Of a stretch of 64,000 bases of DNA, positions 1 through 64,000 are shown one piece after another (positions within the stretch are counted from its first letter, which is position 1; every line of letters starts with the position of its first letter). This DNA comes from Crassaminicella thermophila (GTDB lineage Bacteria > Bacillota > Clostridia > Peptostreptococcales > Thermotaleaceae): NCBI RefSeq assembly GCF_008152325.1, contig NZ_CP042243.1, positions 1,183,026 through 1,247,025 of the forward strand, written 5' to 3'. Below the pieces are notes generated by a model that saw nothing but the letters and a program-made list of their open reading frames with translations, had not been told where the DNA came from and searched no databases. The translations under genes and the position numbers were made by a program.

Positions 1-17
1 GAAAGGAAAGATATTAG

Positions 18-1682
18 ATGAAGAAAGTGTGGTGGAAGGAAGCTGTTGCATATCAAATATATCCTAGAAGTTTTAAAGATTCAAATGGTGATGGAATAGG
101 AGATTTACAGGGGATAATTTCCAAATTAGATTATTTAAAAGATTTAGGAATTGATGTAATCTGGATTTGCCCAATGTATAAATCACCAAATGATGATAAT
201 GGCTATGATATTAGTGATTATCAGGAGATTATGGATGATTTTGGTACAATGGATGATTTTGATCAGCTTCTGCAAGAAGTTCACAATCGTGGCATGAAAC
301 TTATCATTGATTTGGTTATAAATCACACAAGTGACGAACACCCATGGTTTATTGAGGCATGTTCTTCAAAAGATAGTTTAAAACGTGATTGGTATATATG
401 GCGGGACGGTAAAGATGGAAAAGAGCCAAACAACTGGGAAAGTATTTTCGGTGGTTCTGCTTGGGAATATGATAAAAAGAGCGGCCAATATTACCTACAT
501 TTATTTTCCCCAAAACAACCAGATTTAAACTGGGAGAATGAGAATATGCGTCAAGCTATTTATAGTATGATTAATTGGTGGTTAGATAAAGGAATTGATG
601 GTTTTAGAGTAGACGCAATTAGTCATATAAAAAAAGAAGAAGGATTAAAAGATATGCCTAATCCAGAAGGCTTAAAATATGTTGCATCTTTTGATAAGCA
701 TATGAATGTAGAGGGAATTCATAAATACCTTAAAGAACTAAAAGAAAATACTTTTTCTAAATATGATATTATGACTGTTGGAGAAGCAAATGGTGTAAAT
801 ATTGAAGATGCATCTTATTGGGTTAGTGAAGAAAAAGGAAAATTTAACATGGTTTTTCAATTTGAACACTTGGATTTATGGAATACTCAAAAAAAGAATC
901 AATTAGATATTGTAAATTTAAAAAAGATATTATCAAAATGGCAGGAAGGTTTAGAAGGCAAAGGATGGAATGCATTATATATTGAAAATCATGATATACC
1001 ACGTATTGTTTCTACTTGGGGAAATGATACGGTTTATTGGCGTGAGAGTGCAACATCACTAGCTGTTATGTATTTTATGATGCAGGGAACGCCTTTTATA
1101 TATCAAGGACAAGAGATTGGAATGACAAATGTCAAATTCAAAAGAATTGAGGAATATAATGATGTAAAAACTAAAAATTTGTATGTTATGAACAGAGAAA
1201 AAGGGGTATCTCATGAAAATATCATGGAAATAATATGGGCATCATCTAGAGATAATGCTCGCACGCCTATGCAATGGGATGAATCACCAAATGCGGGATT
1301 TACTACTGGAACACCATGGATTAGGGTTAATCCAAATTTTAGAGAAATTAATGTAGCAAGACAGGAAAAAGATGAAAGCTCTGTGCTTAATTTCTATAAA
1401 AAAATGATTAAGATAAGAAAAGAAAACCATGTTTTAATATATGGAAAATATTATTTGATTCTAGAAAATAATGAGCAAATTTTTGCATATACACGTACAT
1501 TAGACGATGAAAAAGTTGTTGTAATATGCAATCTAACAGATTCAAAAGCTGTATATGAGTATAAGGACATAGAACTAAAATATGAAGGACTGCTACTAAG
1601 TAATTATGATGTTAAACAGCACGATCCTACAACAGATATAGTATTAAAACCATACGAGACAAGAGTTTATATGGCTATATAA
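18..1682 (+). CDS. malL: GH13 alpha-glucosidase (oligo-1,6-glucosidase type)
   Basis: A cytoplasmic glycoside hydrolase of 554 residues that should release glucose from the non-reducing end of isomalto- or malto-oligosaccharides. The family's catalytic triad is visible: nucleophile D199 in GFRVDA, acid/base E256 in TVGEAN, and D326 in NHD. The signature QPDLN (167-171) belongs to the oligo-1,6-glucosidase branch, and the length fits that branch (550-560 residues). There is no signal peptide, so the substrate is taken up first. The start follows an AGGAAAG site near the window edge, so upstream operon partners such as a sugar transporter cannot be seen. Trehalose-6-phosphate hydrolase is a close relative and cannot be excluded from motifs alone. 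A bidirectional hairpin terminator follows. Confidence 0.9.
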   Translation: MKKVWWKEAVAYQIYPRSFKDSNGDGIGDLQGIISKLDYLKDLGIDVIWICPMYKSPNDDNGYDISDYQEIMDDFGTMDDFDQLLQEVHNRGMKLIIDLVINHTSDEHPWFIEACSSKDSLKRDWYIWRDGKDGKEPNNWESIFGGSAWEYDKKSGQYYLHLFSPKQPDLNWENENMRQAIYSMINWWLDKGIDGFRVDAISHIKKEEGLKDMPNPEGLKYVASFDKHMNVEGIHKYLKELKENTFSKYDIMTVGEANGVNIEDASYWVSEEKGKFNMVFQFEHLDLWNTQKKNQLDIVNLKKILSKWQEGLEGKGWNALYIENHDIPRIVSTWGNDTVYWRESATSLAVMYFMMQGTPFIYQGQEIGMTNVKFKRIEEYNDVKTKNLYVMNREKGVSHENIMEIIWASSRDNARTPMQWDESPNAGFTTGTPWIRVNPNFREINVARQEKDESSVLNFYKKMIKIRKENHVLIYGKYYLILENNEQIFAYTRTLDDEKVVVICNLTDSKAVYEYKDIELKYEGLLLSNYDVKQHDPTTDIVLKPYETRVYMAI

Positions 1683-1708
1683 TCAATGTTAATACATTTG
1701 ATTTTTTT

Positions 1709-1745
1709 AAAAAAGGTTGTGCTATTTTTAAGCACAACCTTTTTT
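1709..1745. terminator. Bidirectional intrinsic terminator
   Basis: A 15-bp A/T-flanked stem (GGTTGTGCT paired with AGCACAACC plus flanking A and T runs) with a 7-base loop. It lies between the convergent alpha-glucosidase and SleB-like genes, and the runs serve both strands. Confidence 0.85.
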
Positions 1746-1753
1746 AAAAATAT

Positions 1754-2452
1754 TTACTTATAAAATACATGATCACCAATTCTTGTAACATATGTTTTGT
1801 TTTGTACAATCCATTTAGCGGCTGATTTGTCAGGATTAAAGAAATATTCGGCACTACCTACAGGACGTACGCCGTTTAATGCATCCTTTGCTGCTTGTAT
1901 ACTTTCCTCTGATGGTGTATTATAAATAGTTCCTTCTGCTACAGGGCTAAACTGTGGGATTCCTTTATAATAATCAAATATTACATTATAAACAGTATTT
2001 GGAAATTCACTTGATTTTACTCTATTTAATATTACATTTCCTACTGCTACCTTACCTTTATAAGGCTCTGCTCCAGCTTCTGCATGAATAATTCTTGACA
2101 TCCAATATAAATCTTTAGAATACTGATTTGTTGAAGTATTTATTCCTCTAGAAACAGGCGTATTTGCATATAGTCTAGACTGAGTCTGTTTTCCTGCTAT
2201 ACCATCTACTGTAATATGAACCGATTTTTGAAATTCCATAACAGCCTTTTTGGTTATTGGTCCAAAAATTCCATCAGCTGAGTCTTTTAGAAATCCTTTA
2301 CTTATCAATGCTTTCTGGAGTCTGACTACTTCATAGCCTCTGCTTCCGTACTTTAATGTAACATATTCACTAGCAAACACATTCATTACTTGTAGCGATA
2401 TGCATAAAATAATTAAACAAATCGCAACAAGTTTTTTCTTATTTGTTTTCAT
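1754..2452 (-). CDS. sleB: SleB/CwlJ-type cell wall hydrolase with peptidoglycan-binding domain
   Basis: A secreted peptidoglycan hydrolase of about 232 residues. It has a signal peptide (residues 1-28), a PG_binding_1 domain (about 32-95, with GIFGPITKKAV), and a Hydrolase_2 catalytic domain (about 115-232). In the motif HAEAGAEPY, E125 corresponds to the catalytic glutamate of SleB lytic transglycosylases. The reading frame stays open upstream to 2533, but those residues would be translated riboswitch. I placed the start at the ATG preceded by AAGGAG; a TTG six bases earlier is an alternative. SleB itself degrades spore cortex at germination, but control by c-di-AMP suggests this paralogue may act in vegetative wall turnover. 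The gene name marks the domain family only. Confidence 0.85.
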   Translation of the reverse strand: MKTNKKKLVAICLIILCISLQVMNVFASEYVTLKYGSRGYEVVRLQKALISKGFLKDSADGIFGPITKKAVMEFQKSVHITVDGIAGKQTQSRLYANTPVSRGINTSTNQYSKDLYWMSRIIHAEAGAEPYKGKVAVGNVILNRVKSSEFPNTVYNVIFDYYKGIPQFSPVAEGTIYNTPSEESIQAAKDALNGVRPVGSAEYFFNPDKSAAKWIVQNKTYVTRIGDHVFYK

Positions 2453-2474
2453 GCACAATACACTCCTTCCATAA

Positions 2475-2588
2475 TCTGCTTCCGAAGTTAGCTGACGGGT
2501 TCGGGATAGAAGGTTCCCTACCATGTTATGCATGGATTAACCCCTTAAGGTGGTTCCTCCGTACCCAGAAAATCTGAGATTCAGCAAA
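2475..2588 (-). promoter_or_regulatory. c-di-AMP riboswitch (ydaO/yuaA class)
   Basis: The minus-strand leader of the SleB-like gene carries the conserved blocks of the ydaO motif in order: GCTGAATCT, GGTACGGAGGAACC, GGGGTTAATCC, GTAGGG and CCCGAACCCGTCAGCTAAC. A closing P1 helix of six pairs joins UUUGCU (2588-2583) to AGCAGA (2480-2475). Known members of this class bind cyclic di-AMP and usually turn off wall hydrolase and potassium or osmolyte transport genes. The ribosome binding site AAGGAG starts a few bases after P1. I see no clear terminator between aptamer and start codon, so control at translation initiation is possible; that last point is inference. Confidence 0.9.
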
Positions 2589-2611
2589 TGTAATGTGTTT
2601 ACATAGTGAGT

Positions 2612-2640
2612 ATTATATAAAAAAATATATATTATGTCAA
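2612..2640 (-). promoter_or_regulatory. Sigma-A type promoter of the c-di-AMP leader
   Basis: TTGACA (2640-2635), a 17-base spacer and TATAAT (2617-2612) on the minus strand. This matches the housekeeping consensus exactly and places transcription start near 2605, just before the riboswitch. It argues for vegetative rather than forespore expression of the hydrolase. Confidence 0.85.
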
Positions 2641-2678
2641 CCAAATAAGCAATAGAATATTATGGTAATGTATGCTAC

Positions 2679-3035
2679 TTAATAGCACATAAAGCTGTGA
2701 ATATCTGTTATTGCGAGTTTTTGATATATCCAACATAAATTATTCCAAATCCAGCAATAAATAAAATTTTTATTTATTAAGATAGGTTTTGTCCAAAACT
2801 GTAAACCATTATTTAACCATATATAAGTATACTTGAATTTACAATTCCTGATTGCATATTGACAAATCATACCTGTACCAGGAACCTTTGTTCTTCCTTC
2901 TGCCTTTGCTTTTGATATTGATGGTATAAAAGGGGGTGGAGGATAATCAGGAGGTCCGTATGAATTATTAACATTTGGCCTACCTACAGGTGGCAAAGCA
3001 TTACATCCTCATCTAAATAATGATTTATTAGACAT
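2679..3035 (-). pseudogene. Small proline-rich protein gene interrupted by an in-frame stop
   Basis: The gene begins at an ATG (3035) with an AAAGGAG site and encodes MSNKSLFR. It then meets TGA at 3011-3009 and continues in the same frame for over 100 codons: GCNALPPVGRPNVNNSYGPP, a stretch of prolines, then an aromatic-rich C-terminal region with TYIWLNNG and FWTKP, ending SFMCY. From memory, this layout (Pro-rich head, W/Y-rich tail with paired cysteines) occurs in an unnamed family of small clostridial proteins; I know no function for it. The stop could derive from CGA by one C-to-T change. A TTG at 2996 could restart translation but has no ribosome binding site. I read it as a recent nonsense pseudogene. 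Confidence 0.6.
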
Positions 3036-3181
3036 ATAAAAACTCCTTTCTATTTGTATATTACATAATATGTTTTTATAAAAATAAAAGTTAGGGGTAA
3101 CATTGTAAGGCATTCCCCTTTTTTAGTAGTGTATGATATAATTTAAAAACAGAATATTTTAATAGAGTAGGAGTAAAAATT

Positions 3182-4426
3182 ATGACAAATCAGTTTTTTA
3201 ACAGTAAGGAATACGAATTGAAAAATGGCATACGACTTATAACTATAAAAAAAGATACACATATTGCATCAATACACGTAGGGATTCATATAGGTTCTAT
3301 GTATGAACAGAAGCACGAAAAAGGTATTTGTCATTTTATTGAGCATATGCTGTTTAAAGGGACAAATAAAAGAGATAATAATAGAATCAATCAAGATCTT
3401 GAGGAAAGAGCGGGTTCTTATGATGCATATACAGATTATACTTCTACAGTATTAGCAATAACTGCGTTGTCTGAAGAATTAGAAGCTTCAACAGAACTTT
3501 TATCTGATATGATTATTAATTCGACATTTCCAAAAGAGGAAATAGATAAGGAAAGAAAAGTAATTTTATCGGAATTGAAAACAAGTATGGATGATGTGGA
3601 ACAATATAGCTTTAATAAAATAAATGAGGTAGCTTTTAAGAAGAGTCCATTGCGTTATGATATATTGGGAAGTGAAAAAACTATTAAAAGCTTTACTAAA
3701 GAGCAGCTTGAGAATTTTTATCATGATCATTATATACCAAATAAATGTATTATCAGTGTAGTTTCTCCTTTTAGTCATGATATTGTAAAGAAAATGATAG
3801 AAAAGTACTTTAATAATTGGGAGAAAAGAGAAGAAAAAAATGTTTTAGTTTCTGTAGAAAAAAATAGGAATATTGAAAAGGTATCATATAAAAGGAATAT
3901 AGAACAAAATACAATACTTTTTCTATATACATTTTATGGATTGACACGTAAAGAAGAATTGGCTTTAGAAATATTAAATTATAAGTTTGGAGAGAGCGCT
4001 AACTCGATTTTGTTTCGAGCCCTTAGGGAAGAAAAAGGTTTTTCATATGATGTTTATTCTGAAATAGATGTAACAGAATTCATAAAAACCTTATATATAT
4101 ATACAACAGCCGAAGAAGATGATATTTGGAAAGCAAAGAAAGTTATTGAGGATTGTATCACAAAGATAAAGAATAAGGAGATATATTTTGATGATAAACA
4201 TATTACCCATATGAAAAAGGTAATGAAAACAGGGATTTTTTCAATACTAGAAGATTCACAAGCATTGGGAAATTATGTTTTGCATCAAAAGATGATGGGT
4301 AGAAAGATTGATGTGTTTATTGATGATATAAAAGAACTAGATGATATTAAAGGGGATGATATTTGTAAGGTAGCGCAGAAAGTATTTTGTAAACCAACCA
4401 TCCATATTTTATTAAATAAAAAGTAA
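3182..4426 (+). CDS. M16 family zinc peptidase
   Basis: A 414-residue pitrilysin-type peptidase, the length of the single-unit mitochondrial-processing-peptidase-like members (410-430). The inverted zinc motif HxxEH is seen as HFIEH at 51-55, and a third ligand, E131, lies 76 residues later in the usual place. The C-terminal half has the paired domain with an RxxxR-like segment (FRALREEKGFSYDV). There is no signal peptide, so it is cytoplasmic. Relatives degrade short or unfolded peptides or process small secreted peptides, but no precursor peptide is visible nearby. It starts at ATG after TAGGAG and ends in a terminator shared with the convergent gene. Confidence 0.9.
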   Translation: MTNQFFNSKEYELKNGIRLITIKKDTHIASIHVGIHIGSMYEQKHEKGICHFIEHMLFKGTNKRDNNRINQDLEERAGSYDAYTDYTSTVLAITALSEELEASTELLSDMIINSTFPKEEIDKERKVILSELKTSMDDVEQYSFNKINEVAFKKSPLRYDILGSEKTIKSFTKEQLENFYHDHYIPNKCIISVVSPFSHDIVKKMIEKYFNNWEKREEKNVLVSVEKNRNIEKVSYKRNIEQNTILFLYTFYGLTRKEELALEILNYKFGESANSILFRALREEKGFSYDVYSEIDVTEFIKTLYIYTTAEEDDIWKAKKVIEDCITKIKNKEIYFDDKHITHMKKVMKTGIFSILEDSQALGNYVLHQKMMGRKIDVFIDDIKELDDIKGDDICKVAQKVFCKPTIHILLNKK

Positions 4427-4428
4427 GT

Positions 4429-4456
4429 TAGGCCAAGATAACCTTGGCCTATTTTG
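4429..4456. terminator. Bidirectional terminator
   Basis: TAGGCCAAG pairs with CTTGGCCTA around a 5-base loop, followed by ATTTTGTT. It overlaps the last codons of the convergent amidohydrolase gene. Confidence 0.8.
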
Positions 4457-5735
4457 TTAATTTTTCAGCACATAATTGGGCATTTTGCATTACTTCTTCT
4501 AGATTAATTGTTGTTAATTTGCGATTTTCCATTAATATATTTCCATCTACAATAACGGTATCTACATCTGAACCTTGAATAGAATATACTAATAAAGATA
4601 CTATGTTGTGCTTTGGATATAGATGAGGCTTGTTTAAGTCAATTAAAATAATATCTGCACATTTTCCTACTTCTATTGAGCCCACTTTATCTTCTATTCC
4701 TAATGCCTTAGCTCCATTGATTGTAGCCATTTTTAGTGCTGTAGCCGCAGGTACAGCTGTGCTATCTCCCGTAATACCTTTATTAAGTATAGAAGCAAGT
4801 TTCATTTCTTCAAACATATTTAGATTATTGTTACTACAAGAGCTATCTGTTCCTAATGCAACATTAATTTTATTTTTTAGCATTTTGTAAACAGGAGAAA
4901 AACCATTTGCAAGCTTCAAGTTGCTTACAGGATTATTTAATACATGAACATTTTTGTCCTTTAGGATCAAAATATCTTCATCTGATAAATGAACACAATG
5001 TGCTGCTAAAGTATGTACATCAAATAATCCTAAATCATATAAGTGTTTTACAGGTGATTTACCATAAGTATTTATACTGTCTTGTACCTCTTTAATACTT
5101 TCACTTAAATGAATATGAATTCCTGTATTTAGTTCTTTTGCCAAAGGAATAATTTTTTTTAGGTAGTCTGCTGAACAGGTATATGGAGCATGTGGGCCAA
5201 CGAAAACCCTGATTCTATCATTATTTGATTTATGCCACTTTTTATACAAATCTCTTGTAATTTTAAAATCAGACTGATCATCTCTCGTTTTATCAAAAAG
5301 TGTGTCACAAATGCATCCTCTTATTTTTGCATCTTGAGCTGCTTTCGCAACAGTATCAGCAAAATTATACATATCATTAAAGCAAGTAACGCCTGACATG
5401 ATTAATTCTGCAATACTTAACATACTTCCCCAATAAACAATTTCTTCTGTTAATTTTGGTTCTATTGGCCATACTTTTTCTGTAAGCCATTCCCAAAGGG
5501 GTAAGTCATCTGCATAGTTTCTTAAAAGAGACATAGGCAAATGGGTATGTGTGTTAATAAGTCCTGGCATAACAAGTTTATCTGTGGCAGAGATAAGCTT
5601 GTCATACTCAAAGCTTTTTGGAATTTCTCCTATATATTGGATCACTCCATCTTTTATAGCAATATCTTTATTTTCTATAAAAACTTTTTCTTTATCGAAG
5701 CATAATATCGAAGGATTTTTTATGAGTATATTCAT
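4449..5735 (-). CDS. mtaD: Amidohydrolase, MTA/SAH deaminase type
   Basis: A 428-residue metal-dependent hydrolase of the 5-methylthioadenosine/S-adenosylhomocysteine deaminase group. The metal ligands are in order: NTHTHLPM, HIHLSE, AAHCVHL and LGTDSSCSNNN. It would deaminate adenosine-type thioethers to the inosine forms. It is the third gene of deoB-pnp-mtaD, and the phosphorylase next door could then cleave the inosine product, which makes a coherent MTA or adenosine salvage route. Substrate is inferred; guanine and other base deaminases share these motifs. I chose the ATG at 5735, eight bases after AGGAAG, over the GTG at 5744. Confidence 0.82.
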   Translation of the reverse strand: MNILIKNPSILCFDKEKVFIENKDIAIKDGVIQYIGEIPKSFEYDKLISATDKLVMPGLINTHTHLPMSLLRNYADDLPLWEWLTEKVWPIEPKLTEEIVYWGSMLSIAELIMSGVTCFNDMYNFADTVAKAAQDAKIRGCICDTLFDKTRDDQSDFKITRDLYKKWHKSNNDRIRVFVGPHAPYTCSADYLKKIIPLAKELNTGIHIHLSESIKEVQDSINTYGKSPVKHLYDLGLFDVHTLAAHCVHLSDEDILILKDKNVHVLNNPVSNLKLANGFSPVYKMLKNKINVALGTDSSCSNNNLNMFEEMKLASILNKGITGDSTAVPAATALKMATINGAKALGIEDKVGSIEVGKCADIILIDLNKPHLYPKHNIVSLLVYSIQGSDVDTVIVDGNILMENRKLTTINLEEVMQNAQLCAEKLTK

Positions 5736-5801
5736 GAAATCCACTTCCTATCGTTTGATATTATTTTACACTATTATATATATAGTGAATAATTTAGTTT
5801 T

Positions 5802-6620
5802 TTATATGGATTTAATAATATTTTTCATAAGTGTAATAAACTTTGCTCTTGCTTTTTCTGAAGTTTCCATTACTTCATTGTGATCTAATGGCTGGTCTAA
5901 AATTCCTGCTGCCATATTTGTCATACAAGATACACCAATTACTTTTATACCGCTATGAATAGCTGTAATAACTTCTGGTACAGTAGACATACCTACAGCA
6001 TCTGCTCCTAATGTACGTACCATTTTAATTTCTGCAGGAGTTTCATAAGTAGGACCGCTCATGCAAGCATAAACACCTTCTTGCAACTCAATATTTAAAG
6101 ATTTGGCAATTTCTTTTACTTTAGTTCTTAAATCTTTATCGTAGGCATTAGACATATCTGGGAAACGTGTACCAAATTCACCTAAATTTTTGCCAATTAA
6201 TGGATTATCTCCAGACAGATTCAAGTGATCAGAAATAAGCATTAAATCTCCAGGTTTATATGAAGTGTTTACAGCGCCAGCAGCATTTGTAACAATTAAA
6301 GTTTTTATTCCTAATAATTTCATTACGCGAACTGGAAATGTTACTTCTTTCATATGATATCCTTCATAGAAATGAAAACGTCCTTGCATGGCAACTACTT
6401 TTTTTCCTTCTAATGTTCCAATTACCAATTGTCCTGCATGACCTTCTACTGTAGATACTGGAAAATTTGGGATTTCACTATAAGGATAAACCTCTTTATT
6501 TTCTATTTGATCTGCAATAGCACCAAGTCCTGAGCCTAGTATAAGGCCAATTTCGGGTTGAAATTTTGATTTTTGTAAAATGTATTCTGCTGATTGTTTA
6601 ATGCTTTTGTAAAAATCCAT
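5802..6620 (-). CDS. punA: Purine nucleoside phosphorylase (PNP-I, trimeric type)
   Basis: A 272-residue enzyme that splits purine (deoxy)nucleosides with phosphate into base and (deoxy)ribose-1-phosphate. Family motifs seen: GLILGSGLG phosphate loop near the N-terminus, VEGHAGQL, GRFHFYEGY, NAAGAVN, and the base-binding segment MSGPTYETPAEIKM followed by GADAVGMSTVPE. Length fits trimeric PNPs (265-290). It starts at ATG after AGGAGG, 14 bases downstream of deoB. The ribose-1-phosphate made here is the substrate of deoB. The same fold includes MTA phosphorylases, so thio-nucleosides delivered by the neighbouring deaminase are possible substrates. Confidence 0.93.
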   Translation of the reverse strand: MDFYKSIKQSAEYILQKSKFQPEIGLILGSGLGAIADQIENKEVYPYSEIPNFPVSTVEGHAGQLVIGTLEGKKVVAMQGRFHFYEGYHMKEVTFPVRVMKLLGIKTLIVTNAAGAVNTSYKPGDLMLISDHLNLSGDNPLIGKNLGEFGTRFPDMSNAYDKDLRTKVKEIAKSLNIELQEGVYACMSGPTYETPAEIKMVRTLGADAVGMSTVPEVITAIHSGIKVIGVSCMTNMAAGILDQPLDHNEVMETSEKARAKFITLMKNIIKSI

Positions 6621-6634
6621 ACATTTTTTCCTCC

Positions 6635-7810
6635 TTATTTTTTAATAATTTCTTTTAAGAAACTATTACCATGTTTTACGGGTTCAACATGAAAGATTTC
6701 AGCTACCGTTTGTCCCATATCAGCAAAGGTTGTTCTTGTTCCTAAATTAATATTTTTTTCAAGTGGCTTGCCGTATGCTAAGAAAGGAACATATTCTCTA
6801 GAGTGATCAGTACCTGGCATTGTAGGATCACATCCATGGTCAGCTGTAATAAATAATATATCTGTATCTTTCATTGTATCAAATATTTCAGGTAATCTTT
6901 TGTCAAAATCTGCTAATCCTTGTGCATAAGCTTTAACATTATTACGATGACCCCACTTCATATCAAAATCAACAAGGTTTGTAAAAATTAATCCTTTTTT
7001 GTCTTGTTTCATATAGTTTAGGGTTTGATCAACACCATCCATATTATTTTTTGTATGAATTGCTTCTGTAATACCTTGCCCAGAAAAAATATCTTCAATT
7101 TTTCCTACGCCGATTACATTTAAATCAGCATTTTTTAGATTATCTAATAAAGTATTGTAAGGTGGAGTAAGAGAGAAATCCCTTCTATTAGCAGTTCGAG
7201 TAAAATTGCCTGGTTTTCCAATAAAAGGTCTTGCAATTATTCTAGCGACTCCATGCTCACCTTGTAAAATTTTTCTTGCTATTTTACACATTTCATATAA
7301 ACGATTAGTAGAAATTATTTCTTCATGTGCTGCAATTTGAAATACGCTATCAGCTGAAGTGTATACAATAGGATATCCTGTTTTTATATGCTCTTTACCT
7401 AGTTCTTCTATAATTGCTGTACCAGAAGCAGGCTTGTTTCCAATGATTTTTGTGCCGATTTCTTTTTCAAAAGCAGTAATGATTTCTTCTGGAAAACCAT
7501 TTGGATAAGTAGGAAAAGCTGTTTCTAAACAAACACCAGCCATTTCCCAATGTCCAGTAGTAGTATCTTTTCCTTCAGATTTTTCAGCAAAACGGCCATA
7601 GCATCCAATAGGATTTTCTGTTTTATTAATCCCTATCATACCATCAATATGACCAAGACCTAGTTTTTCCATATTAGGCAGATGTAATCCACCTAAAGCT
7701 TTGGAAATATTACCAATTGTATTGCTTCCAGCATCTCCATATTTTTCAGCATCTGGTAGCGCTCCCATACCAACACTATCTAATACAATCCAAATGACTC
7801 TATTAATCAT
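6635..7810 (-). CDS. deoB: Phosphopentomutase
   Basis: A 391-residue enzyme of the alkaline phosphatase superfamily that converts (deoxy)ribose-1-phosphate to the 5-phosphate, linking nucleoside breakdown to the pentose phosphate pathway. Motifs: metal-binding [13 protein letters not shown] at the N-terminus, the region around TTGHWEMAG, and the C-terminal metal site [18 protein letters not shown]. Length is normal (about 390). An upstream extension to 7831 exists, but GGAGG lies seven bases before the ATG at 7810, which decides the start. First gene of the deoB-pnp-mtaD operon; its leader contains a perfect 14-bp palindrome. Confidence 0.95.
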
Positions 7811-7852
7811 AAAGCAACCTCCATTTAACAATAATTTAGTATTTTCTATTTT

Positions 7853-7866
7853 CAGATTTAAATCTG
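7853..7866. promoter_or_regulatory. Perfect palindrome in the deoB leader, candidate operator
   Basis: CAGATTTAAATCTG is a perfect 14-bp inverted repeat. It lies just downstream of a minus-strand TATAAT (7879-7874) and upstream of the deoB ribosome binding site, where a repressor would block initiation. The protein that might bind it is unknown. Confidence 0.45.
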
Positions 7867-7954
7867 TCTATAGATTATATTTAACCATATCATATCGAAA
7901 AAATACGATTTTGTTAATAGTAAATTTATATGTACTTAAAAAAAATCCCTTAGA

Positions 7955-7986
7955 TAAATTAGAATTCTTATAAATTAGAATTCTTA
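7955..7986. repeat. Tandem 16-bp direct repeat between deoB and nupC
   Basis: TAAATTAGAATTCTTA occurs twice head to tail (7955-7970 and 7971-7986). A partial third match, CAATTAGAATTTTG, lies about 35 bases further on. Each unit contains the palindromic core GAATTC. The 340-bp gap between the divergent operons holds no gene; these repeats, the palindrome at 7853 and the nupC promoter are what I can see in it. Confidence 0.6.
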
Positions 7987-8059
7987 ATAAATTAATATAT
8001 AAATATTTTGAGATTTTGTCAATTAGAATTTTGAGGAATATAATTTTAGAAATTTCCAT

Positions 8060-8088
8060 TTGCAATTTGTCGAAAAATGCGGTATACT
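8060..8088 (+). promoter_or_regulatory. nupC promoter
   Basis: TTGCAA (8060-8065), a 17-base spacer and TATACT (8083-8088). Transcription would start near 8095, about 55 bases before the nupC start codon. Confidence 0.65.
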
Positions 8089-8098
8089 TCTAAACATG

Positions 8099-8112
8099 TG
8101 AAAACGTTTCCG
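8099..8112 (+). promoter_or_regulatory. cre-like catabolite control site
   Basis: TGAAAACGTTTCCG matches the CcpA box TGWAANCGNTNWCA except in the last base or two. It sits directly after the predicted start point of nupC, a position from which CcpA normally represses. A CcpA-like LacI-family protein is encoded at 51230-52237. Binding is inferred. Confidence 0.5.
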
Positions 8113-8150
8113 TTTTTAAACAATAATTTTCATAAGGAAGGTGGAAAAGA

Positions 8151-9371
8151 ATGGAAAAATTAATAAGTTTTTTAGGTCTTGGTATTATGATAGCAATTGC
8201 ATATTTGTTATCCAACAACAAAAAGGCTATCAATTGGAAATTAGTAGGTACTGGTGTAGCAATGCAATTAATCTTTGGGCTACTTATATTAAAATGGGAG
8301 CCTGGACAAAAGTTATTTAATGTTTTAAATGATTTGGTAAACAGATTATTAGATTTTACAAAAGATGGAACCGGTTTCCTGTTTGGAAATTTATTGAATG
8401 TAGATAGTTTTGGATTTATATTTGCATTACAAATTTTACCTACAATTATCTTTTTCTCAGCATTAATGGCTGTTTTATATCACATAGGAATTATGGATAA
8501 AATTATTACTTTCTTAGCAAAATTTATGGCGAAATATCTTGGTACAAGTGGAGCTGAAACTTTGTCTGCAACTGCAAATATTTTTGTAGGACAAACAGAA
8601 GCACCTCTTATTATAAAACCATTTATTAAATCAATGACAAATTCTGAGTTACTTACTGTAATGACAGGTGGAATGGCTACTGTTGCTGGTGGTGTAATGG
8701 CTGGATACGTTTCTATGGGAGTAGAAGCTGGACACTTAATTGCAGCAAGTATTATGTCTGCACCTGCAAGTTTAATTATTTCTAAGATTATGATTCCTGA
8801 AACAGAAACACCAGTAACAAAAGGAAAAGTTAAAATGGAGACAGAAAACATCGATGCAAATATCATTGATGCAGCAGCAAGAGGAACAAGCGAAGGGTTA
8901 CAATTAGCTTTAAATGTTGGAGCTATGCTTTTAGCTTTCATAGCTTTAGTTGCATTAATAAATGCGATTATAGGATGGTTTGGAAGTTTAGTGGGAATGG
9001 ATTATTTAAGCTTAGAGTGGATATTGGGTAGATTATTTGCGCCATTAGCATACGTTATGGGTATACCTTTAAAAGATGCTATTGAAGCTGGAAGTCTTTT
9101 AGGACAAAAAGTGGTTATTAATGAGTTCTTTGCTTATGCAAATCTAGGAGAGCTAATAAAAAATAATGTACTAAGCCATAGAACGATTGTAATATTAACT
9201 TATGCACTATGTGGTTTTGCTAACTTTAGTTCTATTGGTATTCAAGTTGGTGGAATCGGTTCCTTAGCGCCAGAAAGACGTTCAGATATAGCAAAATTAG
9301 GTATTAAGTCATTAATAGGTGGAAGCTTAGCAGCATTTATGACTGCAACGATAGCTGGAATTTTAATGTAG
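8151..9371 (+). CDS. nupC: Concentrative nucleoside transporter (NupC family)
   Basis: A 406-residue membrane protein of the CNT family that imports nucleosides with a cation. It has the expected N-terminal helices, the long conserved region FVGQTEAPLIIKPF, then GGMATVAGGVMAGY and SAPASL, and the C-terminal SSIGIQVGGIGSLAPERR block, which are hallmark CNT segments. Length fits bacterial NupC (390-420). It is divergent from deoB-pnp-mtaD, so import and breakdown of nucleosides are encoded together. It starts at ATG after AAGGTGG. A cre-like site just after its promoter suggests repression when a preferred sugar is available. Confidence 0.95.
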   Translation: MEKLISFLGLGIMIAIAYLLSNNKKAINWKLVGTGVAMQLIFGLLILKWEPGQKLFNVLNDLVNRLLDFTKDGTGFLFGNLLNVDSFGFIFALQILPTIIFFSALMAVLYHIGIMDKIITFLAKFMAKYLGTSGAETLSATANIFVGQTEAPLIIKPFIKSMTNSELLTVMTGGMATVAGGVMAGYVSMGVEAGHLIAASIMSAPASLIISKIMIPETETPVTKGKVKMETENIDANIIDAAARGTSEGLQLALNVGAMLLAFIALVALINAIIGWFGSLVGMDYLSLEWILGRLFAPLAYVMGIPLKDAIEAGSLLGQKVVINEFFAYANLGELIKNNVLSHRTIVILTYALCGFANFSSIGIQVGGIGSLAPERRSDIAKLGIKSLIGGSLAAFMTATIAGILM

Positions 9372-9383
9372 ATAATAATTTTT

Positions 9384-9422
9384 AAAAGGGTTATGCATAA
9401 TTATTATGTGTAGCTCTTTTTT
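9384..9422 (+). terminator. Terminator after nupC
   Basis: A 17-bp stem with four G-U pairs: 9384-9400 pairs with 9404-9420 around a 3-base turn (probably a larger loop in practice), followed by T residues. Confidence 0.65.
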
Positions 9423-9492
9423 GGTATTTTAGAGAAAACTATTTTTATGATACAATTGTGAGTAGATTATAAAAGGTTTAAGGAGTTATTAT

Positions 9493-10221
9493 ATGAAACA
9501 TAAAATATTGATTGTAGAAGATGAAAATAGTATAAGAAGTTTATTAAAGATTACTTTTAAAAATAGTGGTTATAGTATTATTGAAACAGCATGTGGAGAA
9601 GAAGGAATAGAAAAAGCAAAATTAGAAAAACCTCATGTAGCGATTTTAGATGTAATGTTACCTGGTATAGATGGTTTTGCAGTCTGTGAAGTACTTAGAA
9701 AAGAATTTCCACAAATGGGGATTATCATGCTTACTGCAAGGGGGCAGGATTTAGATAAAATATCTGGTTTAAAGTTAGGTGCAGATGATTATGTAATAAA
9801 GCCTTTTAATCCTATAGAACTAGTATTACGTGTACAAGCACTGCTGCGCCGTATTGATGATATGAAATCAAAAAAAGAGACTATTATTGAAAGTTATCCT
9901 TTTAAAATTGATACGACTGCACATATTGTTTATAAACAAGATAAAGTCATTGAGATGACACCAAAAGAATATTTATTAATGAAAATATTTGTAGAAAATA
10001 AAGGAAAAGCATTTACAAGAGATGAATTATTAGATTTAGTTTGGGGATGGGATTTTATTGGAGATACGAAAATTGTAGATGTAAATATTCGAAGATTAAG
10101 AAGAAAAATAGAAGATGATGCTTCAAAACCTATTTTTATTGAAACGGTTTGGGGCGTAGGATATAGATGGAGAAAGCCGGGAGAAAAGTATGAAAAGTAT
10201 AAAAAAAAGGTTAATGATTAA
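9493..10221 (+). CDS. OmpR/PhoB-family response regulator
   Basis: A 242-residue two-component regulator. The receiver domain (1-120) has acidic residues E9/D10, the phospho-acceptor D53 in ILDVMLPG, and a conserved K in YVIKPF. The C-terminal winged helix (about 140-232) ends in the usual TVWGVGYRW. It overlaps its kinase by 32 bases, so the two are translationally coupled. The lipoprotein gene downstream completes a three-gene operon. The signal sensed is not apparent. A possible promoter is TTTAGA (9428-9433), 17 bases, TACAAT (9451-9456). Confidence 0.95.
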   Translation: MKHKILIVEDENSIRSLLKITFKNSGYSIIETACGEEGIEKAKLEKPHVAILDVMLPGIDGFAVCEVLRKEFPQMGIIMLTARGQDLDKISGLKLGADDYVIKPFNPIELVLRVQALLRRIDDMKSKKETIIESYPFKIDTTAHIVYKQDKVIEMTPKEYLLMKIFVENKGKAFTRDELLDLVWGWDFIGDTKIVDVNIRRLRRKIEDDASKPIFIETVWGVGYRWRKPGEKYEKYKKKVND

Positions 10222-11584
10222 TTTTATGTTAGTTATATTTATTAGTGTGCTATTTCTTGAAATATTGCTTATAAACTTTGTGAAACAGTATTATTATAAG
10301 AATGTTGAAGATGTTTTGACAAACCAAATTATGATTTCTTCAGAATTTTATACAAGATACTTTTCGAATGCTTCGCTAGAGGATAATATATTAGATAATG
10401 TAGATGTGTTTTGGAAGCAAACACCAGCACAAGTACAAATTATTGATTTATCAGGAAAAGTTTTAATGGATTCTATTGGTGTTGGATGGAAAGAACATAT
10501 ACATGCTACAGATATAAAGAAAGCATTAGATGGTAAAAAGGGAGTATGGACTGGAAAAGTAGACTATGATGATCATAAGGTAATGGCAGTAGCGTATCCA
10601 TTAAAAGCTGATAATAAGATTGTTGGTGTGTTAAGATTTATTACATCTTTAGAGGAAGTAAATAACGGTATTAAAAGGATATCTATGATTTTTCTTAGTA
10701 TAGGTGCTTTTGTTACTATTATATCTGGTATTGTAAGTATTTTTTTAGCAAATACCATTACAATACCTATTGAAGAATTAACAAATACAGCGAAGAAAAT
10801 GGCATTAGGAAATTTTAAGGTAAGAAGTAGAAAAAAGTATGATGATGAAATAGGAAAATTGTCAGATACTTTAAATTTTATGGCTGATGAAATTGTAAAA
10901 AAAGATCAACTAAAAAATGAATTTATTTCTTCTGTATCTCATGAAATTCGAACACCGCTAACGGCTATCAAAGGGTGGGCTTTGGTATTAAATAATCAAG
11001 AACTTAATGATAAAGAGACCATGAGAGAAGGATTAAAAATTATTGAAAAGGAAAGTGAAAGATTGACTTTAATGGTAGAGGAACTTTTAGATTTTTCAAA
11101 GTTTGTATCTGGGAAGATTACCTTAAACAAGGAAAAAGTTATTATTGAAGATTTAGTAAAATATATTGAAAAATATATGAGGCCTCGTGCATCAAGAGAT
11201 AAAATAAATTTTATGGTTGATTATGATAAAGATATTCCTCCAATGTTTATGGATAAAAATAGAATAAAACAGGTATTAATTAATGTATTAGATAACGCAT
11301 TTAAATTTACTGATAAAGGAGGAATGGTATCGTTTTATGCAAAGTTGGAAAAAAACGAGCTTATTATGTCAATAAAGGATAATGGATGCGGGATTAGCAG
11401 TGAGGATTTACCAAAGGTAAAAGAAAAATTTTACAAAGGGAAAAACAGTAAATCAAAAAATGGTATAGGATTATCTATTTGTGATGAAATTGTTAAATTA
11501 CATGAAGGATCTTTAGATATAGAGAGTGAGTTAAATAAAGGAACAATTGTAAATATTAGATTACCTATTGAATCGTTTATTTAA
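10190..11584 (+). CDS. Membrane sensor histidine kinase
   Basis: A 464-residue kinase partner of the preceding regulator. It has a first membrane helix (about 9-30), an outside sensor region of about 130 residues, a second helix (about 163-188), a HAMP linker (about 188-240), a HisKA domain with phospho-acceptor H251 in SVSHEIRTPL, and a HATPase domain with N box NVLDNAFKF and G boxes DNGCGIS and GIGLSI. The extracellular region ending in VDYDDHKVMAVAYPL resembles the single Cache/PAS-like sensors of Firmicutes kinases. It starts within the end of the regulator gene after GGGAG. Ligand unknown. Confidence 0.95.
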   Translation: MKSIKKRLMINFMLVIFISVLFLEILLINFVKQYYYKNVEDVLTNQIMISSEFYTRYFSNASLEDNILDNVDVFWKQTPAQVQIIDLSGKVLMDSIGVGWKEHIHATDIKKALDGKKGVWTGKVDYDDHKVMAVAYPLKADNKIVGVLRFITSLEEVNNGIKRISMIFLSIGAFVTIISGIVSIFLANTITIPIEELTNTAKKMALGNFKVRSRKKYDDEIGKLSDTLNFMADEIVKKDQLKNEFISSVSHEIRTPLTAIKGWALVLNNQELNDKETMREGLKIIEKESERLTLMVEELLDFSKFVSGKITLNKEKVIIEDLVKYIEKYMRPRASRDKINFMVDYDKDIPPMFMDKNRIKQVLINVLDNAFKFTDKGGMVSFYAKLEKNELIMSIKDNGCGISSEDLPKVKEKFYKGKNSKSKNGIGLSICDEIVKLHEGSLDIESELNKGTIVNIRLPIESFI

Positions 11585-11602
11585 ACATTTAGGAGAAGGA
11601 AT

Positions 11603-13069
11603 ATGAAGAAAAAAGGTTTTTTTATTATTTTTTTTATTAGTATTTTTATTTTACAAGGATGTGTAGATATAAATTTAGATATAGGAGAAAGTATTGTAGC
11701 ACCAAAAAATAAGCAGATTCCAATTAAAGGTACATGGAAAATAGAAAGCTACTATAAGATAGAGGATTATAGTTCTAAAGAAGAAATAAAAAGTTTGATA
11801 GGAAAAACGGCAATATTTAGTGAAGACTTAGTGGTTTTAGGAGAGGAAGTTTGTGAAAAACCAGAATATAAGATAAAAAATGTTAATACGAAGGATTTTT
11901 TTCTATATGCATATAAAGTCAATTATAAAGATTTAGGGTTTGAAAATAAAACTATTGAGGTTATTACAATTACTTCAAAAGAGAAATATTTTTACGATTT
12001 TATCAGAGTAAATGAAAATAAATTAATTGTATGTATAGATGATGTATTTTATTATTTAAGTAAAATTTCTGATGTAGCAAATGATGAAATGTTATGTAAA
12101 AATACTAAAATACAGCTTGAGCCTAAAAATGAGATGTTTCTTGAATCAAATTTATTGCGTTCAGGCGTTTTGATTGGACTTAGTTCTAAAAATAATGATC
12201 GTAAAAATGAATTTTATAGAACTTTATGGATTGCTGCAAAAAATAGAAAGGTATATTCTATATTAGAAACACCAAATTTATTTGTACCAAGAAAAAGTGG
12301 TTTTTGGATTGTAGGAGAAAATCGGGTAAAAAAAGATGGGTATATTCATGATTATTTATTTGCTTACCCATTAGAACAAAATGGTAAAGAAAAAGAGAAG
12401 ATACAAAAAGAATATTTTAAAGAAAATATTATTAGGAGAATACTATTTGTTGGAAATGATTATGTAGCAACAGAGTTTAGTAAACTTGATGGAATACAAA
12501 GGAATCGATTACAGGTACTGCTTATTGATAATATTAAAAAGAATATAGGTATAAAAATATCTGATATTGCAGGAGATACTGGAAGAGATGCTTATATAAG
12601 TTCTGCTGAAGGATATCTTACAACATTAAAAAAAGATGAAGGAAGTAAGTTATATAAGCCTAGAGAAGATAGTTTTACATTAGCACGAAGAAATGGACAC
12701 TGGATTATGAAGGGAAGACTATATTATAAAGAGTCTGTGAGTGAGGACAGTTTCTTAGAATTTAATATTAATATGATTCCACCTTATAAAATTGTTCATT
12801 ATGATGAATTGTACTTATCATGGAATCAAATAAAAGAAAAAGTGCCTAAAGCTATAGATGGATATACTTCACCGAATAAGGATTTAGCAATTATTGTTAC
12901 TAAAAATACAATATATGTATATGGTTTAAGTAATGATAAACTTTCTGATAAATATATAGAAAAAATAGACCTAAAAGAGGGGGAGAGTGTCGTAATGGCT
13001 GAATGGGCTACTGGTAGCTATGTGGAAAAGTGGAATAATGTCTTTGAAGATTATGCTTCAAATATATGA
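11603..13069 (+). CDS. Predicted lipoprotein of unknown function
   Basis: A 488-residue protein with a lipoprotein signal: charged start MKKK, a hydrophobic stretch, and the lipobox LQGC, which makes the cysteine near residue 20 the lipid-attached N-terminus. The rest is outside the membrane, with alternating short strands and many K/E/D residues. I see no enzyme motif. The middle (about 200-420) reads like irregular beta-rich repeats of the kind found in propeller-like sensory lipoproteins, but I cannot name a family. It starts 18 bases after the kinase stop and is surely co-transcribed. Lipoproteins in such operons often modulate the kinase; that is inference. Confidence 0.8.
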   Translation: MKKKGFFIIFFISIFILQGCVDINLDIGESIVAPKNKQIPIKGTWKIESYYKIEDYSSKEEIKSLIGKTAIFSEDLVVLGEEVCEKPEYKIKNVNTKDFFLYAYKVNYKDLGFENKTIEVITITSKEKYFYDFIRVNENKLIVCIDDVFYYLSKISDVANDEMLCKNTKIQLEPKNEMFLESNLLRSGVLIGLSSKNNDRKNEFYRTLWIAAKNRKVYSILETPNLFVPRKSGFWIVGENRVKKDGYIHDYLFAYPLEQNGKEKEKIQKEYFKENIIRRILFVGNDYVATEFSKLDGIQRNRLQVLLIDNIKKNIGIKISDIAGDTGRDAYISSAEGYLTTLKKDEGSKLYKPREDSFTLARRNGHWIMKGRLYYKESVSEDSFLEFNINMIPPYKIVHYDELYLSWNQIKEKVPKAIDGYTSPNKDLAIIVTKNTIYVYGLSNDKLSDKYIEKIDLKEGESVVMAEWATGSYVEKWNNVFEDYASNI

Positions 13070-13097
13070 AAATGGCCAGCAAATAGCTGGTCATTTT
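13069..13097. terminator. Bidirectional terminator
   Basis: AAAATGGCCAGC pairs with GCTGGTCATTTT (one G-T pair) around a 5-base loop, between the convergent lipoprotein and TtcA-like genes. Confidence 0.85.
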
Positions 13098-13839
13098 AAA
13101 TATCATATTTTTTCCAAAGGTTGTTAAGATCAAAATTAGATAAAGAAGACAATATTTTCTCTGAAGCATCGGGATAAATTTTTTCTAATTGAAATAAAAG
13201 CTTTTTCATATCTTCTCTAACGGTCTTTTTGTCTTTAGGACAAGTACTTGTAATGACAGGAAGATTAAATTTATTTACAAAAGATTCTATTAAATTTTCT
13301 CTAATATATATCATAGGTCTTATGATGTGCATGTCTTTTTCACTATTGTAGCTATTTGGGTGAAATGTTCCTAATTTTCCTACTTTTAATACATTCATAA
13401 ATAGGGTTTCGATAACATCATCCGCATTATGACCGAGTGCTATTTTGTTGACATTATAATTTTTAGAAACCCTTGCTAAAGCACCTCTTCTTAATTTAGA
13501 ACAGAGTGAACAAGGATTCTTTTCTTTACGATCATTAAAAATTACATCAGCAATGTTTGTTTTTTCTATAATAAGAGGAATATTATTTTTTGTACAATAA
13601 CTTTTTAGTGATTCTATATCCATACTAAAGCCTAAATCAATATGAATACCGATGAATTCAAAATTTTTTATGGAAGTCTGCTGTATAAGTTTTAAACAAA
13701 ACAACAGAAAAATGCTATCTTTTCCACCTGATAAACCAACGGCTATTTTATCATTTGGTTGAATCATCTCATAATCAGTAATGGCTTTTCTAATATTATT
13801 TAAAAAGAGTTTGTTGTACTTTTTTTCAAATTTTATCAT
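13096..13839 (-). CDS. TtcA-family PP-loop ATPase (tRNA 2-thiolation type)
   Basis: A 247-residue ATP pyrophosphatase. The PP-loop SGGKDS is at 37-42. A CxxC pair (C110, C113 in NPCSLCSK) and a third cysteine in TSTCPKD match the [4Fe-4S] ligand pattern of TtcA/TtuA enzymes, which thiolate tRNA cytidine or uridine. The motif GHNADDVIETLFMN is typical of the group. Clostridia often have several TtcA-like proteins whose exact tRNA target is not known, so I leave the gene unnamed. It starts at ATG after GAGG, 10 bases downstream of the FAH-family gene. Confidence 0.85.
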   Translation of the reverse strand: MIKFEKKYNKLFLNNIRKAITDYEMIQPNDKIAVGLSGGKDSIFLLFCLKLIQQTSIKNFEFIGIHIDLGFSMDIESLKSYCTKNNIPLIIEKTNIADVIFNDRKEKNPCSLCSKLRRGALARVSKNYNVNKIALGHNADDVIETLFMNVLKVGKLGTFHPNSYNSEKDMHIIRPMIYIRENLIESFVNKFNLPVITSTCPKDKKTVREDMKKLLFQLEKIYPDASEKILSSLSNFDLNNLWKKYDI

Positions 13840-13849
13840 TGAACAGCCT

Positions 13850-14746
13850 CTATTCTACTTTATTTGTTAAAGTACCAATTTTTTCAATGTAGCATTCAAT
13901 AACATCTCCAGATTTTAAAAATTTAAATGGTTTAAATCCTAAGCCAACCCCTGAAGGAGTTCCAGTGAGAATAATATCTCCTGCTCTTAGGTATGTTCCT
14001 TTTGATAAATCACTTATAATGTATGGAATATCAAATATTAAGTTTTTTGTATTGGAATTTTGTCTGAGTTCTCCATTAATGCGACATTGAATATCTAATT
14101 CAACAGGAAAAGGGATTTCGCTTTTATGTACTATAAAAGGCCCCATTGGACAAAAAGTTTCTAGACTTTTTCCTCTAAACCATTGTTCATGCTTTCTTTG
14201 AATATTTCTTGCAGATACATCGTTTACAATCGTGTATCCAAAGATATATTCTTCAACTTCTTCCTTTTTTATATTAATACCATCTTTTCCAATAATGATA
14301 GCCAATTCAACTTCATAATCTATCTTATCTGTTATTTCTGCATGATTTTTAATTATATCACCATCGCCAATAGCTGGATCTGCAATTTTTGTAAAATATA
14401 TTGGAAATTTTGGTATTTCATCATTAGCGCCTGGCAATCCAATAATTTCTTTTGCATGATCGAGATAATTTTTCCCTAGGCAGATTAGATTTCTGCGAGG
14501 ATAAGGGATAGGAGCACATAATTTGACATTTTCAAGAGGAATACATTCAAAATTATGTGTTTTAAGGATTTTTTTTATATCTTTTATTAAAATATCGTCT
14601 GATTGTTCTATGAAATCTTTTAAAGTTTTAGGTGCTATTACCCCTAATTGATCAAAAATTTGTTGTAGTGGAATTATATTTTTTTGATCTTTACTCAAAA
14701 CTCCAAATTTTTCTTCTTCATTGTAACGAAATGTAGCAAAATACAT
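13850..14746 (-). CDS. Fumarylacetoacetate hydrolase family protein
   Basis: A 298-residue FAH-fold protein. The C-terminal domain (about 85-298) shows the family core: CLGKNYLDHAKE, the metal-binding DYEVELAIIIG, FGYTIVNDVSARNIQ, and GDIILTGTPSGVG. Members hydrolyse or decarboxylate small diketo acids or hydrate related compounds, often oxaloacetate or acylpyruvates, and are hard to tell apart by sequence. It has a clear AAAGGAG start. It lies directly before the TtcA-like gene, presumably on one transcript; no functional link between the two is evident. Confidence 0.9.
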   Translation of the reverse strand: MYFATFRYNEEEKFGVLSKDQKNIIPLQQIFDQLGVIAPKTLKDFIEQSDDILIKDIKKILKTHNFECIPLENVKLCAPIPYPRRNLICLGKNYLDHAKEIIGLPGANDEIPKFPIYFTKIADPAIGDGDIIKNHAEITDKIDYEVELAIIIGKDGINIKKEEVEEYIFGYTIVNDVSARNIQRKHEQWFRGKSLETFCPMGPFIVHKSEIPFPVELDIQCRINGELRQNSNTKNLIFDIPYIISDLSKGTYLRAGDIILTGTPSGVGLGFKPFKFLKSGDVIECYIEKIGTLTNKVE

Positions 14747-14855
14747 ATGATTACTCCTTTCTTTTTTATATCTATTGATAAAATTAAACTAAGAAAGATT
14801 TTGTTTTAGTAAATTTCTATGTAAAAGATAAAAATCCTTCAAAATTTGAGAATAT

Positions 14856-15974
14856 TCATTTATGAGGTATATTATTTAACATTTTCAATCTATGTTCTGC
14901 AATTAATAGATCAACCATTCTTCCATAACTGTGTATACCATCCTTTTGTCTATTAGATTTAAGATAAGCGTTATTAATTTTCGTAGACGCTCTTTCAATA
15001 GGGCCTTCATACCTTTGCCAAAATATTTTTAAGTTAGATAAATCTCTTATTAAGCCTTCACTATATTTTTTATGCAGTGTATGATATTTTTCTTGATCAT
15101 AGCGAAAAAGGGCATTCATTGAATGGATTAATGCCAGAAGGGTTCCAGAGTATTGAAAGTCAATATCAGGATTCATATTACATGTAATATAAGCAATATA
15201 ATTAGCTTCATCTTCTCTAGAGAAACCTCGTTGATGTGCCATTTCATGACATGCTGTACTTCCTAACATGGCATGTGGAATGTCAATGTTTACGTTTGCT
15301 TCACCAGTAAATGGGCAGTAAATTCCTGATATACCCATATAAGATAGTACTTTTGAGAAAAAGATACCTTTTGGGTTTGCGTATCTACCACTTAGTTCTG
15401 GATAGATATTAGCTGCTATTTCATAGCCTTTATATGCTCTGTGTAAAACATCCATATGACCATTTGGAATGTACATAATACCATCTTTGTTTTCAGCTAC
15501 TTTACTTCGTAGGGTATTTGCACGATCAATAAGGCTTTTACATAAATCTTCTAATTCTTCAATGGAAGCTGGTTGTACATTAAGTTTAGCGATTTTAGAA
15601 AATGGCAGACGATTATAGTTTAACCCCCAAAGCATAATAAAAAGAAAATAAATAATACTAACAAAAATAAGGAGATTTGTTAAGGATTGAAGAATGATAG
15701 ATTTTTTTGTGTGTTTTTTATTTATTATTTTTATGATGAATTGAATCAAGCTCCAAATAATAAAAAATATAAGAAATAAAATCAATAATTCTGCAATGGA
15801 GAAAGGAATTAAACCAGTAAAGAGGTTTATTCCTTGTACAATAAGTTTATAAAAATTTTTTGAATATATAGTTTCTATAAAATAAGGTGTGAATGCTGTT
15901 GTATAAAACAATAAAATACCTATGGGTAGTAAAAGTATGAATATGAACTTGTGAAGTTTTTTTATGTTTTTCAT
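14856..15974 (-). CDS. DUF3810 membrane protein with HExxH motif
   Basis: A 372-residue protein with three to four N-terminal membrane helices (about 8-28, 48-85, 92-118) and a C-terminal domain outside the membrane. The segment STACHEMAHQRGFSREDEAN contains HExxH, with acidic residues a few turns later, as in gluzincin metallopeptidases. This matches the DUF3810 family; the peptidase function is predicted, not demonstrated. No substrate is suggested by the neighbours, which are transcribed as separate units. It starts at ATG after GGAAAAATCTTA, a modest ribosome binding site. Confidence 0.85.
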   Translation of the reverse strand: MKNIKKLHKFIFILLLPIGILLFYTTAFTPYFIETIYSKNFYKLIVQGINLFTGLIPFSIAELLILFLIFFIIWSLIQFIIKIINKKHTKKSIILQSLTNLLIFVSIIYFLFIMLWGLNYNRLPFSKIAKLNVQPASIEELEDLCKSLIDRANTLRSKVAENKDGIMYIPNGHMDVLHRAYKGYEIAANIYPELSGRYANPKGIFFSKVLSYMGISGIYCPFTGEANVNIDIPHAMLGSTACHEMAHQRGFSREDEANYIAYITCNMNPDIDFQYSGTLLALIHSMNALFRYDQEKYHTLHKKYSEGLIRDLSNLKIFWQRYEGPIERASTKINNAYLKSNRQKDGIHSYGRMVDLLIAEHRLKMLNNIPHK

Positions 15975-16173
15975 TAAGATTTTTCCAACTTTCTATTAAA
16001 TATTTTATATACGATTCTATAAGCTTTATTTTACCAAAAGTATGAATATTTTAAAACATACAAGAAACTTTTATTGCATATTTACAAAGGACTATATAGT
16101 TATACATAAGATGGAAAAAGTACATACTAAAAAATATAAAATGAATAGATGTGTTTTTGAGGAGGTATTGTTT

Positions 16174-17493
16174 ATGAAAGATAATGGTTCAGGATTATCT
16201 GCATGGGGACTTACTATGATGGCATTAGGAACGGTAGTAGGAGGTTCATTTTTTCTAGGATCAGCTATTGCCATTCGTGCTGCAGGACCGAGTGTGGTTA
16301 TTTCATATTTTTTAGGAGGAGGACTGGTTTATTTAATTCTTTTTGCTCTATCAGAGATGACAGTGGCAGATGCAGATCCAGGTTCTTTTCGTACATTTTC
16401 ACAGAGAGCCTTTGGCCCAGCAGTTGGTTTTGTTGTTGGATGGGTATATTGGACAGGTCTTGTACTGGCTATGTCTAGTGAGGCAACAGCAGTAGCGCTA
16501 TTTTTTAGAGTATGGTTTCCTAAAATATCATTACCATTTTTAGGATCAATTATAATTGTAAGTATTACCCTTCTAAATCTTTTAGGAGCTGAACGTCTAA
16601 GTAAGTTAGAAAGTGGATTAGCAGCAATAAAGCTTTTTTCAATTATTGGATTTATTGTGTTAGCCATTGCTTTAATAACAGGTGTTATGCCAAATACATC
16701 TGCTGTAGGTATAGGGGTACTAAAAAAAGAAGCATTATTTCCTAGAGGAATTTCAGGGATTGCTGGAAGTATGTTGATTGTAATGTTTACATATGCAGGA
16801 TTTGAAATAATTGGACTTGCTGCATCTGAAACTGCTAATCCGTATCGTGTTGTTCCTAGAGCTATTACTTACACTGTTTTAGGATTAGTAGGTTTATATA
16901 CGTTAGCTATTACGTTATTGTTACCGTTAATACCTACAAATAGTCTTACAGAGGAAGTTAGCCCTTTTGTAGCTGCGCTGCAATCTAGGGGTGTAAGTTG
17001 GGCTGCAGGTGCTATAAATATAGTTTTGGTTACTGCTATTTTATCTACTATGCTAGCAGCAACTTTTGGATTAGGAAGAATGATACGTTCTTTAGCAGAT
17101 GAAGGCTGTGCGCCATCATGGGTAAAAGATAAAAATGATGTACCATATAAAGGAATTATATTCTCAGGAATAGCTATGCTATTAGCACTTGCCATGTCTT
17201 TTTTATTACCAAAAAAGATTTACATATTTTTAGTTAGTTCAGGTGGATTTTCTCTTTTGTTTACTTATTTAATTATTCTTGCTACTCATTATAAATTTCG
17301 TAAATGTCAAGGGTGTCCACCAAAGGGAAAATGTCAACTTTTTGGATATCCTTATACTTCATGGATAGCTATTATTTTTTTAATAGCTATTATAGGGAGT
17401 ATGCCTTTGATTCCGGGTCAAGGAGCAGGTCTTGTAGCAGGATTAAGTTTAGTAGTGTTCTATTATATATGTTATTTATTATCAAAAACATAG
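16174..17493 (+). CDS. APC-family amino acid permease
   Basis: A 439-residue transporter with about 12 membrane helices. The N-terminal GTVVGGSFFLGSAIAI is the substrate-binding unwound helix region of the amino acid/polyamine/organocation superfamily, and AGFEIIGLAASE is the matching helix-6 segment. A cysteine-rich loop (KCQGCPPKGKCQLFGYP) near residue 380 is seen in clostridial relatives. The frame is open upstream to 16042, but GAGGAGG directly before the ATG at 16174 decides the start. Substrate cannot be told from sequence. Divergent from the DUF3810 gene and not in an operon. Confidence 0.9.
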   Translation: MKDNGSGLSAWGLTMMALGTVVGGSFFLGSAIAIRAAGPSVVISYFLGGGLVYLILFALSEMTVADADPGSFRTFSQRAFGPAVGFVVGWVYWTGLVLAMSSEATAVALFFRVWFPKISLPFLGSIIIVSITLLNLLGAERLSKLESGLAAIKLFSIIGFIVLAIALITGVMPNTSAVGIGVLKKEALFPRGISGIAGSMLIVMFTYAGFEIIGLAASETANPYRVVPRAITYTVLGLVGLYTLAITLLLPLIPTNSLTEEVSPFVAALQSRGVSWAAGAINIVLVTAILSTMLAATFGLGRMIRSLADEGCAPSWVKDKNDVPYKGIIFSGIAMLLALAMSFLLPKKIYIFLVSSGGFSLLFTYLIILATHYKFRKCQGCPPKGKCQLFGYPYTSWIAIIFLIAIIGSMPLIPGQGAGLVAGLSLVVFYYICYLLSKT

Positions 17494-17527
17494 AAAAAAT
17501 AATAAAAAAATCACATAGTAAAACGAA

Positions 17528-17556
17528 GGCATATTCAGAAAATGGATATGCTTTTA
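17528..17556. terminator. Terminator between permease and cca
   Basis: GGCATAT pairs with ATATGCT around an 11-base loop, followed by TTTATT. It is weak, but placed exactly between the two convergent stops. Confidence 0.55.
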
Positions 17557-18885
17557 TTGGTAGAGATTTAAATCGTTTATATTTTTGACTATATTTAATA
17601 ATTTATCCTTTTCGTTTAAATTCGGGTCGTCTAAAACTTTATCGAGTAAAATATTTAATATAATGCCAATTTGTTTTCCTTGTTTTATACCAAGCTTAAT
17701 TAAGTCATTTCCATTAATTTTTAAATCTTTTATTGTTAAAGGCTGTTTTTCATTCAGTATTTTTGCTACTTCATTTTTCAGATTCGAAATTTTGGAAATA
17801 TCATGTGAAAGGCTTGATCCCTTAACATGTGCAACTTGTAAAGCAAAGAAAGAATCCAAATTTTGTATGCCTATTCTATTTATGAATTTTTTTAAATTTT
17901 TTGTGTTATAAGTGTCCCATGGATGCATATGTTCTTTTATTATAGTACATACACAATCAATTGTTTTTTTATCAAATTTTAATCTTTTTAATATATTCAT
18001 AGCAGTTGTTTTGCTATAGAAATGATTTTTACAAATTGCAGAAAATTTTGGTTTTTCTATATCATGTAATAGAGCTGCTAGTCGAACATTTAGTATTTTA
18101 GGGGTATTATCTAATACACAGAGTATATGTGTAAATACATCTTTATCATGATGAGAATTTTTTGGATTTAAATTAATTGTATCTATCAATTCTTGTATTA
18201 CAAAGGGTAACAAATTTAAATTTTTTAAAAGAAGTATTCCTTTAGCTGGCTTATTTGATAATAATATTTTTATGAGTTCATCTCTTATTCTTTCTTGACT
18301 TATATTTTTAAGTAAAAAGCCTTTTTCTTGCATAGCTTTGGCAGTATCTTTATGTATTGTAAAATTTAATTGTGCTGCAAATCGAACTCCTCTTAGGATT
18401 CTTAATGCATCTTCATCAAAGCGCTTTTTAGCTTCTCCTACACACTTAATAATTTTTTTGTTTAAATCATTTTGACCATTAAAATAGTCTATTAATCCTT
18501 TTTTATGATTATATGCCATAGCATTTATGGTAAAGTCACGCCTTGCTAAATCTTTTTCTAATGAGAGGGTAAAGGTTACATTTTCTGGTCTCCTATGGTC
18601 TAAGTAATCTCCATCGATTCTATATGTGGTTACTTCAAAGTGTTTATTATTAAAAACTATTGTAATAGTGCCGTGTTTTCGCCCTGTTTCAATAAATTTT
18701 ATTTGATGATTTTTAAAAATTTTTATTATTTCTTCAGGCAATGCATTCGTACAAATATCCCAATCCTGAGGTTTTCTTCTTAATAAAGAATCTCTAACGC
18801 AACCGCCTACTACATATGCATCAAATCCATAATTATTTAACAATGTTAATATCATTTTTGGTTCTTTTGGTAAATCTATCTTCAA
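17554..18885 (-). CDS. cca: CCA-adding tRNA nucleotidyltransferase with HD domain
   Basis: A 443-residue class II nucleotidyltransferase that builds or repairs the CCA end of tRNA. Seen in order: GGCVRD, catalytic aspartates D41 and D43 in QDWDICT, the base-selecting region RRPENVTF, RRDFTINAMAYN, and RILRGVRFAAQL. A C-terminal HD domain carries LLHDIEKPKFS, as in many clostridial enzymes, where it may act as a phosphatase or phosphodiesterase. It starts at TTG nine bases after AAAGGAG. Poly(A) polymerase I is the main alternative, but the motif set and HD domain favour a CCA enzyme. Confidence 0.93.
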   Translation of the reverse strand: MKIDLPKEPKMILTLLNNYGFDAYVVGGCVRDSLLRRKPQDWDICTNALPEEIIKIFKNHQIKFIETGRKHGTITIVFNNKHFEVTTYRIDGDYLDHRRPENVTFTLSLEKDLARRDFTINAMAYNHKKGLIDYFNGQNDLNKKIIKCVGEAKKRFDEDALRILRGVRFAAQLNFTIHKDTAKAMQEKGFLLKNISQERIRDELIKILLSNKPAKGILLLKNLNLLPFVIQELIDTINLNPKNSHHDKDVFTHILCVLDNTPKILNVRLAALLHDIEKPKFSAICKNHFYSKTTAMNILKRLKFDKKTIDCVCTIIKEHMHPWDTYNTKNLKKFINRIGIQNLDSFFALQVAHVKGSSLSHDISKISNLKNEVAKILNEKQPLTIKDLKINGNDLIKLGIKQGKQIGIILNILLDKVLDDPNLNEKDKLLNIVKNINDLNLYQ

Positions 18886-19017
18886 TTCAAATTTCTCCTT
18901 TATAAAATGAATTTGTGTACAAACAGATTATTTATTCTTATATTTTATGTTGATTTTTTTATTGATACAAGAAGGAATTTTAATTTTTATAAAGCTAGAT
19001 AGAAGATTCACAACTTT

Positions 19018-19046
19018 TTGATTTATCGGTCTGTATAATGTATAAT
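19018..19046 (+). promoter_or_regulatory. Promoter of the 19084 gene
   Basis: TTGATT (19018-19023), 17 bases, TATAAT (19041-19046). Good match to the housekeeping consensus. Confidence 0.7.
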
Positions 19047-19083
19047 GATATATGCAATGTTAAAAGAAAAGGGGAAAAATGAT

Positions 19084-19623
19084 ATGATTAAAAGAATAAA
19101 AATCAACTTAGATGTTATTGAGGGAATGCTTTATTTCTGGCAGGCAACTAGTGAAAAGGAAAAAGTAGGAGAGAACTACATAAATGAAATGTCAAATTTT
19201 TCTTTAATGGAATATATTTATGATGATGAATTTAATAAAGAATCTGTAAGAAAAGTTTTAAGTGCCATATCAAATAGGGAATTGTTATCAAAGAAAAATA
19301 AAAAAGAAGGAAGATTTTGGAATAATAATATGTGGATGTTGGAAGATTTAGAGTATACGAATATGATGATTCAACCTTTAAAAGTGTTAAATTTAGATTT
19401 TTTGGTTGAAAAATTAAACAATATAGAAAAAAATTCTAAGTATGAAGAGATCGAAGTAATTTTTCTACCAGGACATGTAGATGAATATAAAATAGTGGAT
19501 AATAAACTTATTATTAATTTTTTTAGAGTAAAGCCTGATTTGTATGAAGAAAAGGTATCAATAGGAGAAAAAGATATATTTGTATTTATTCAAGAAAAAT
19601 TACAAGAACTTATTAAAGCTTAG
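19084..19623 (+). CDS. Hypothetical protein, 179 residues
   Basis: I do not recognise this protein. It is mostly helical and charged, with no signal peptide, membrane segment or cysteine motif. The start is the ATG nine bases after AGGGG; an upstream ATG at 19045 lacks a site. The N-terminal part (IDVIEGMLYFWQ-like, then EKVGENYINEM) and the weak beta end (EVIFLPGHVDEYKIVDNKLII) suggest two small parts. It has its own promoter and lies upstream of the ZTP switch; the pfl promoter begins 10 bases after its stop, so it is not needed for pfl expression. Confidence 0.7.
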   Translation: MIKRIKINLDVIEGMLYFWQATSEKEKVGENYINEMSNFSLMEYIYDDEFNKESVRKVLSAISNRELLSKKNKKEGRFWNNNMWMLEDLEYTNMMIQPLKVLNLDFLVEKLNNIEKNSKYEEIEVIFLPGHVDEYKIVDNKLIINFFRVKPDLYEEKVSIGEKDIFVFIQEKLQELIKA

Positions 19624-19633
19624 ATGAATTTTA

Positions 19634-19662
19634 TTGACAAAATATTTGGTAGTTGATATTAT
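19634..19662 (+). promoter_or_regulatory. Promoter of the pfl operon
   Basis: TTGACA (19634-19639), exactly 17 bases, TATTAT (19657-19662). Transcription would start near 19669, about 20 bases before the riboswitch aptamer. Confidence 0.85.
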
Positions 19663-19689
19663 AATTATGTAATTTAGATAATGAACACG

Positions 19690-19758
19690 AATCACATGAC
19701 TGGCGGAAGTGGAAGTAACCACATGGAGTGTGATTTGAGAAATGCCGACCGCCTGGGC
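19690..19758 (+). promoter_or_regulatory. ZTP riboswitch (pfl motif)
   Basis: The aptamer is closed by AATCACA (19690-19696) pairing with TGTGATT. Inside it are the hallmark TGACTGGCGG, a small hairpin (GTGG..CCAC), ATGGAG, then GCCGACCGCCTGGGC. CTGGCGG can pair with the later CCGCC as the pseudoknot of this class. ZTP riboswitches bind ZMP/ZTP, purine intermediates that build up when 10-formyl-tetrahydrofolate is short, and turn genes on. Here the target is pflB, whose formate feeds that cofactor. The class was named for its position before pfl genes. Confidence 0.92.
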
Positions 19759-19787
19759 GATAAGTCCAGGCGGTTTTGTGTTTTTTT
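19749..19787 (+). terminator. Riboswitch-controlled terminator before pflB
   Basis: CCGCCTGG (19749-19756) pairs with CCAGGCGG (19766-19773), followed by a T-rich run. The 5' arm is the same sequence the aptamer needs, so ligand binding would prevent the terminator: an on-switch. Confidence 0.88.
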
Positions 19788-19830
19788 GAACCTCTTGGAC
19801 TTAGTAGACTACAGTCAAGGAGGTATTTTT

Positions 19831-22065
19831 ATGTTAAGAAAAGAATGGAAAGGATTCAAAGAAGGGAATTGGACAGTAGAAGTAGATGTAAGAGATTTTA
19901 TACAAAAAAACTACACTCCTTATGAAGGTGACGATCAGTTTTTAGAGGGACCTACAAGAAAAACTGAAAGAGTATGGGATATTTGTAAGAACTTATGCAT
20001 AGAAGAGTTGAAAAAAGGGATACTTGATATTGATACAAAGACTGCTTCGGGGATAGATAACTTTGAGGCGGGTTATATAGATAAAGAAAATGAGGTTATT
20101 GTAGGGCTGCAAACAGATGCTCCGTTAAAGAGGATGGTAAATCCTTTTGGTGGAATAAGAATGGTAAAATCAGCTTTACATGCATATGGTTATGAAATAG
20201 ATGGTGAAATGGATAGGGTGTTTCAAAATTATCGTAAGACACATAATGATGGAGTATTTGATGTATATACAGAAGAAACAAAGGTAGCAAGAAGTGCAGG
20301 ACTTTTAACAGGACTTCCAGATGCATATGGAAGGGGAAGAATTATAGGAGATTATAGAAGGATACCACTTTACGGAATAGATTTTTTAATAGAACAAAAA
20401 ATAAAGGATAAAAGTAGCTTAAAGGGTTTCATGGATGAGGAGCTAATTAGAAAGAGAGAAGAATTAGCAGAGCAAATACGTGCATTGAAGAAGATAAAAA
20501 ACATGGCTAGTTCTTATGGTATAGATATATCAAAGCCAGCAAAAGATGCTAAAGAAGCAGTTCAGTTTTTATATTTTGGATATTTGGCTGGGATAAAGGA
20601 AAACAATGGCGCAGCTATGTCACTTGGAAGAACAAGTACTTTTATTGATATATATATGGAGAGAGATTTAGAAAAAGGGATAATAACTGAAAAAGAAGCA
20701 CAGGAGATAATTGATCAGTTTGTTATAAAACTAAGAATGGCAAGACATTTGAGAACTCCTGAATATAATGAATTGTTTGCAGGAGATCCAAATTGGATTA
20801 CAGAGTCTATAGGAGGGATGGGGATTAATGGAAGGACACTTGTAACAAAAACTTCCTTTAGATTTTTGAATACCTTAACTAATTTAGGTCCTGCTCCGGA
20901 GCCAAATATGACAGTTTTATGGTCTGAAAAGCTTCCTGAAGCTTTCAAAAAATATTGTGGAAAGATGTCTATTATGACCGATTCAATTCAGTATGAGAAT
21001 GATGATCTAATGAGGAATATTTATGGAGATGATTATGGAATTGCTTGTTGTGTTTCTGCAATGCAGATAGGAAAAGAGATGCAGTTTTTTGGAGCAAGAT
21101 GTAATCTTGCAAAAGCGCTTCTTTATGCAATAAATGGAGGAATAGATGAAAAGAAAGAAACTCTTGTTATACCTGGAATAAAAAAAATAGAAGATAATGT
21201 GTTGGATTATAATAAGGTAAAAGAAAGCTATGATAAAGTTTTAGAATATGTGGCACAGCTTTATGTAAATACCATGAATATTATCCATTATATGCATGAT
21301 AAATATGCATATGAGGCAGGTTTAATGGCGCTACATGATACAGAGGTTGGAAGATTTATGGCATTTGGAGTAGCAGGTTTATCAGTAGTTGTAGATTCTT
21401 TAAGTGCAATAAAATATGCAAAAGTAAAACCTATTAGAAGAAATGGTATAGCAGTAGATTTTGAAATAATAGGAGAGTTCCCTAAGTATGGAAATGATGA
21501 TGATAGAGTAGATGAAATAGCAGTTGAAATACTTAAAAAGTTTATCAAAGAATTGAAAAAGCATAAAACATATAGAAATGCAGTGCATACTTTATCAGTG
21601 CTTACTATTACATCAAATGTAGTATATGGAAAAAAAACAGGTGCAACGCCAGACGGAAGAAAAATGGGAGAAGCTTTTGCTCCAGGAGCAAATCCAATGC
21701 ATGGAAGAGATAAAAATGGTGCTTTAGCATCTTTAAATTCAGTAGCAAAAATTCCATATAGATTTGTTTGTGAGGATGGAGTTTCAAATACTTTTACTAT
21801 AGTGCCTGAGGCTTTAGGAAAAGATGAAAATACTAGAATTATTAATTTGGTAAATGTTTTAGATGGGTATTTTTGTCAAGGAGCACATCATTTAAATGTA
21901 AATGTATTAGATAGAGAAACACTTATAGATGCTATGGAGCATCCAGAAAAATATCCTACATTAACAATTAGAGTTTCTGGTTATGCGGTTAATTTTAACA
22001 GGCTTACAAGAGAACAGCAATTAGAAGTTATAGGAAGAACTTTCCATGAAAATATGGTAGTTTAG
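19831..22065 (+). CDS. pflB: Pyruvate formate-lyase
   Basis: A 744-residue glycyl radical enzyme converting pyruvate and CoA to acetyl-CoA and formate. The paired active-site cysteines C406-C407 (GIACCVSA), which separate true PFLs from other glycyl radical enzymes with one cysteine, are present. The radical glycine G717 lies in RVSGYAV near the C-terminus. The frame is open upstream to 19681, but that part is the riboswitch; AAGGAGG sits before the ATG at 19831. Activase follows after 10 bases. In clostridia this pair often supplies formate for one-carbon and purine synthesis rather than main energy flow, which the ZTP switch supports here. Confidence 0.96.
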
Positions 22066-22075
22066 AGGTGATAGT

Positions 22076-22783
22076 ATGATAGGAAAAATCCATTCTTATG
22101 AAAGTATGGGATTAGTAGATGGCCCTGGAATAAGATTTGTGGTATTTTTTCAGGGGTGTAAGCTAAGATGTGCGTATTGCCATAATCCAGATACTTGGGA
22201 TTTTAATAAAGGAGAAGAAGTAACTGAAAATGAATTAATAAAAAAAGTGTTAAGATTTAAGCCATATTTTCAAAAATCAGATGGAGGTGTCACATGTTCA
22301 GGAGGGGAACCACTTATGCAGCCTGAGTTTTTAATAGAGTTTCTTAAGCTATGTAAAAAAAATGGTATTCATACAGCTATTGATACTGCAGGATTTGGAA
22401 AAGGCTTATATGAAGAAATATTAAAGTATACAGATTTAGTGATTTTGGATGTAAAACATGTAAATGGTATTGGATATAAAAAGTTAACTGGAGGAAATAT
22501 AAAAGAGTTTGAAACGTTTCAAAAAGCTCTGCTAAAAGCAAATGTTAAACTATGGATTAGACATGTAGTTGTTCCAGGGATTACAGATAGCAAAGAACAT
22601 TTGTATAAGTTAAAAAAAGTAATAAAGGGTTTTAAAAATGTAGAAAAGATTGAGCTACTTCCATATCATAGTCTAGGAGTAAGTAAGTATAAAACTATGG
22701 GAATATCTTATAATTTAGATATGGTTAAGCCAATGAGTAAAGAAAGAGCAATGGAGCTTGAAGAATATCTAAAAATTGTTTAA
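22076..22783 (+). CDS. pflA: Pyruvate formate-lyase activating enzyme
   Basis: A 235-residue radical SAM enzyme that places the glycyl radical on PflB. The cluster motif CxxxCxxC is seen as CKLRCAYC near residue 30, preceded by DGPGIRFVVFFQGC, and the SAM-binding GGEP follows as SGGEPLMQPEF. Length is standard (235-250). It starts at ATG after GAGGTG, 10 bases downstream of pflB, in the same riboswitch-controlled operon. A clear terminator follows. Confidence 0.96.
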   Translation: MIGKIHSYESMGLVDGPGIRFVVFFQGCKLRCAYCHNPDTWDFNKGEEVTENELIKKVLRFKPYFQKSDGGVTCSGGEPLMQPEFLIEFLKLCKKNGIHTAIDTAGFGKGLYEEILKYTDLVILDVKHVNGIGYKKLTGGNIKEFETFQKALLKANVKLWIRHVVVPGITDSKEHLYKLKKVIKGFKNVEKIELLPYHSLGVSKYKTMGISYNLDMVKPMSKERAMELEEYLKIV

Positions 22784-22809
22784 AGTATATAGAATAATTT
22801 TTATATATT

Positions 22810-22837
22810 AAAGAAGGAGGATGTTCTCCTTCTTTTT
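22810..22837 (+). terminator. Terminator of the pfl operon
   Basis: AAGAAGGAG pairs with CTCCTTCTT around a 6-base loop, then T residues. Confidence 0.88.
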
Positions 22838-22930
22838 AATGCTTATTTCAATTTATTTACTTAAATTTCATTTTATGATAGAATTAATTTTGTAATTTTG
22901 TTATGAAACATTAAGGAGTGATATTAAAAT

Positions 22931-23659
22931 ATGGGTAGACATGGAACCATAGCTAATAGAAAAGAAAAGCAAGATGCAAAAAGAGCACAAATGTTTACAA
23001 AATATGCAAGATTAATTACTGTTGCTGCAAGAGAAGGGGGAGCTGACCCAGAATATAATGCAGCACTAAAGAATGCAATAGATAAGGCAAAAGCTATAAA
23101 CATGCCTAATGATAATATAAATAGAGCTATTAAAAAAGGTGCAGGTGGAACAGACGGAGATAATTTTGAAAGAATAACGTATGAAGGATATGGCCCAAAT
23201 GGGATAGCTGTAATTGTGGAAGCATTAACAGACAATAGAAATAGAACGGGTAGCAATTTAAGATATTATTTTGATAAAAATGGTGGAAATCTAGGAACTA
23301 CAGGCTGTGTTGGATATATGTTTGATAGAAAAGGTCAAATTCTTATTGAGAAAAAAGATGAATATCAAGAAGATGAACTAATGGAAGCGGCATTAGAAGC
23401 TGGAGCAGAGGATTTTGTGACAGACGATGAAGAGGTTTATGAAATATTTACAGCTCCACAAGATTTTTATGATGTAAAAAATGAATTACAAGAAAAAGGA
23501 TATGAATTTATTGAAGCTGATATAGCCATGATTCCTCAAACGACAACTAAATTAGAAAATGAAGAACAAATTAAAGCAATGAATAAGCTTATTGACATGC
23601 TTGAAGATGATGATGATATTCAGCAGATTTATCACAACTGGGATATGCCAGAAAAATAG
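22931..23659 (+). CDS. yebC: YebC/PmpR family regulatory protein
   Basis: A 242-residue protein of the TACO1/YebC family. It has the conserved opening (basic helix rich in K and R, then [14 protein letters not shown]), [28 protein letters not shown] and [18 protein letters not shown]. Members were described as DNA-binding regulators, and more recently as helpers of ribosomes on proline-rich stretches. The opening [11 protein letters not shown] replaces the more usual SGHSKWANIK and is typical of the YeeN/YebC-II group, so this may be the paralogue rather than the main copy. It has its own transcription unit and ends with a long hairpin. Confidence 0.9.
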
Positions 23660-23687
23660 ATTTTAAATATACATGATATATGTTTTA

Positions 23688-23741
23688 AATACACCTTAAA
23701 TTTTGTTGTGTATAACACAATCAAAATAGAGGTGTATTTTT
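23688..23741 (+). terminator. Terminator after yebC, long hairpin
   Basis: A three-part stem: AATACACCT with AGGTGTATT, ATTTTG with CAAAAT, and TGTG with CACA around TATAA, followed by TTT. Long for a terminator, but the placement and T-run fit. Confidence 0.75.
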
Positions 23742-23882
23742 GTGTATTTATATAAATAATCGCAACTATTGTTCCGAGTAGTAATATATATGAATAAAAT
23801 TATATTTCCAAACTATAAACCTTAAATTACCTTGTATGTAAAAGCAAATGCTACAAAAAATAAAAAATGAGGTGAATAAACT

Positions 23883-24083
23883 ATGGGAAAAAGGAATAAA
23901 ATTCCTGATTTTAAAGAACTATTAAGTCATACACAACAAGAACTAGGCAAGGAATTAGGTTTAAGTAATAATGAAATAGGAGAAAAAATAAATGATAAAC
24001 CTGATTTAGCAACACGTATAGCTGGTGGATATGTTGGAGGACAGATGACAAAGAATATTGTTAGGAGATCAAAAAAAGAATAA
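23883..24083 (+). CDS. Divergent alpha/beta-type small acid-soluble spore protein
   Basis: A 66-residue protein. The C-terminal segment GGYVGGQMTKNIV closely matches the hallmark of alpha/beta SASPs (typically a G-Y/S-VGG-MxK-MV pattern), and QQELGKELGL lines up with the usual cleavage-site region (xYExAxELGV). Such proteins coat DNA in the spore, protect it, and are cut by GPR protease at germination. It departs from the norm in the first block, in a basic C-terminus (RRSKKE) instead of glutamines, and in lacking the typical E-I/V-A site, so GPR may not cut it. It starts at ATG after GAGGTG. No clear sigma-G promoter was found. Confidence 0.7.
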   Translation: MGKRNKIPDFKELLSHTQQELGKELGLSNNEIGEKINDKPDLATRIAGGYVGGQMTKNIVRRSKKE

Positions 24084-24087
24084 ATAT

Positions 24088-24099
24088 AAAAACTGCCTA
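24088..24099 (+). terminator. Left arm of a terminator split by the insertion sequence
   Basis: AAAAACTGCCTA here is an exact inverted repeat of TAGGCAGTTTTT at 25841-25852, on the other side of the IS element. Joined, they would form a 12-bp bidirectional terminator stem between the SASP-like gene and the convergent flavoprotein gene. The insertion moved the arms about 1.7 kb apart. Confidence 0.8.
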
Positions 24100-24172
24100 G
24101 TTATTGATATGCTCCCCTTGAAGTGGACAGTTAAAATAAAAAAACTGTTTATTGAAGGAGGAGCATTTTCTT

Positions 24173-24863
24173 ATGGGCAGAAAAGGTAAAATAGATTACG
24201 AACTAAAAATTAAAGCAGTTGAAGAATATTTAAATAATGTAGGATCACAAACATCAATTGCATCTAAATATGGTGTAACTAGAAACTCATTTAGACAATG
24301 GATTGTAAACTATCAATCAATGGGTAAAGAAGCATTAATGAATAAGTCTCATAATAATTTCTATTCAAAAAGAATTTAAAAATTACTGTTATTAAAAGCA
24401 TATCTTGAGGGTGACAGTTCGATATATGACATTGCAAAAAATTTAAGATTCCCTCACATACAACTGTTCTTAAGTGGATTATAAAGTATAATGGTCATGA
24501 AGAGTTAAAATCATCAGGAATAGGAGAAGATAAAGTCATGGCCAACGGACGTAAAAACTAATTTTAATGAAAAGAATAGAAATTGTTAAACACTGCATTG
24601 AACATCAGAACAGCTATAATAAAACTGCAGATAAATATAAAGTATCATATCATCAAGTCTATTCATGGACTAAAAAATATGAGGAATCTGGTGTTGAGGC
24701 ATTAAAAGATAAACGTGGCAAACAGAAAAATGCAAATGAATTGTCAGAGATTGAAAAAGCTTAGAGCACTAAACAAACTTCTGGAAGCTCAAAAATAAAA
24801 AGGCAACAAATGGAGATTGATTTTTTAAAAAAGTTAGAAGAAATAGAAAGGAGGCGATTTTAA
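24173..24863 (+). pseudogene. IS3 orfA, frameshifted
   Basis: The transposase DNA-binding subunit. It starts at ATG after GGAGGAG. Three helix-turn-helix units follow each other: around IASKYGVTRNSFRQWI, around IYDIAKNLRFP..TVLKWI, and around TADKYKVSYHQVYSWTKKYE, then a coiled region ending LKKLEEIERRRF. Breaks: a stop after SKRI (24377-24379), a frame change near 24450, another near 24560, and a pair of shifts at 24762-24800. The fragments are each in good agreement with the family, so the decay is fairly recent. Confidence 0.85.
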
Positions 24864-25755
24864 GCCAAGTAAGAAATGAAACCTACTATTTAGCAATTAA
24901 AGAATTACATGATATACAGTTATATCCAATTTTTACACTATGTGAAATAGCTGGTGTTCAAAAGGTCATCTTATTATAAATGGTTGAATCGTAAAAGAGA
25001 GTAAAAATGAGAACTTTAACAAAAAACTTATACCTTTAATTCAAGAAGCCTATGAAGAACGAGATGGTATTCTTGGCTATCGTCAAATGACAATTAAACT
25101 AAACAGAGAGAACAATTTTAGAGTAAATCATAAGAGAATTTATCGCTTAATGACTATTTTAGGCCTAAAGTCGGTATGTCGAAAGAAGAAGAAAAAATAT
25201 ATTAAGTCAACTCCTGAAGTTATAGCGGAAAACATTTTAAATAGAAACTTTAAAGCAGATAAGTTTGGTCAGAAGTGGGTTACAGATGTTACGGAATTTA
25301 AATATGGCAATAATCAAAAAAGCATACTTAAGTGCAATAATTGATCTATCGGATAAAAGCGTAGTTTCTTTTGTGATTGGTAAATCTAATAACAATCCTT
25401 TAGTATTTAAAACATTTGATCTTGCACATGAGAATTATCCAGATGAAAAGCCTATTTTTCATAGTGATCGTGGATTTCAGTATACATCAAAAAAATATTT
25501 CGAAAGAAGTTGGATAAATCAGAAATGATTCAGAGCATGTCCCGAGTTGGACGATGTATTGACAACGGACCAATGGAAGCATTCTGGGGTATGCTGAAAT
25601 CAGAGATGTACTATTTAAGAAAATTCTATACTTATGAAGAATTAGAAACAGCAGTAACTAATTACATTGAATACTACAATAATCACAGATATCAAAAACG
25701 TCTTGGTTGTATGACACCTTTAGAATACAGACAATACCTATGTAATGTTGCATAA
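24850..25755 (+). pseudogene. IS3 orfB (DDE transposase), frameshifted
   Basis: The catalytic subunit, overlapping the end of orfA as usual for IS3, where a -1 ribosomal frameshift makes OrfAB. Catalytic residues are all still encoded: first D in KWVTDVTEF, second D in HSDRGFQY, and E in the segment after CIDNGPMEAFWG (KSEMYY). The frame is broken near 24960, 25005, 25320 (in a run of A residues) and 25497, so no active transposase can be made. The C-terminus with YIEYYNNHRYQKRLG and TPLEYR is intact. Confidence 0.88.
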
Positions 25756-25762
25756 AAATCAC

Positions 25763-25806
25763 GCTAACCGTAAAGTACGATTAGCGCAATTCCTTTTTAT
25801 TTTTTC
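25763..25806 (+). terminator. Terminator inside the IS element
   Basis: CGCTAA and CGTA pair with TACG and TTAGCG (one mismatch), followed by a T-rich stretch, just after the orfB stop. Confidence 0.6.
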
Positions 25807-25840
25807 CACTGTCTACTTGACAGGGGCATATTCATATTTT

Positions 25841-25852
25841 TAGGCAGTTTTT
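25841..25852 (-). terminator. Right arm of the split terminator
   Basis: TAGGCAGTTTTT, the partner of 24088-24099. It ends two bases before the stop of the convergent flavoprotein gene. With the IS in place neither strand has the original short-loop hairpin. Confidence 0.8.
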
Positions 25853-25853
25853 G

Positions 25854-26900
25854 CTATGCTTTGATTTCGTGTATTAAATTTTGTGCAAATTGTTTAGCTA
25901 TATGTTCAATTTTAGGTACATATTTTACAGTTTTTGGATCATTTGCGGTAGCCATAATTGTAAAGTAAGGTGGAAGTCTAAAACCTTTATTAATATTTAA
26001 AGCATCAATTAGTTGTTTTGCAATACAATCACTTCCTGAGTTACCAGATACAATAACTGAAAAAAGTGTTTTATCATAAAGAGGTGTTTTTCTATATAAA
26101 GAGGTTAATCGATTGATGACAGCCATAAGGTTTGCTGATACAGAATCATTATAATTTGGACACAACCAAAGAATTGCATCTGCTTTTTCGATAGCTGGTA
26201 AAATTTCTTCAACCATAAATCCTCCATAAAAACAAGTATTTTGCTTGCTATAATGGATACATGTTTTAAAGGAACATCCAATACAATCAAGAACAGTTCC
26301 ATTTTCTACATGAAGTTCCTTTATTTCGTAGTTACAAAGATGTTTTTTTATCATAGTCCAAAGCATAAGCGTATTAGATGTCTTATAAGAACTCGAATGT
26401 AGAGCTAGAATTTTAGGATTTGAAAGTAATAAAGGATGATCTTCTATTAATCTGATTACTAGTTGTTTGCTAAGTTTAGAACAAATTTCTTCTAAAGGGA
26501 GATCATAAGTTTTTTGCCATGTACGAAAATTATTTAGGTTACCTGTAGCTTCAATCATAGGATGTCCTATGAAGCGACATCCTAACTGGTTGGCTAAAAA
26601 AATAATATTTTTTGCAACACTTTTGGTATAGAGTTCATTGTAGCTATGAATAAGTATCCCAGCAGTTGATCCAGAAAGCGCATCTGTTCCTCTAGCATAT
26701 AATTTAGAAAGTATTTCAAATAAGGGACCATTAAAGCCTACTTCATTTAGTTGAATGACAAAGAGTATTTTTTTGTTTTTCAAATCAGGCATATCTTTAG
26801 AAGTTTTAATCACAATGGTAGATAAATTAGAGGTTGCAGCTTCAACCATCTTTAATAGTTGATTAGATATTTCCCCAGGAATAATAACATATAGGCTCAT
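25854..26900 (-). CDS. Flavodoxin-like NAD(P)H oxidoreductase with cysteine cluster
   Basis: A 348-residue protein, third gene of the large-protein operon. The C-terminal half (about 160-348) is an NADPH-dependent FMN reductase/iron-sulfur flavoprotein-like fold: a flavin phosphate loop near ILALHSSSYKTSNT, then CIGC-x4-C-x8-C (CIGCSFKTCIHYSKQNTC), the pattern of a possible Fe-S site, then ILWLCPNYNDSVSANL, the usual flavin-binding segment. The N-terminal 150 residues look like a second, degenerate flavodoxin-like unit and are not typical of the family. The start ATG overlaps the dehydrogenase stop (ATGA), so translation is coupled. Electron donor and acceptor are unknown. Confidence 0.75.
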   Translation of the reverse strand: MSLYVIIPGEISNQLLKMVEAATSNLSTIVIKTSKDMPDLKNKKILFVIQLNEVGFNGPLFEILSKLYARGTDALSGSTAGILIHSYNELYTKSVAKNIIFLANQLGCRFIGHPMIEATGNLNNFRTWQKTYDLPLEEICSKLSKQLVIRLIEDHPLLLSNPKILALHSSSYKTSNTLMLWTMIKKHLCNYEIKELHVENGTVLDCIGCSFKTCIHYSKQNTCFYGGFMVEEILPAIEKADAILWLCPNYNDSVSANLMAVINRLTSLYRKTPLYDKTLFSVIVSGNSGSDCIAKQLIDALNINKGFRLPPYFTIMATANDPKTVKYVPKIEHIAKQFAQNLIHEIKA

Positions 26901-28138
26901 AGAATTGCCATTAAGCTTTCATAAGTATGTTTTAATCTATCGAATAATGTTTTGGGGAAATCCAATCTTTCTATTTCTATTCCCGTTGCAGTTAGCCTGT
27001 TTTTTGCACCCATAAATACGCCTCCCATATATGTTGTACTATAGTGCCACTCACCATTTATTGTAGCAATAAGAGATAAACTACCAGAAGATAGTGCAGG
27101 AGCGATATAGGGTTTAAAACCGGTAGCACGAACTTTAAGATTTGCTTTTTTTGCTTTATCTGTAAGATCTAAAGATAGTTTATCATTATAATTCTGAATA
27201 CTATCAGCAATTATAAGTCCTTCTCCATGAGGACCAAATGCTCTTCCTTCGTTTAAATAATGCAGTGTTTCAGGTTGTTTTTTTGCGTAATAAGCAGCAC
27301 GAGCATGCATTACGCCAAGACCATAACCTCTTATTTGATTTGCAGCTAGTCCTTTAAAATCCATATTACCTGTATTATCCATATTGCTTTCTAAAAAAGC
27401 AACTTTACACAATAAATCTACAGGATCAGAAACAACAGCAAATATACCTTTAAAATTATTTTCTCTTGCCATCTTTGCATAAATTTTCATAATTTGAGCA
27501 TTGCCTTCAAATTGTGCAATTCTAACATCCTTTTTTTCTTTTCCTACTGGTGGTACACCTACAGAAATACAGAAAACAAACATGTCACAATCAAAAATCT
27601 CACTTTCATTAATAATATAAACATCTGGGTATATATTATGACTATTGGGTGGAAGAATTTGATTTATTTCATGTTCCCAGCGATTTAAATTATTTTCATT
27701 CTTGTCATAAATTCCTATTTTTGAAATTTTGTCTGATCCTAGTAAGCGAAGGCCTGTTACAAGCGTTCCTCCAACATCCCCCATACCAACTACATTAATT
27801 TTCCATTTTTCTGGAATTTTGTAATCTAGTACATCCTTCCAAGTAGGATATGCTATATTAATTGTTGAAACTTTTCCATCTTTCATTCTAGAAATGAGCC
27901 AGTCTGGAAAAGTATATTTTGATTCTTGTTTTTGAAGTAGTGAAAGTCCCTCTTCTTTTAAAAAAGCAAGAGATGGATCTGTAACTGAAAAGCTTTTTCG
28001 AGAAAATTTAGGATTTAGTTGGTGTAATATGTAAAGCGTATCTTGACTTTTTTTTGCAGTTTCTTCAGAGATTTCAGAAAGATTAGGATGTTTTCGATTT
28101 GAAATCAGTATTTTATTTTTTAGTATATAATAATACAT
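26897..28138 (-). CDS. Lactate/malate dehydrogenase-like oxidoreductase with N-terminal extension
   Basis: A 413-residue protein, second gene of the operon, 11 bases after the large gene. The first 110 residues are an extension not found in ordinary LDH or MDH. A Rossmann site follows (VVGMGDVGG, about 116-124), then the family landmarks in order: an SDPVDLL segment (cf. TNPVD), NQIRGYGLGVMHARA, and FGPHGEG, which carries the catalytic histidine like GEHGDS of LDH. It should oxidise or reduce a 2-hydroxy acid-like group with NAD(P). The usual substrate-specificity loop is altered (GVPPVGKEKKDVRI), so lactate or malate need not be the substrate. Confidence 0.8.
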   Translation of the reverse strand: MYYYILKNKILISNRKHPNLSEISEETAKKSQDTLYILHQLNPKFSRKSFSVTDPSLAFLKEEGLSLLQKQESKYTFPDWLISRMKDGKVSTINIAYPTWKDVLDYKIPEKWKINVVGMGDVGGTLVTGLRLLGSDKISKIGIYDKNENNLNRWEHEINQILPPNSHNIYPDVYIINESEIFDCDMFVFCISVGVPPVGKEKKDVRIAQFEGNAQIMKIYAKMARENNFKGIFAVVSDPVDLLCKVAFLESNMDNTGNMDFKGLAANQIRGYGLGVMHARAAYYAKKQPETLHYLNEGRAFGPHGEGLIIADSIQNYNDKLSLDLTDKAKKANLKVRATGFKPYIAPALSSGSLSLIATINGEWHYSTTYMGGVFMGAKNRLTATGIEIERLDFPKTLFDRLKHTYESLMAIL

Positions 28139-28149
28139 AGTTTGCCTCC

Positions 28150-31100
28150 TTATCTGCCTAAAATTGCTTGCTCTAAACGGTTTAACTGTTCTAAATCATT
28201 TTCTAAGTAATGAGATGGACTAAGATTTAAATCATAGTGCATATTTTTCCCATGATCTGGGCATCGTGGAGAAATAAATATTTCTCCTAATGAAGCGAGT
28301 GTTAAATTTCTTTCATGCATACTATGATATTCATTTTCGATTATTGTTAGTATATCCATTGCATTTTGAATGCAAACTTTTGATAAGTTATATTGTGCGT
28401 CTTTTGAAGCATCTTTAATAAATGTAGGAGATGTATAAGGTAATATTAAATTTATTGATGGTACTAGATTTCTTTGAGGTGTAGTACCTCGCCATATTGT
28501 ATCTCCTCCAAAAAATGGATATAATAAATTTTCATTAAACCAAGCTTTTAACTTAGGTATATAGTATGCACTATCTACTTCTCTATTTTGCCTATCCATT
28601 AACTCCTTTCCTCTAGCAGAAAGTATTCCAACGATTGTTTTTTTCACTTTTATGTTTTCTTTATTCAGTAGAGGATGAATAACGTTATTGCGGTAGCCTT
28701 TATGTAGAAGATCATCAACCAAGATTATAGGTTTATTAAAGGATGCTAACATCTTTATTTGTATTTCTAGATCCGGATAGTGAGGGAACGGACCTATTAG
28801 AAAATCTTTCATATGAGGTAAAAATAATTTTTCTGTATGAAGCGCTTTTGTAACTGTATTTGGTATAATAGAACGACTTAAAATAGTACCAAATGGAACA
28901 CACATAGCAGGTCCTAGTTTGCGCGGTGTTAGTGGTGTTGTTGGTACACTGTTTTCAGCACAGATTTTTCTAACAAGTGTTTCGTGAAGAATATTCCTAT
29001 TAAATGATAATATGAGATTTCCTGGATACAAATTTGTTAATGATTTTTGAAGCTTTTTTCTTGAACGCATGATTGCTTGCTGTACATTTTTATTGCTTCT
29101 AAAAGGTTCTTTAATATTTGGTTCCATATCAAGATTAAGTGTACAAGGGGAACTCATATTTACAATAAAAACAGGATTGTATTCATTGCTATAAGGCAAT
29201 TTTACAAAGCCTTGAAACTTTAGTATTTCTTGTAAAGATGATGATATATATTCTGGTATCATATTATGAAAAACAGCATATTCATAATCCTTTGATAAAC
29301 AGAATGCAAGTGTTTCAGTAAGTAGTATTTGTTCATAGGTTTCTTTATTTTCTGATGGTCGGACAAAAATTCCGTCCATTAAAACAATTCTTCCTTGCGA
29401 ATGCTCTCGAATATATTCTGATACTGTGCTGTCCTTAAGATCATGAAATAAAGTGTTTAGTCTTACCCAATGATGGGCTGCAAACCCGATTATTTTTCTA
29501 TTTTGATTCAGATCTCTTAGTAACAATAATCTAGCAGAAGGTTTATGGAAAAATTCAATTAGTTTTGTTCGAGCTATATCATAATTATTATAAAATTTTG
29601 AAGAAAGTTCATTGATTAATTCAATATCAAAATCTTCAATCAGTTCAATTTTTATTGACTTTGCTTGCATAAGGGTTTTGTATAGTGGTTCTCTTCTGTA
29701 AAAACCATTTTCATAAATATATTTTTGTGCTAATGGGTCAACCAAACTTGAAATATCTCTATTTTCATCTATATAGTTGCGTATTTGTGTAGAACTGATT
29801 TCATCATAGCGTGCAGGAAGTTGTAAAATAGTAACTTTACTATGGATTTTTTTGATAGCTTTTGAAAGGGTTATATTATTCTTTTTAATAGGTAAAAGAT
29901 GATTCCTCTCAAAAATAACATGAGGAAAAGTATGTATAGAACCTTCTGTTTTATCTGTTTGATAGCTTGTAGCATTTAAAATTACATCACTTCCTACAAC
30001 AATATATACCTCAGAGTGTGGAAAATTTTGTTTTAGTGTGTTTAGATCTTTTTTATTTCCAATGTTTATAGGAAATTCTTCAGGATATAAGTAAATATTA
30101 AGTTCATCTGCAATAGACATATTTACAATATTTTTTCTAAGCAGGTGTGGTAGTGTTTGCTTTGACCATGAAAATTCATCAATAGCAAGATAAACTTCAA
30201 ATCCAAGATCTCTTACAGCTTTAGCAATTTGCTTATGACTTAAAGAGAATGGGTCAAAAGTACCAGGGAAAAATGCTACTTTATGAGGAATTGTAAGACA
30301 ATAATCACCTTTAAAAAATATGTAATCTGAGATGAATCTATATATATGATGCAACGCAGCAGCATTTCCTAAAAGTAATAGTGTTTCTTCTTTATTATCT
30401 GTTAATAATGTAAGAATTTTTTTCGCTATAAGCTGGAAAATATGATTTTTTTCTTCAAGATTAAGATATTCTGATCCAAATATGATTTTTCCAATAACAG
30501 AAAAGGCACCTTGCTTTACGCGAGAATTGTAATTTACAAGGCCATTTAATAAAATACCAAGCATTTTCATTAGACGTTCATCATAAAAGTCTATATTCTC
30601 TTGAAATAAAATTGCATACTTTGGATAGTTTGCAATTGCAACACCAATGGTTTTTAGAAGTAAAGAACTAAGCACAGGGTTTGATTGTTTTATCTTGTCA
30701 ATAAAATCATCAATTAATTCATCTAATTCAACCGGTTGAAGTGTTAAGATTAATTGTCCAAGATAAGGAGGAATATATTCAGTAAATTGATAACCATCTA
30801 ATTCAAGTGCACTCAGTAGTTCTACAGCTACTTCATTTCTTTGTTCAAATGATAAATAAGGTACGATTTCTAAAATAGCTTCGCCAGCTCGAGCTCTTAT
30901 TTTATCTGAAGAACTTACTTTTAATAGATTACAAAAATGCAGGGCTGTTTGAAGTCCATTACTTTCAGGTGTATCAAGAGCATGTTCTAACAAAACTTCT
31001 ATTTGTACGTTTTTGATGACTGGGTCTGTTGCAGATTTTAGATTGCTTAAAAACATAGCAGGAATTTTTTTCTTATCCATTTGAAAGAAATTTGAATATT

Positions 31101-33066
31101 TCATCACTACTGGACTATTTAGATTTAATTGTTTAATAATTTTAAGCTTTAGAAAATTTTCTGAAGGATACGCTGATGGAAACATTTCATTCGTAAGGAT
31201 TGATGAAATTTTTTTAGTAAAATAAGCATTGTTACGAATTTTAGGTATTAAGTTATAGGTAACTTCTAAAGCAGCAATCTTTAAATGATGATTTTTTTCT
31301 TCTAACATTGCAAACAAAAAATCAAATAAAACTGAAAAACGCAAATCACAATTTGCAATAGGAATATATTTAAGTGTTTCAAGAAGATAAAAAGCAATAT
31401 TTTCTTTTTTGTATATGTCTTTATGATAATACTTTAGTAAAGTAGTTATATAATTGTCTACTTGATGATTATTGTGATTATGTTTAATTTGCTTAAATAA
31501 AGAAGCAATCATTGTACTTAGACAATAGCCAATCCATCTACGATGTTTTGGAATAATTTTATGATCAGGGAAAATAAAGAGCTTTAGGTATTTTTCTAAT
31601 AATTCCAAACTTGTAATATCTGGATCAAACAAGGTGACATTTTCGGGGACTTCTTTACGGTAAACTTCATCAAACATAGCGATTAAAGCACCAATAAGCT
31701 CTGCACAGTGCTTTCTTATATCATCTTCTGGATGAATCAAATTCTCATACAAAAAATTTATTGTAATGAGTTTCTGTTTCTGTGTTAAATATGTAGAATA
31801 TTCATCAAAAATTCGTAGATATTCACGAAGGTTTGTCCAATCTTTTTCGCTACGTGCTAATTGTAAAATAGCATCCAGAGAAAATTCGTCGCGTAGTTGA
31901 TACATAAGATTAATATTATGATAAATAGAAAGATACTTTACGTTATCAATGATTTCTTTTCCCTGCATTAAAGCATAGTGGAATTTTCGCTTTTGATTTT
32001 TAACACGATGTAAATCTTTAGAAGAATTAACATCTATATTTATACCTAGGTGAATCATATAATCTTCGAAATCTTTTAATTTAGCATATACACGACCATA
32101 TCTTTTTTCTTTTTCAGTATCTAAGTTATCTAGTTTTTCTAAAATAACACGAAAAGATTCTGAAAGAGTGTATATATGCATTTTTGCATTTCCATTTTGA
32201 TCAAAACGATTTTTAACACGAAAATCTGAATAAATAAGTATCAAGGATTCTAATGATAAATTTTCCAATTCTAAATCCCATACAGAATGATTTAATGCAA
32301 TATGGCGAATGTAAACAATATCATGATTTGAAAACCATAAATCTGTGTAGTAATAATGAAGATAAGGGACTCTTGTTTGTTCCCGTTTTGTACATCCATA
32401 TTTGCCAATATCATGTCCAGCTGTAGAACCAGAAACTCTTCCTAAATCAATAGGAAGTCCACAATTTTGTAATTGTCGTGCAATAAAAAGAGCGAGATAA
32501 TGTACACCACATATATGATCAATTGTATTATATCCTGCTACTTCACTGTTTAATTTCATCATTTCATAGACATAATCAGTATGAAATGCAGCTAAAAAAC
32601 GGTTATATTCGGTAGGATCTTCAAGAGCATTTTTTTCTTCTTGTGTTAAAAAAATCAAAGGATATTTGCTTTGCCAAGTATTATCATTAGCATGTTTTTG
32701 AAATTCAGATACGATTCTTAATAAATCTAAATATAAGTAACAAGCACTATTAAGATTACTTCTTAGAGGTTCCTCAACAGCATGAGGGAAAGACTTAGAA
32801 AGTACAAATTGATATATATAAGAAAGCCAATTTGTTGGAGACTCATTATTTGCTAATTCATTGAGCATATTTTCACATAAACTTAATACAGCTTTGCAAC
32901 TATAGTCTTTAGTATTTACCATGTTGTTTATACAATGAAAAAAAGAAATGTTTTCGATGTGTTTTTTTATAAACTTTTCATTTAGTGATAGTTTTTCTAA
33001 CCATACGGGATCTAGAATTTTACTTGTAATTTGATTGTATAATTCCATAACAGACAGATTATTCAT
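28150..33066 (-). CDS. Giant multidomain protein: HD-like, helical repeats, NMNAT-like, GNAT-like, PRT-like
   Basis: A 1638-residue cytoplasmic protein heading a three-gene operon. Residues about 180-310 look like an HD domain (H184; GHDIGKYG with HD at 218-219; LNHSVW; IYSDFRVK). About 400-900 is all-helical and repetitive, like HEAT repeats. About 930-1110 is a nicotinate/nicotinamide mononucleotide adenylyltransferase-like domain: GTFDPFSLSHK (935-945) and ISSTQIRNY (SST at 1091-1093), the two signatures of that family, with VGSDVILN between. About 1125-1290 is GNAT-like (weak). About 1330-1560 is phosphoribosyltransferase-like (ILVDDLLHKGYR, DD at 1451-1452), though without the usual threonines. 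It starts at ATG after AAGGAGG. Similar large proteins occur in clostridia by memory; I know no assigned function. Confidence 0.75.
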   Translation of the reverse strand: MNNLSVMELYNQITSKILDPVWLEKLSLNEKFIKKHIENISFFHCINNMVNTKDYSCKAVLSLCENMLNELANNESPTNWLSYIYQFVLSKSFPHAVEEPLRSNLNSACYLYLDLLRIVSEFQKHANDNTWQSKYPLIFLTQEEKNALEDPTEYNRFLAAFHTDYVYEMMKLNSEVAGYNTIDHICGVHYLALFIARQLQNCGLPIDLGRVSGSTAGHDIGKYGCTKREQTRVPYLHYYYTDLWFSNHDIVYIRHIALNHSVWDLELENLSLESLILIYSDFRVKNRFDQNGNAKMHIYTLSESFRVILEKLDNLDTEKEKRYGRVYAKLKDFEDYMIHLGINIDVNSSKDLHRVKNQKRKFHYALMQGKEIIDNVKYLSIYHNINLMYQLRDEFSLDAILQLARSEKDWTNLREYLRIFDEYSTYLTQKQKLITINFLYENLIHPEDDIRKHCAELIGALIAMFDEVYRKEVPENVTLFDPDITSLELLEKYLKLFIFPDHKIIPKHRRWIGYCLSTMIASLFKQIKHNHNNHQVDNYITTLLKYYHKDIYKKENIAFYLLETLKYIPIANCDLRFSVLFDFLFAMLEEKNHHLKIAALEVTYNLIPKIRNNAYFTKKISSILTNEMFPSAYPSENFLKLKIIKQLNLNSPVVMKYSNFFQMDKKKIPAMFLSNLKSATDPVIKNVQIEVLLEHALDTPESNGLQTALHFCNLLKVSSSDKIRARAGEAILEIVPYLSFEQRNEVAVELLSALELDGYQFTEYIPPYLGQLILTLQPVELDELIDDFIDKIKQSNPVLSSLLLKTIGVAIANYPKYAILFQENIDFYDERLMKMLGILLNGLVNYNSRVKQGAFSVIGKIIFGSEYLNLEEKNHIFQLIAKKILTLLTDNKEETLLLLGNAAALHHIYRFISDYIFFKGDYCLTIPHKVAFFPGTFDPFSLSHKQIAKAVRDLGFEVYLAIDEFSWSKQTLPHLLRKNIVNMSIADELNIYLYPEEFPINIGNKKDLNTLKQNFPHSEVYIVVGSDVILNATSYQTDKTEGSIHTFPHVIFERNHLLPIKKNNITLSKAIKKIHSKVTILQLPARYDEISSTQIRNYIDENRDISSLVDPLAQKYIYENGFYRREPLYKTLMQAKSIKIELIEDFDIELINELSSKFYNNYDIARTKLIEFFHKPSARLLLLRDLNQNRKIIGFAAHHWVRLNTLFHDLKDSTVSEYIREHSQGRIVLMDGIFVRPSENKETYEQILLTETLAFCLSKDYEYAVFHNMIPEYISSSLQEILKFQGFVKLPYSNEYNPVFIVNMSSPCTLNLDMEPNIKEPFRSNKNVQQAIMRSRKKLQKSLTNLYPGNLILSFNRNILHETLVRKICAENSVPTTPLTPRKLGPAMCVPFGTILSRSIIPNTVTKALHTEKLFLPHMKDFLIGPFPHYPDLEIQIKMLASFNKPIILVDDLLHKGYRNNVIHPLLNKENIKVKKTIVGILSARGKELMDRQNREVDSAYYIPKLKAWFNENLLYPFFGGDTIWRGTTPQRNLVPSINLILPYTSPTFIKDASKDAQYNLSKVCIQNAMDILTIIENEYHSMHERNLTLASLGEIFISPRCPDHGKNMHYDLNLSPSHYLENDLEQLNRLEQAILGR

Positions 33067-33213
33067 TGGATCCTCCTTAAAATTATATGGAAATTATTTA
33101 TAAAATGATAAATTAAGATTAAAGTATTTACATTTATTTCTATGATTATTATAACGTAAAATATATATGTATGTATATTAGATATGTGATTTTAAAACTT
33201 TATATATATGAAA

Positions 33214-33236
33214 TAAAAAAAAGCCAAACTGGCTTA
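33214..33236 (-). terminator. Terminator of the small membrane protein gene
   Basis: On the minus strand AAGCCA pairs with TGGCTT around a short loop, then a run of T residues. It overlaps the stop codon of the 33234-33440 gene. Confidence 0.8.
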
Positions 33237-33440
33237 AATAAAGGATTGATCATTACTACTTTTCTTATTGCGTTTTTTATATAAAAAGGGAAGCATATTA
33301 AAAAGGATTGGTATAAATAAAAAACCAAGGAAGCCACTGAGTATTGGCGAAAGTCTCCACTTTTTCCCCTCAAAAGCCCAAATAATTCCAGTGGATATAT
33401 AAATAAATAGTTTTAATAAAATATTTATAATATTCATCAT
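33234..33440 (-). CDS. Small membrane protein, 68 residues
   Basis: Unrecognised. There are two hydrophobic helices (about 5-24 and 32-55) separated by EGKKWRLSP, and a basic tail KKRNKKSSNDQ. Start at either of two adjacent ATG codons after AGGAG. It has its own terminator and lies between the large operon and the divergent ndpA gene. The shape (two helices, positive tail) resembles small YqaE- or DUF-type membrane proteins, but I cannot assign a family. Confidence 0.65.
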   Translation of the reverse strand: MMNIINILLKLFIYISTGIIWAFEGKKWRLSPILSGFLGFLFIPILFNMLPFLYKKRNKKSSNDQSFI

Positions 33441-33586
33441 ATCATCTCCTAAATACCTTATTTATAATATTGTGTATAATATTATAAAAATTTATATAAA
33501 CAAATAAAGATTTCTTTTAACTAAAAGGGAACTATAGTATAATTTAAGTTGTTTGTTACTATGACAATACAGAGGAGAGAAATAAC

Positions 33587-34627
33587 ATGAGAAACACAGA
33601 TGCTGTTATAATTAAAAAGGCGATCGTTCATATATTAGATAGAAATGCTGATGCACCCATACTTACAGATTTTGAACAAGAAGTACAAGAAGATATCCAT
33701 GAGTTTTTAGAAAAACATATCATAAAATCTTTACAAGATGAAGAAAATAAAAAGGCGAAGTTTCGTGGAGGATTAAGTATAGTAAAAGATGCTTGCCTTG
33801 AGATATTCAGAGATGAAGAACAATTTGTAAAATGTTCTCAAGAAATAGCCAATCAGTTGTTTAAAGCTATGAAGAGTAATAATAATATTTCTTCTGCTGA
33901 CCTTGTTGTATGTTTATATACTGCTTCTGATAAAAACTATATAGGGATACTAAAACTAGACTATAAAAAATCTTTTATTCATGAGATTGAATATGTTGAT
34001 GATAAATTTAAAATATCTATTGTACCTCAGATGATTAGTTTGCCTGGAATGAGCCAAAGATTACAAAAATGTGCATTTGTAAAAGAAATAAATGAAGATG
34101 ACGAATATGATTTAATTGTTTTAGATAATCAAGTATATGGAAAAGATGAAGATGCAGAAATTGCACGGTTTTTTGTAAATAATTTTTTAAATTGTAACGT
34201 ACTGATAGATAATAGAGATAAAACAAAGCTTTTTAAAAAAGTAACAGAAAAATGGACAAGAAAAAATTTAAAGGAAGATATTGAAAAAGCTCAAGAAGTA
34301 AGAGAAGAAGCGATAGCATCTTTGAAAAATTGTGCTGAAATAGATTTAGAGAAGTTCACCCAAAATGTTTTTGGAAATGATGTTGAAATGCAGCAAAATT
34401 TTATTCAGCATTTGGATCAAGAAGGGTTGAAATTAGAAGCATTTGACATTGATAAGTCTTGGGTTGAGAAAAAAATGAAAAAGAGAATTATGAAAACAGA
34501 TACAGGTATAGAGATAAAAGGAGAGTATGAGGATTTAGAAGATAAAATGAAATTTGAAATAGTAAGAAATGGAGATGGAACTATTAATATTATTATAAAG
34601 AATGTAAGAAGCTTTCAAGAACGCTAA
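33587..34627 (+). CDS. Nucleoid-associated protein, NdpA/YejK family
   Basis: A 346-residue member of the 37-kDa nucleoid-associated protein family. It opens in the usual way (a basic strand AVIIKKAIVHILD followed by an acidic, helical EVQEDIHEFLEKHI) and has a central beta region (KNYIGILKLDYKKSFIHEI) followed by VDDKFKI. In Proteobacteria the protein binds DNA; its role in Firmicutes is not established. The C-terminal part is highly charged. It starts at ATG after GAGGAGAG and is followed 15 bases later by an unknown gene, probably on the same transcript. NdpA homologues near defence or mobile genes can be phage-related, but nothing here suggests that. Confidence 0.8.
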   Translation: MRNTDAVIIKKAIVHILDRNADAPILTDFEQEVQEDIHEFLEKHIIKSLQDEENKKAKFRGGLSIVKDACLEIFRDEEQFVKCSQEIANQLFKAMKSNNNISSADLVVCLYTASDKNYIGILKLDYKKSFIHEIEYVDDKFKISIVPQMISLPGMSQRLQKCAFVKEINEDDEYDLIVLDNQVYGKDEDAEIARFFVNNFLNCNVLIDNRDKTKLFKKVTEKWTRKNLKEDIEKAQEVREEAIASLKNCAEIDLEKFTQNVFGNDVEMQQNFIQHLDQEGLKLEAFDIDKSWVEKKMKKRIMKTDTGIEIKGEYEDLEDKMKFEIVRNGDGTINIIIKNVRSFQER

Positions 34628-34642
34628 AGGAGGCAATAGATT

Positions 34643-35086
34643 ATGTTAAAATTTTTAAATATTTCAAAGCAAAATATAACAATTTTAAAAGGAACTTTGG
34701 TTCATATTAATGCACATTTTATTACGGATACTTCTCAATCATGGATTTTTAGTAATACAAAGGCAGAGGAAGGAATATGTGAAGTATTTATTCATTATAT
34801 TTCAGCTGAGAATAATAGAAAAATGATGATGGAACAACCATTATGGAAAAGATATATTGATGCTGAATTGCAGAATATAGAAAAAAAAGAACAGTTTTTT
34901 GAAAATATCTGTGAACCTATTATTCATGTTATTATAAATATACATGATAGTTATAGAGAGTTATCAAATGATTTGTTGGATTTTATATATGGTGTACTAA
35001 AAAAGAATAATCCTAATGTGGAAGAAATCATCATAGATAGATTTATTTATACAGAAATGATAGAATCAGAAGATAATAAATTTTAA
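34643..35086 (+). CDS. Hypothetical protein, 147 residues
   Basis: Not recognised. Mixed alpha/beta, acidic toward the C-terminus, no signal peptide or membrane helix, no cysteine motif. It starts at ATG after AAAGGAGGC and follows the NdpA-type gene by 15 bases, so they form an operon; a role with that DNA-associated protein is a guess from position only. Confidence 0.75.
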   Translation: MLKFLNISKQNITILKGTLVHINAHFITDTSQSWIFSNTKAEEGICEVFIHYISAENNRKMMMEQPLWKRYIDAELQNIEKKEQFFENICEPIIHVIINIHDSYRELSNDLLDFIYGVLKKNNPNVEEIIIDRFIYTEMIESEDNKF

Positions 35087-35162
35087 ATTAGATAGCAAAA
35101 TTTACAAAGAATAAATGTCTTTAATTGTGTACAAAAATATGTTATAATACATTATGTAAACC

Positions 35163-35193
35163 ACCCCCGTTTGTACATAACAGATAAAGGGGG
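35163..35193 (+). promoter_or_regulatory. Hairpin that can hide the ftsH ribosome binding site
   Basis: ACCCCC (35163-35168 region) is complementary to GGGGGT, the core of the AAAGGGGGT ribosome binding site of the FtsH gene, with about 20 bases between. The leader is short: TATAAT lies at 35143-35148. Such pairing could slow translation and might melt with temperature; this is inference from six base pairs. Confidence 0.4.
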
Positions 35194-35200
35194 TATTATT

Positions 35201-36967
35201 ATGCGATTAAATAAAAAAAGATTAATAACTGTTATGATTGTTTTAATAATAGGCTTACTTGCAAGTATAGCTTATTTTAAGGTTTGGGATAAAAAAGAAA
35301 TATTAGATTTATCTTATAATGAGTTTATAAGCAATATTAAACAAGGAAAGGTAAAAACTGTTTATCTTGTAGATGATCCTAAAATTAATGGTGTACTACA
35401 GGATGGTACTAGTTTTATAACAGATAATCCAAGAACAGAAAATTTTAAAGAGATACTATTAATAAATAATGTTCGTGTAGAAGAAAATAAAAGAAGTTTG
35501 ATGATAATGAACATTATTAGTTTTATTGGATTTATTGTAGCTTTTGGTGCTATGGGGGTATTTTTGTCAAAACAGTCATCTAAACAAACTTCGAGAGAAT
35601 TTTCTAAAATGTCAAACATTGAAGCTATTGATCAAGGAAATATAAAAGTTACTTTTGCAAATATAGCTGGAAATGATGAAGCAAAAGAAAGTATAATGGA
35701 TTTAGTTGACTTTTTACAAAACCCTGAAAAATATACAAAATATGGAGCGAGAGTACCTAGAGGAGTTATTTTGTATGGGCCTCCTGGAACAGGAAAGACC
35801 TTACTTGCGAAAGCTTTAGCTGGAGAAGCAAATGTTCCATTTTATGCCGTATCTGGTTCAGATTTTGTTCAAATATATGCTGGATTAGGTGCAGGCAGAA
35901 TAAGAAGTTTATTTAAAAAAGCAAGAGAAAAAGGAAAATGTGTAATTTTTATTGATGAGATTGATGCTTTGGGAAAAAAAAGAGACGGAATTAATGGAAA
36001 TGATGAAACAGATAGAACATTAAATGCACTACTTACTGAGATGTCAGGTTTTCACGATAATGAGGGGATTATTGTTATTGCTGCAACAAACAGACTGGAT
36101 ATCCTTGATGATGCATTGTTGCGTCCTGGTAGATTTGATAGGCAAATAGAAGTTGGATTACCAGATGTAAATGCTAGACATGAAATTTTAAAGCTACACA
36201 GTAAAACAAAACCTTTAGCAGGAAATATTAATTTAGAAAAACTTGCGCAGCAGACAGTTTATTTTAGTGGTGCACAATTAGAAAGTTTGATGAATGAATC
36301 AGCAATACTTGCAGCAAAGGAAAATGCTGATTATATTCAAATAACACATATCGATAAAGCTTTCTATACGGTTATAGCTGGAGAAGAGAAGAAAGATAGA
36401 AGTGCTATTTCTAAAATTGATAGAGAGATTACTGCATATCATGAGGCTGGACATGCTTTGGTTACAAAGTTAATTGCTCCTGAAAATAAGGTAACAAAAG
36501 TTACAATTATTCCAAGTACAAAGGGAGCTGGTGGATTTAGTATGAATATTCCTCCAGATAAAATGTATAGAAGTAAAAAAGATATGATTAACAGTATTAA
36601 AATTGCATTAGCAGGAAGAGCTGCTGAAGAACTAATTTATGGAGAAGAAAATATAACAACTGGTGCAAGTAATGATATTGAAAAAGCAACGCAAATTGTT
36701 GGATCAATGATTAAACAGTTTGGTATGAATAAAAAGATTGGTATGTTAAATTACAATGTACTTCATGGGTATGGTGGATTTGATGCTGAAATTATAAAAG
36801 AATGTAGAGCTGTAATGGAAGATTTGTATGAAGATACAAAGAAAATACTAGGTGATAATAGGAATCTTTTAGAAATACTAGCAAATGAACTGCTTATGAA
36901 AGAGACATTGAATGAAGAAGATATTAATAGGTTGATGGATAAAGTTATGAAAGGATCTTTAGTATAA
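35201..36967 (+). CDS. ftsH: FtsH-type ATP-dependent zinc metalloprotease (short form)
   Basis: A 588-residue membrane AAA+ protease. There are two N-terminal membrane helices (about 8-27 and 105-125) with a small outside domain between, then the AAA module with Walker A GPPGTGKT (193-200), Walker B VIFIDEIDA, the second region of homology through RPGRFDRQIEV, and the zinc site HEAGH (414-418). It degrades membrane and short-lived cytoplasmic proteins. It is shorter than housekeeping FtsH (about 640 residues), with almost no C-terminal tail, and is not next to tilS/hpt, so it may be the second copy common in clostridia. The start is the ATG after AAAGGGGG, not the ATG at 35171. Confidence 0.93.
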   Translation: MRLNKKRLITVMIVLIIGLLASIAYFKVWDKKEILDLSYNEFISNIKQGKVKTVYLVDDPKINGVLQDGTSFITDNPRTENFKEILLINNVRVEENKRSLMIMNIISFIGFIVAFGAMGVFLSKQSSKQTSREFSKMSNIEAIDQGNIKVTFANIAGNDEAKESIMDLVDFLQNPEKYTKYGARVPRGVILYGPPGTGKTLLAKALAGEANVPFYAVSGSDFVQIYAGLGAGRIRSLFKKAREKGKCVIFIDEIDALGKKRDGINGNDETDRTLNALLTEMSGFHDNEGIIVIAATNRLDILDDALLRPGRFDRQIEVGLPDVNARHEILKLHSKTKPLAGNINLEKLAQQTVYFSGAQLESLMNESAILAAKENADYIQITHIDKAFYTVIAGEEKKDRSAISKIDREITAYHEAGHALVTKLIAPENKVTKVTIIPSTKGAGGFSMNIPPDKMYRSKKDMINSIKIALAGRAAEELIYGEENITTGASNDIEKATQIVGSMIKQFGMNKKIGMLNYNVLHGYGGFDAEIIKECRAVMEDLYEDTKKILGDNRNLLEILANELLMKETLNEEDINRLMDKVMKGSLV

Positions 36968-37141
36968 GGAATTTGTTTAAATCAATTTAAATAGAAGTTG
37001 TATAATTCAATACAGAATACTAAATATTCTGAAAATGGTACAGCCTTTATATTTAAGAAACTACCTTGTCTTGTAGTAAAAATTTATCATAAACAGACAT
37101 AAAAAAAAGTATTGCAGTATTTCTAGACTTTTAATTTATGC
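36968..37141. other. Non-coding spacer before the small RNA
   Basis: About 175 bases of A/T-rich sequence between ftsH and the small RNA. There is an ACTAAATATTCTGAAAAT stretch and CTTGTCTTGTAG, but no gene and no convincing terminator. The overlapping -10 candidates of the small RNA begin at 37142. Confidence 0.5.
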
Positions 37142-37169
37142 TATAATGGTGTATAATATATTTACAATC

Positions 37170-37343
37170 AGTCCTGGGATGTACGTTAAAGCCTGTAAAT
37201 TCAACCTACAGAAGACATCCGGGAGCTCGTGTTCCTTTATGGATGAAATGCCTCCAAAGAGAGGACTTCAGAAGTAAAGGATAGATCACCCACTTAGGTG
37301 AGTGGCGGGTGTGAATTTATGGCGGACGGCATTCTGGGGAGTT
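37170..37343 (+). ncRNA. ssrS: 6S RNA-like small RNA
   Basis: About 175 bases that form one long irregular hairpin. The ends pair: TCCT-GGGATGT near the 5' end with GCATTCTGGGGA at the 3' end (11 pairs, one bulged G). Inside are small hairpins (CTGTA..TACAG; TCACCC..GGGTGTGA) and a distal stem (TCCTTTA with TAAAGGA) capped by CCTC..GAGG, leaving an open central region, as in 6S RNA, which binds RNA polymerase-sigma-A. The elements ATTCAACC, GATAGATCACCC and GGGTGTGAATT agree with clostridial 6S RNAs as I remember them. TATAAT at 37152-37157 precedes it and a strong terminator follows. No open frame of note. Confidence 0.75.
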
Positions 37344-37373
37344 AAAAAAGTCTTTCAATGAAAGACTTTTTTT
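37344..37373. terminator. Bidirectional terminator between the small RNA and spoVB
   Basis: AAAAAAGTCTTTC pairs perfectly with GAAAGACTTTTTT around a 3-base AAT loop. Confidence 0.92.
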
Positions 37374-38916
37374 ATTTTGTAAAAATATATTTTAGTGTTT
37401 TAAAACTTATGCTTCCAGATAGAATAATAATAAACATATAACTTAAAGAACCTATACTAATGCTACAAAAAATACTTATAATAGATGATAAGTTGAAATG
37501 CATACAAAGTTTGTAAATATTTATGACGAATAATAACATTACAATAGTTGCAATAATAGGTTTTAAGATATTATCTACAAATTGAATGTTTAATTTTATA
37601 TAGTGATTTAAGCTTCTAACATTAAGAATACATATGATAAATATAGAAACGATAAACCCTAAAATATAACCTTTTTCACCAAAGCTAGGTTTTGCTACCA
37701 AAAAATAAGTACATAATATTTGAATTGTCATTCCTATAAGATGATGAACTGCAGTAATAACTTGTTTACCCATTCCATGTAATATTCCAGATACAGTATG
37801 ATGAAGGCATAAAAAAGTAGTTGATAAAGCAAGTAATGAAAGATATCGATCAACATCTGGCTGATTGTATATAAAGCTGCATATGGGTTTTGAAAAAAAG
37901 ATAAAAAGAGCTGTTGTTGGTATTGCAACGAGTAGCGTAATGCGAATTGCAAGATTAGATTTTAATCGAATATCCTTCCAATTTTTTAAAGCCATTTCCT
38001 GTGATACAGTAGGAATAATATTTACTACTAAGGCAGACGTTACGATAAATGGTAAAAATAGGAGAGGCATAGCCATTCCTGCAAGCTTTCCAAATATTGA
38101 TATGGCTTCATGAGCAGTATAGCCAGCTATTTGTAATCGCTGAGGTATTAAGACGGCATTTATGGACTGCATAATTACAGCTATGAGTCTTGTAATAGTA
38201 ATAGGGATAGAAATTAAAATAATCTTACCTAAAATAGCTTTGCTTGCATTTTTAAGAATACGATAATTTCTTCGTAAACGAAGTGCTTCGCGAATTTTGA
38301 ATTTAAAAATAAGCCACAAAAAACCTGTTAATTCGCCTACAGAAATACCTATTACTGCAATCATGGCAGCAAAACTTGTATCTATAGGTGATACTATATA
38401 TAGACTTCCTATTACAAAAACAATTCTAAAAATTTGTTCTAAAACTTGTGACATACCAGGAGGACCTACATCTTTAATACCATAATAATATCCTCTAAAT
38501 ATTGATGATAATGTAATTAATGGAATACAAGGAATTAAAGCAATAAGACTGTTGTAGGTATCTTTGTTTTTTATGATATTGTGACTAATATATTTTGCAT
38601 TGTATAAAAGAAATAGTGATAAGATTGTGCTAATTAATAGTCCCAGACATAATGATAGACCTAAAATTTTATTACAGCCTCTTTTATTATTTAAAGATAA
38701 ATGATAAGCTACAAGCTTTGATACAGCAACTGGAATGCCAGCTGTAGTAAATGTTATTAAAATCATTAAAATGGGAAACACCAAATGAAATAAGCCAATT
38801 CCTTCGGCTCCAATCATTCTTGAAAGTATTAGTTTATAAGCAAATCCTAAAAATCTTACAATAAAATTTACGATAATAAGAATTAATGTTCCATATAAAA
38901 ATGAGTTTTTTTTCAT
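37372..38916 (-). CDS. spoVB: Stage V sporulation protein B-like MOP flippase
   Basis: A 514-residue polytopic membrane protein of the MOP (MATE/MurJ/Wzx-like) superfamily with about 14 helices. The N-terminal GFAYKLILSRMIGAEGIGLF and TTAGIPVAVSKLVA are characteristic of SpoVB, as is the loop FRGYYYGIKDVGPPGMSQVLEQIFR. SpoVB exports lipid-linked precursors for spore cortex; related proteins serve vegetative wall or polysaccharide export, and clostridia have several, so the sporulation role is likely but not certain. Length is normal (510-520). It starts at ATG after GGAGAG and is a single-gene unit. Confidence 0.85.
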   Translation of the reverse strand: MKKNSFLYGTLILIIVNFIVRFLGFAYKLILSRMIGAEGIGLFHLVFPILMILITFTTAGIPVAVSKLVAYHLSLNNKRGCNKILGLSLCLGLLISTILSLFLLYNAKYISHNIIKNKDTYNSLIALIPCIPLITLSSIFRGYYYGIKDVGPPGMSQVLEQIFRIVFVIGSLYIVSPIDTSFAAMIAVIGISVGELTGFLWLIFKFKIREALRLRRNYRILKNASKAILGKIILISIPITITRLIAVIMQSINAVLIPQRLQIAGYTAHEAISIFGKLAGMAMPLLFLPFIVTSALVVNIIPTVSQEMALKNWKDIRLKSNLAIRITLLVAIPTTALFIFFSKPICSFIYNQPDVDRYLSLLALSTTFLCLHHTVSGILHGMGKQVITAVHHLIGMTIQILCTYFLVAKPSFGEKGYILGFIVSIFIICILNVRSLNHYIKLNIQFVDNILKPIIATIVMLLFVINIYKLCMHFNLSSIISIFCSISIGSLSYMFIIILSGSISFKTLKYIFTK

Positions 38917-39089
38917 AATACCATCTCTCCATTATAAAGTTACTTATAATAGATATTCCTATATAAATCGTTATATTACTTACTTTTTAAAAAATAATAA
39001 TGAAGAAAAATAATTTTTTATGCAAATGCATTTATTTTTATGGGCAACAAAAACTATAATTAAAGAAAAGATGAATGGAGGATTAATAC

Positions 39090-39332
39090 ATGGAACTTGT
39101 TTGCCCAATTTGCAATGGAATGGCTATTTACTTATTGAAATGTTCTAATTGTGGTAAGGTGATGGAGAATAGAGGCACAATTGGAGAATTTTTAGATGAT
39201 TATAGCCCATATTTGGCTATGGATATTACGCAACAAATAGATGGGGTACCGTATGATCAATGTGTACATCTATTCTATTGTAAAAATTGTGATCACGATA
39301 AAAGAGTACCAATTAAAAAAATGAGGATATAG
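39090..39332 (+). CDS. Small zinc-ribbon-like protein, 80 residues
   Basis: Cysteine pairs CPIC (N-terminus), CSNC (about 18-21) and CKNC (about 69-72) point to one or two zinc knuckles. The middle (IGEFLDDYSPYLAMDITQQI) is a short helix. No family name comes to mind; similar short proteins are common and uncharacterised in clostridia. It starts at ATG after GGAGG and ends in a strong terminator. It lies alone before the his operon. Confidence 0.75.
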   Translation: MELVCPICNGMAIYLLKCSNCGKVMENRGTIGEFLDDYSPYLAMDITQQIDGVPYDQCVHLFYCKNCDHDKRVPIKKMRI

Positions 39333-39358
39333 GATGCTTTAAGCATCCTATATCTTTT
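39326..39358 (+). terminator. Terminator after the zinc-ribbon gene
   Basis: GATATAGGATGC pairs with GCATCCTATATC, then TTTT. A second hairpin (ATATCTTTT with AAAAGATAT, ending at 39370) shares the 3' arm, so the two cannot form together. Confidence 0.85.
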
Positions 39359-39380
39359 ATCAAAAGATATAAAAAATCTC

Positions 39381-39409
39381 TTGACTTTCTTATAGGTGCA
39401 TATTAAAAT
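39381..39409 (+). promoter_or_regulatory. Promoter of the his operon
   Basis: TTGACT (39381-39386), 17 bases, TAAAAT (39404-39409). The leader after it is only about 55 bases and holds a small inverted repeat CGCATTAAAGCG (about 39423-39434), a possible operator. There is no T-box or leader peptide. Confidence 0.7.
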
Positions 39410-39467
39410 GTTAATATAATTTAACGCATTAAAGCGATAAATTGATAAAGCAACAGGTGGTGATAGT

Positions 39468-40760
39468 ATGCTTAGTTTAAATCGTTTTGTTCCAGAAGGG
39501 GTAGAGGATACTCATTGTAATATGTACGAAATTAAGGAAAATATCATTATGAAAATAAAAAAAATATTTAAAAGTTTTGGATATAGGCAAATTCTAACTC
39601 CAACATTTGAGTACTATGATTTATTTTCAGGTGTAGAAGGTACTATTCATAAAGATGAAATGTTTAAATTCATAGATGGAAATGGGAAAATACTTGTTTT
39701 ACGTCCAGATATAACCACACCTATTGCAAGGATGGTAGCTACAAATTATAAACTTTGTTCTGGATATTTAAAGTTTTCCTATGCAACAAATATTTTTAGA
39801 ATTAATGATGAACAGAATGGAGAAAGAAGAGAGTTTACACAGACAGGAATTGAATATCTTGGAAACGATAAGCCAGACTCTGATGCAGAAGTTGTATCGT
39901 TAGCAATAAAGAGTTTGATTAGTTGTGGGATTAAAGATTTTAAAATTGATTTAGGGCAAGCAGGGTATTTCAAAGGACTCATTAAAGAAAGCAACATAAG
40001 TAAAACGGAACAAGAAAAAATTCGTGATTTAATAGAGAATAAAAATTTTGCAGAATTACAAAGTATAATAGATCAATTATATACTTCTGAATTTATTAAA
40101 AATGCGATTATGAAAATACCTTACTTGTATGGAAAACCTGAAAAAGTAATAAACGATGCAGAAAAGTTAGTCTGCAATGATGAAATGGAAAAAGCTCTTG
40201 AAAATCTAAAATGTGTATATGACATATTAAAAAATTATGGGTATGAAGATGAAATTTCTATTGATTTAGGCATGATTCATCATATCAATTATTATACGGG
40301 TGTTATATTCAAAGGATATATAAATAACTATGGAAAAACTATATTAAGTGGAGGAAGATATGATAATCTCACAAAACAGTATGGTCACTATATGCCAGCT
40401 ACGGGTTTTGGACTAAATATTGATAATCTTTTGGAGGTGTTAAGTATGTATAAAGTGAATGAAGATTTTACTTGTACTACAGATTATTTAGTTTTATATG
40501 ATAAGAAAAATCGTCAAAAGGGATTGAAGTTAGCAGAACAATTAAGAGAGCGTGGTTTTATTGTAGAATCTGATGTATATGAAAACAGTATTAAGCCTTA
40601 TATTCAAAATGCAAATTATAGAAATATTAAAGAAATTGTGCAGATATGTGGAGAATTATTAAAAAGAATAGATATTAGAAATAATAAAATTTTTACAAAT
40701 ACACAAGCCCAATTTATAAAAGGCTTAGATGACATTGAGGTAATTGCTTCTATTCACTAG
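39468..40760 (+). CDS. hisZ: ATP phosphoribosyltransferase regulatory subunit
   Basis: A 430-residue class II histidyl-tRNA synthetase paralogue. It keeps motif 2 and the histidine-binding HisA loop region only in part and lacks the C-terminal anticodon domain arrangement of HisS, but keeps LRPDITTPIARM and GGRYDNL. With the short HisG encoded next, it forms the hetero-octameric enzyme for the first step of histidine synthesis, where HisZ gives feedback control by histidine. It starts at ATG after GGTGGTG and is first in hisZ-G-C-B-H-A-F-IE. True HisS is the alternative, but context and sequence favour HisZ. Confidence 0.92.
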   Translation: MLSLNRFVPEGVEDTHCNMYEIKENIIMKIKKIFKSFGYRQILTPTFEYYDLFSGVEGTIHKDEMFKFIDGNGKILVLRPDITTPIARMVATNYKLCSGYLKFSYATNIFRINDEQNGERREFTQTGIEYLGNDKPDSDAEVVSLAIKSLISCGIKDFKIDLGQAGYFKGLIKESNISKTEQEKIRDLIENKNFAELQSIIDQLYTSEFIKNAIMKIPYLYGKPEKVINDAEKLVCNDEMEKALENLKCVYDILKNYGYEDEISIDLGMIHHINYYTGVIFKGYINNYGKTILSGGRYDNLTKQYGHYMPATGFGLNIDNLLEVLSMYKVNEDFTCTTDYLVLYDKKNRQKGLKLAEQLRERGFIVESDVYENSIKPYIQNANYRNIKEIVQICGELLKRIDIRNNKIFTNTQAQFIKGLDDIEVIASIH

Positions 40761-40772
40761 GGAGGATATAAA

Positions 40773-41438
40773 ATGGACTATGTAAATATTGCATTGGGAA
40801 AAGGAAGATTAGCAGATAAAACATTTGAGCTACTTAAAGAAATAGATGTAAAATTTGAAGACTATTATCCTAAAAGTAGAAAATTAATATTTGTAAATAA
40901 TAAAAAAAAGGTTCGAATCATTTTTGTAAAGTCAAGTGATGTACCTATATACGTAGAACAAGGAGCCGCAGATATAGGTATTGTAGGAAAAGATACACTT
41001 TTAGAATCAGAAGCAAATGTATATGAGATTATGGATTTAGGATTTGGAAAATGCAAATTTGCAGTTGCAGCACCGAAGGATTTTCAATTAGAACTTCATA
41101 GAAAATTAAAAGTTGCAACAAAATATCCAAAAGTTTCAAGAAATTATTTTAACAATAAAGGAGAACCCATAGAAATTATTAAACTTAATGGCTCTGTAGA
41201 GCTTGCACCTATTATTGGATTATCTGATGTGATTGTAGATATTGTTGAAACGGGAAAAACGTTAAAAGAAAATGGGCTAGTTATTACTGAAGAAATCTGT
41301 CAAGTAAGTGCAAGATTAATAGTAAATAAAGTAAGCTTTAAAACAAAGTCTGAAAAAATTCATGAAATTATAAGAGGTTTTCAATGTTGTATTAGAAAAA
41401 ACGAAAAAAAGAAAATACTTTCTACTGGTAGTAATTAA
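40773..41438 (+). CDS. hisG: ATP phosphoribosyltransferase, short form
   Basis: A 221-residue catalytic subunit that joins ATP and PRPP, the committed step to histidine. The short form (about 210-220 residues, no C-terminal regulatory domain) needs HisZ, which is encoded 12 bases upstream. It has NIALGKGRLADKTFELL at the N-terminus, GAADIGIVGKDTL, and the PRPP-binding segment VDIVETGKTLKENGL. The basic, unconserved end (RKNEKKKILSTG) is a few residues longer than usual. The following gene in most clostridial his operons is hisD; here a 71-bp gap leads to hisC instead. Confidence 0.95.
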   Translation: MDYVNIALGKGRLADKTFELLKEIDVKFEDYYPKSRKLIFVNNKKKVRIIFVKSSDVPIYVEQGAADIGIVGKDTLLESEANVYEIMDLGFGKCKFAVAAPKDFQLELHRKLKVATKYPKVSRNYFNNKGEPIEIIKLNGSVELAPIIGLSDVIVDIVETGKTLKENGLVITEEICQVSARLIVNKVSFKTKSEKIHEIIRGFQCCIRKNEKKKILSTGSN

Positions 41439-41509
41439 ATTTATTGGGGGATATTCCTCCGTTAACTTTTATAAAGCAAAAATAAATATGAAATAAAAGT
41501 GAGGTTGTA
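41439..41509 (+). other. Gap between hisG and hisC where hisD is expected
   Basis: Seventy-one bases with a G/C hairpin, GGGGGATATTCCTCC (41446-41460), without a T-run, then A/T-rich sequence up to the hisC ribosome binding site. No remnant of hisD coding sequence is visible in any frame. Confidence 0.7.
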
Positions 41510-42565
41510 ATGATGCTAAGTCTTGTGAAGAAAAATATATATTCAATAAAACCATATAGAATATCGAAAGAATATATTCATACAAAACTTGATGCAAATG
41601 AAAATCCATATAATTTATTGGATATATTAAAAGAAAAATTTATAGAAAATATAGATAATTTAAACATAAATAGGTATCCTGATACTAATAGTGATGAACT
41701 AAGGGAACTTCTTGCTGAATATGTTGATGTAAAAAAAGAAAATATTTTATGCGGAAATGGTTCTGATGAGATTATTCAAGTGATAATTAATACTTTTGTT
41801 GACAAAGATGAATATGTGATTACCCATAGTCCCACCTTTTCTATGTATAAAATATTTACGAATATTGCTGGAGGTAAAATTTTAGAAGTTTTATCAAATT
41901 CATCTTTTCAAATAAATGTTGATGAGATAATAAAAGAAGCTAAATTTAAAAAAGCAAAGGTTATTTTTTTATGCAATCCAAATAATCCAACAGGTACTGT
42001 AATATCAAAAGAAGAAATTGAAAGGGTGATTAGAAAAACAGAAGCTATTGTTGTAGTAGATGAAGCATATTATGAATTTTTAGGTGAAACTGTAGTTGAT
42101 TTAGTAAATGTTTACGATAATTTGATTGTACTTAGAACATTGTCAAAAGCTTTTGCTTTAGCAGGAGCAAGGATTGGATATGGTATTGCCAGTGAAAAAA
42201 TCATGGATGTATTGTATAGGGTGAAGCCTCCTTATAATTTGAGTACTTTTTCACAGGAGATTGGAAAGTTATTTATTGAAAATGTAGATTTAGTAAAAAA
42301 CTACATTCAGAAAATAAAAGAAGAAAGATTATTTTTGCAAAAGGAGCTTAAAAAAATAGAATATATAGAAGTATTTCCAACTGGAAGTAATTTTGTTTTA
42401 GTTAGAAGTGAAAAGGCAAAAAGAATAGTAGAAGAATTCAAAAAAGAAGGCTTATCAATAAGAGATTTTACAAAGGAAGACTTATTAAGGAATTGTTTTC
42501 GCATTACTGTAGGAACAAGAGAAGAAAGTAATAGACTTTTAGAATTGTTTAAGAAAGTGGTGTAG
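41510..42565 (+). CDS. hisC: Histidinol-phosphate aminotransferase
   Basis: A 351-residue PLP enzyme making histidinol phosphate from imidazole acetol phosphate with glutamate. The PLP lysine is in RTLSKAFALAGARIGY. LDANENPY at the N-terminus, GNGSDEIIQ, CNPNNPTGT and VVDEAYYEF are classic. Two adjacent ATG codons follow GTGAGG; either could start. Some HisC proteins also transaminate aromatic amino acids. It overlaps nothing and leads directly into hisB (3 bases). Confidence 0.95.
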   Translation: MMLSLVKKNIYSIKPYRISKEYIHTKLDANENPYNLLDILKEKFIENIDNLNINRYPDTNSDELRELLAEYVDVKKENILCGNGSDEIIQVIINTFVDKDEYVITHSPTFSMYKIFTNIAGGKILEVLSNSSFQINVDEIIKEAKFKKAKVIFLCNPNNPTGTVISKEEIERVIRKTEAIVVVDEAYYEFLGETVVDLVNVYDNLIVLRTLSKAFALAGARIGYGIASEKIMDVLYRVKPPYNLSTFSQEIGKLFIENVDLVKNYIQKIKEERLFLQKELKKIEYIEVFPTGSNFVLVRSEKAKRIVEEFKKEGLSIRDFTKEDLLRNCFRITVGTREESNRLLELFKKVV

Positions 42566-42568
42566 AAG

Positions 42569-43153
42569 ATGAGAAAAGCAGAAATAAAAAGAAAGACTAA
42601 AGAAACGGATATACTTTTATTATTAAACTTAGATGGAAAAGGAAATGCTGAGATTGATACAGGTATAGGATTTTTTAATCACATGCTTGATTTAATGTGT
42701 AAGCATGGATTTTTAGATATAAAGTTGAAGTGTATTGGAGATATTGATGTAGACAATCACCATACAGTAGAGGATATAGGTATTGTATTAGGGAAGGGAT
42801 TAAAGCAAGCGATAAAAGACAAAAAAGGAATTACTAGATATGCGACTGTATTTACACCAATGGATGAGGCTTTATCTATGGTATCAGTTGATTTTAGTGG
42901 AAGATCTTATTTGCATTTTGGGGTGAATTTTGAAAGAGAATATGTTGGCAAATTTGAAACTGAATTAGTAGAAGAATTTTTCAGAGCTTTTGTAAACAAT
43001 GCAGAAATTACATTGCACATAAATTTACAGTATGGAAAAAATACACATCATATAGTTGAGTCTATTTTTAAAGGATTAGGAAGAGCTATAGATAAGGCAA
43101 CTATGGTTCTGGATAGAATTGATGGTGTATTATCTACAAAGGGTTATTTGTAG
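42569..43153 (+). CDS. hisB: Imidazoleglycerol-phosphate dehydratase
   Basis: A 194-residue monofunctional dehydratase (no phosphatase domain). The two metal-binding halves are seen: HMLDLMCKHG with DNHHTVEDIG, and later FVNNAEITLHI with KNTHHIVESIFKG. Length is that of stand-alone HisB. A histidinol-phosphate phosphatase is not in this cluster; Firmicutes use a PHP-type enzyme encoded elsewhere. Confidence 0.96.
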   Translation: MRKAEIKRKTKETDILLLLNLDGKGNAEIDTGIGFFNHMLDLMCKHGFLDIKLKCIGDIDVDNHHTVEDIGIVLGKGLKQAIKDKKGITRYATVFTPMDEALSMVSVDFSGRSYLHFGVNFEREYVGKFETELVEEFFRAFVNNAEITLHINLQYGKNTHHIVESIFKGLGRAIDKATMVLDRIDGVLSTKGYL

Positions 43154-43168
43154 TAAGGGGAGATATGT

Positions 43169-43771
43169 ATGATTGCTATTATTGACTATGGTGTAGGAAA
43201 TTTAAAAAGTGTATATAAGGCACTTATCAAGTTAGGGTTTAAAGCACAGATTACTGCTAAAGAAGAAGATATAAATAAAAGCAATGGAATTATTTTGCCA
43301 GGGGTTGGAGCTTTTAGAGATGCTATAAATCATTTAATAGATAGTGGATTGATAGATTGTTTGAAAAAGAACATATATAGTGGGAAGCCTATTTTAGGAA
43401 TATGTTTAGGGATGCAGCTTCTTTATGATAAAAGCTATGAAGATGGAGAATGGGATGGATTAGGATTGTTAAAAGGAGACGTTGTAAGGTTTGGTGACGG
43501 GCTAAAGGTTCCACATATGGGATGGAATCAGTTAGTGAAGGGAGTAGATGATCCGATCGGAAAAGATGTGGAAGGAGAGTATGTATACTTTGTACATTCT
43601 TATTATGTTAAGCCACAAAAAAATGAAGAGGTAGTTTTTTGGACAGATTATGGCGTAAAAGTTCCAGCAGTTGTTCGAAAAGGGAATATATTAGGTATGC
43701 AATTTCATCCTGAAAAAAGTGGGGAAACAGGTATGAAGTTGTTGAGAAACTTTGGGGAGTTGATAAAATGA
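43169..43771 (+). CDS. hisH: Imidazole glycerol phosphate synthase, glutaminase subunit
   Basis: A 200-residue class I glutamine amidotransferase giving ammonia to HisF. The catalytic cysteine is in GICLGMQLL, and the His-Glu pair is in MQFHPEKSG near the C-terminus. PGVGAFRDA forms the oxyanion region. It starts at ATG after AAGGGGAG and overlaps hisA by four bases (ATGA), so the two are coupled. Confidence 0.96.
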   Translation: MIAIIDYGVGNLKSVYKALIKLGFKAQITAKEEDINKSNGIILPGVGAFRDAINHLIDSGLIDCLKKNIYSGKPILGICLGMQLLYDKSYEDGEWDGLGLLKGDVVRFGDGLKVPHMGWNQLVKGVDDPIGKDVEGEYVYFVHSYYVKPQKNEEVVFWTDYGVKVPAVVRKGNILGMQFHPEKSGETGMKLLRNFGELIK

Positions 43772-44466
43772 TTGTTTTTCCAGCCATTGACATTCGTGGT
43801 GGTAAATGTGTAAGGCTAACACAAGGCAAATTTGATCAAGAGAATGTATATAGTGAAAATCCAGTTGAAATTGCTTTGAAGTGGGAGGAAAAAGGTGCTA
43901 AATATATTCATTTAATAGACCTTGATGGTGCTTTGTATGGTATTTCTATGAATAGGGATATAATAAAAAAAATTATTAAATCAGTAAATATACCTGTACA
44001 GTTAGGGGGAGGAATAAGAACAATATATGATATTGAAAATGTATTAAAATTAGGTGTAAGTAGAGTTATTTTAGGGACTTCAGCAGTAAAAGAAGAAGGA
44101 TTGGTTAAAGAAGCATTATCCCGTTTTAATGAACAAATTGCTGTATCTATAGATGCAAAAAATGGATATGTAGCTATTGACGGATGGACAAAGGTAAGTG
44201 ATATAAAAGCTATAGATTTTGCAAAACAACTAGAAAAGATGGGATTAAAAACATTAATTTATACAGATATTGCAAAGGATGGTATGCTGTTAGGTCCAAA
44301 TTTTGAAGAAATAGAAAGATTAAAAGAAAATGTAGGTATAAATATTATCGCATCTGGAGGAATTAGCAGCAAAGAAAATGTTATGAAATTAAAAAAAATA
44401 GGTGTATATGGTGCTATTATTGGAAAAGCATTATATACAGGAGATATAGAACTTGAAGATTTATAG
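43768..44466 (+). CDS. hisA: ProFAR isomerase
   Basis: A 232-residue (beta/alpha)8 barrel catalysing the Amadori rearrangement of ProFAR to PRFAR. Catalytic aspartates are in [14 protein letters not shown] and in [10 protein letters not shown]; the phosphate sites are LGGGIRT and ASGGISS. It is slightly shorter than usual (240) but contains all conserved parts. Coupled to hisH by a four-base overlap. Confidence 0.95.
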
Positions 44467-44477
44467 GGGGAGTTAGC

Positions 44478-45242
44478 ATGCTCGCAAAAAGGATTATTCC
44501 CTGTTTAGATGTCAATCGAGGAAGGGTTGTAAAGGGTAAAAAGTTTCAAAATCTTATTGATGTAGATGATCCAGTAAAATTAGCCAAATTCTACAGTGAT
44601 GCAGGTGCAGATGAATTGGTATTTTATGATATAACTGCATCTAATGAAGAAAGAAATATATTTTTAAAGGTTGTAGAAAAGACAGCTGAAGAAGTATATA
44701 TTCCTTTTACAGTAGGGGGAGGTATTAGAACAGTAGATGATTTTACAGCAGTATTAAGAGCGGGTGCAGATAAGGTATCTGTTAATTCAGCAGCAGTGAA
44801 AAAGCCAAGCATCATTCGTGATGCAGCATTAAAATTCGGAAGACAGTGCGTAGTTTTGTCAATAGATGCAAAAAAAAATAATGAAGGATTTTGGACAGTG
44901 TATATAAATGGTGGAAGAGTGGACACAAAAATGGATGCAGTAAAATGGGCAATTGAAGGAGAAAAATTAGGTGCTGGTGAAATTGTTATAAATAGTATTG
45001 ATACTGATGGTGTTAAAGATGGTTATGATATAGAAATAACTAAAATAATATCAGAAAGTGTAAATATTCCAGTAGTAGCTTCTGGAGGAGCAGGAAAAAA
45101 AGAAGATTTTTTAAAAGTATTAGATAAAGGATGTGCTGATGCAGCACTAGCAGCATCGGTTTTTCATTACAAAGAGATAAAAATTAGTGAGTTAAAAGAA
45201 TATCTTTATGATAATGGTATATCAATCAGGAGGATAATATGA
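44478..45242 (+). CDS. hisF: Imidazole glycerol phosphate synthase, cyclase subunit
   Basis: A 254-residue barrel that, with HisH, makes imidazole glycerol phosphate and AICAR (ZMP) from PRFAR. Catalytic aspartates lie in [15 protein letters not shown] and in [13 protein letters not shown]; phosphate sites are VGGGIRT and ASGGAG. AICAR is the very metabolite family (ZMP/ZTP) sensed by the riboswitch at 19690. It overlaps hisIE by four bases. Confidence 0.96.
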
Positions 45243-45859
45243 TGCTGAATATAGATATCAAGTTTGATGAAAAAGGTTTAGTACCTGCAATTATTCAAGA
45301 TATAAAAACAAAAAAAGTTTTGATGTTGGCATATATGAATCAAGAAGCTTTTCAAAAGACTTTGGAAACAAAAAAAACATGGTTTTACAGTAGAAGCAGA
45401 AAAAAACTATGGAATAAAGGGGAAACATCAGGAAATTATCAGATAGTAAAAAAAATAAGCTATGATTGTGACAAAGATACATTACTAATAGAAGTTGTTC
45501 CTTTAGGAAATGCTTGTCATACAGGTGAAGAGAGCTGTTTTTTTAATAATATATTTCAAGAAGATGAAGCATCCAATCATTATGAAATATTTAAAAAATT
45601 ATATGAGCGAATTCAAGAAAGAAAAGAAAAACCAATAGATAATTCTTATACAAATTATCTATTCGAGAAAGGAATAGACAAAATTTTAAAAAAAGTTGGA
45701 GAAGAAACAAGTGAAGTGATCATTGCTGCAAAAAATGATAATAAGGATGAAATTATATATGAGGTTTCTGATTTAATCTATCATATTTTTGTACTTTTGG
45801 TAAATAATCAGATTACTATTGATGATATAAAACAGGAATTATGGAATAGGTATAAATAG
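45239..45859 (+). CDS. hisI: Bifunctional phosphoribosyl-AMP cyclohydrolase/PR-ATP pyrophosphatase
   Basis: A 206-residue HisIE fusion for steps two and three. The N-terminal cyclohydrolase (1-115) has [26 protein letters not shown] and the metal site DCDKDTLL with CHTGEESCF. The C-terminal pyrophosphatase (about 120-206) has a MazG-like helix set with [14 protein letters not shown]. It ends the operon; a strong terminator follows. The pathway in this window lacks only hisD and the phosphatase. Confidence 0.95.
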
Positions 45860-45884
45860 AAAAGAAAATTCATTAAGAAGGGAA

Positions 45885-45918
45885 AGTAGGTGAACAGGCT
45901 GTTCATCTACTTATTTTT
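45885..45918 (+). terminator. Terminator of the his operon
   Basis: AGTAGGTGAACAG pairs with CTGTTCATCTACT, then TTATTTTT. The tight centre implies a loop of about five bases. Confidence 0.88.
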
Positions 45919-46034
45919 GTAGTAAAATTAAAAGATATTCTATATAATGATTGATAAGAATCAAAATTTTCAATATATACAATAATATATATATGGTTTA
46001 TTTAATAGTGTTTTACTATATTTAGGAGGTTAAA

Positions 46035-47528
46035 ATGGAAATTTATAGGGAGATTTATTTAGATAAAAATTCACCTCAACATTTATATATGCAATTATTT
46101 CAGAAAATACGTCAACTAATTATTGAAGAAAAATTAAAGGCAAATCAAAAGCTCCCACCTATTAGACAATTAGCAAATGCACTTGGTGTTAATACTAGCA
46201 CTATTGTGAATGCTTACAGTCTTTTAGAAAAGGAAGGGTTTGTATATAAGAAAATTGGAAGTGGTACTTTTGTTTCAGCAAAGCAAGATGATGATTTGTC
46301 TGATGAATTGCTAAAAAAATATCCTTTAGATGAAGATATTCGATTAATGGATAGAGGACAAATTCAAATAAAAGAAAATATGATTAGTTTTGCGAGTGCA
46401 ACACCTACTTCAGATCTGTTTCCTGTTGAAGATTTTAAAATTCTTTTGAATGAGGTTCTTGATAGAGATAAAGGGGATGCTTTTGGTTATCAGGAAAGCC
46501 AAGGATATTATCCTCTTAGAGAATCTTTAGTAAATTATTTGGAAGAAATAAACATTAAAACGAAGCCAGAAAATATTCAGATTATTTCTGGAGCTCAACA
46601 AGGAATAGATGTCATTTCGAAAGCATTAATAGATTATAAAGATACGATTATTGTAGAAAGTCCTACTTATACAGGAGCAATTGGAACATTTAGATCAAGA
46701 GGAGCTAAAATTATTAGCGTACCTATTTTAAATGATGGTGTTGATATAAAAATATTAGAAGAGAAAATACAAGAGTACAAACCGAAATTAATTTATTTAA
46801 TGCCAAATTTTCAAAATCCTACAGGATATTCTTATAGCAAAGAAAAGAAGTTAAAAATTATAGATTTAGCTGAAAAATACAATACATTAATTGTTGAAGA
46901 TGATTACTTAAGTGATTTAAGTTTTTATAGTGAGGACAATACTACTTTAAAAAGTCTCGATAGAAATGACTCTGTTATTTATATTAAAAGTTTTTCTAAA
47001 ATTTTTATGCCAGGATTAAGATTAGGGTTTTTAGTAATACCAAAAAAAATACACCATAGAATACTTGCAGCAAAGCATACATCAGATATTTCAACATCAG
47101 GATTAAACCAAAGGGTATTTGATTTGTATTTAAGAAAGGGCATATGGAAAAAGCACATTAGATATATGGAAAAAATATACAAAGAGCGTTTTGATGTTAT
47201 GAAGAGTTGTATTGATAAATACTTTAAAGATATTGAAGTACAGTATTACTTACCTCAGGGTGGATTGAATTTTTGGTTTTCTCTACCTGAAGGATATGAT
47301 TCAAATAAGCTTTATGTAGAGGCATCAAAAAATAATATTCTTATTTTGCCTGGATCAATATTTTTTATATCTAAAAAAGAAAGTAAATGTTTTAGATTAA
47401 GTATTGCTTCTGTATATCCAAAAGATATTGAAATAGGAATAAAGAGTTTATCTAATGTTATTAAAAATTTAATAGAAAAAGATACAAATAAAAGAAAAAG
47501 ACTAGATACATATACTCCTCTTTTATGA
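46035..47528 (+). CDS. MocR-type GntR/aminotransferase transcription regulator
   Basis: A 497-residue fusion of an N-terminal GntR winged helix (about 10-80: LPPIRQLANALGVNTSTIVNAY, EGFVYKKIGSGTF) and a class I aminotransferase-fold domain (about 110-480). The PLP-binding lysine is in YIKSFSKIFMPGLRLGF, and NPTGYSYS is the PLP site near the middle. Such proteins sense PLP or amino acids and control genes of vitamin B6 or amino acid metabolism. The likely target is the alanine dehydrogenase-like gene that starts 73 bases after its stop. It starts at ATG after AGGAGG. Confidence 0.93.
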   Translation: MEIYREIYLDKNSPQHLYMQLFQKIRQLIIEEKLKANQKLPPIRQLANALGVNTSTIVNAYSLLEKEGFVYKKIGSGTFVSAKQDDDLSDELLKKYPLDEDIRLMDRGQIQIKENMISFASATPTSDLFPVEDFKILLNEVLDRDKGDAFGYQESQGYYPLRESLVNYLEEINIKTKPENIQIISGAQQGIDVISKALIDYKDTIIVESPTYTGAIGTFRSRGAKIISVPILNDGVDIKILEEKIQEYKPKLIYLMPNFQNPTGYSYSKEKKLKIIDLAEKYNTLIVEDDYLSDLSFYSEDNTTLKSLDRNDSVIYIKSFSKIFMPGLRLGFLVIPKKIHHRILAAKHTSDISTSGLNQRVFDLYLRKGIWKKHIRYMEKIYKERFDVMKSCIDKYFKDIEVQYYLPQGGLNFWFSLPEGYDSNKLYVEASKNNILILPGSIFFISKKESKCFRLSIASVYPKDIEIGIKSLSNVIKNLIEKDTNKRKRLDTYTPLL

Positions 47529-47601
47529 TTTTAATTTTTAACAATATAAAATCCTAATACATAAGTTAATAATAAGGAGTCATATGAAAAGGGGGATATG
47601 T

Positions 47602-48714
47602 ATGAGGATTGGTGTTCCGAAAGAAATGGCAAATAGTGAATCGAGAGTTGGGATGACACATAAAGAGGTTGAAGAACTAACAAAAGCAGGACATGAAGTA
47701 TATGTTTGCAGTGGTGCTGGAGAGAATAGTGGCGTAACAGATGAAATGTATAAAGTGGCAGGTGCTCATATTTTATATGAAGTAAAGGAAGTTTATGAAA
47801 AATCGGATTTCATTGTAAAAGTAAAACCACCAACTAGTGTGGAGCTTGGGTATTTAAAAACAGGTCAAATTATCTTTTGTTATGTATTACCTGAGAAAAA
47901 TGAAGAACTAACACGTATACTATTAAAAAAAAGAATAGCAGCAATAGGATATGAAATGGTTACAGATAAACAAGGAAGCAAGCCATTAAAAATTCCTATG
48001 AGTGAAATTGCTGGTAAAATGGCAGTTTTTAATGGCTTGAAATTTTTGCAGACGATCCATGGAGGTAAAGGTATAATGCTAGGGGCTTTACCTGGGTTAT
48101 TACCTTCTGAAGTTGTTATACTAGGAGCAGGGAGCGCAGCTTATGGCGCTGCAGATATAGCATTAGGGATAGGCTGTAATGTAACAATACTAAATCGAAG
48201 TATAGATAGATTAAGAAATTTAAAGAATAGATTAAAACAAAAAGCAGTATATTTAAATTTATCTAATGAAAATATCTGTCAAGCTTTAATAAAAGCTGAT
48301 TTATTGATTAATACAATTGACCAAATGGGCGATAAATCTAGACATATTGTTACTGCGCAAATGATCAAAAAAATGAAAAAAGGTAGTATAATAATAGATA
48401 TTGCATGTGATGAAAATGGTGCAATAGAAACTTCAAAACTTACTAGTCATACACAACCTACTTATACAATTGATGGTGTAATTCATTGTGTTATTCCTAA
48501 CTTGCCAGGAATTGTTCCTCAAACTGCTACTTTTGCATTAACAGAAGCAACACGATCCTATATTATGGAAATTGCAAACCAAGGATTCAAAAAAGCTATT
48601 TTTAATAATATAAGTCTAAGAAAGGGTTTATGTACCTATGATGGACATTTGATGCATAAAAAGGCAGCTGAAAATTTTCAGATACCATACTCTCCATTTG
48701 AAAAGGCTTTTTAA
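47602..48714 (+). CDS. Alanine dehydrogenase-like protein lacking the catalytic histidine
   Basis: A 370-residue protein of the alanine dehydrogenase/transhydrogenase-alpha family, the right length and alignable end to end (MRIGVPKE at the start, ILGAGSAAYGA nucleotide loop, DIACDENGAIETS, GLCTYDGHL). Substrate-binding K75 (VKVKPP) and the later aspartate (ACDENG) are kept, but the catalytic histidine, expected at 96 in a YLH motif, is leucine (CYVLPE, L96). Without it, normal pyruvate amination is doubtful, so the substrate or role may differ. The start is the ATG at 47602 after GGGGGAT; one at 47584 with AAGGAG is the alternative. It may be controlled by the MocR protein upstream. Confidence 0.8.
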   Translation: MRIGVPKEMANSESRVGMTHKEVEELTKAGHEVYVCSGAGENSGVTDEMYKVAGAHILYEVKEVYEKSDFIVKVKPPTSVELGYLKTGQIIFCYVLPEKNEELTRILLKKRIAAIGYEMVTDKQGSKPLKIPMSEIAGKMAVFNGLKFLQTIHGGKGIMLGALPGLLPSEVVILGAGSAAYGAADIALGIGCNVTILNRSIDRLRNLKNRLKQKAVYLNLSNENICQALIKADLLINTIDQMGDKSRHIVTAQMIKKMKKGSIIIDIACDENGAIETSKLTSHTQPTYTIDGVIHCVIPNLPGIVPQTATFALTEATRSYIMEIANQGFKKAIFNNISLRKGLCTYDGHLMHKKAAENFQIPYSPFEKAF

Positions 48715-48753
48715 AGAGAAAGGTATTAAATTTATATTAGGAGGTGAGATGAA

Positions 48754-49650
48754 ATGAAGGCTAAGATTATTCTTAATCCTTCATCAGGAAAACAAATTGT
48801 GCAGAAGAATTTAGATAGAATTATCGGCAATTTGATATTAGATGGAGTATTAAAATATGTGGATGTATTCAAAATGAAAAATAGATTTGATGCATTTGAA
48901 GAAGTAAAAAGTATAAAAATGGGTGAATATGATTGTATTATTGCTGTAGGCGGTGATGGAACAGTTCATGAAGTGATAAATGGAGTAATGATAGGAAATA
49001 ATAAGATTCCTATTGCAATATTACCAGCAGGAACGGTAAACGATTTTGCAAAATTTATGAACATTCCTACGGATGTAAAAGGTTTTTGTAATATGATAAA
49101 AAAAAATCAAAGGAAAAAAATAGATCTAGGAAAAGTAGGAGATCGATATTTTATTAATGTTTTAGCAGGTGGACTTTTAACAGATGTAGGATATAAAGTA
49201 TCACCTGATTTAAAAACAGTATTAGGAAAATATGCATATTATGTAGAAGGAATGAAAGAAATTCCAAAACAAATGTTTAAAAGTATAAGTTTAGAAATTG
49301 ACTCAGAGGAATTTACGGGAGAAGAAGATATCTTTATGTTTATTGTAACAAATACGCCATCAGTAGGTGGATTTAAAAAAATTGCTCCAAAAGCAAAAAT
49401 TGATGATGGATTATTAGATATATGTATTATAAAAAAATCAGATATACCAGAGTTTCTTTCTTTATTTTTCCATACAATGAAAGGTGAGCATATTTATCAC
49501 CCGAAGGTTTTATATTTTCAGACTTCTGAAATTAAATTGAAATGTAAGAAGGATGTCAAAATAGATTTAGATGTAGATGGTGAACAAGGAGGAAAATTAC
49601 CTGCTACGATTGAAGTAATCCCAAAAGCGATAGATATGATTGTGCCATAA
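48754..49650 (+). CDS. Diacylglycerol/lipid kinase family protein
   Basis: A 298-residue soluble kinase of the DgkB/YegS group. The glycine-rich nucleotide site is seen as AVGGDGTVHEVINGV, with NPSSGK at the N-terminus and GTVNDFAKF after it, all standard. The C-terminal beta domain has GGFKKIAPKAKIDDGLLD. It phosphorylates diacylglycerol or a related lipid; in Firmicutes DgkB supports lipoteichoic acid turnover, but paralogues of this size (YegS-like) have other targets. It starts at ATG after AGGAGGTG. Confidence 0.92.
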   Translation: MKAKIILNPSSGKQIVQKNLDRIIGNLILDGVLKYVDVFKMKNRFDAFEEVKSIKMGEYDCIIAVGGDGTVHEVINGVMIGNNKIPIAILPAGTVNDFAKFMNIPTDVKGFCNMIKKNQRKKIDLGKVGDRYFINVLAGGLLTDVGYKVSPDLKTVLGKYAYYVEGMKEIPKQMFKSISLEIDSEEFTGEEDIFMFIVTNTPSVGGFKKIAPKAKIDDGLLDICIIKKSDIPEFLSLFFHTMKGEHIYHPKVLYFQTSEIKLKCKKDVKIDLDVDGEQGGKLPATIEVIPKAIDMIVP

Positions 49651-49677
49651 AAAGGCGTAATTTAAAAATTACGCCTT
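49651..49677. terminator. Bidirectional terminator
   Basis: AAAGGCGTAATTT pairs perfectly with AAATTACGCCTTT around two bases (loop about six in practice). It overlaps the 3' end of the bactofilin gene. Confidence 0.88.
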
Positions 49678-50067
49678 TGCTTTTTTAGTATTTAATGTAG
49701 AAACATTATCTGTACTTGAAACATTTTTCATTGTACACTTTCCTTCAAAAACAGCTTTATCTTCCACAATAAGGCTAGATACATGAATATCTCCTAAAAT
49801 TTTTCCTGTTGCATTTAATTTCAATAGATTTGAAGCAGTAACATTTCCTTCAATGATGCCAGATACAATTACATTATTTGCTGATATATCACCAAACATT
49901 TTTCCTTCTACACCAAGGATTACATCACCATCTACAGAAATGTCTCCTTTAAATTGGCCATCAATTCGAACGGTTCCCTCAGCATTTAGTTTGCCTTCAA
50001 AATTTGAACTCTTTCCGATTAAAGTATCTACTCTTTCATTAGATATAGTATTATTTTTTTTGAACAT
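49669..50067 (-). CDS. Bactofilin
   Basis: A 132-residue polymer-forming cytoskeletal protein. The body (about 20-115) is a repeated beta-helix pattern of short strands with G turns (GKLNAEGTVRIDGQFKGDIS, GDVILGVEGKMFGDI, VIVSGIIEGNV), flanked by disordered ends. Bactofilins form nucleotide-free filaments that position wall enzymes. It follows an M23 peptidase gene by 18 bases on the same strand, the pairing seen in many bacteria, which suggests it places that enzyme. It starts at ATG after AGGAGG. Confidence 0.95.
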   Translation of the reverse strand: MFKKNNTISNERVDTLIGKSSNFEGKLNAEGTVRIDGQFKGDISVDGDVILGVEGKMFGDISANNVIVSGIIEGNVTASNLLKLNATGKILGDIHVSSLIVEDKAVFEGKCTMKNVSSTDNVSTLNTKKAKA

Positions 50068-50085
50068 TTTTTTCCTCCTAAGCCA

Positions 50086-51027
50086 TTATTTATTTAAAAT
50101 TGTTAAAGGATCAATTTGTTTACCCTTGTAATGAATTTCAAAATGTACATGTGGACCTGTACTTCTTCCTGTACTCCCCATTTTTGCGATAATATCACCT
50201 TTTTGTACTTTTTGACCAACATTTACAAGATTTTTCTTGTTATGAGCATACACACTTCTATAACCGTATCCGTGTGAAATAATAATAGTTTTTCCATAAC
50301 CAGAATTCCATCCAGAAAAAGTAACGATACCAGTACCAGCAGCAATAATGTTTGTTCCTTCTTTATTAGCAATATCTATACCTTTATGGAATTGTATTCT
50401 ATTGGTAATAGGAGAAATTCTATATCCAAATTTTGATGTTATTTTACCAGATGCAGGTCTCTTAGTAGGTTTTGCAGCTAAAAATTTTAATCGTTTCTTT
50501 ACATCATCCATCAAATCATTTAGGCTTTTTACTTCATGATCCATTTCAGAAGTAAGTCTCTTTAATTCCATATCGATAGAATCATGTGAGTCACTTTTAG
50601 GCATACTTTGAACGGAAAATATAGTTCTTGATGATGATCTAGAAATTGGTTTAGATAAAGAGGTTTTTTTTGTGCTTTTTAACCCCATTAAACTTCGAAC
50701 TTGAATTTCTAATTCGTTTAGTATTTCTAACTTTTTAGATACTTCATAAGTTTTATTTTTGAGGGATTTTATTTCTAATGATTGTTTTTTATTAATTTCT
50801 TGAAGTTTAGCAAAATCCTCAGTTTTTTTATGTAGCTGCTGATTAAGACGAATGTTGTAGTTAATTAAAAAAAATAAAGTAAGGCAGAGTGCGATTATGA
50901 AGATTACAAACGAATACAAAATAAATTTTTTTAATTTAAGCTGGCGTACACTTTTGCCGGAATGTGGTACAATCATGATATGAAGAGATTCATCTGCAAT
51001 TTGTTGTAACTTTTTATATAAATTCAT
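50086..51027 (-). CDS. M23 (LytM) family metallopeptidase, membrane-anchored
   Basis: A 313-residue protein with one membrane helix (about 31-53), a coiled-coil region (about 60-150, rich in K/E/L), and a C-terminal LytM domain (about 195-313). The zinc motif HxxxD is seen as HKGIDIA and HxH as HVHFEIHY; both are intact, so it should cut peptide cross-links in peptidoglycan. It lies directly upstream of the bactofilin. The N-terminal IADESLHIMIVPHSGKSVRQLK is typical of the clostridial group. It starts at ATG after a GAGAGG site. Confidence 0.93.
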   Translation of the reverse strand: MNLYKKLQQIADESLHIMIVPHSGKSVRQLKLKKFILYSFVIFIIALCLTLFFLINYNIRLNQQLHKKTEDFAKLQEINKKQSLEIKSLKNKTYEVSKKLEILNELEIQVRSLMGLKSTKKTSLSKPISRSSSRTIFSVQSMPKSDSHDSIDMELKRLTSEMDHEVKSLNDLMDDVKKRLKFLAAKPTKRPASGKITSKFGYRISPITNRIQFHKGIDIANKEGTNIIAAGTGIVTFSGWNSGYGKTIIISHGYGYRSVYAHNKKNLVNVGQKVQKGDIIAKMGSTGRSTGPHVHFEIHYKGKQIDPLTILNK

Positions 51028-51229
51028 AAATTTGTACCTCTCGTCTATATAAAAATACTCATAACTATTAAATTTCTACAAATTTTTTAAAAATCCTCTT
51101 TTAAATTATAAAAAATATAAACTTAAAGAAGGAAATTCTATAACAATGTAGAAAAAATATATGATTTAAGTATATATTTTTAAATTTGTAATATACTTAT
51201 GTTTAAAATACATGTGAATTGGAGTGAAT

Positions 51230-52237
51230 ATGGTGAGTATAACAATAAAGGATGTAGCAAAAAAGGCAGGTGTATCTATATCAACTGTTTCTAGAGTTAT
51301 TAATGGTTCTAAGCCTGTAAGCAGTGAAGTGCGTCAAAAAGTATTAAAAGTTATTGAAGAAACAGGATATAGACCAAATCCTGTAGCAAGAAGTTTGGTA
51401 ATGAAAAAGAGTCAATTGATAGGAGTGGTTGTTCCGGATATATCCAATTTCTTTATAGGAGAAATTTTAAGTGGCATAGAAGAGATTGGAAAAATGTATG
51501 GATATGATATTCTATTATGTAATACCTATGGACAATTAGAGCAGGAGTTAAGGTATCTTAATTTATTAAAGGCAAAGCAAGTGGAAGGAATTGTATTTAT
51601 GACATGGAAACTACAAGATAAGCTGGTTGATTATCTTGAAAAAATAGACGTTCCTATTGTATTGATTAATAGAAATACGAGTAAATTACTTATCCCGTCT
51701 GTATCAATAGATAACTTTCAAGCTGCTTTTGAAATGACAAATTATCTTATTAAAAATGGACATAGAAGAATTGCATTGATTCGAAGCAGTCAAGACCAAA
51801 ATGCCTTTGGCTTTGATCAGTATAAAGGATATAAAAAGGCTCTTGAAGAGCATGGGTTGGAATTGGATGAGAAATTAGTAAGATATGGGAACTTTAAGTT
51901 AGAAGACAGTTATCAAATTGTAAAAGATTTTATTAAAGAAAATGTTTTACCTACAGCAATTTTTGCAACAAGTGATGAAATGGCAATAGGAGCAATAAAT
52001 TGTTTATTAGATAATGGTTATAAAGTTCCAGATGATGTTTCTGTTGTGGGATTTAATGATATAAAATTAGCATCTATATATAAACCTAATTTGACTACAA
52101 TTCATCAACCGATATATGATATTGGTGCTGTTGCAATTAGGATGATTGTTAAAAAAATTAATGGGGAAGAAGTGGATAGTAAAATAGTAACCCTTCCACA
52201 TGAACTAATCATAAGAGAAAGTAGTAAAAAGATATAA
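51230..52237 (+). CDS. LacI-family transcription regulator (CcpA-like)
   Basis: A 335-residue repressor. An N-terminal helix-turn-helix and hinge (ITIKDVAKKAGVSISTVSRV, RPNPVARSL) precede a periplasmic-binding-type effector domain. The body resembles CcpA at several places: MYGYDILLCN, KQVEGIVFM, TSDEMAIGA and the end HQPIYDIGAVAIRM..LPHELIIRES. It could be this organism's CcpA, but other LacI proteins share these parts, so I give no symbol. The start is the ATG five bases after GGAG; GTG codons on either side are alternatives. No sugar genes adjoin it, which fits a global rather than local regulator. Confidence 0.9.
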   Translation: MVSITIKDVAKKAGVSISTVSRVINGSKPVSSEVRQKVLKVIEETGYRPNPVARSLVMKKSQLIGVVVPDISNFFIGEILSGIEEIGKMYGYDILLCNTYGQLEQELRYLNLLKAKQVEGIVFMTWKLQDKLVDYLEKIDVPIVLINRNTSKLLIPSVSIDNFQAAFEMTNYLIKNGHRRIALIRSSQDQNAFGFDQYKGYKKALEEHGLELDEKLVRYGNFKLEDSYQIVKDFIKENVLPTAIFATSDEMAIGAINCLLDNGYKVPDDVSVVGFNDIKLASIYKPNLTTIHQPIYDIGAVAIRMIVKKINGEEVDSKIVTLPHELIIRESSKKI

Positions 52238-52304
52238 TAAGGAATATTTCACCTCATATGTAGGAATAATAAAATTGAATTATTTTACATTAGGAGGTGC
52301 TCTT

Positions 52305-52550
52305 TTGAAAAAAGTAGCAGTAGAAAAATCATTAGAGAATGTGAAAAACTATCTTAACAATAAGGGATTTGATGTTGCAGATCTTGAAAGTGCTACAACG
52401 AATTTAAAAAATTTTGATGCAATTGTAGTTTCAGGACAGAATAGTAATTTATTAGGTATGCATGATACGAGTACAAAAGCATCTGTTATTAATGCTAAGG
52501 GATTGACGGTAGAAGATATATATGAAGAATTAAATAATCGTCTTAGTTAA
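52305..52550 (+). CDS. UPF0180 (YkuS) family protein
   Basis: An 81-residue protein matching the YkuS family: KKVAVEKSLENVK at the start, VSGQNSNLLGMHDTSTKASV in the centre, and GLTVEDIYEELNNR at the end. Function unknown throughout the family. It starts at TTG six bases after a perfect AGGAGGTG; the frame extends upstream but without a site. A strong terminator follows immediately. Confidence 0.88.
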   Translation: MKKVAVEKSLENVKNYLNNKGFDVADLESATTNLKNFDAIVVSGQNSNLLGMHDTSTKASVINAKGLTVEDIYEELNNRLS

Positions 52551-52576
52551 AAAAGGCCTCTTTTGAGGTCTTTTTT
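52549..52576 (+). terminator. Terminator after the YkuS gene
   Basis: AAAAAGGCCTC pairs with GAGGTCTTTTT around TTTT. Confidence 0.9.
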
Positions 52577-52654
52577 GTTGGTGTGCTGTAGCAATAAAAA
52601 TAAAAAAATACTATAATATATAGATGTATTAAACATATGAGAGTGAGTGAAAAG

Positions 52655-54532
52655 ATGAAAGTAAATGATTTTTTGCCAATATGTATGGAGGATATGAAAA
52701 AAAGAGGATGGGATCGATTAGATTTTATTATTATTTCAGGAGATGCATATGTAGATCATCCTAGCTTTGGAACTGCTGTTATTTCAAGAGTATTAGAAAT
52801 GGCTGGTTATAAAGTTGGGATCATTGCGCAACCTAACTGGAGAAATGTAGATGATTTTAAAAAATTAGGGAAACCTAAACTGGCATTTTTAATTACTGCT
52901 GGGAATCTTGATTCTATGGTAAATCATTATACAGTAAGTAGGAGAAAAAGAGAAAAAGATATGTATTCACCAGGAGGAAAAATGGGGTTAAGACCTGATC
53001 GAGCAACTATTGTTTATGCAAATATGGTAAGGCAAGCATATAAAAAAGTACCTATTATTCTTGGTGGTATAGAAGCTAGTTTAAGAAGATTTGCACATTA
53101 TGATTATTGGAATGATAAAGTAAGAAGATCTATTTTATTTGATAGTGAAGCAGATCTATTAGTATTTGGTATGGGAGAAAAACAGATAATTGAAATTGCA
53201 GATAATTTGAAGGATGGATTAAGTGTTAAATATATTCGTCATATTCCTGGAACTTGTTATAAAATAGATGATTTAAAAGAAGTGTATGATTTTATTGAAT
53301 TACCTTCTTTTGAAGAAGTTTTTGAAGATAAAATTGCTTATACAAAAGCATTTAAGATTCAATATGAGGAACAAGATAGTATTAGAGGAAAAGTTTTGAT
53401 ACAGAAACATAGGGATACTTATATTGTACAAAACCCTCCAGCGATGCCTATGACACAAGATGAATTAGATAGAGTTTATAGTCTTCCTTATATGAGAAAC
53501 TATCATCCAATATATAAAGAAATGGGCGGAGTTCCTGGGATTGAAGAAGTAAAATATAGCATTATTAGTGAAAGAGGATGTTTTGGAGGTTGTTCTTTTT
53601 GTGCATTAACATTTCATCAAGGAAGGGTTATACAAAGTAGGAGTCATGATTCAATAATTAAAGAAGCTGAAAAAATTGTAAAAGATAAAGACTTCAAAGG
53701 ATATATTCATGATGTAGGTGGTCCAACAGCTAATTTTAGACATGTTGCATGTGAAAAACAAAAAAAGTACGGAACTTGTAAAAATAAACAATGCTTATAT
53801 CCAAAGCCATGCAAAAATCTTTATGTTGATCATGATGAATACTTAGAGCTTTTAAGAAAAATTAGAAAAATAAAGGGTGTTAAAAAAGTTTTTATTCGTT
53901 CTGGGTTAAGATATGATTATATTATGGCGGATAAAAAAGATACTTTTTTAAAAGAATTATGTGAACATCATATAAGTGGCCAGCTTAAAGTGGCTCCTGA
54001 GCATATTTCACCAAAAGTACTAGACTTAATGGGCAAGCCTAGGAGAGAAGTATATGAAAAGTTTGTGGATAAATATTATAAAATAAATAAAAAGCTTGGG
54101 AAAAATCAATTTTTAGTTCCTTATCTTATGTCTAGTCATCCAGGAAGCGATTTAAAAGCTGCTATAGAGATGGCAGAATATTTAAGAGATATTCGTTATT
54201 ATCCAGAGCAAGTTCAGGATTTTTATCCTACACCTGGGACATTATCTACGTGTATGTATTATTCAGGATTAGATCCTAGAAATATGAAGCCTGTATATGT
54301 GCCGAAAACGAGAGAAGAAAAGTCTATGCAAAGGGCATTACTACAATACAGAAATCCTAAAAATTATGATTTAGTTAAAAAAGCTTTGATTCTTGCAGGA
54401 AGAAAAGATCTAATTGGATATGGACCTAAATGTTTAATTAAACCTAAGGAAGTGAAAAACGGAATATATCAAAAGAATAAAAGGAAGATTGAAAAGAAGA
54501 GGAAGACAAAAAAGCGCATAAAAAGAAGATGA
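52655..54532 (+). CDS. YgiQ family radical SAM protein
   Basis: A 625-residue UPF0313 protein. The cluster motif CxxxCxxC is CFGGCSFC near residue 310, within [20 protein letters not shown]. The N-terminal domain (about 15-190) has [19 protein letters not shown] and resembles a cobalamin-binding fold without a histidine ligand. A second cysteine cluster ([16 protein letters not shown]) follows the radical SAM domain. The reaction is unknown in the family. The C-terminal tail is strongly basic ([17 protein letters not shown]), suggesting RNA or ribosome contact. The start is the ATG at 52655 by family comparison; one at 52637 is possible. Confidence 0.92.
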
Positions 54533-54540
54533 TGAACAGT

Positions 54541-54569
54541 TTGACGAAATACTATTTTGTATGTATAAT
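54541..54569 (+). promoter_or_regulatory. Promoter of the DUF896 gene
   Basis: TTGACG (54541-54546), 17 bases, TATAAT (54564-54569): near-perfect housekeeping promoter, starting about 30 bases before the gene. Confidence 0.85.
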
Positions 54570-54604
54570 GATATATTAGAAAAAATTGTGAGGTGGGAAG
54601 AGTA

Positions 54605-54775
54605 GTGTTATCAAAGGAAAAACTTGATCGTATAAACTTTTTAGCAAGAAAATCTAAAAAAGAGGGTTTAAATGAAGCAGAAAAAATAGAGCAAAAAAAT
54701 CTTAGACAAGAATATTTAAAGAAATTTAAGGAAAGCTTTAGAAAACAATTAGAAAATATTGAAATTGTTGATTAG
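54605..54775 (+). CDS. DUF896 (YnzC-like) small protein
   Basis: A 56-residue helical hairpin protein: LSKEKLDRINFLARKSKKEG, then LNEAEKIEQKNLRQEYLKKF and a short tail. B. subtilis YnzC is in the SOS-regulated yneA operon; no such context or LexA box is seen here. It starts at GTG nine bases after GAGGTG; a GTG at 54593 has no spacing for a site. Confidence 0.9.
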   Translation: MLSKEKLDRINFLARKSKKEGLNEAEKIEQKNLRQEYLKKFKESFRKQLENIEIVD

Positions 54776-54777
54776 AG

Positions 54778-54821
54778 AATACAAAAAAAGAATAAATGTA
54801 TATTTATTCTTTTTTTGTATT
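54778..54821. terminator. Terminator after the DUF896 gene
   Basis: A 19-bp A/T-rich stem (54778-54796 with 54803-54821) around a 6-base loop, with seven T residues inside the 3' arm. Confidence 0.8.
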
Positions 54822-54904
54822 ATAAAGAGGAAAAATGTCATTTGTATAGAATATTATATTAAAATGTAACATAGGTGATGTGATTAAAAAAGGGGGCTAA
54901 TATT

Positions 54905-55357
54905 TTGGCAGAGAAGCAATATGTTATATTTAGATTAGCAAATGAATCGTATGGTGTTGATATAATGAATGTGAAAGAGATTTGTGAGTTTAAAGAGAGT
55001 GTTAAGGTACCTAATACGCCAAAATTCGTAGATGGGATTATAAACCTTAGAGGAGATATAACGCCTATTATTGACTTAAAGAAGAGGTTTAATCTAAAAG
55101 ATACAGGTATAAATTCAGACACAAGAATTATTGTAATAAATATTAAAGATAGACAGGTTGGATTTATTGTAGATGAAGCTTCTCAAGTTCTAAGAATAAG
55201 AGAGGAAGATATTGAGTCAGCACCAGAATTAATAGCTGGAGTTGATAAAAAATATATTACAGGAGTTGGAAAACTTGAAGATCAAATTGTTTTATTGCTA
55301 GACTTAGAGTACATTCTTTCAGATAATGAAAAAGAAAAAATACAACAAATAGCATAA
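54905..55357 (+). CDS. cheW: CheW-like chemotaxis coupling protein
   Basis: A 150-residue stand-alone CheW domain that links chemoreceptors to CheA. Conserved parts: YVIFRLANESYGVDI, the receptor/kinase contact VPNTPKFVDGIINLRGDITP, DLKKRF and VGFIVDEASQVLRI. It starts at TTG after AGGGGGC, six bases away. No other chemotaxis genes adjoin it, so it is an orphan copy working with a system encoded elsewhere. Confidence 0.93.
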   Translation: MAEKQYVIFRLANESYGVDIMNVKEICEFKESVKVPNTPKFVDGIINLRGDITPIIDLKKRFNLKDTGINSDTRIIVINIKDRQVGFIVDEASQVLRIREEDIESAPELIAGVDKKYITGVGKLEDQIVLLLDLEYILSDNEKEKIQQIA

Positions 55358-55468
55358 TAAGAAAGTTTTTTGACGATTATTTAAATAATTATGAGTAAAA
55401 TATTACTTGCTAAGATATTTATAATTAAAAAATAAAAAATTAGAATTTCATGTAGATAAAAAATATAT

Positions 55469-55492
55469 ATTTGACAACAGCAAAAGTCAAAT
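55469..55492. promoter_or_regulatory. Inverted repeat upstream of the secreted protein gene
   Basis: ATTTGAC and GTCAAAT, 10 bases apart, lie about 20 bases before a TATAAT (55512-55517). Possible operator or small hairpin. Confidence 0.4.
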
Positions 55493-55554
55493 TTCAAACC
55501 CATACCTAGTGTATAATGAATTCAAATATACAATATTTAGGGGGATACTTACAA

Positions 55555-56037
55555 ATGAAAAAGACTTTGCTGTTTTTTTTAATATTAATTGTTATTTTAA
55601 TATATGGAAAATCAAGTTTAGTAGATGCTAATACAGTCGTGGCAGATGAAGAACAATTTGAGAAGGAAAAAATAATAATTGAAAATCTTTTTAAACAGAG
55701 ATCAAAATTGTGGAATAATATTTATGAAAAAAATATGAAAACAAATGAATGGATTCAACAAATTAAAAATACTGTAACAGAACCGTTATTATCCTTTGAT
55801 ATTGAAGCTTTTGAAGAAGCAAGCAAATATCCTACTGATATAGACAAAGTATTAAATTTAGAGATTGTAAATATAGAGAATGTTACATATCAGAAAAATG
55901 ATATGCAAGCAAAAATAAAAATACTTTGGATTATGCAAGGTTTATCATCTAAATATGAAGAAGAAATTGATTATATTGTTATATTAAAAAAAGAAAATAA
56001 TCATTGGAAGATTTGTGATTATTATATTGATAAATAA
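55555..56037 (+). CDS. Predicted secreted protein, 160 residues
   Basis: A hydrophobic N-terminus (about 5-18) typical of a signal peptide, with a likely cut near VDAN, then a soluble domain of about 135 residues. The C-terminal half (MQAKIKILWIMQGLSSKYEEE, IDYIVILKKENNHWKICDYY) has the strand pattern of NTF2-like or DUF4829-type small exported domains, but I cannot assign a family. The start is the ATG after AGGGGG; the frame is open 13 codons further up without a site. Single-gene unit with its own terminator. Confidence 0.75.
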   Translation: MKKTLLFFLILIVILIYGKSSLVDANTVVADEEQFEKEKIIIENLFKQRSKLWNNIYEKNMKTNEWIQQIKNTVTEPLLSFDIEAFEEASKYPTDIDKVLNLEIVNIENVTYQKNDMQAKIKILWIMQGLSSKYEEEIDYIVILKKENNHWKICDYYIDK

Positions 56038-56068
56038 GACTGTCTATTTTAGGTAGATAGTCTATTTT
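56037..56068 (+). terminator. Terminator after the secreted protein gene
   Basis: AGACTGTCTA pairs with TAGATAGTCT (one G-T pair) around a 7-base loop, then ATTTTATTT. Confidence 0.8.
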
Positions 56069-56238
56069 ATTTCAAAATTTCAATATAAAAAATAGGATAA
56101 TAATACTATTTTTTTTGTTTGCTATAATATTAGCAGGAATATAATTATTTGTAAAGAATATAGCAAAATGTGGCGAAAAAAGTCGGTGTATAAAAGTGGA
56201 TATTAATGGTAGCAGAAACAAAGAACTAGAGGTGTATT

Positions 56239-57414
56239 ATGTATAAACCAGCATTAAGTGTAAAAAAAATGAATGAAATTATAAAAAAGACAATCGATGC
56301 AATTGAAAAGGGGAAAAATGAGATTTTTGAAATAGCAGAAAGAGCAAGAAATGAGTGTAAAAGTCTCGAACAGGAGTTGGAAATAATAAAAAAGAAAGCA
56401 ATTCAGATTATTGATGAAGTTGATAAACTTGAAATTCTTGAAAAGAAAAGTAGGCAAAGACTTGCAATTGTAAGTAAAAATTTTAAAAAGTTTGAAGAAG
56501 GAGATATAAAGGCAGCTTATGAGGAAGCAAATGCTTTGCAGGTTAAAATATTGCTTAAAAGAAAAGAAGAAAAGGATTTAATAAATCAAAGGACAGATTT
56601 AGAAAAAAGGCTAAGAGCAGCTTATGCTGTTGTGAAAAATGCTGAAAGATTAGTTTCTCAAGTTGGCGTTGCCATGGGATACCTTAGTGGAAATTTAAAG
56701 GATGTTTTTGAACAGTTAGAAGATATACATCAAAGAGAAATTGTAGGGATTAAAATAATTAAAGCTCAAGAAGAAGAAAGACAAAGAATTGCAAGAGAGA
56801 TTCATGATGGGCCGGCCCAATCAATGGCAAATGTAGTAATTAAAGCTGAAATTTGCGAAAAATTAATTGATAGAGATATGGAAAAAGCAAAATATGAATT
56901 AGCCCAGTTAAAAAATATTGTGCGAAGATGTTTAAAAGATGTAAGAAAGATTATATATGATTTAAGACCTATGTCTTTGGATGATTTAGGTTTAGTGCCA
57001 ACTTTGCAAAGATTTATTACTGATTTTGAAGAGGAAACAAAAATAAATGTAAAATTTTTAGTGAACGTAAAATATGGGTTGTCTGATTCTATTGTTCAAT
57101 TGTCTGTGTTTAGGATTATTCAAGAAACATTAAATAATATTAGAAAGTATGCAAAAGCTTCAGGAGTAGTTATTAAATTAGAAATTATTCGGCAACGTAT
57201 AAATCTGTTAATTGCCGACGATGGAATTGGGTTTGATGTTCAAAGCAAACTAAGTACAGATAAGAAAGAAAGTGGTTTTGGGTTGCTTATTATGAAGGAA
57301 AGGGTAGAATTGTTGAAAGGAAATATTGATATTCAGAGCAATATAGGAAAGGGAACAAGAATAAAAGTTACAATTCCATTAAAAAATGAGGAGGAACCAT
57401 ACAATGGAATCTAA
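56239..57414 (+). CDS. degS: DegS-like cytoplasmic sensor histidine kinase
   Basis: A 391-residue kinase without membrane helices. A long coiled-coil sensor region (about 10-175) precedes a HisKA_3 domain with phospho-acceptor H189 in REIHDGPAQS and a HATPase domain with N box QETLNNIRKYA and G boxes ADDGIGFD and GFGLLIMKERVELL. This is the DegS layout. In Bacillus, DegS-DegU control exoenzymes, motility and competence; in clostridia the regulon is less known. It overlaps the regulator gene by 11 bases and starts at ATG after AGAGGTG. Confidence 0.92.
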   Translation: MYKPALSVKKMNEIIKKTIDAIEKGKNEIFEIAERARNECKSLEQELEIIKKKAIQIIDEVDKLEILEKKSRQRLAIVSKNFKKFEEGDIKAAYEEANALQVKILLKRKEEKDLINQRTDLEKRLRAAYAVVKNAERLVSQVGVAMGYLSGNLKDVFEQLEDIHQREIVGIKIIKAQEEERQRIAREIHDGPAQSMANVVIKAEICEKLIDRDMEKAKYELAQLKNIVRRCLKDVRKIIYDLRPMSLDDLGLVPTLQRFITDFEEETKINVKFLVNVKYGLSDSIVQLSVFRIIQETLNNIRKYAKASGVVIKLEIIRQRINLLIADDGIGFDVQSKLSTDKKESGFGLLIMKERVELLKGNIDIQSNIGKGTRIKVTIPLKNEEEPYNGI

Positions 57415-58051
57415 AATTAGAGTTTTAATTGCAGATGATCATGCACTGATGAGACAAGGATTAAAGCAAATAATAGAATTGGAAGATGATATTGAAGTAG
57501 TTGGATTGGCTGTAGATGGAGAAGATACCATAAAAAAAGCACAGCAATTACATCCTCATATAATACTATTAGATATAAATATGCCGAATATGAATGGAAT
57601 ACAAGCTCTAAGAAGATTAAAAGATATAGGGACAGATTCTAAAATTATTATGTTAACAATTCATGAAGATAGAGAATATCTATTTGAGACAATTAATATT
57701 GGTGCATCTGGATATGTATTAAAAGATGCAGAATCAGCTAGCCTCATAAAAGCCATTCGAGATGTATTTACTGGACATTCTTATATTCATCCATCACTTG
57801 CTTCTGCATTAGTTAAAGAATATAATAAAAAGGAAAGTGATACATATAAAAAAGATAAATTAACAAGAAGGGAGTATGAGGTATTAGGTTTAATTGCAGA
57901 GGGGAAAAATAATAGAGAAATTGCACAAGACTTGTTTATTAGTGAAAAAACTGTAAAAAATCATGTATCTAATATATTTAAAAAGATAGATGTAAATGAT
58001 CGAACACAAGCTGCAATTTATGCATATAAGCATAATATTAAAAAGATATAG
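57404..58051 (+). CDS. degU: DegU-like NarL-family response regulator
   Basis: A 215-residue regulator. The receiver domain (1-120) has acidic D11/D12 (IADDHALMR) and phospho-acceptor D57 (LLDINMPNM), with the conserved lysine in YVLKDAE. The C-terminal LuxR-type helix-turn-helix (about 148-212) reads LTRREYEVLGLIAEGKNNRE and SEKTVKNHVSNIFKK. The start within the kinase end follows GAGGAGG, 8 bases before ATG, so the pair is coupled. Confidence 0.94.
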   Translation: MESKIRVLIADDHALMRQGLKQIIELEDDIEVVGLAVDGEDTIKKAQQLHPHIILLDINMPNMNGIQALRRLKDIGTDSKIIMLTIHEDREYLFETINIGASGYVLKDAESASLIKAIRDVFTGHSYIHPSLASALVKEYNKKESDTYKKDKLTRREYEVLGLIAEGKNNREIAQDLFISEKTVKNHVSNIFKKIDVNDRTQAAIYAYKHNIKKI

Positions 58052-58107
58052 TATATAAGTTATACTATGACAAATAATAAAAATGTATATTTTAAGGAGG
58101 GATAAAA

Positions 58108-59517
58108 TTGCCTGATAAAAAACATAAATTAAGTTTTGAATTTAAGAATGCATGGGAAACAATGGACGAAAAAGAGAAAGACGATGTATTTAAATTTAAT
58201 GAAGGATACAAGGCCTTTTTAGATAATGGAAAAACTGAGAGAGAATGCGTCAAAGAAATAATAAAACAAGCTAAAGAGAATGGTTATAAAAATATTGAAG
58301 AATTTATAAACGGAAATGAAACCCTAAAAGAAGGTTCAAAGATATATGCAAATAATAAAGGGAAAGCTGTTGCATTGTTTGTTATTGGGAAAGAATTAAT
58401 AGAGAAAGGAATGCACGTTGTTGGTGCACATATTGATTCACCTAGATTAGATTTAAAACCTTTTCCTTTATATGAGGATGGGGGGTTAGCATTATTTAAA
58501 ACCCATTATTATGGGGGCATTAGAAAATATCAGTGGACTACAATTCCTCTAGCTTTACATGGTGTTATAATAAATAAAAAAGGAGAAAAAATAAATATTG
58601 TAATTGGAGAAGAAGAGAATGATCCTGTATTTTTTATAACAGATTTATTACCTCATTTAGCAAAAGATCAAAATGAAAAAAAACTTAGTGAAGGTATAAC
58701 AGGAGAAGGATTAAATATATTAATCGGAAGCATTCCTTACAAAGATGATGAAATAAAAGAAAAAGTAAAATATAATATTTTGAAACTATTATATGAGAAA
58801 TATGGAATAGAAGAAGAAGACTTTTTGACAGCTGAAATTGAAGTAGTGCCTGCAGGAAAAGCAAAAGATGTTGGAATAGATAAAAGTTTAGTAGGAGCTT
58901 ATGGTCAAGATGATAGAGTTTGTTCTTATACAGCTATGCAAGCGATATTTAAAATAAGTAACCCTATAAAAACTGCTGTAACACTATTGGTAGATAAAGA
59001 AGAAATAGGTAGTGTTGGAAATACAGGGATGCAATCAAGATTTTTTGAAAATACCGTAGCAGAATTAATTGCTTTACAAAGCAATGATTTTAGTATTTTA
59101 AAAGTGAGAAGGGCTTTATCCAATTCAAAAGTTTTATCTGCAGATGTGGGTGCTGGTTTTGATCCAAATTTCCCTGATGTTTTAGATAAAAGAAATGCAG
59201 CTTTCATAGGAAAAGGTGTATTAATTTCAAAGTATACGGGTGCTAGAGGAAAATCAGGCTCTAATGATGCAAATGCAGAATTTTTAGCTATGGTAAGAAA
59301 AATATTCTATGAGAATAATATACTATGGCAAATTGGTGAATTAGGAAAGGTAGATCAGGGAGGTGGCGGTACAATAGCATATATATTAGCAAATTATGGA
59401 GCAGAAGTAGTAGATTGTGGTGTTCCGTTGTTAAGTATGCACGCGCCGATGGAAATAGCAAGTAAAATAGACGTATATATGACATACAAAGCATATAAAG
59501 TTTTTTTAGAAGCTTAA
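58108..59517 (+). CDS. M18 family aminopeptidase
   Basis: A 469-residue two-zinc aminopeptidase of the aspartyl aminopeptidase family. Motifs: VVGAHIDSPRLDLKP (first zinc histidine and aspartate), GAYGQDDRVCSY (bridging aspartate), LVDKEEIGSVGNTG (catalytic and zinc glutamates), and a final MHAPMEIAS (zinc histidine). A cytoplasmic, probably dodecameric enzyme that removes N-terminal residues from peptides. Clostridial members near 465 residues are usual. It starts at TTG after AAGGAGGG. Confidence 0.95.
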   Translation: MPDKKHKLSFEFKNAWETMDEKEKDDVFKFNEGYKAFLDNGKTERECVKEIIKQAKENGYKNIEEFINGNETLKEGSKIYANNKGKAVALFVIGKELIEKGMHVVGAHIDSPRLDLKPFPLYEDGGLALFKTHYYGGIRKYQWTTIPLALHGVIINKKGEKINIVIGEEENDPVFFITDLLPHLAKDQNEKKLSEGITGEGLNILIGSIPYKDDEIKEKVKYNILKLLYEKYGIEEEDFLTAEIEVVPAGKAKDVGIDKSLVGAYGQDDRVCSYTAMQAIFKISNPIKTAVTLLVDKEEIGSVGNTGMQSRFFENTVAELIALQSNDFSILKVRRALSNSKVLSADVGAGFDPNFPDVLDKRNAAFIGKGVLISKYTGARGKSGSNDANAEFLAMVRKIFYENNILWQIGELGKVDQGGGGTIAYILANYGAEVVDCGVPLLSMHAPMEIASKIDVYMTYKAYKVFLEA

Positions 59518-59545
59518 AATAATCGGGTTTAATGCCCGATTATAT
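59518..59545. terminator. Bidirectional terminator
   Basis: AATCGGG pairs with CCCGATT around 7 bases, with A- and T-rich flanks, between convergent genes. Confidence 0.8.
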
Positions 59546-59563
59546 TTTGGTTTAAAAAATTAT

Positions 59564-60466
59564 CTATATATAAAAATTTTTATTTTCTAACATAAAATGC
59601 TTAAAAGTTTCTGCTAAAGGAGATAAAATTCTAGGTTTGTGATAAACAAAATAAAATTTTCTAGAAGTATCGATATTTTCTAATTCTAATTTTTTCACCA
59701 TGTTATAGCGCAGCTCATCTCTTATAGCTAACTCAGAAATCATTGTAATACCTAGACCATTTCTTACACATTGTTTAATGGCTTCTGTATTTTCTATATA
59801 GGCTACAATATTTAGCTGTTCTAAGGATATATTATGTAAATGGAGGATTTGTTCAAACATTTTTCTAGTTCCTGAACCTTTTTCTCTTAAAATAATTCTT
59901 TCATCAAATAAAAATTCAATATTGATTTTTTCTATTTTATTATATTTATCAGAATTAGGTGCAATAAATACAAGATGGTCTTCTAAAATATCAATGTAAT
60001 TTAGTTTTTTTGTATCATCTATTGCCCCTACGAAACCAAAATCGATTTTACCATTTAAGATATCATTTACAACTTGCTGTGAATCATAATGGAGTAGATT
60101 ATATTTTACATGGGGATAAATTTTGTTAAAAGCACTCAGAAGTGGAGGGAGAATATATTGCTCAGGGATGGTACTACAAGCAATTTCTAAAGTTCCTTCT
60201 ATTTTGTCCTTAAATGCTTCTAAAGAAAATAATGCATGTTCTCTTTTGTTTAATATTTCAACAGCGTGGCTAAATAAAAGTTCGCCAGCTTTTGTTAAAG
60301 TTACTTTTTTATTTGAACGATTGATTAATATGGTGCTTAATTCATTTTCTAGATTTTGAATGTGATTGCTGATTGTTGGTTGGGTTAAAAAAAGACGATC
60401 TGCTGCTTTTGAAAAACTTTTTAGTCGTGCAATGGTAACAAAAGTTTCAAGTTGTCTAAAATCCAT
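59564..60466 (-). CDS. LysR-type transcription regulator
   Basis: A 300-residue regulator with an N-terminal winged helix (FRQLETFVTIARLKSFSKAA, LTQPTISNHIQNLE) and a C-terminal co-inducer domain with two subdomains. The region with GSGTRKMFEQ is common in the CysL/CbbR-like branch. Co-inducer unknown. It is divergent from the AlbA_2 gene with 190 bases between, but I see no obvious T-N11-A box. It starts at ATG after AGGGGTG; an ATG 14 codons up lacks spacing for a site. Confidence 0.93.
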   Translation of the reverse strand: MDFRQLETFVTIARLKSFSKAADRLFLTQPTISNHIQNLENELSTILINRSNKKVTLTKAGELLFSHAVEILNKREHALFSLEAFKDKIEGTLEIACSTIPEQYILPPLLSAFNKIYPHVKYNLLHYDSQQVVNDILNGKIDFGFVGAIDDTKKLNYIDILEDHLVFIAPNSDKYNKIEKINIEFLFDERIILREKGSGTRKMFEQILHLHNISLEQLNIVAYIENTEAIKQCVRNGLGITMISELAIRDELRYNMVKKLELENIDTSRKFYFVYHKPRILSPLAETFKHFMLENKNFYI

Positions 60467-60656
60467 GTTTTCACCCCTAAGTAAATCTTCACAAATCAAT
60501 AGTATCATTTACTAGAAAAATTATCAAATGTTTGTTTGCAATAAGACTGAGGAAATACTTTTTATTGATTTTAAATGAATGTGTGAAATAGTGCATAAAT
60601 ATAATATAACAAATATGGAATTAGAAAAGTTTAGCATTTATGAAGGGAATGGTTAA

Positions 60657-61829
60657 ATGAATCTTCATAAACTAGAATTACTAATTAAGCAAAAAGAAGG
60701 TATGAAGTTAGATTTTAAGCAATCTTTAAAGCTTGATACGGAATCTGAAAAAAAAGAATTTGCAAAAGACGTTATAGCTATTGCTAACAGTATAGGAGGA
60801 AGAGGCTACTTAATTATTGGTATAAAAGATAAGGATAAAAAAATCATTGGAGTTAATCCAGAAGATTTGCAAGAAGAGAGATTGCAACAGATTATTAGCC
60901 ATAGATGTGATCCTCCAGTAAACATAAGGGTAGAGAGTGTAAAATATAAAAATAAGAATATTGGAGTTATTACTATATTTAAAAGTTTTCAAAGACCGCA
61001 TCAAATGAGACAAACAGGAGCATTTTACATAAGAAGAGGCTCTACAACAGATATTGCTAGAAGAGATGAAATTGCAAGTATGTTTCAAGAAGTTGGATTA
61101 ATTCATAATGAACTGATTCCAATATATAATTTGAATTTGAAAGTATTTAATAGAGAATTGATCAATCAGTATTTAAAAAAGATGGGCATAGCTAAGAATG
61201 AAAAAATGGAAGAAAGCATATGGAATAATCTAGGTATTATTCACTTTGATAGCGAAACAAGCAAATTTTATCCTACTATTGGAGGGCTTTTGCTGTTTTG
61301 TGATCATCCTCAAAGATATTTACCTTATTGTTCAATAAAAATTATTACTTTTAAGGGTAATAGAAAAATAACAAATATTATTGATGGGAACATTATTGAA
61401 ATGTTAAATAGATGTCGTGAATTTATTAATACCTATTTAAAAGATATAGATTATCCTAAGGAAGCAATTATTGAATGTATTGCAAATGCAGTAGTTCATA
61501 GAGATTATATGGATATATTAAGAGACATTGTGGTATTAATAGGAGATAACAAAGTTGAGATTAGCAATCCTGGAACATTACCAAAGGGAAGTAATATTCA
61601 TACCATAATGAAAGATAATAATCCTTCAAGGCGAAATAATTGGCTTTATCATAGACTCTTATTATTAGATAATCATAATCAGTTTTTAAGAACAGGTATT
61701 GGATTACAAAAAATAAATAGGATGTTTGAAAAAGTTGGGAAAGTAAAGTTTCTAAATATTGAAAAAAGAAATTTGTTTAAAGTTGTAATGCCAGGATTGA
61801 AAAGATATAGTAAAAAAGATAAAATTTAA
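60657..61829 (+). CDS. AlbA_2/Schlafen-like domain protein with ATPase-like C-terminus
   Basis: A 390-residue protein. The N-terminal AlbA_2 domain (about 1-130) is seen as EGMKLDFKQSL, AFANSIGG-type IAIANSIGGRGYLIIGIKD, and YIRRGSTTDIARRDEI. The C-terminal half (about 260-385) has AIIECIANAVVHRDY and VEISNPGTLPKG, which match the HATPase_c_4-type domain of the family. Such proteins are widespread and called transcription regulators or helicases without proof; some occur in defence contexts. It starts at ATG after AGGGAATGG, a moderate site. It ends in a perfect palindrome shared with the convergent transporter gene. Confidence 0.85.
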   Translation: MNLHKLELLIKQKEGMKLDFKQSLKLDTESEKKEFAKDVIAIANSIGGRGYLIIGIKDKDKKIIGVNPEDLQEERLQQIISHRCDPPVNIRVESVKYKNKNIGVITIFKSFQRPHQMRQTGAFYIRRGSTTDIARRDEIASMFQEVGLIHNELIPIYNLNLKVFNRELINQYLKKMGIAKNEKMEESIWNNLGIIHFDSETSKFYPTIGGLLLFCDHPQRYLPYCSIKIITFKGNRKITNIIDGNIIEMLNRCREFINTYLKDIDYPKEAIIECIANAVVHRDYMDILRDIVVLIGDNKVEISNPGTLPKGSNIHTIMKDNNPSRRNNWLYHRLLLLDNHNQFLRTGIGLQKINRMFEKVGKVKFLNIEKRNLFKVVMPGLKRYSKKDKI

Positions 61830-61845
61830 ATTTTATCTTTTTTAC
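61810..61845. terminator. Perfect 36-bp palindromic bidirectional terminator
   Basis: Positions 61810-61827 are exactly the reverse complement of 61828-61845 (A-run, GATAAAATTT, then its mirror, T-run). It covers the stop codons of both convergent genes, so the last codons of each are part of the other's terminator. Confidence 0.88.
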
Positions 61846-62726
61846 TTCTCTTCTAAAGGATAAGGGTCCACATGAATAACTACATCTTTTATATTGTCTA
61901 TTGAATTGAATATAGCTAACTTTGTTTGTGCAGCAAAATAATGACCTTGTTCAACAGTAATGGATCGATCTACGCAAATAATCATATCAACATATATTTG
62001 ATTGCCATGTTTTCGTGCTCTAATTTTATGTACACTTTTTACGCCATCGATTGATAAGGAGATTTTTTTTATATTATGAATAATCTCTTGAGATGGAGCA
62101 GTATCCATTAATTCTGTTACGGCATCCCAATATATAGAAAATGCAGCCTTCATAATCATTAAAGCAACGATAAGACCGGCTATTGGGTCTAAAATAGGAA
62201 AACCCATAACTGCTCCTGTAATACCAATAAGTGCTGCTATGGAAGAAAATGCATCTGTTCTATGATGCCATGCATCAGCTATTAATGCTTGGCTCTGAAT
62301 TTTTGTGCCGATACTTACTGTATAGCGATACATCCATTCTTTTACCAGAATAGATAATAATGCAGCCCAAATGGCTATGGATTCTGGAGGTTTTAAGTTT
62401 GGGTTTTTTAGAGATTTATAAGCAGACATTCCAATACCTATAGCAGTTATAAACAGGATAATAGCAACAATTTTTGCAACAATTGATTCAGCTTTGCCAT
62501 GACCGTAGTGGTGTTTTTCATCAGGAGGTTGATGGGAGATTTTTATACTATGAAGTACAGCAATTGTAGAAATAATATCAGAACCAGAGTGTAGGGCATC
62601 TGCAATCATAGCTGTACTACCAGCTAATAATCCAACAATAGCTTTCAAAGAAGTTAAAAGAATATTTCCTATGATACCAATCCAAGAAGCTTTTTTTCCT
62701 AATAAGAGTCTTTCGTTATCATTCAT
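61842..62726 (-). CDS. Cation diffusion facilitator transporter
   Basis: A 294-residue CDF exporter for a divalent metal (Zn, Mn, Fe or Co). There are six membrane helices in the first 210 residues, then a cytoplasmic ferredoxin-like domain. Metal-site motifs are HSGSD (helix 2) and HHRTD (helix 5), each with aspartate partners; DALHSGSD and DAWHHRTD agree with the Mn/Fe-type branch (MntE/FieF), but the metal cannot be fixed by eye. The start is the second ATG (62726), nine bases after AAAGGA; the first ATG (62735) touches the site. Confidence 0.92.
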   Translation of the reverse strand: MNDNERLLLGKKASWIGIIGNILLTSLKAIVGLLAGSTAMIADALHSGSDIISTIAVLHSIKISHQPPDEKHHYGHGKAESIVAKIVAIILFITAIGIGMSAYKSLKNPNLKPPESIAIWAALLSILVKEWMYRYTVSIGTKIQSQALIADAWHHRTDAFSSIAALIGITGAVMGFPILDPIAGLIVALMIMKAAFSIYWDAVTELMDTAPSQEIIHNIKKISLSIDGVKSVHKIRARKHGNQIYVDMIICVDRSITVEQGHYFAAQTKLAIFNSIDNIKDVVIHVDPYPLEEK

Positions 62727-62837
62727 GGTTTTCATTCCTTTCTAATAAAGTTTATTTATTAGTATGTTTTTAGATTATAAATTAAATGTTTCTATTTTGT
62801 CAAATCTAATATATTCTTGAAAATTCTGTAAATACAA

Positions 62838-62868
62838 TAAAGGACTTTACATGACGAAAAGTCCTTTT
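62838..62868 (-). terminator. Terminator of the GNAT-like gene
   Basis: AAAGGACTTTT pairs with AAAGTCCTTT on the minus strand, with a T-rich 3' arm, just before the CDF gene. Confidence 0.8.
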
Positions 62869-62876
62869 AAAAACTC

Positions 62877-63338
62877 TTAAATTGGTTTTATATTTTGAAT
62901 AAATTTAGGTTTTAAGGATACAATCATTTTATGAATACCAATCTGCTTAAAACCATTTTTTTTACAAAGGCCTATATGAAACTTTTGATTGATATTAAAA
63001 ATGAGCATTTCAAAATCTAAATATTGCACATGATTTATAATAATTCTAAGAATTTTTTCATCCAGTTTTTGTTTTCTTAAATTTTCTGGAAAGACAAAAT
63101 CGTCAATAACGATGTAAGGATAGGGTTCTGTACATTTGTCATAAAAACTTATAGTTATATATAATGTGTTATTTGCTTTGTACTTAAATATCCAATTATT
63201 ACAAGAAGTTTTAGTAAATATTTGACATGTAAATGAAATTTTACAAATCCTACCAAAAGTTTTTGATAAATGCATTAACTTAATAGGGTTAATTTTTTCA
63301 TAAATAGGAATTGTTTTTCTTATGTGTGAATACATCAT
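62877..63338 (-). CDS. GNAT-like acetyltransferase domain protein, 153 residues
   Basis: The C-terminal part (YIVIDDFVFPENLRKQKLDE, ILRIIINHVQ, LCKKNGFKQIGIHKMIV) has the strand-helix pattern and final Gly-Phe hairpin of GNAT acetyltransferases, but the acetyl-CoA loop (usually R/Q-x-x-G-x-G/A) reads RKQKLDEK and lacks glycines, so activity is uncertain. The N-terminal half is not recognisable. It starts at ATG after AGGAGGT. Single gene with its own terminator. Confidence 0.6.
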   Translation of the reverse strand: MMYSHIRKTIPIYEKINPIKLMHLSKTFGRICKISFTCQIFTKTSCNNWIFKYKANNTLYITISFYDKCTEPYPYIVIDDFVFPENLRKQKLDEKILRIIINHVQYLDFEMLIFNINQKFHIGLCKKNGFKQIGIHKMIVSLKPKFIQNIKPI

Positions 63339-63519
63339 AATATATACCTCCTAAGTAAAATATATGAATAATATTTAAAGATTATTACTACTTGTATAAA
63401 AGTATATAAAATAATGTAAAATGTATATTAAATGTAAGTATAGAAAAAAATATTTGCAAAAGGCAGTAGATACATTTATAATGAACAAGAATGAAAAAAT
63501 AGGGAGAGATAAAATTATA

Positions 63520-64000
63520 ATGAACAATATTACATTTGAAGAATTAGGATTAAGAAAAGAGATTATAAGAGCTATAGATGATTTAGGGTTTGAGGAGCCA
63601 ACGCCGATCCAAAAATCTGCAATTCCATATATGCTACAAAAAAAGGATATTATTGGGCAGGCTCAAACAGGAACTGGTAAAACAGCTGCTTTTGGAATGC
63701 CAATTATTCATAATATACAAGCAGATATTAAGGCTCCTCAAGCATTGATTTTAACACCTACGAGGGAATTAGCTATTCAAGTAGCTGATGAAATAAGAAA
63801 ATTTTCAAAATATATACACGGCGTAAAAACTTTAGCTATTTACGGTGGCCAGCCTATTGAACGTCAGATTAAAGCATTGAAAGCAGGTGTTCAAATTATA
63901 ACAGGTACTCCGGGAAGATTATTAGATCATATACGTAGAAGAACCATAAGATTAAATGAAATTAATATAGTTGTTTTAGATGAAGCAGATCAAATGCTGG
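63520..64000 (+). CDS. DEAD-box RNA helicase, N-terminal part (cut by window end)
   Basis: The first 160 residues of an ATP-dependent RNA helicase. In order: the Q motif GFEEPTPIQ, Walker A AQTGTGKT, PTRELAIQ, TPGRLLDH, and the DEAD box VLDEADQML right at the window edge. This is the CshA/CsdA group by similarity of the first block; without the C-terminal half, CshA, CshB or DbpA cannot be told apart. The start is the ATG at 63520 after GGGAG (12-base spacing); an in-frame ATG at 63481 is possible but has no site. Confidence 0.9.
   Translation, partial: MNNITFEELGLRKEIIRAIDDLGFEEPTPIQKSAIPYMLQKKDIIGQAQTGTGKTAAFGMPIIHNIQADIKAPQALILTPTRELAIQVADEIRKFSKYIHGVKTLAIYGGQPIERQIKALKAGVQIITGTPGRLLDHIRRRTIRLNEINIVVLDEADQML

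Follow-up and report, generated by a model that had tools for sequence, protein, structure and literature searches.

A conserved three-gene operon of Clostridia and Atribacterota encoding a multidomain NMNAT-type protein, an LDH-like dehydrogenase and a flavoprotein

The operon and its three products

The window analysed, a 64,000-nucleotide stretch of the Crassaminicella thermophila chromosome, contains an operon of about 7 kb comprising three tightly packed ORFs, all on the minus strand. The large gene is separated by an 11-base gap from the gene for an LDH-like protein, which in turn overlaps the flavoprotein gene by 4 bases, exactly the coupled arrangement described in an earlier note made from the sequence. 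The genes and the main features of their products are as follows.

33072..33078, minus strand: ribosome-binding site AAGGAGG upstream of the large gene (direct reading)
28150..33066, minus strand: large protein gene (1638 aa; HD, HEAT-like, NMNAT, GNAT and PRT regions)
32197..32529, minus strand: HD phosphohydrolase-like domain, residues about 180–290 (invariant residues, model, weak fold matches, YqeK profile alignment)
30367..31779, minus strand: helical-repeat (HEAT-like) spacer, residues about 430–900 (sub-threshold HEAT match, armadillo-like fold matches, low conservation)
29692..30282, minus strand: NMNAT-type nucleotidyltransferase domain, residues about 929–1125 (TIGR00482 E 5.8e-12, below the curated cut-off; invariant motifs)
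29131..29661, minus strand: GNAT-fold domain, residues about 1136–1312 (predicted structure; Foldseek E 6e-6 to GNAT enzymes)
28432..29091, minus strand: type I phosphoribosyltransferase (PRT)-fold domain, residues about 1326–1545 (Foldseek E 2.5e-4 to xanthine PRTase)
26897..28138, minus strand: LDH/MDH-like dehydrogenase gene (413 aa; variable N-terminal extension of ~110 aa)
25854..26900, minus strand: gene for a flavodoxin-like, FMN-reductase-type protein (348 aa; FMN_red domain at residues 162–315)
26232..26285, minus strand: four invariant cysteines of the flavoprotein, 206, 209, 214 and 223, spaced CX2CX4CX8C (alignment of 23 homologues)

Riboswitch control was considered and rejected, none being detected upstream of the operon in the window or near the large gene in eight other loci. 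A broken IS3-type transposase remnant, whose HTH_21 and integrase-core parts occupy separate frames, lies just downstream of the operon (window 25087–25755). The gene for a nucleoid-associated protein of the NA37 type and a small unknown one (33587–35086) are divergent from the operon and adjoin it only in close relatives, and a 6S RNA (Rfam RF00013, 69 bits) is located on the plus strand at 37168–37344.

Parts of the large protein with no Pfam match were investigated using an alignment of 90 homologues and structure prediction of two segments. Residues H184, H218, D219, K222 and D281 were invariant in all 90 sequences and include the HD metal-ligand signature H184...H218-D219...D281. The model of residues 110–470 (pLDDT 92) was almost wholly helical, and its HD segment matched 1xx7 (probability 0.90) and the clostridial YqeK 3ccg (probability 0.84) with E values of 0.5–1.1, short of the threshold of 0.001. 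Profile alignment of the large protein with YqeK superimposed the HD motif, and the YqeK profile TIGR00488 was not among the NCBIfam hits. The likely HD domain of the earlier note is therefore borne out by an invariant motif, and is the called domain with the least formal support. The helical-repeat spacer that follows is poorly conserved; it gave a sub-threshold Pfam HEAT match (E 0.02), and its modelled start gave armadillo-like fold matches.

Both motifs quoted in the earlier note as NMNAT signatures, GTFDPFSLSHK and ISSTQIRNY, are found in the large protein. Profile matches covered residues 932–1123 and comprised, besides TIGR00482, Pfam CTP_transf_like (E 3.4e-7, above cut-off). The domain scored best against NadD-type enzymes, with a TIGR00482 score of 46 bits against a curated cut-off of 112.45 bits that places it outside NadD proper. 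Motifs conserved in the family were PG[TSA]FDPF[ST]x[SG]HK, DEFSWSK, GSDV and ISSTxIR. The (H/T)xGH-type and ISSTxxR motifs place the domain in the NMNAT-type superfamily; HxGH is mostly represented by (S/T)x(S/G)H and, together with ISSTxIR, is kept in nearly all copies. A threonine likewise replaces the first histidine of HxGH in phosphopantetheine adenylyltransferase. Judged by these motifs, copies of the large protein that adjoin the redox pair have an intact NMNAT site.

Residues 1118–1638 were modelled by AlphaFold with pLDDT 91 and pTM 0.91, revealing a GNAT fold followed by a type I PRT fold. Neither segment had a Pfam match, and the folds that had been proposed for them were upheld by the Foldseek searches of the model. 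Of the domain calls made earlier, NMNAT was thus recovered by profile, and GNAT and PRT by predicted structure, the HD call resting on its motif with weak fold support. The CoA-binding loop R/QxxGxG/A of GNAT enzymes was absent, by inspection, from the 90-sequence consensus. The PRPP loop has diverged to VDDLLHKGYR, in which the loop threonines are replaced; of the two aspartates the first is retained, some Clostridium have Asn or Thr at the second, and the motif is therefore not intact. These degenerate co-substrate motifs indicate that PRPP chemistry and acyl transfer may be absent, and the two folded domains may bind rather than catalyse.

The LDH/MDH-type call was confirmed for the LDH-like protein by Pfam Ldh_1_N (E 5.6e-9) and by solved LDH/MDH structures (E 1.7e-8); its score against the L-lactate dehydrogenase family TIGR01771 was 32.4 bits, compared with a curated cut-off of 303.55. 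In the homologue alignment it retained the equivalents of Arg109 and Arg171 (substrate-binding) and His195 (catalytic), and on this basis it should bind a carboxylate. The Asp168 equivalent is an invariant Met and that of Asn140 is Asp, so that only the His of the catalytic Asp168–His195 pair is retained. The N-terminal extension noted previously was found in most homologues, but it is variable and missing in one family. The flavodoxin-like protein matched FMN_red (PF03358; E 7.4e-20, 71.5 bits against a gathering score of 24), and the four clustered cysteines attributed to it proved invariant in 23 homologues; they possibly form a metal-cluster site. No solved relative was found by profile search at E 0.01, and hhalign gave no support for the flavodoxin fold being duplicated within the 348-aa protein.

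Linkage, distribution and reduced copies

Gene neighbourhoods were compared across 123 loci pooled from two collections, not all of them independent. The trio was found to travel together: all three genes were present in order at 98 loci, and 15 of the other 25 had little downstream sequence left (contig ends). The 10 incomplete loci with downstream room were five with orphan large genes (L026, L027, L028, L101 and L045), four that lacked the flavoprotein (L093, L129, L130 and L132) and L078. The L078 record ends inside an inserted glutamate-synthase cluster; the arrangement is complete in L164, and the glutamate-synthase genes that separate the large gene from the redox pair in these two genomes were attributed to an insertion within a single lineage. 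The median gap within the trio was 9 bases, and the second junction was an overlap of exactly 4 bases in 39 of the 98 loci. There was no conserved flanking gene, the commonest non-module family occurring at 11 of the 123 loci; the module is self-contained.

Among 291 class-wide genomes, the large protein was present in 25 and the LDH-like protein in 24, with 24 shared (Fisher p 3e-34, a value that ignores relatedness). The lone discordant genome, with the large protein and no LDH-like protein, has an assembly that is 84 % complete, in which the large gene is partial. Distances between pairs of sequences were correlated across the three proteins (0.60–0.84), as expected under shared descent. 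The trio is therefore one conserved unit, and its genes almost certainly serve one pathway.

The module is not rare, being widespread in Clostridia and Atribacterota. A full-length large protein was found in most of the order's families that were sampled, with two copies in the window's own genome. In the phylum of an Atribacterota-labelled genome, 19 of 50 genomes carried the large protein. Beyond the class, two genomes had an intact trio, with 32–40 % identity in the large protein. The seven Atribacterota-labelled rows of the tree clustered together next to clostridial sequences, a placement suggestive of transfer. Two database records appear to be misdescribed: the 2.6-Mb 'plasmid' of Acetoanaerobium noterae (NZ_CP154629.1, locus L155; four annotated features), which carries the full trio, is probably a mislabelled chromosome, and the title 'Calditrichales bacterium MX18-03' (L088, genome G246) looks wrong, since the genome groups with the window's own class.

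Orphan large genes without the redox pair occurred in at least three places in the tree, a reading that includes some long branches. In two of these lineages (L166/L168, and the deep rows L045, L160 and L162) the NMNAT motifs were damaged to various degrees and HD was intact; in the third (L026, L027, L028 and L101) both NMNAT and HD were intact. Conversely, L161 and L163 have lost HD and kept NMNAT, PRT, the LDH-like protein and the flavoprotein, with a second, HD-containing copy in the same genomes. Taken together, orphan decay and the HD-less copies indicate that NMNAT and the redox pair tend to stay together, and, to judge by these sequences, the HD domain may do its work from another polypeptide.

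Several reduced loci have distinctive neighbours. The second full-length large gene of the window's genome (G000:C1:126494-131362; L026 8489-13372) lacks the redox pair and has an APH/choline-kinase-like gene 15 bases upstream, which overlaps the orphan in L028 and L101; in three of the four loci of this lineage, the orphan is overlapped or directly adjoined by such a small-molecule kinase-like gene. The divergent 1456-aa relative with damaged NMNAT motifs (L045 5523-9893) is followed by two proteins in place of the redox pair, one unknown (348 aa) and the other alanyl-tRNA-editing-like. Two Atribacterota records that are nearly identical have a nicotinamidase-like gene directly after the LDH-like gene (L130 7137-7679 and L132 12405-12950); the flavoprotein is missing there, and an ordinary flavodoxin occurs further on. 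This neighbour is a weak pointer to a pyridine substrate.

Possible functions of the module

Canonical NadD scored above cut-off in all 30 carriers tested, and YqeK was present in 16 of 16. Replacement of NadD by the module was thus excluded, and since carriers possess ordinary NadD and YqeK, the module is not a supplier of ordinary NAD; its substrate or role must differ. Four other associations were considered and set aside. LarC of the nickel-pincer (Lar) pathway was found in 20 of 30 carriers and 13 of 29 non-carriers (p 0.12), neither de novo NAD synthesis (NadA) nor sporulation (Spo0A) was significantly associated with presence of the large protein, and a defence or phage origin gained no support, the three proteins having no PADLOC match and no phage record.

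The reading that we tentatively prefer, while giving it somewhat less than an even chance, is that the three genes form a dedicated pathway which makes, checks or remodels an NAD-like dinucleotide, coupled to two redox enzymes. In this scheme the PRT fold would bind a ribose-phosphate nucleotide or its precursor, and the NMNAT domain would join the bound mononucleotide to a nucleoside triphosphate. By analogy with the action of YqeK on NadD products, the HD domain would hydrolyse wrong or surplus dinucleotides. The LDH-like enzyme and the FMN protein with its four cysteines would carry out a redox step on the product or on a carboxylate partner, with the helical repeat serving as a scaffold and the GNAT fold probably as a binding domain, not an acetyl-CoA enzyme. 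The proposal draws on gene order, co-occurrence, the trio outside the class, joint retention of NMNAT and the redox pair, coexisting NadD and YqeK, the NadD–YqeK precedent and the nicotinamidase-like neighbour. Standing against it are the degenerate PRPP and GNAT CoA loops, the orphan lineage whose NMNAT site is intact without a redox pair, the four loci with downstream room and no flavoprotein, and the NadA and LarC profiles, which do not track the module.

The two degenerate co-substrate motifs would accord with a large protein that is a nucleotide-sensing regulator or scaffold, somewhat like NadR, whose HD, NMNAT, GNAT and PRT domains mainly bind nucleotides and which organises or controls the redox enzymes in response to the energy or redox state. 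The long helical-repeat region and the presence of the ordinary NAD enzymes fit such a role, but the NMNAT and HD residues are almost unchanged in the family down to ~37 % identity, which suggests catalysis, and we regard this explanation as rather unlikely. The same anatomy could also serve to repair or salvage NAD(P)(H) or related dinucleotides that have been damaged, with HD cleaving, NMNAT rebuilding and the redox pair resetting the oxidation state. The YqeK precedent is itself one of damage control, but profile scans of the three proteins gave no match to an NADHX-repair family, and this role seems quite unlikely. Attachment of a nucleotide to a small acid, in which NMNAT would activate or link a hydroxy acid from the LDH-like enzyme to give a nucleotide-linked metabolite, accords with the Arg/Arg/His equivalents expected to bind a carboxylate. 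It is rendered improbable by the NadD-type affinity of the NMNAT domain, by the lack of any further biosynthetic gene conserved nearby and by the changed Asp168 and Asn140 equivalents.

Within the preferred scheme of an NAD-like dinucleotide, the boldest version is that a non-nicotinate base is converted to a mononucleotide, adenylylated by NMNAT, proofread by HD and used by the operon's own dehydrogenase and flavoprotein as a new redox cofactor. Such a product is highly doubtful; if real, it would be categorically new, an addition to the short list of redox cofactors. Of the dedicated pathway advanced in the earlier note, the single functional unit is upheld by gene order, co-occurrence and correlated decay, whilst its PRPP-type chemistry is called into question by the degenerate motif of the PRT domain. 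The operon has been kept together in many families of clostridia and in Atribacterota alongside ordinary NAD enzymes, and points to a widespread, apparently uncharacterised nucleotide-linked redox pathway, for which the pattern of domain decay yields specific testable predictions on which parts act together.

Comparison with known systems

In agreement with the earlier note, no system with these three genes was found described in the open-access papers searched. Every domain belongs to a known superfamily, and the nearest working model is known. The LDH-like protein shares with L-lactate and malate dehydrogenases the Rossmann NAD-binding domain and the Arg109, Arg171 and His195 equivalents, but differs in scoring far below the family cut-off, in the Asp168-to-Met and Asn140-to-Asp changes and in its extra N-terminal region. 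The flavoprotein resembles NADPH-dependent FMN reductases and iron-sulfur flavoproteins in its FMN_red domain and four clustered cysteines, and differs from them in having an extra N-terminal half; the cysteine motif of iron-sulfur flavoproteins is compact, with a spacing different from CX2CX4CX8C. The PRT domain has the predicted fold and PRPP-loop position of xanthine PRTase (type I), but unlike type I PRTs its loop reads DDLLHKGYR and the second Asp is not conserved. NadR, a multidomain protein with an NMNAT-type domain and regulatory potential, resembles the large protein, in which, however, profile scans detected neither a helix-turn-helix nor a ribosylnicotinamide kinase domain.

In the mycoplasma NadD–YqeK fusion, the HD domain proofreads NadD by removing wrong dinucleotides (PMC9426524). 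Like the large protein, this fusion combines NMNAT-type and HD phosphohydrolase-type domains in a single polypeptide (PMC9426524). In the large protein, by contrast, the order of the two is reversed, a long helical repeat lies between them and GNAT and PRT folds follow, whilst its gene is linked to two redox genes and coexists with ordinary NadD and YqeK.
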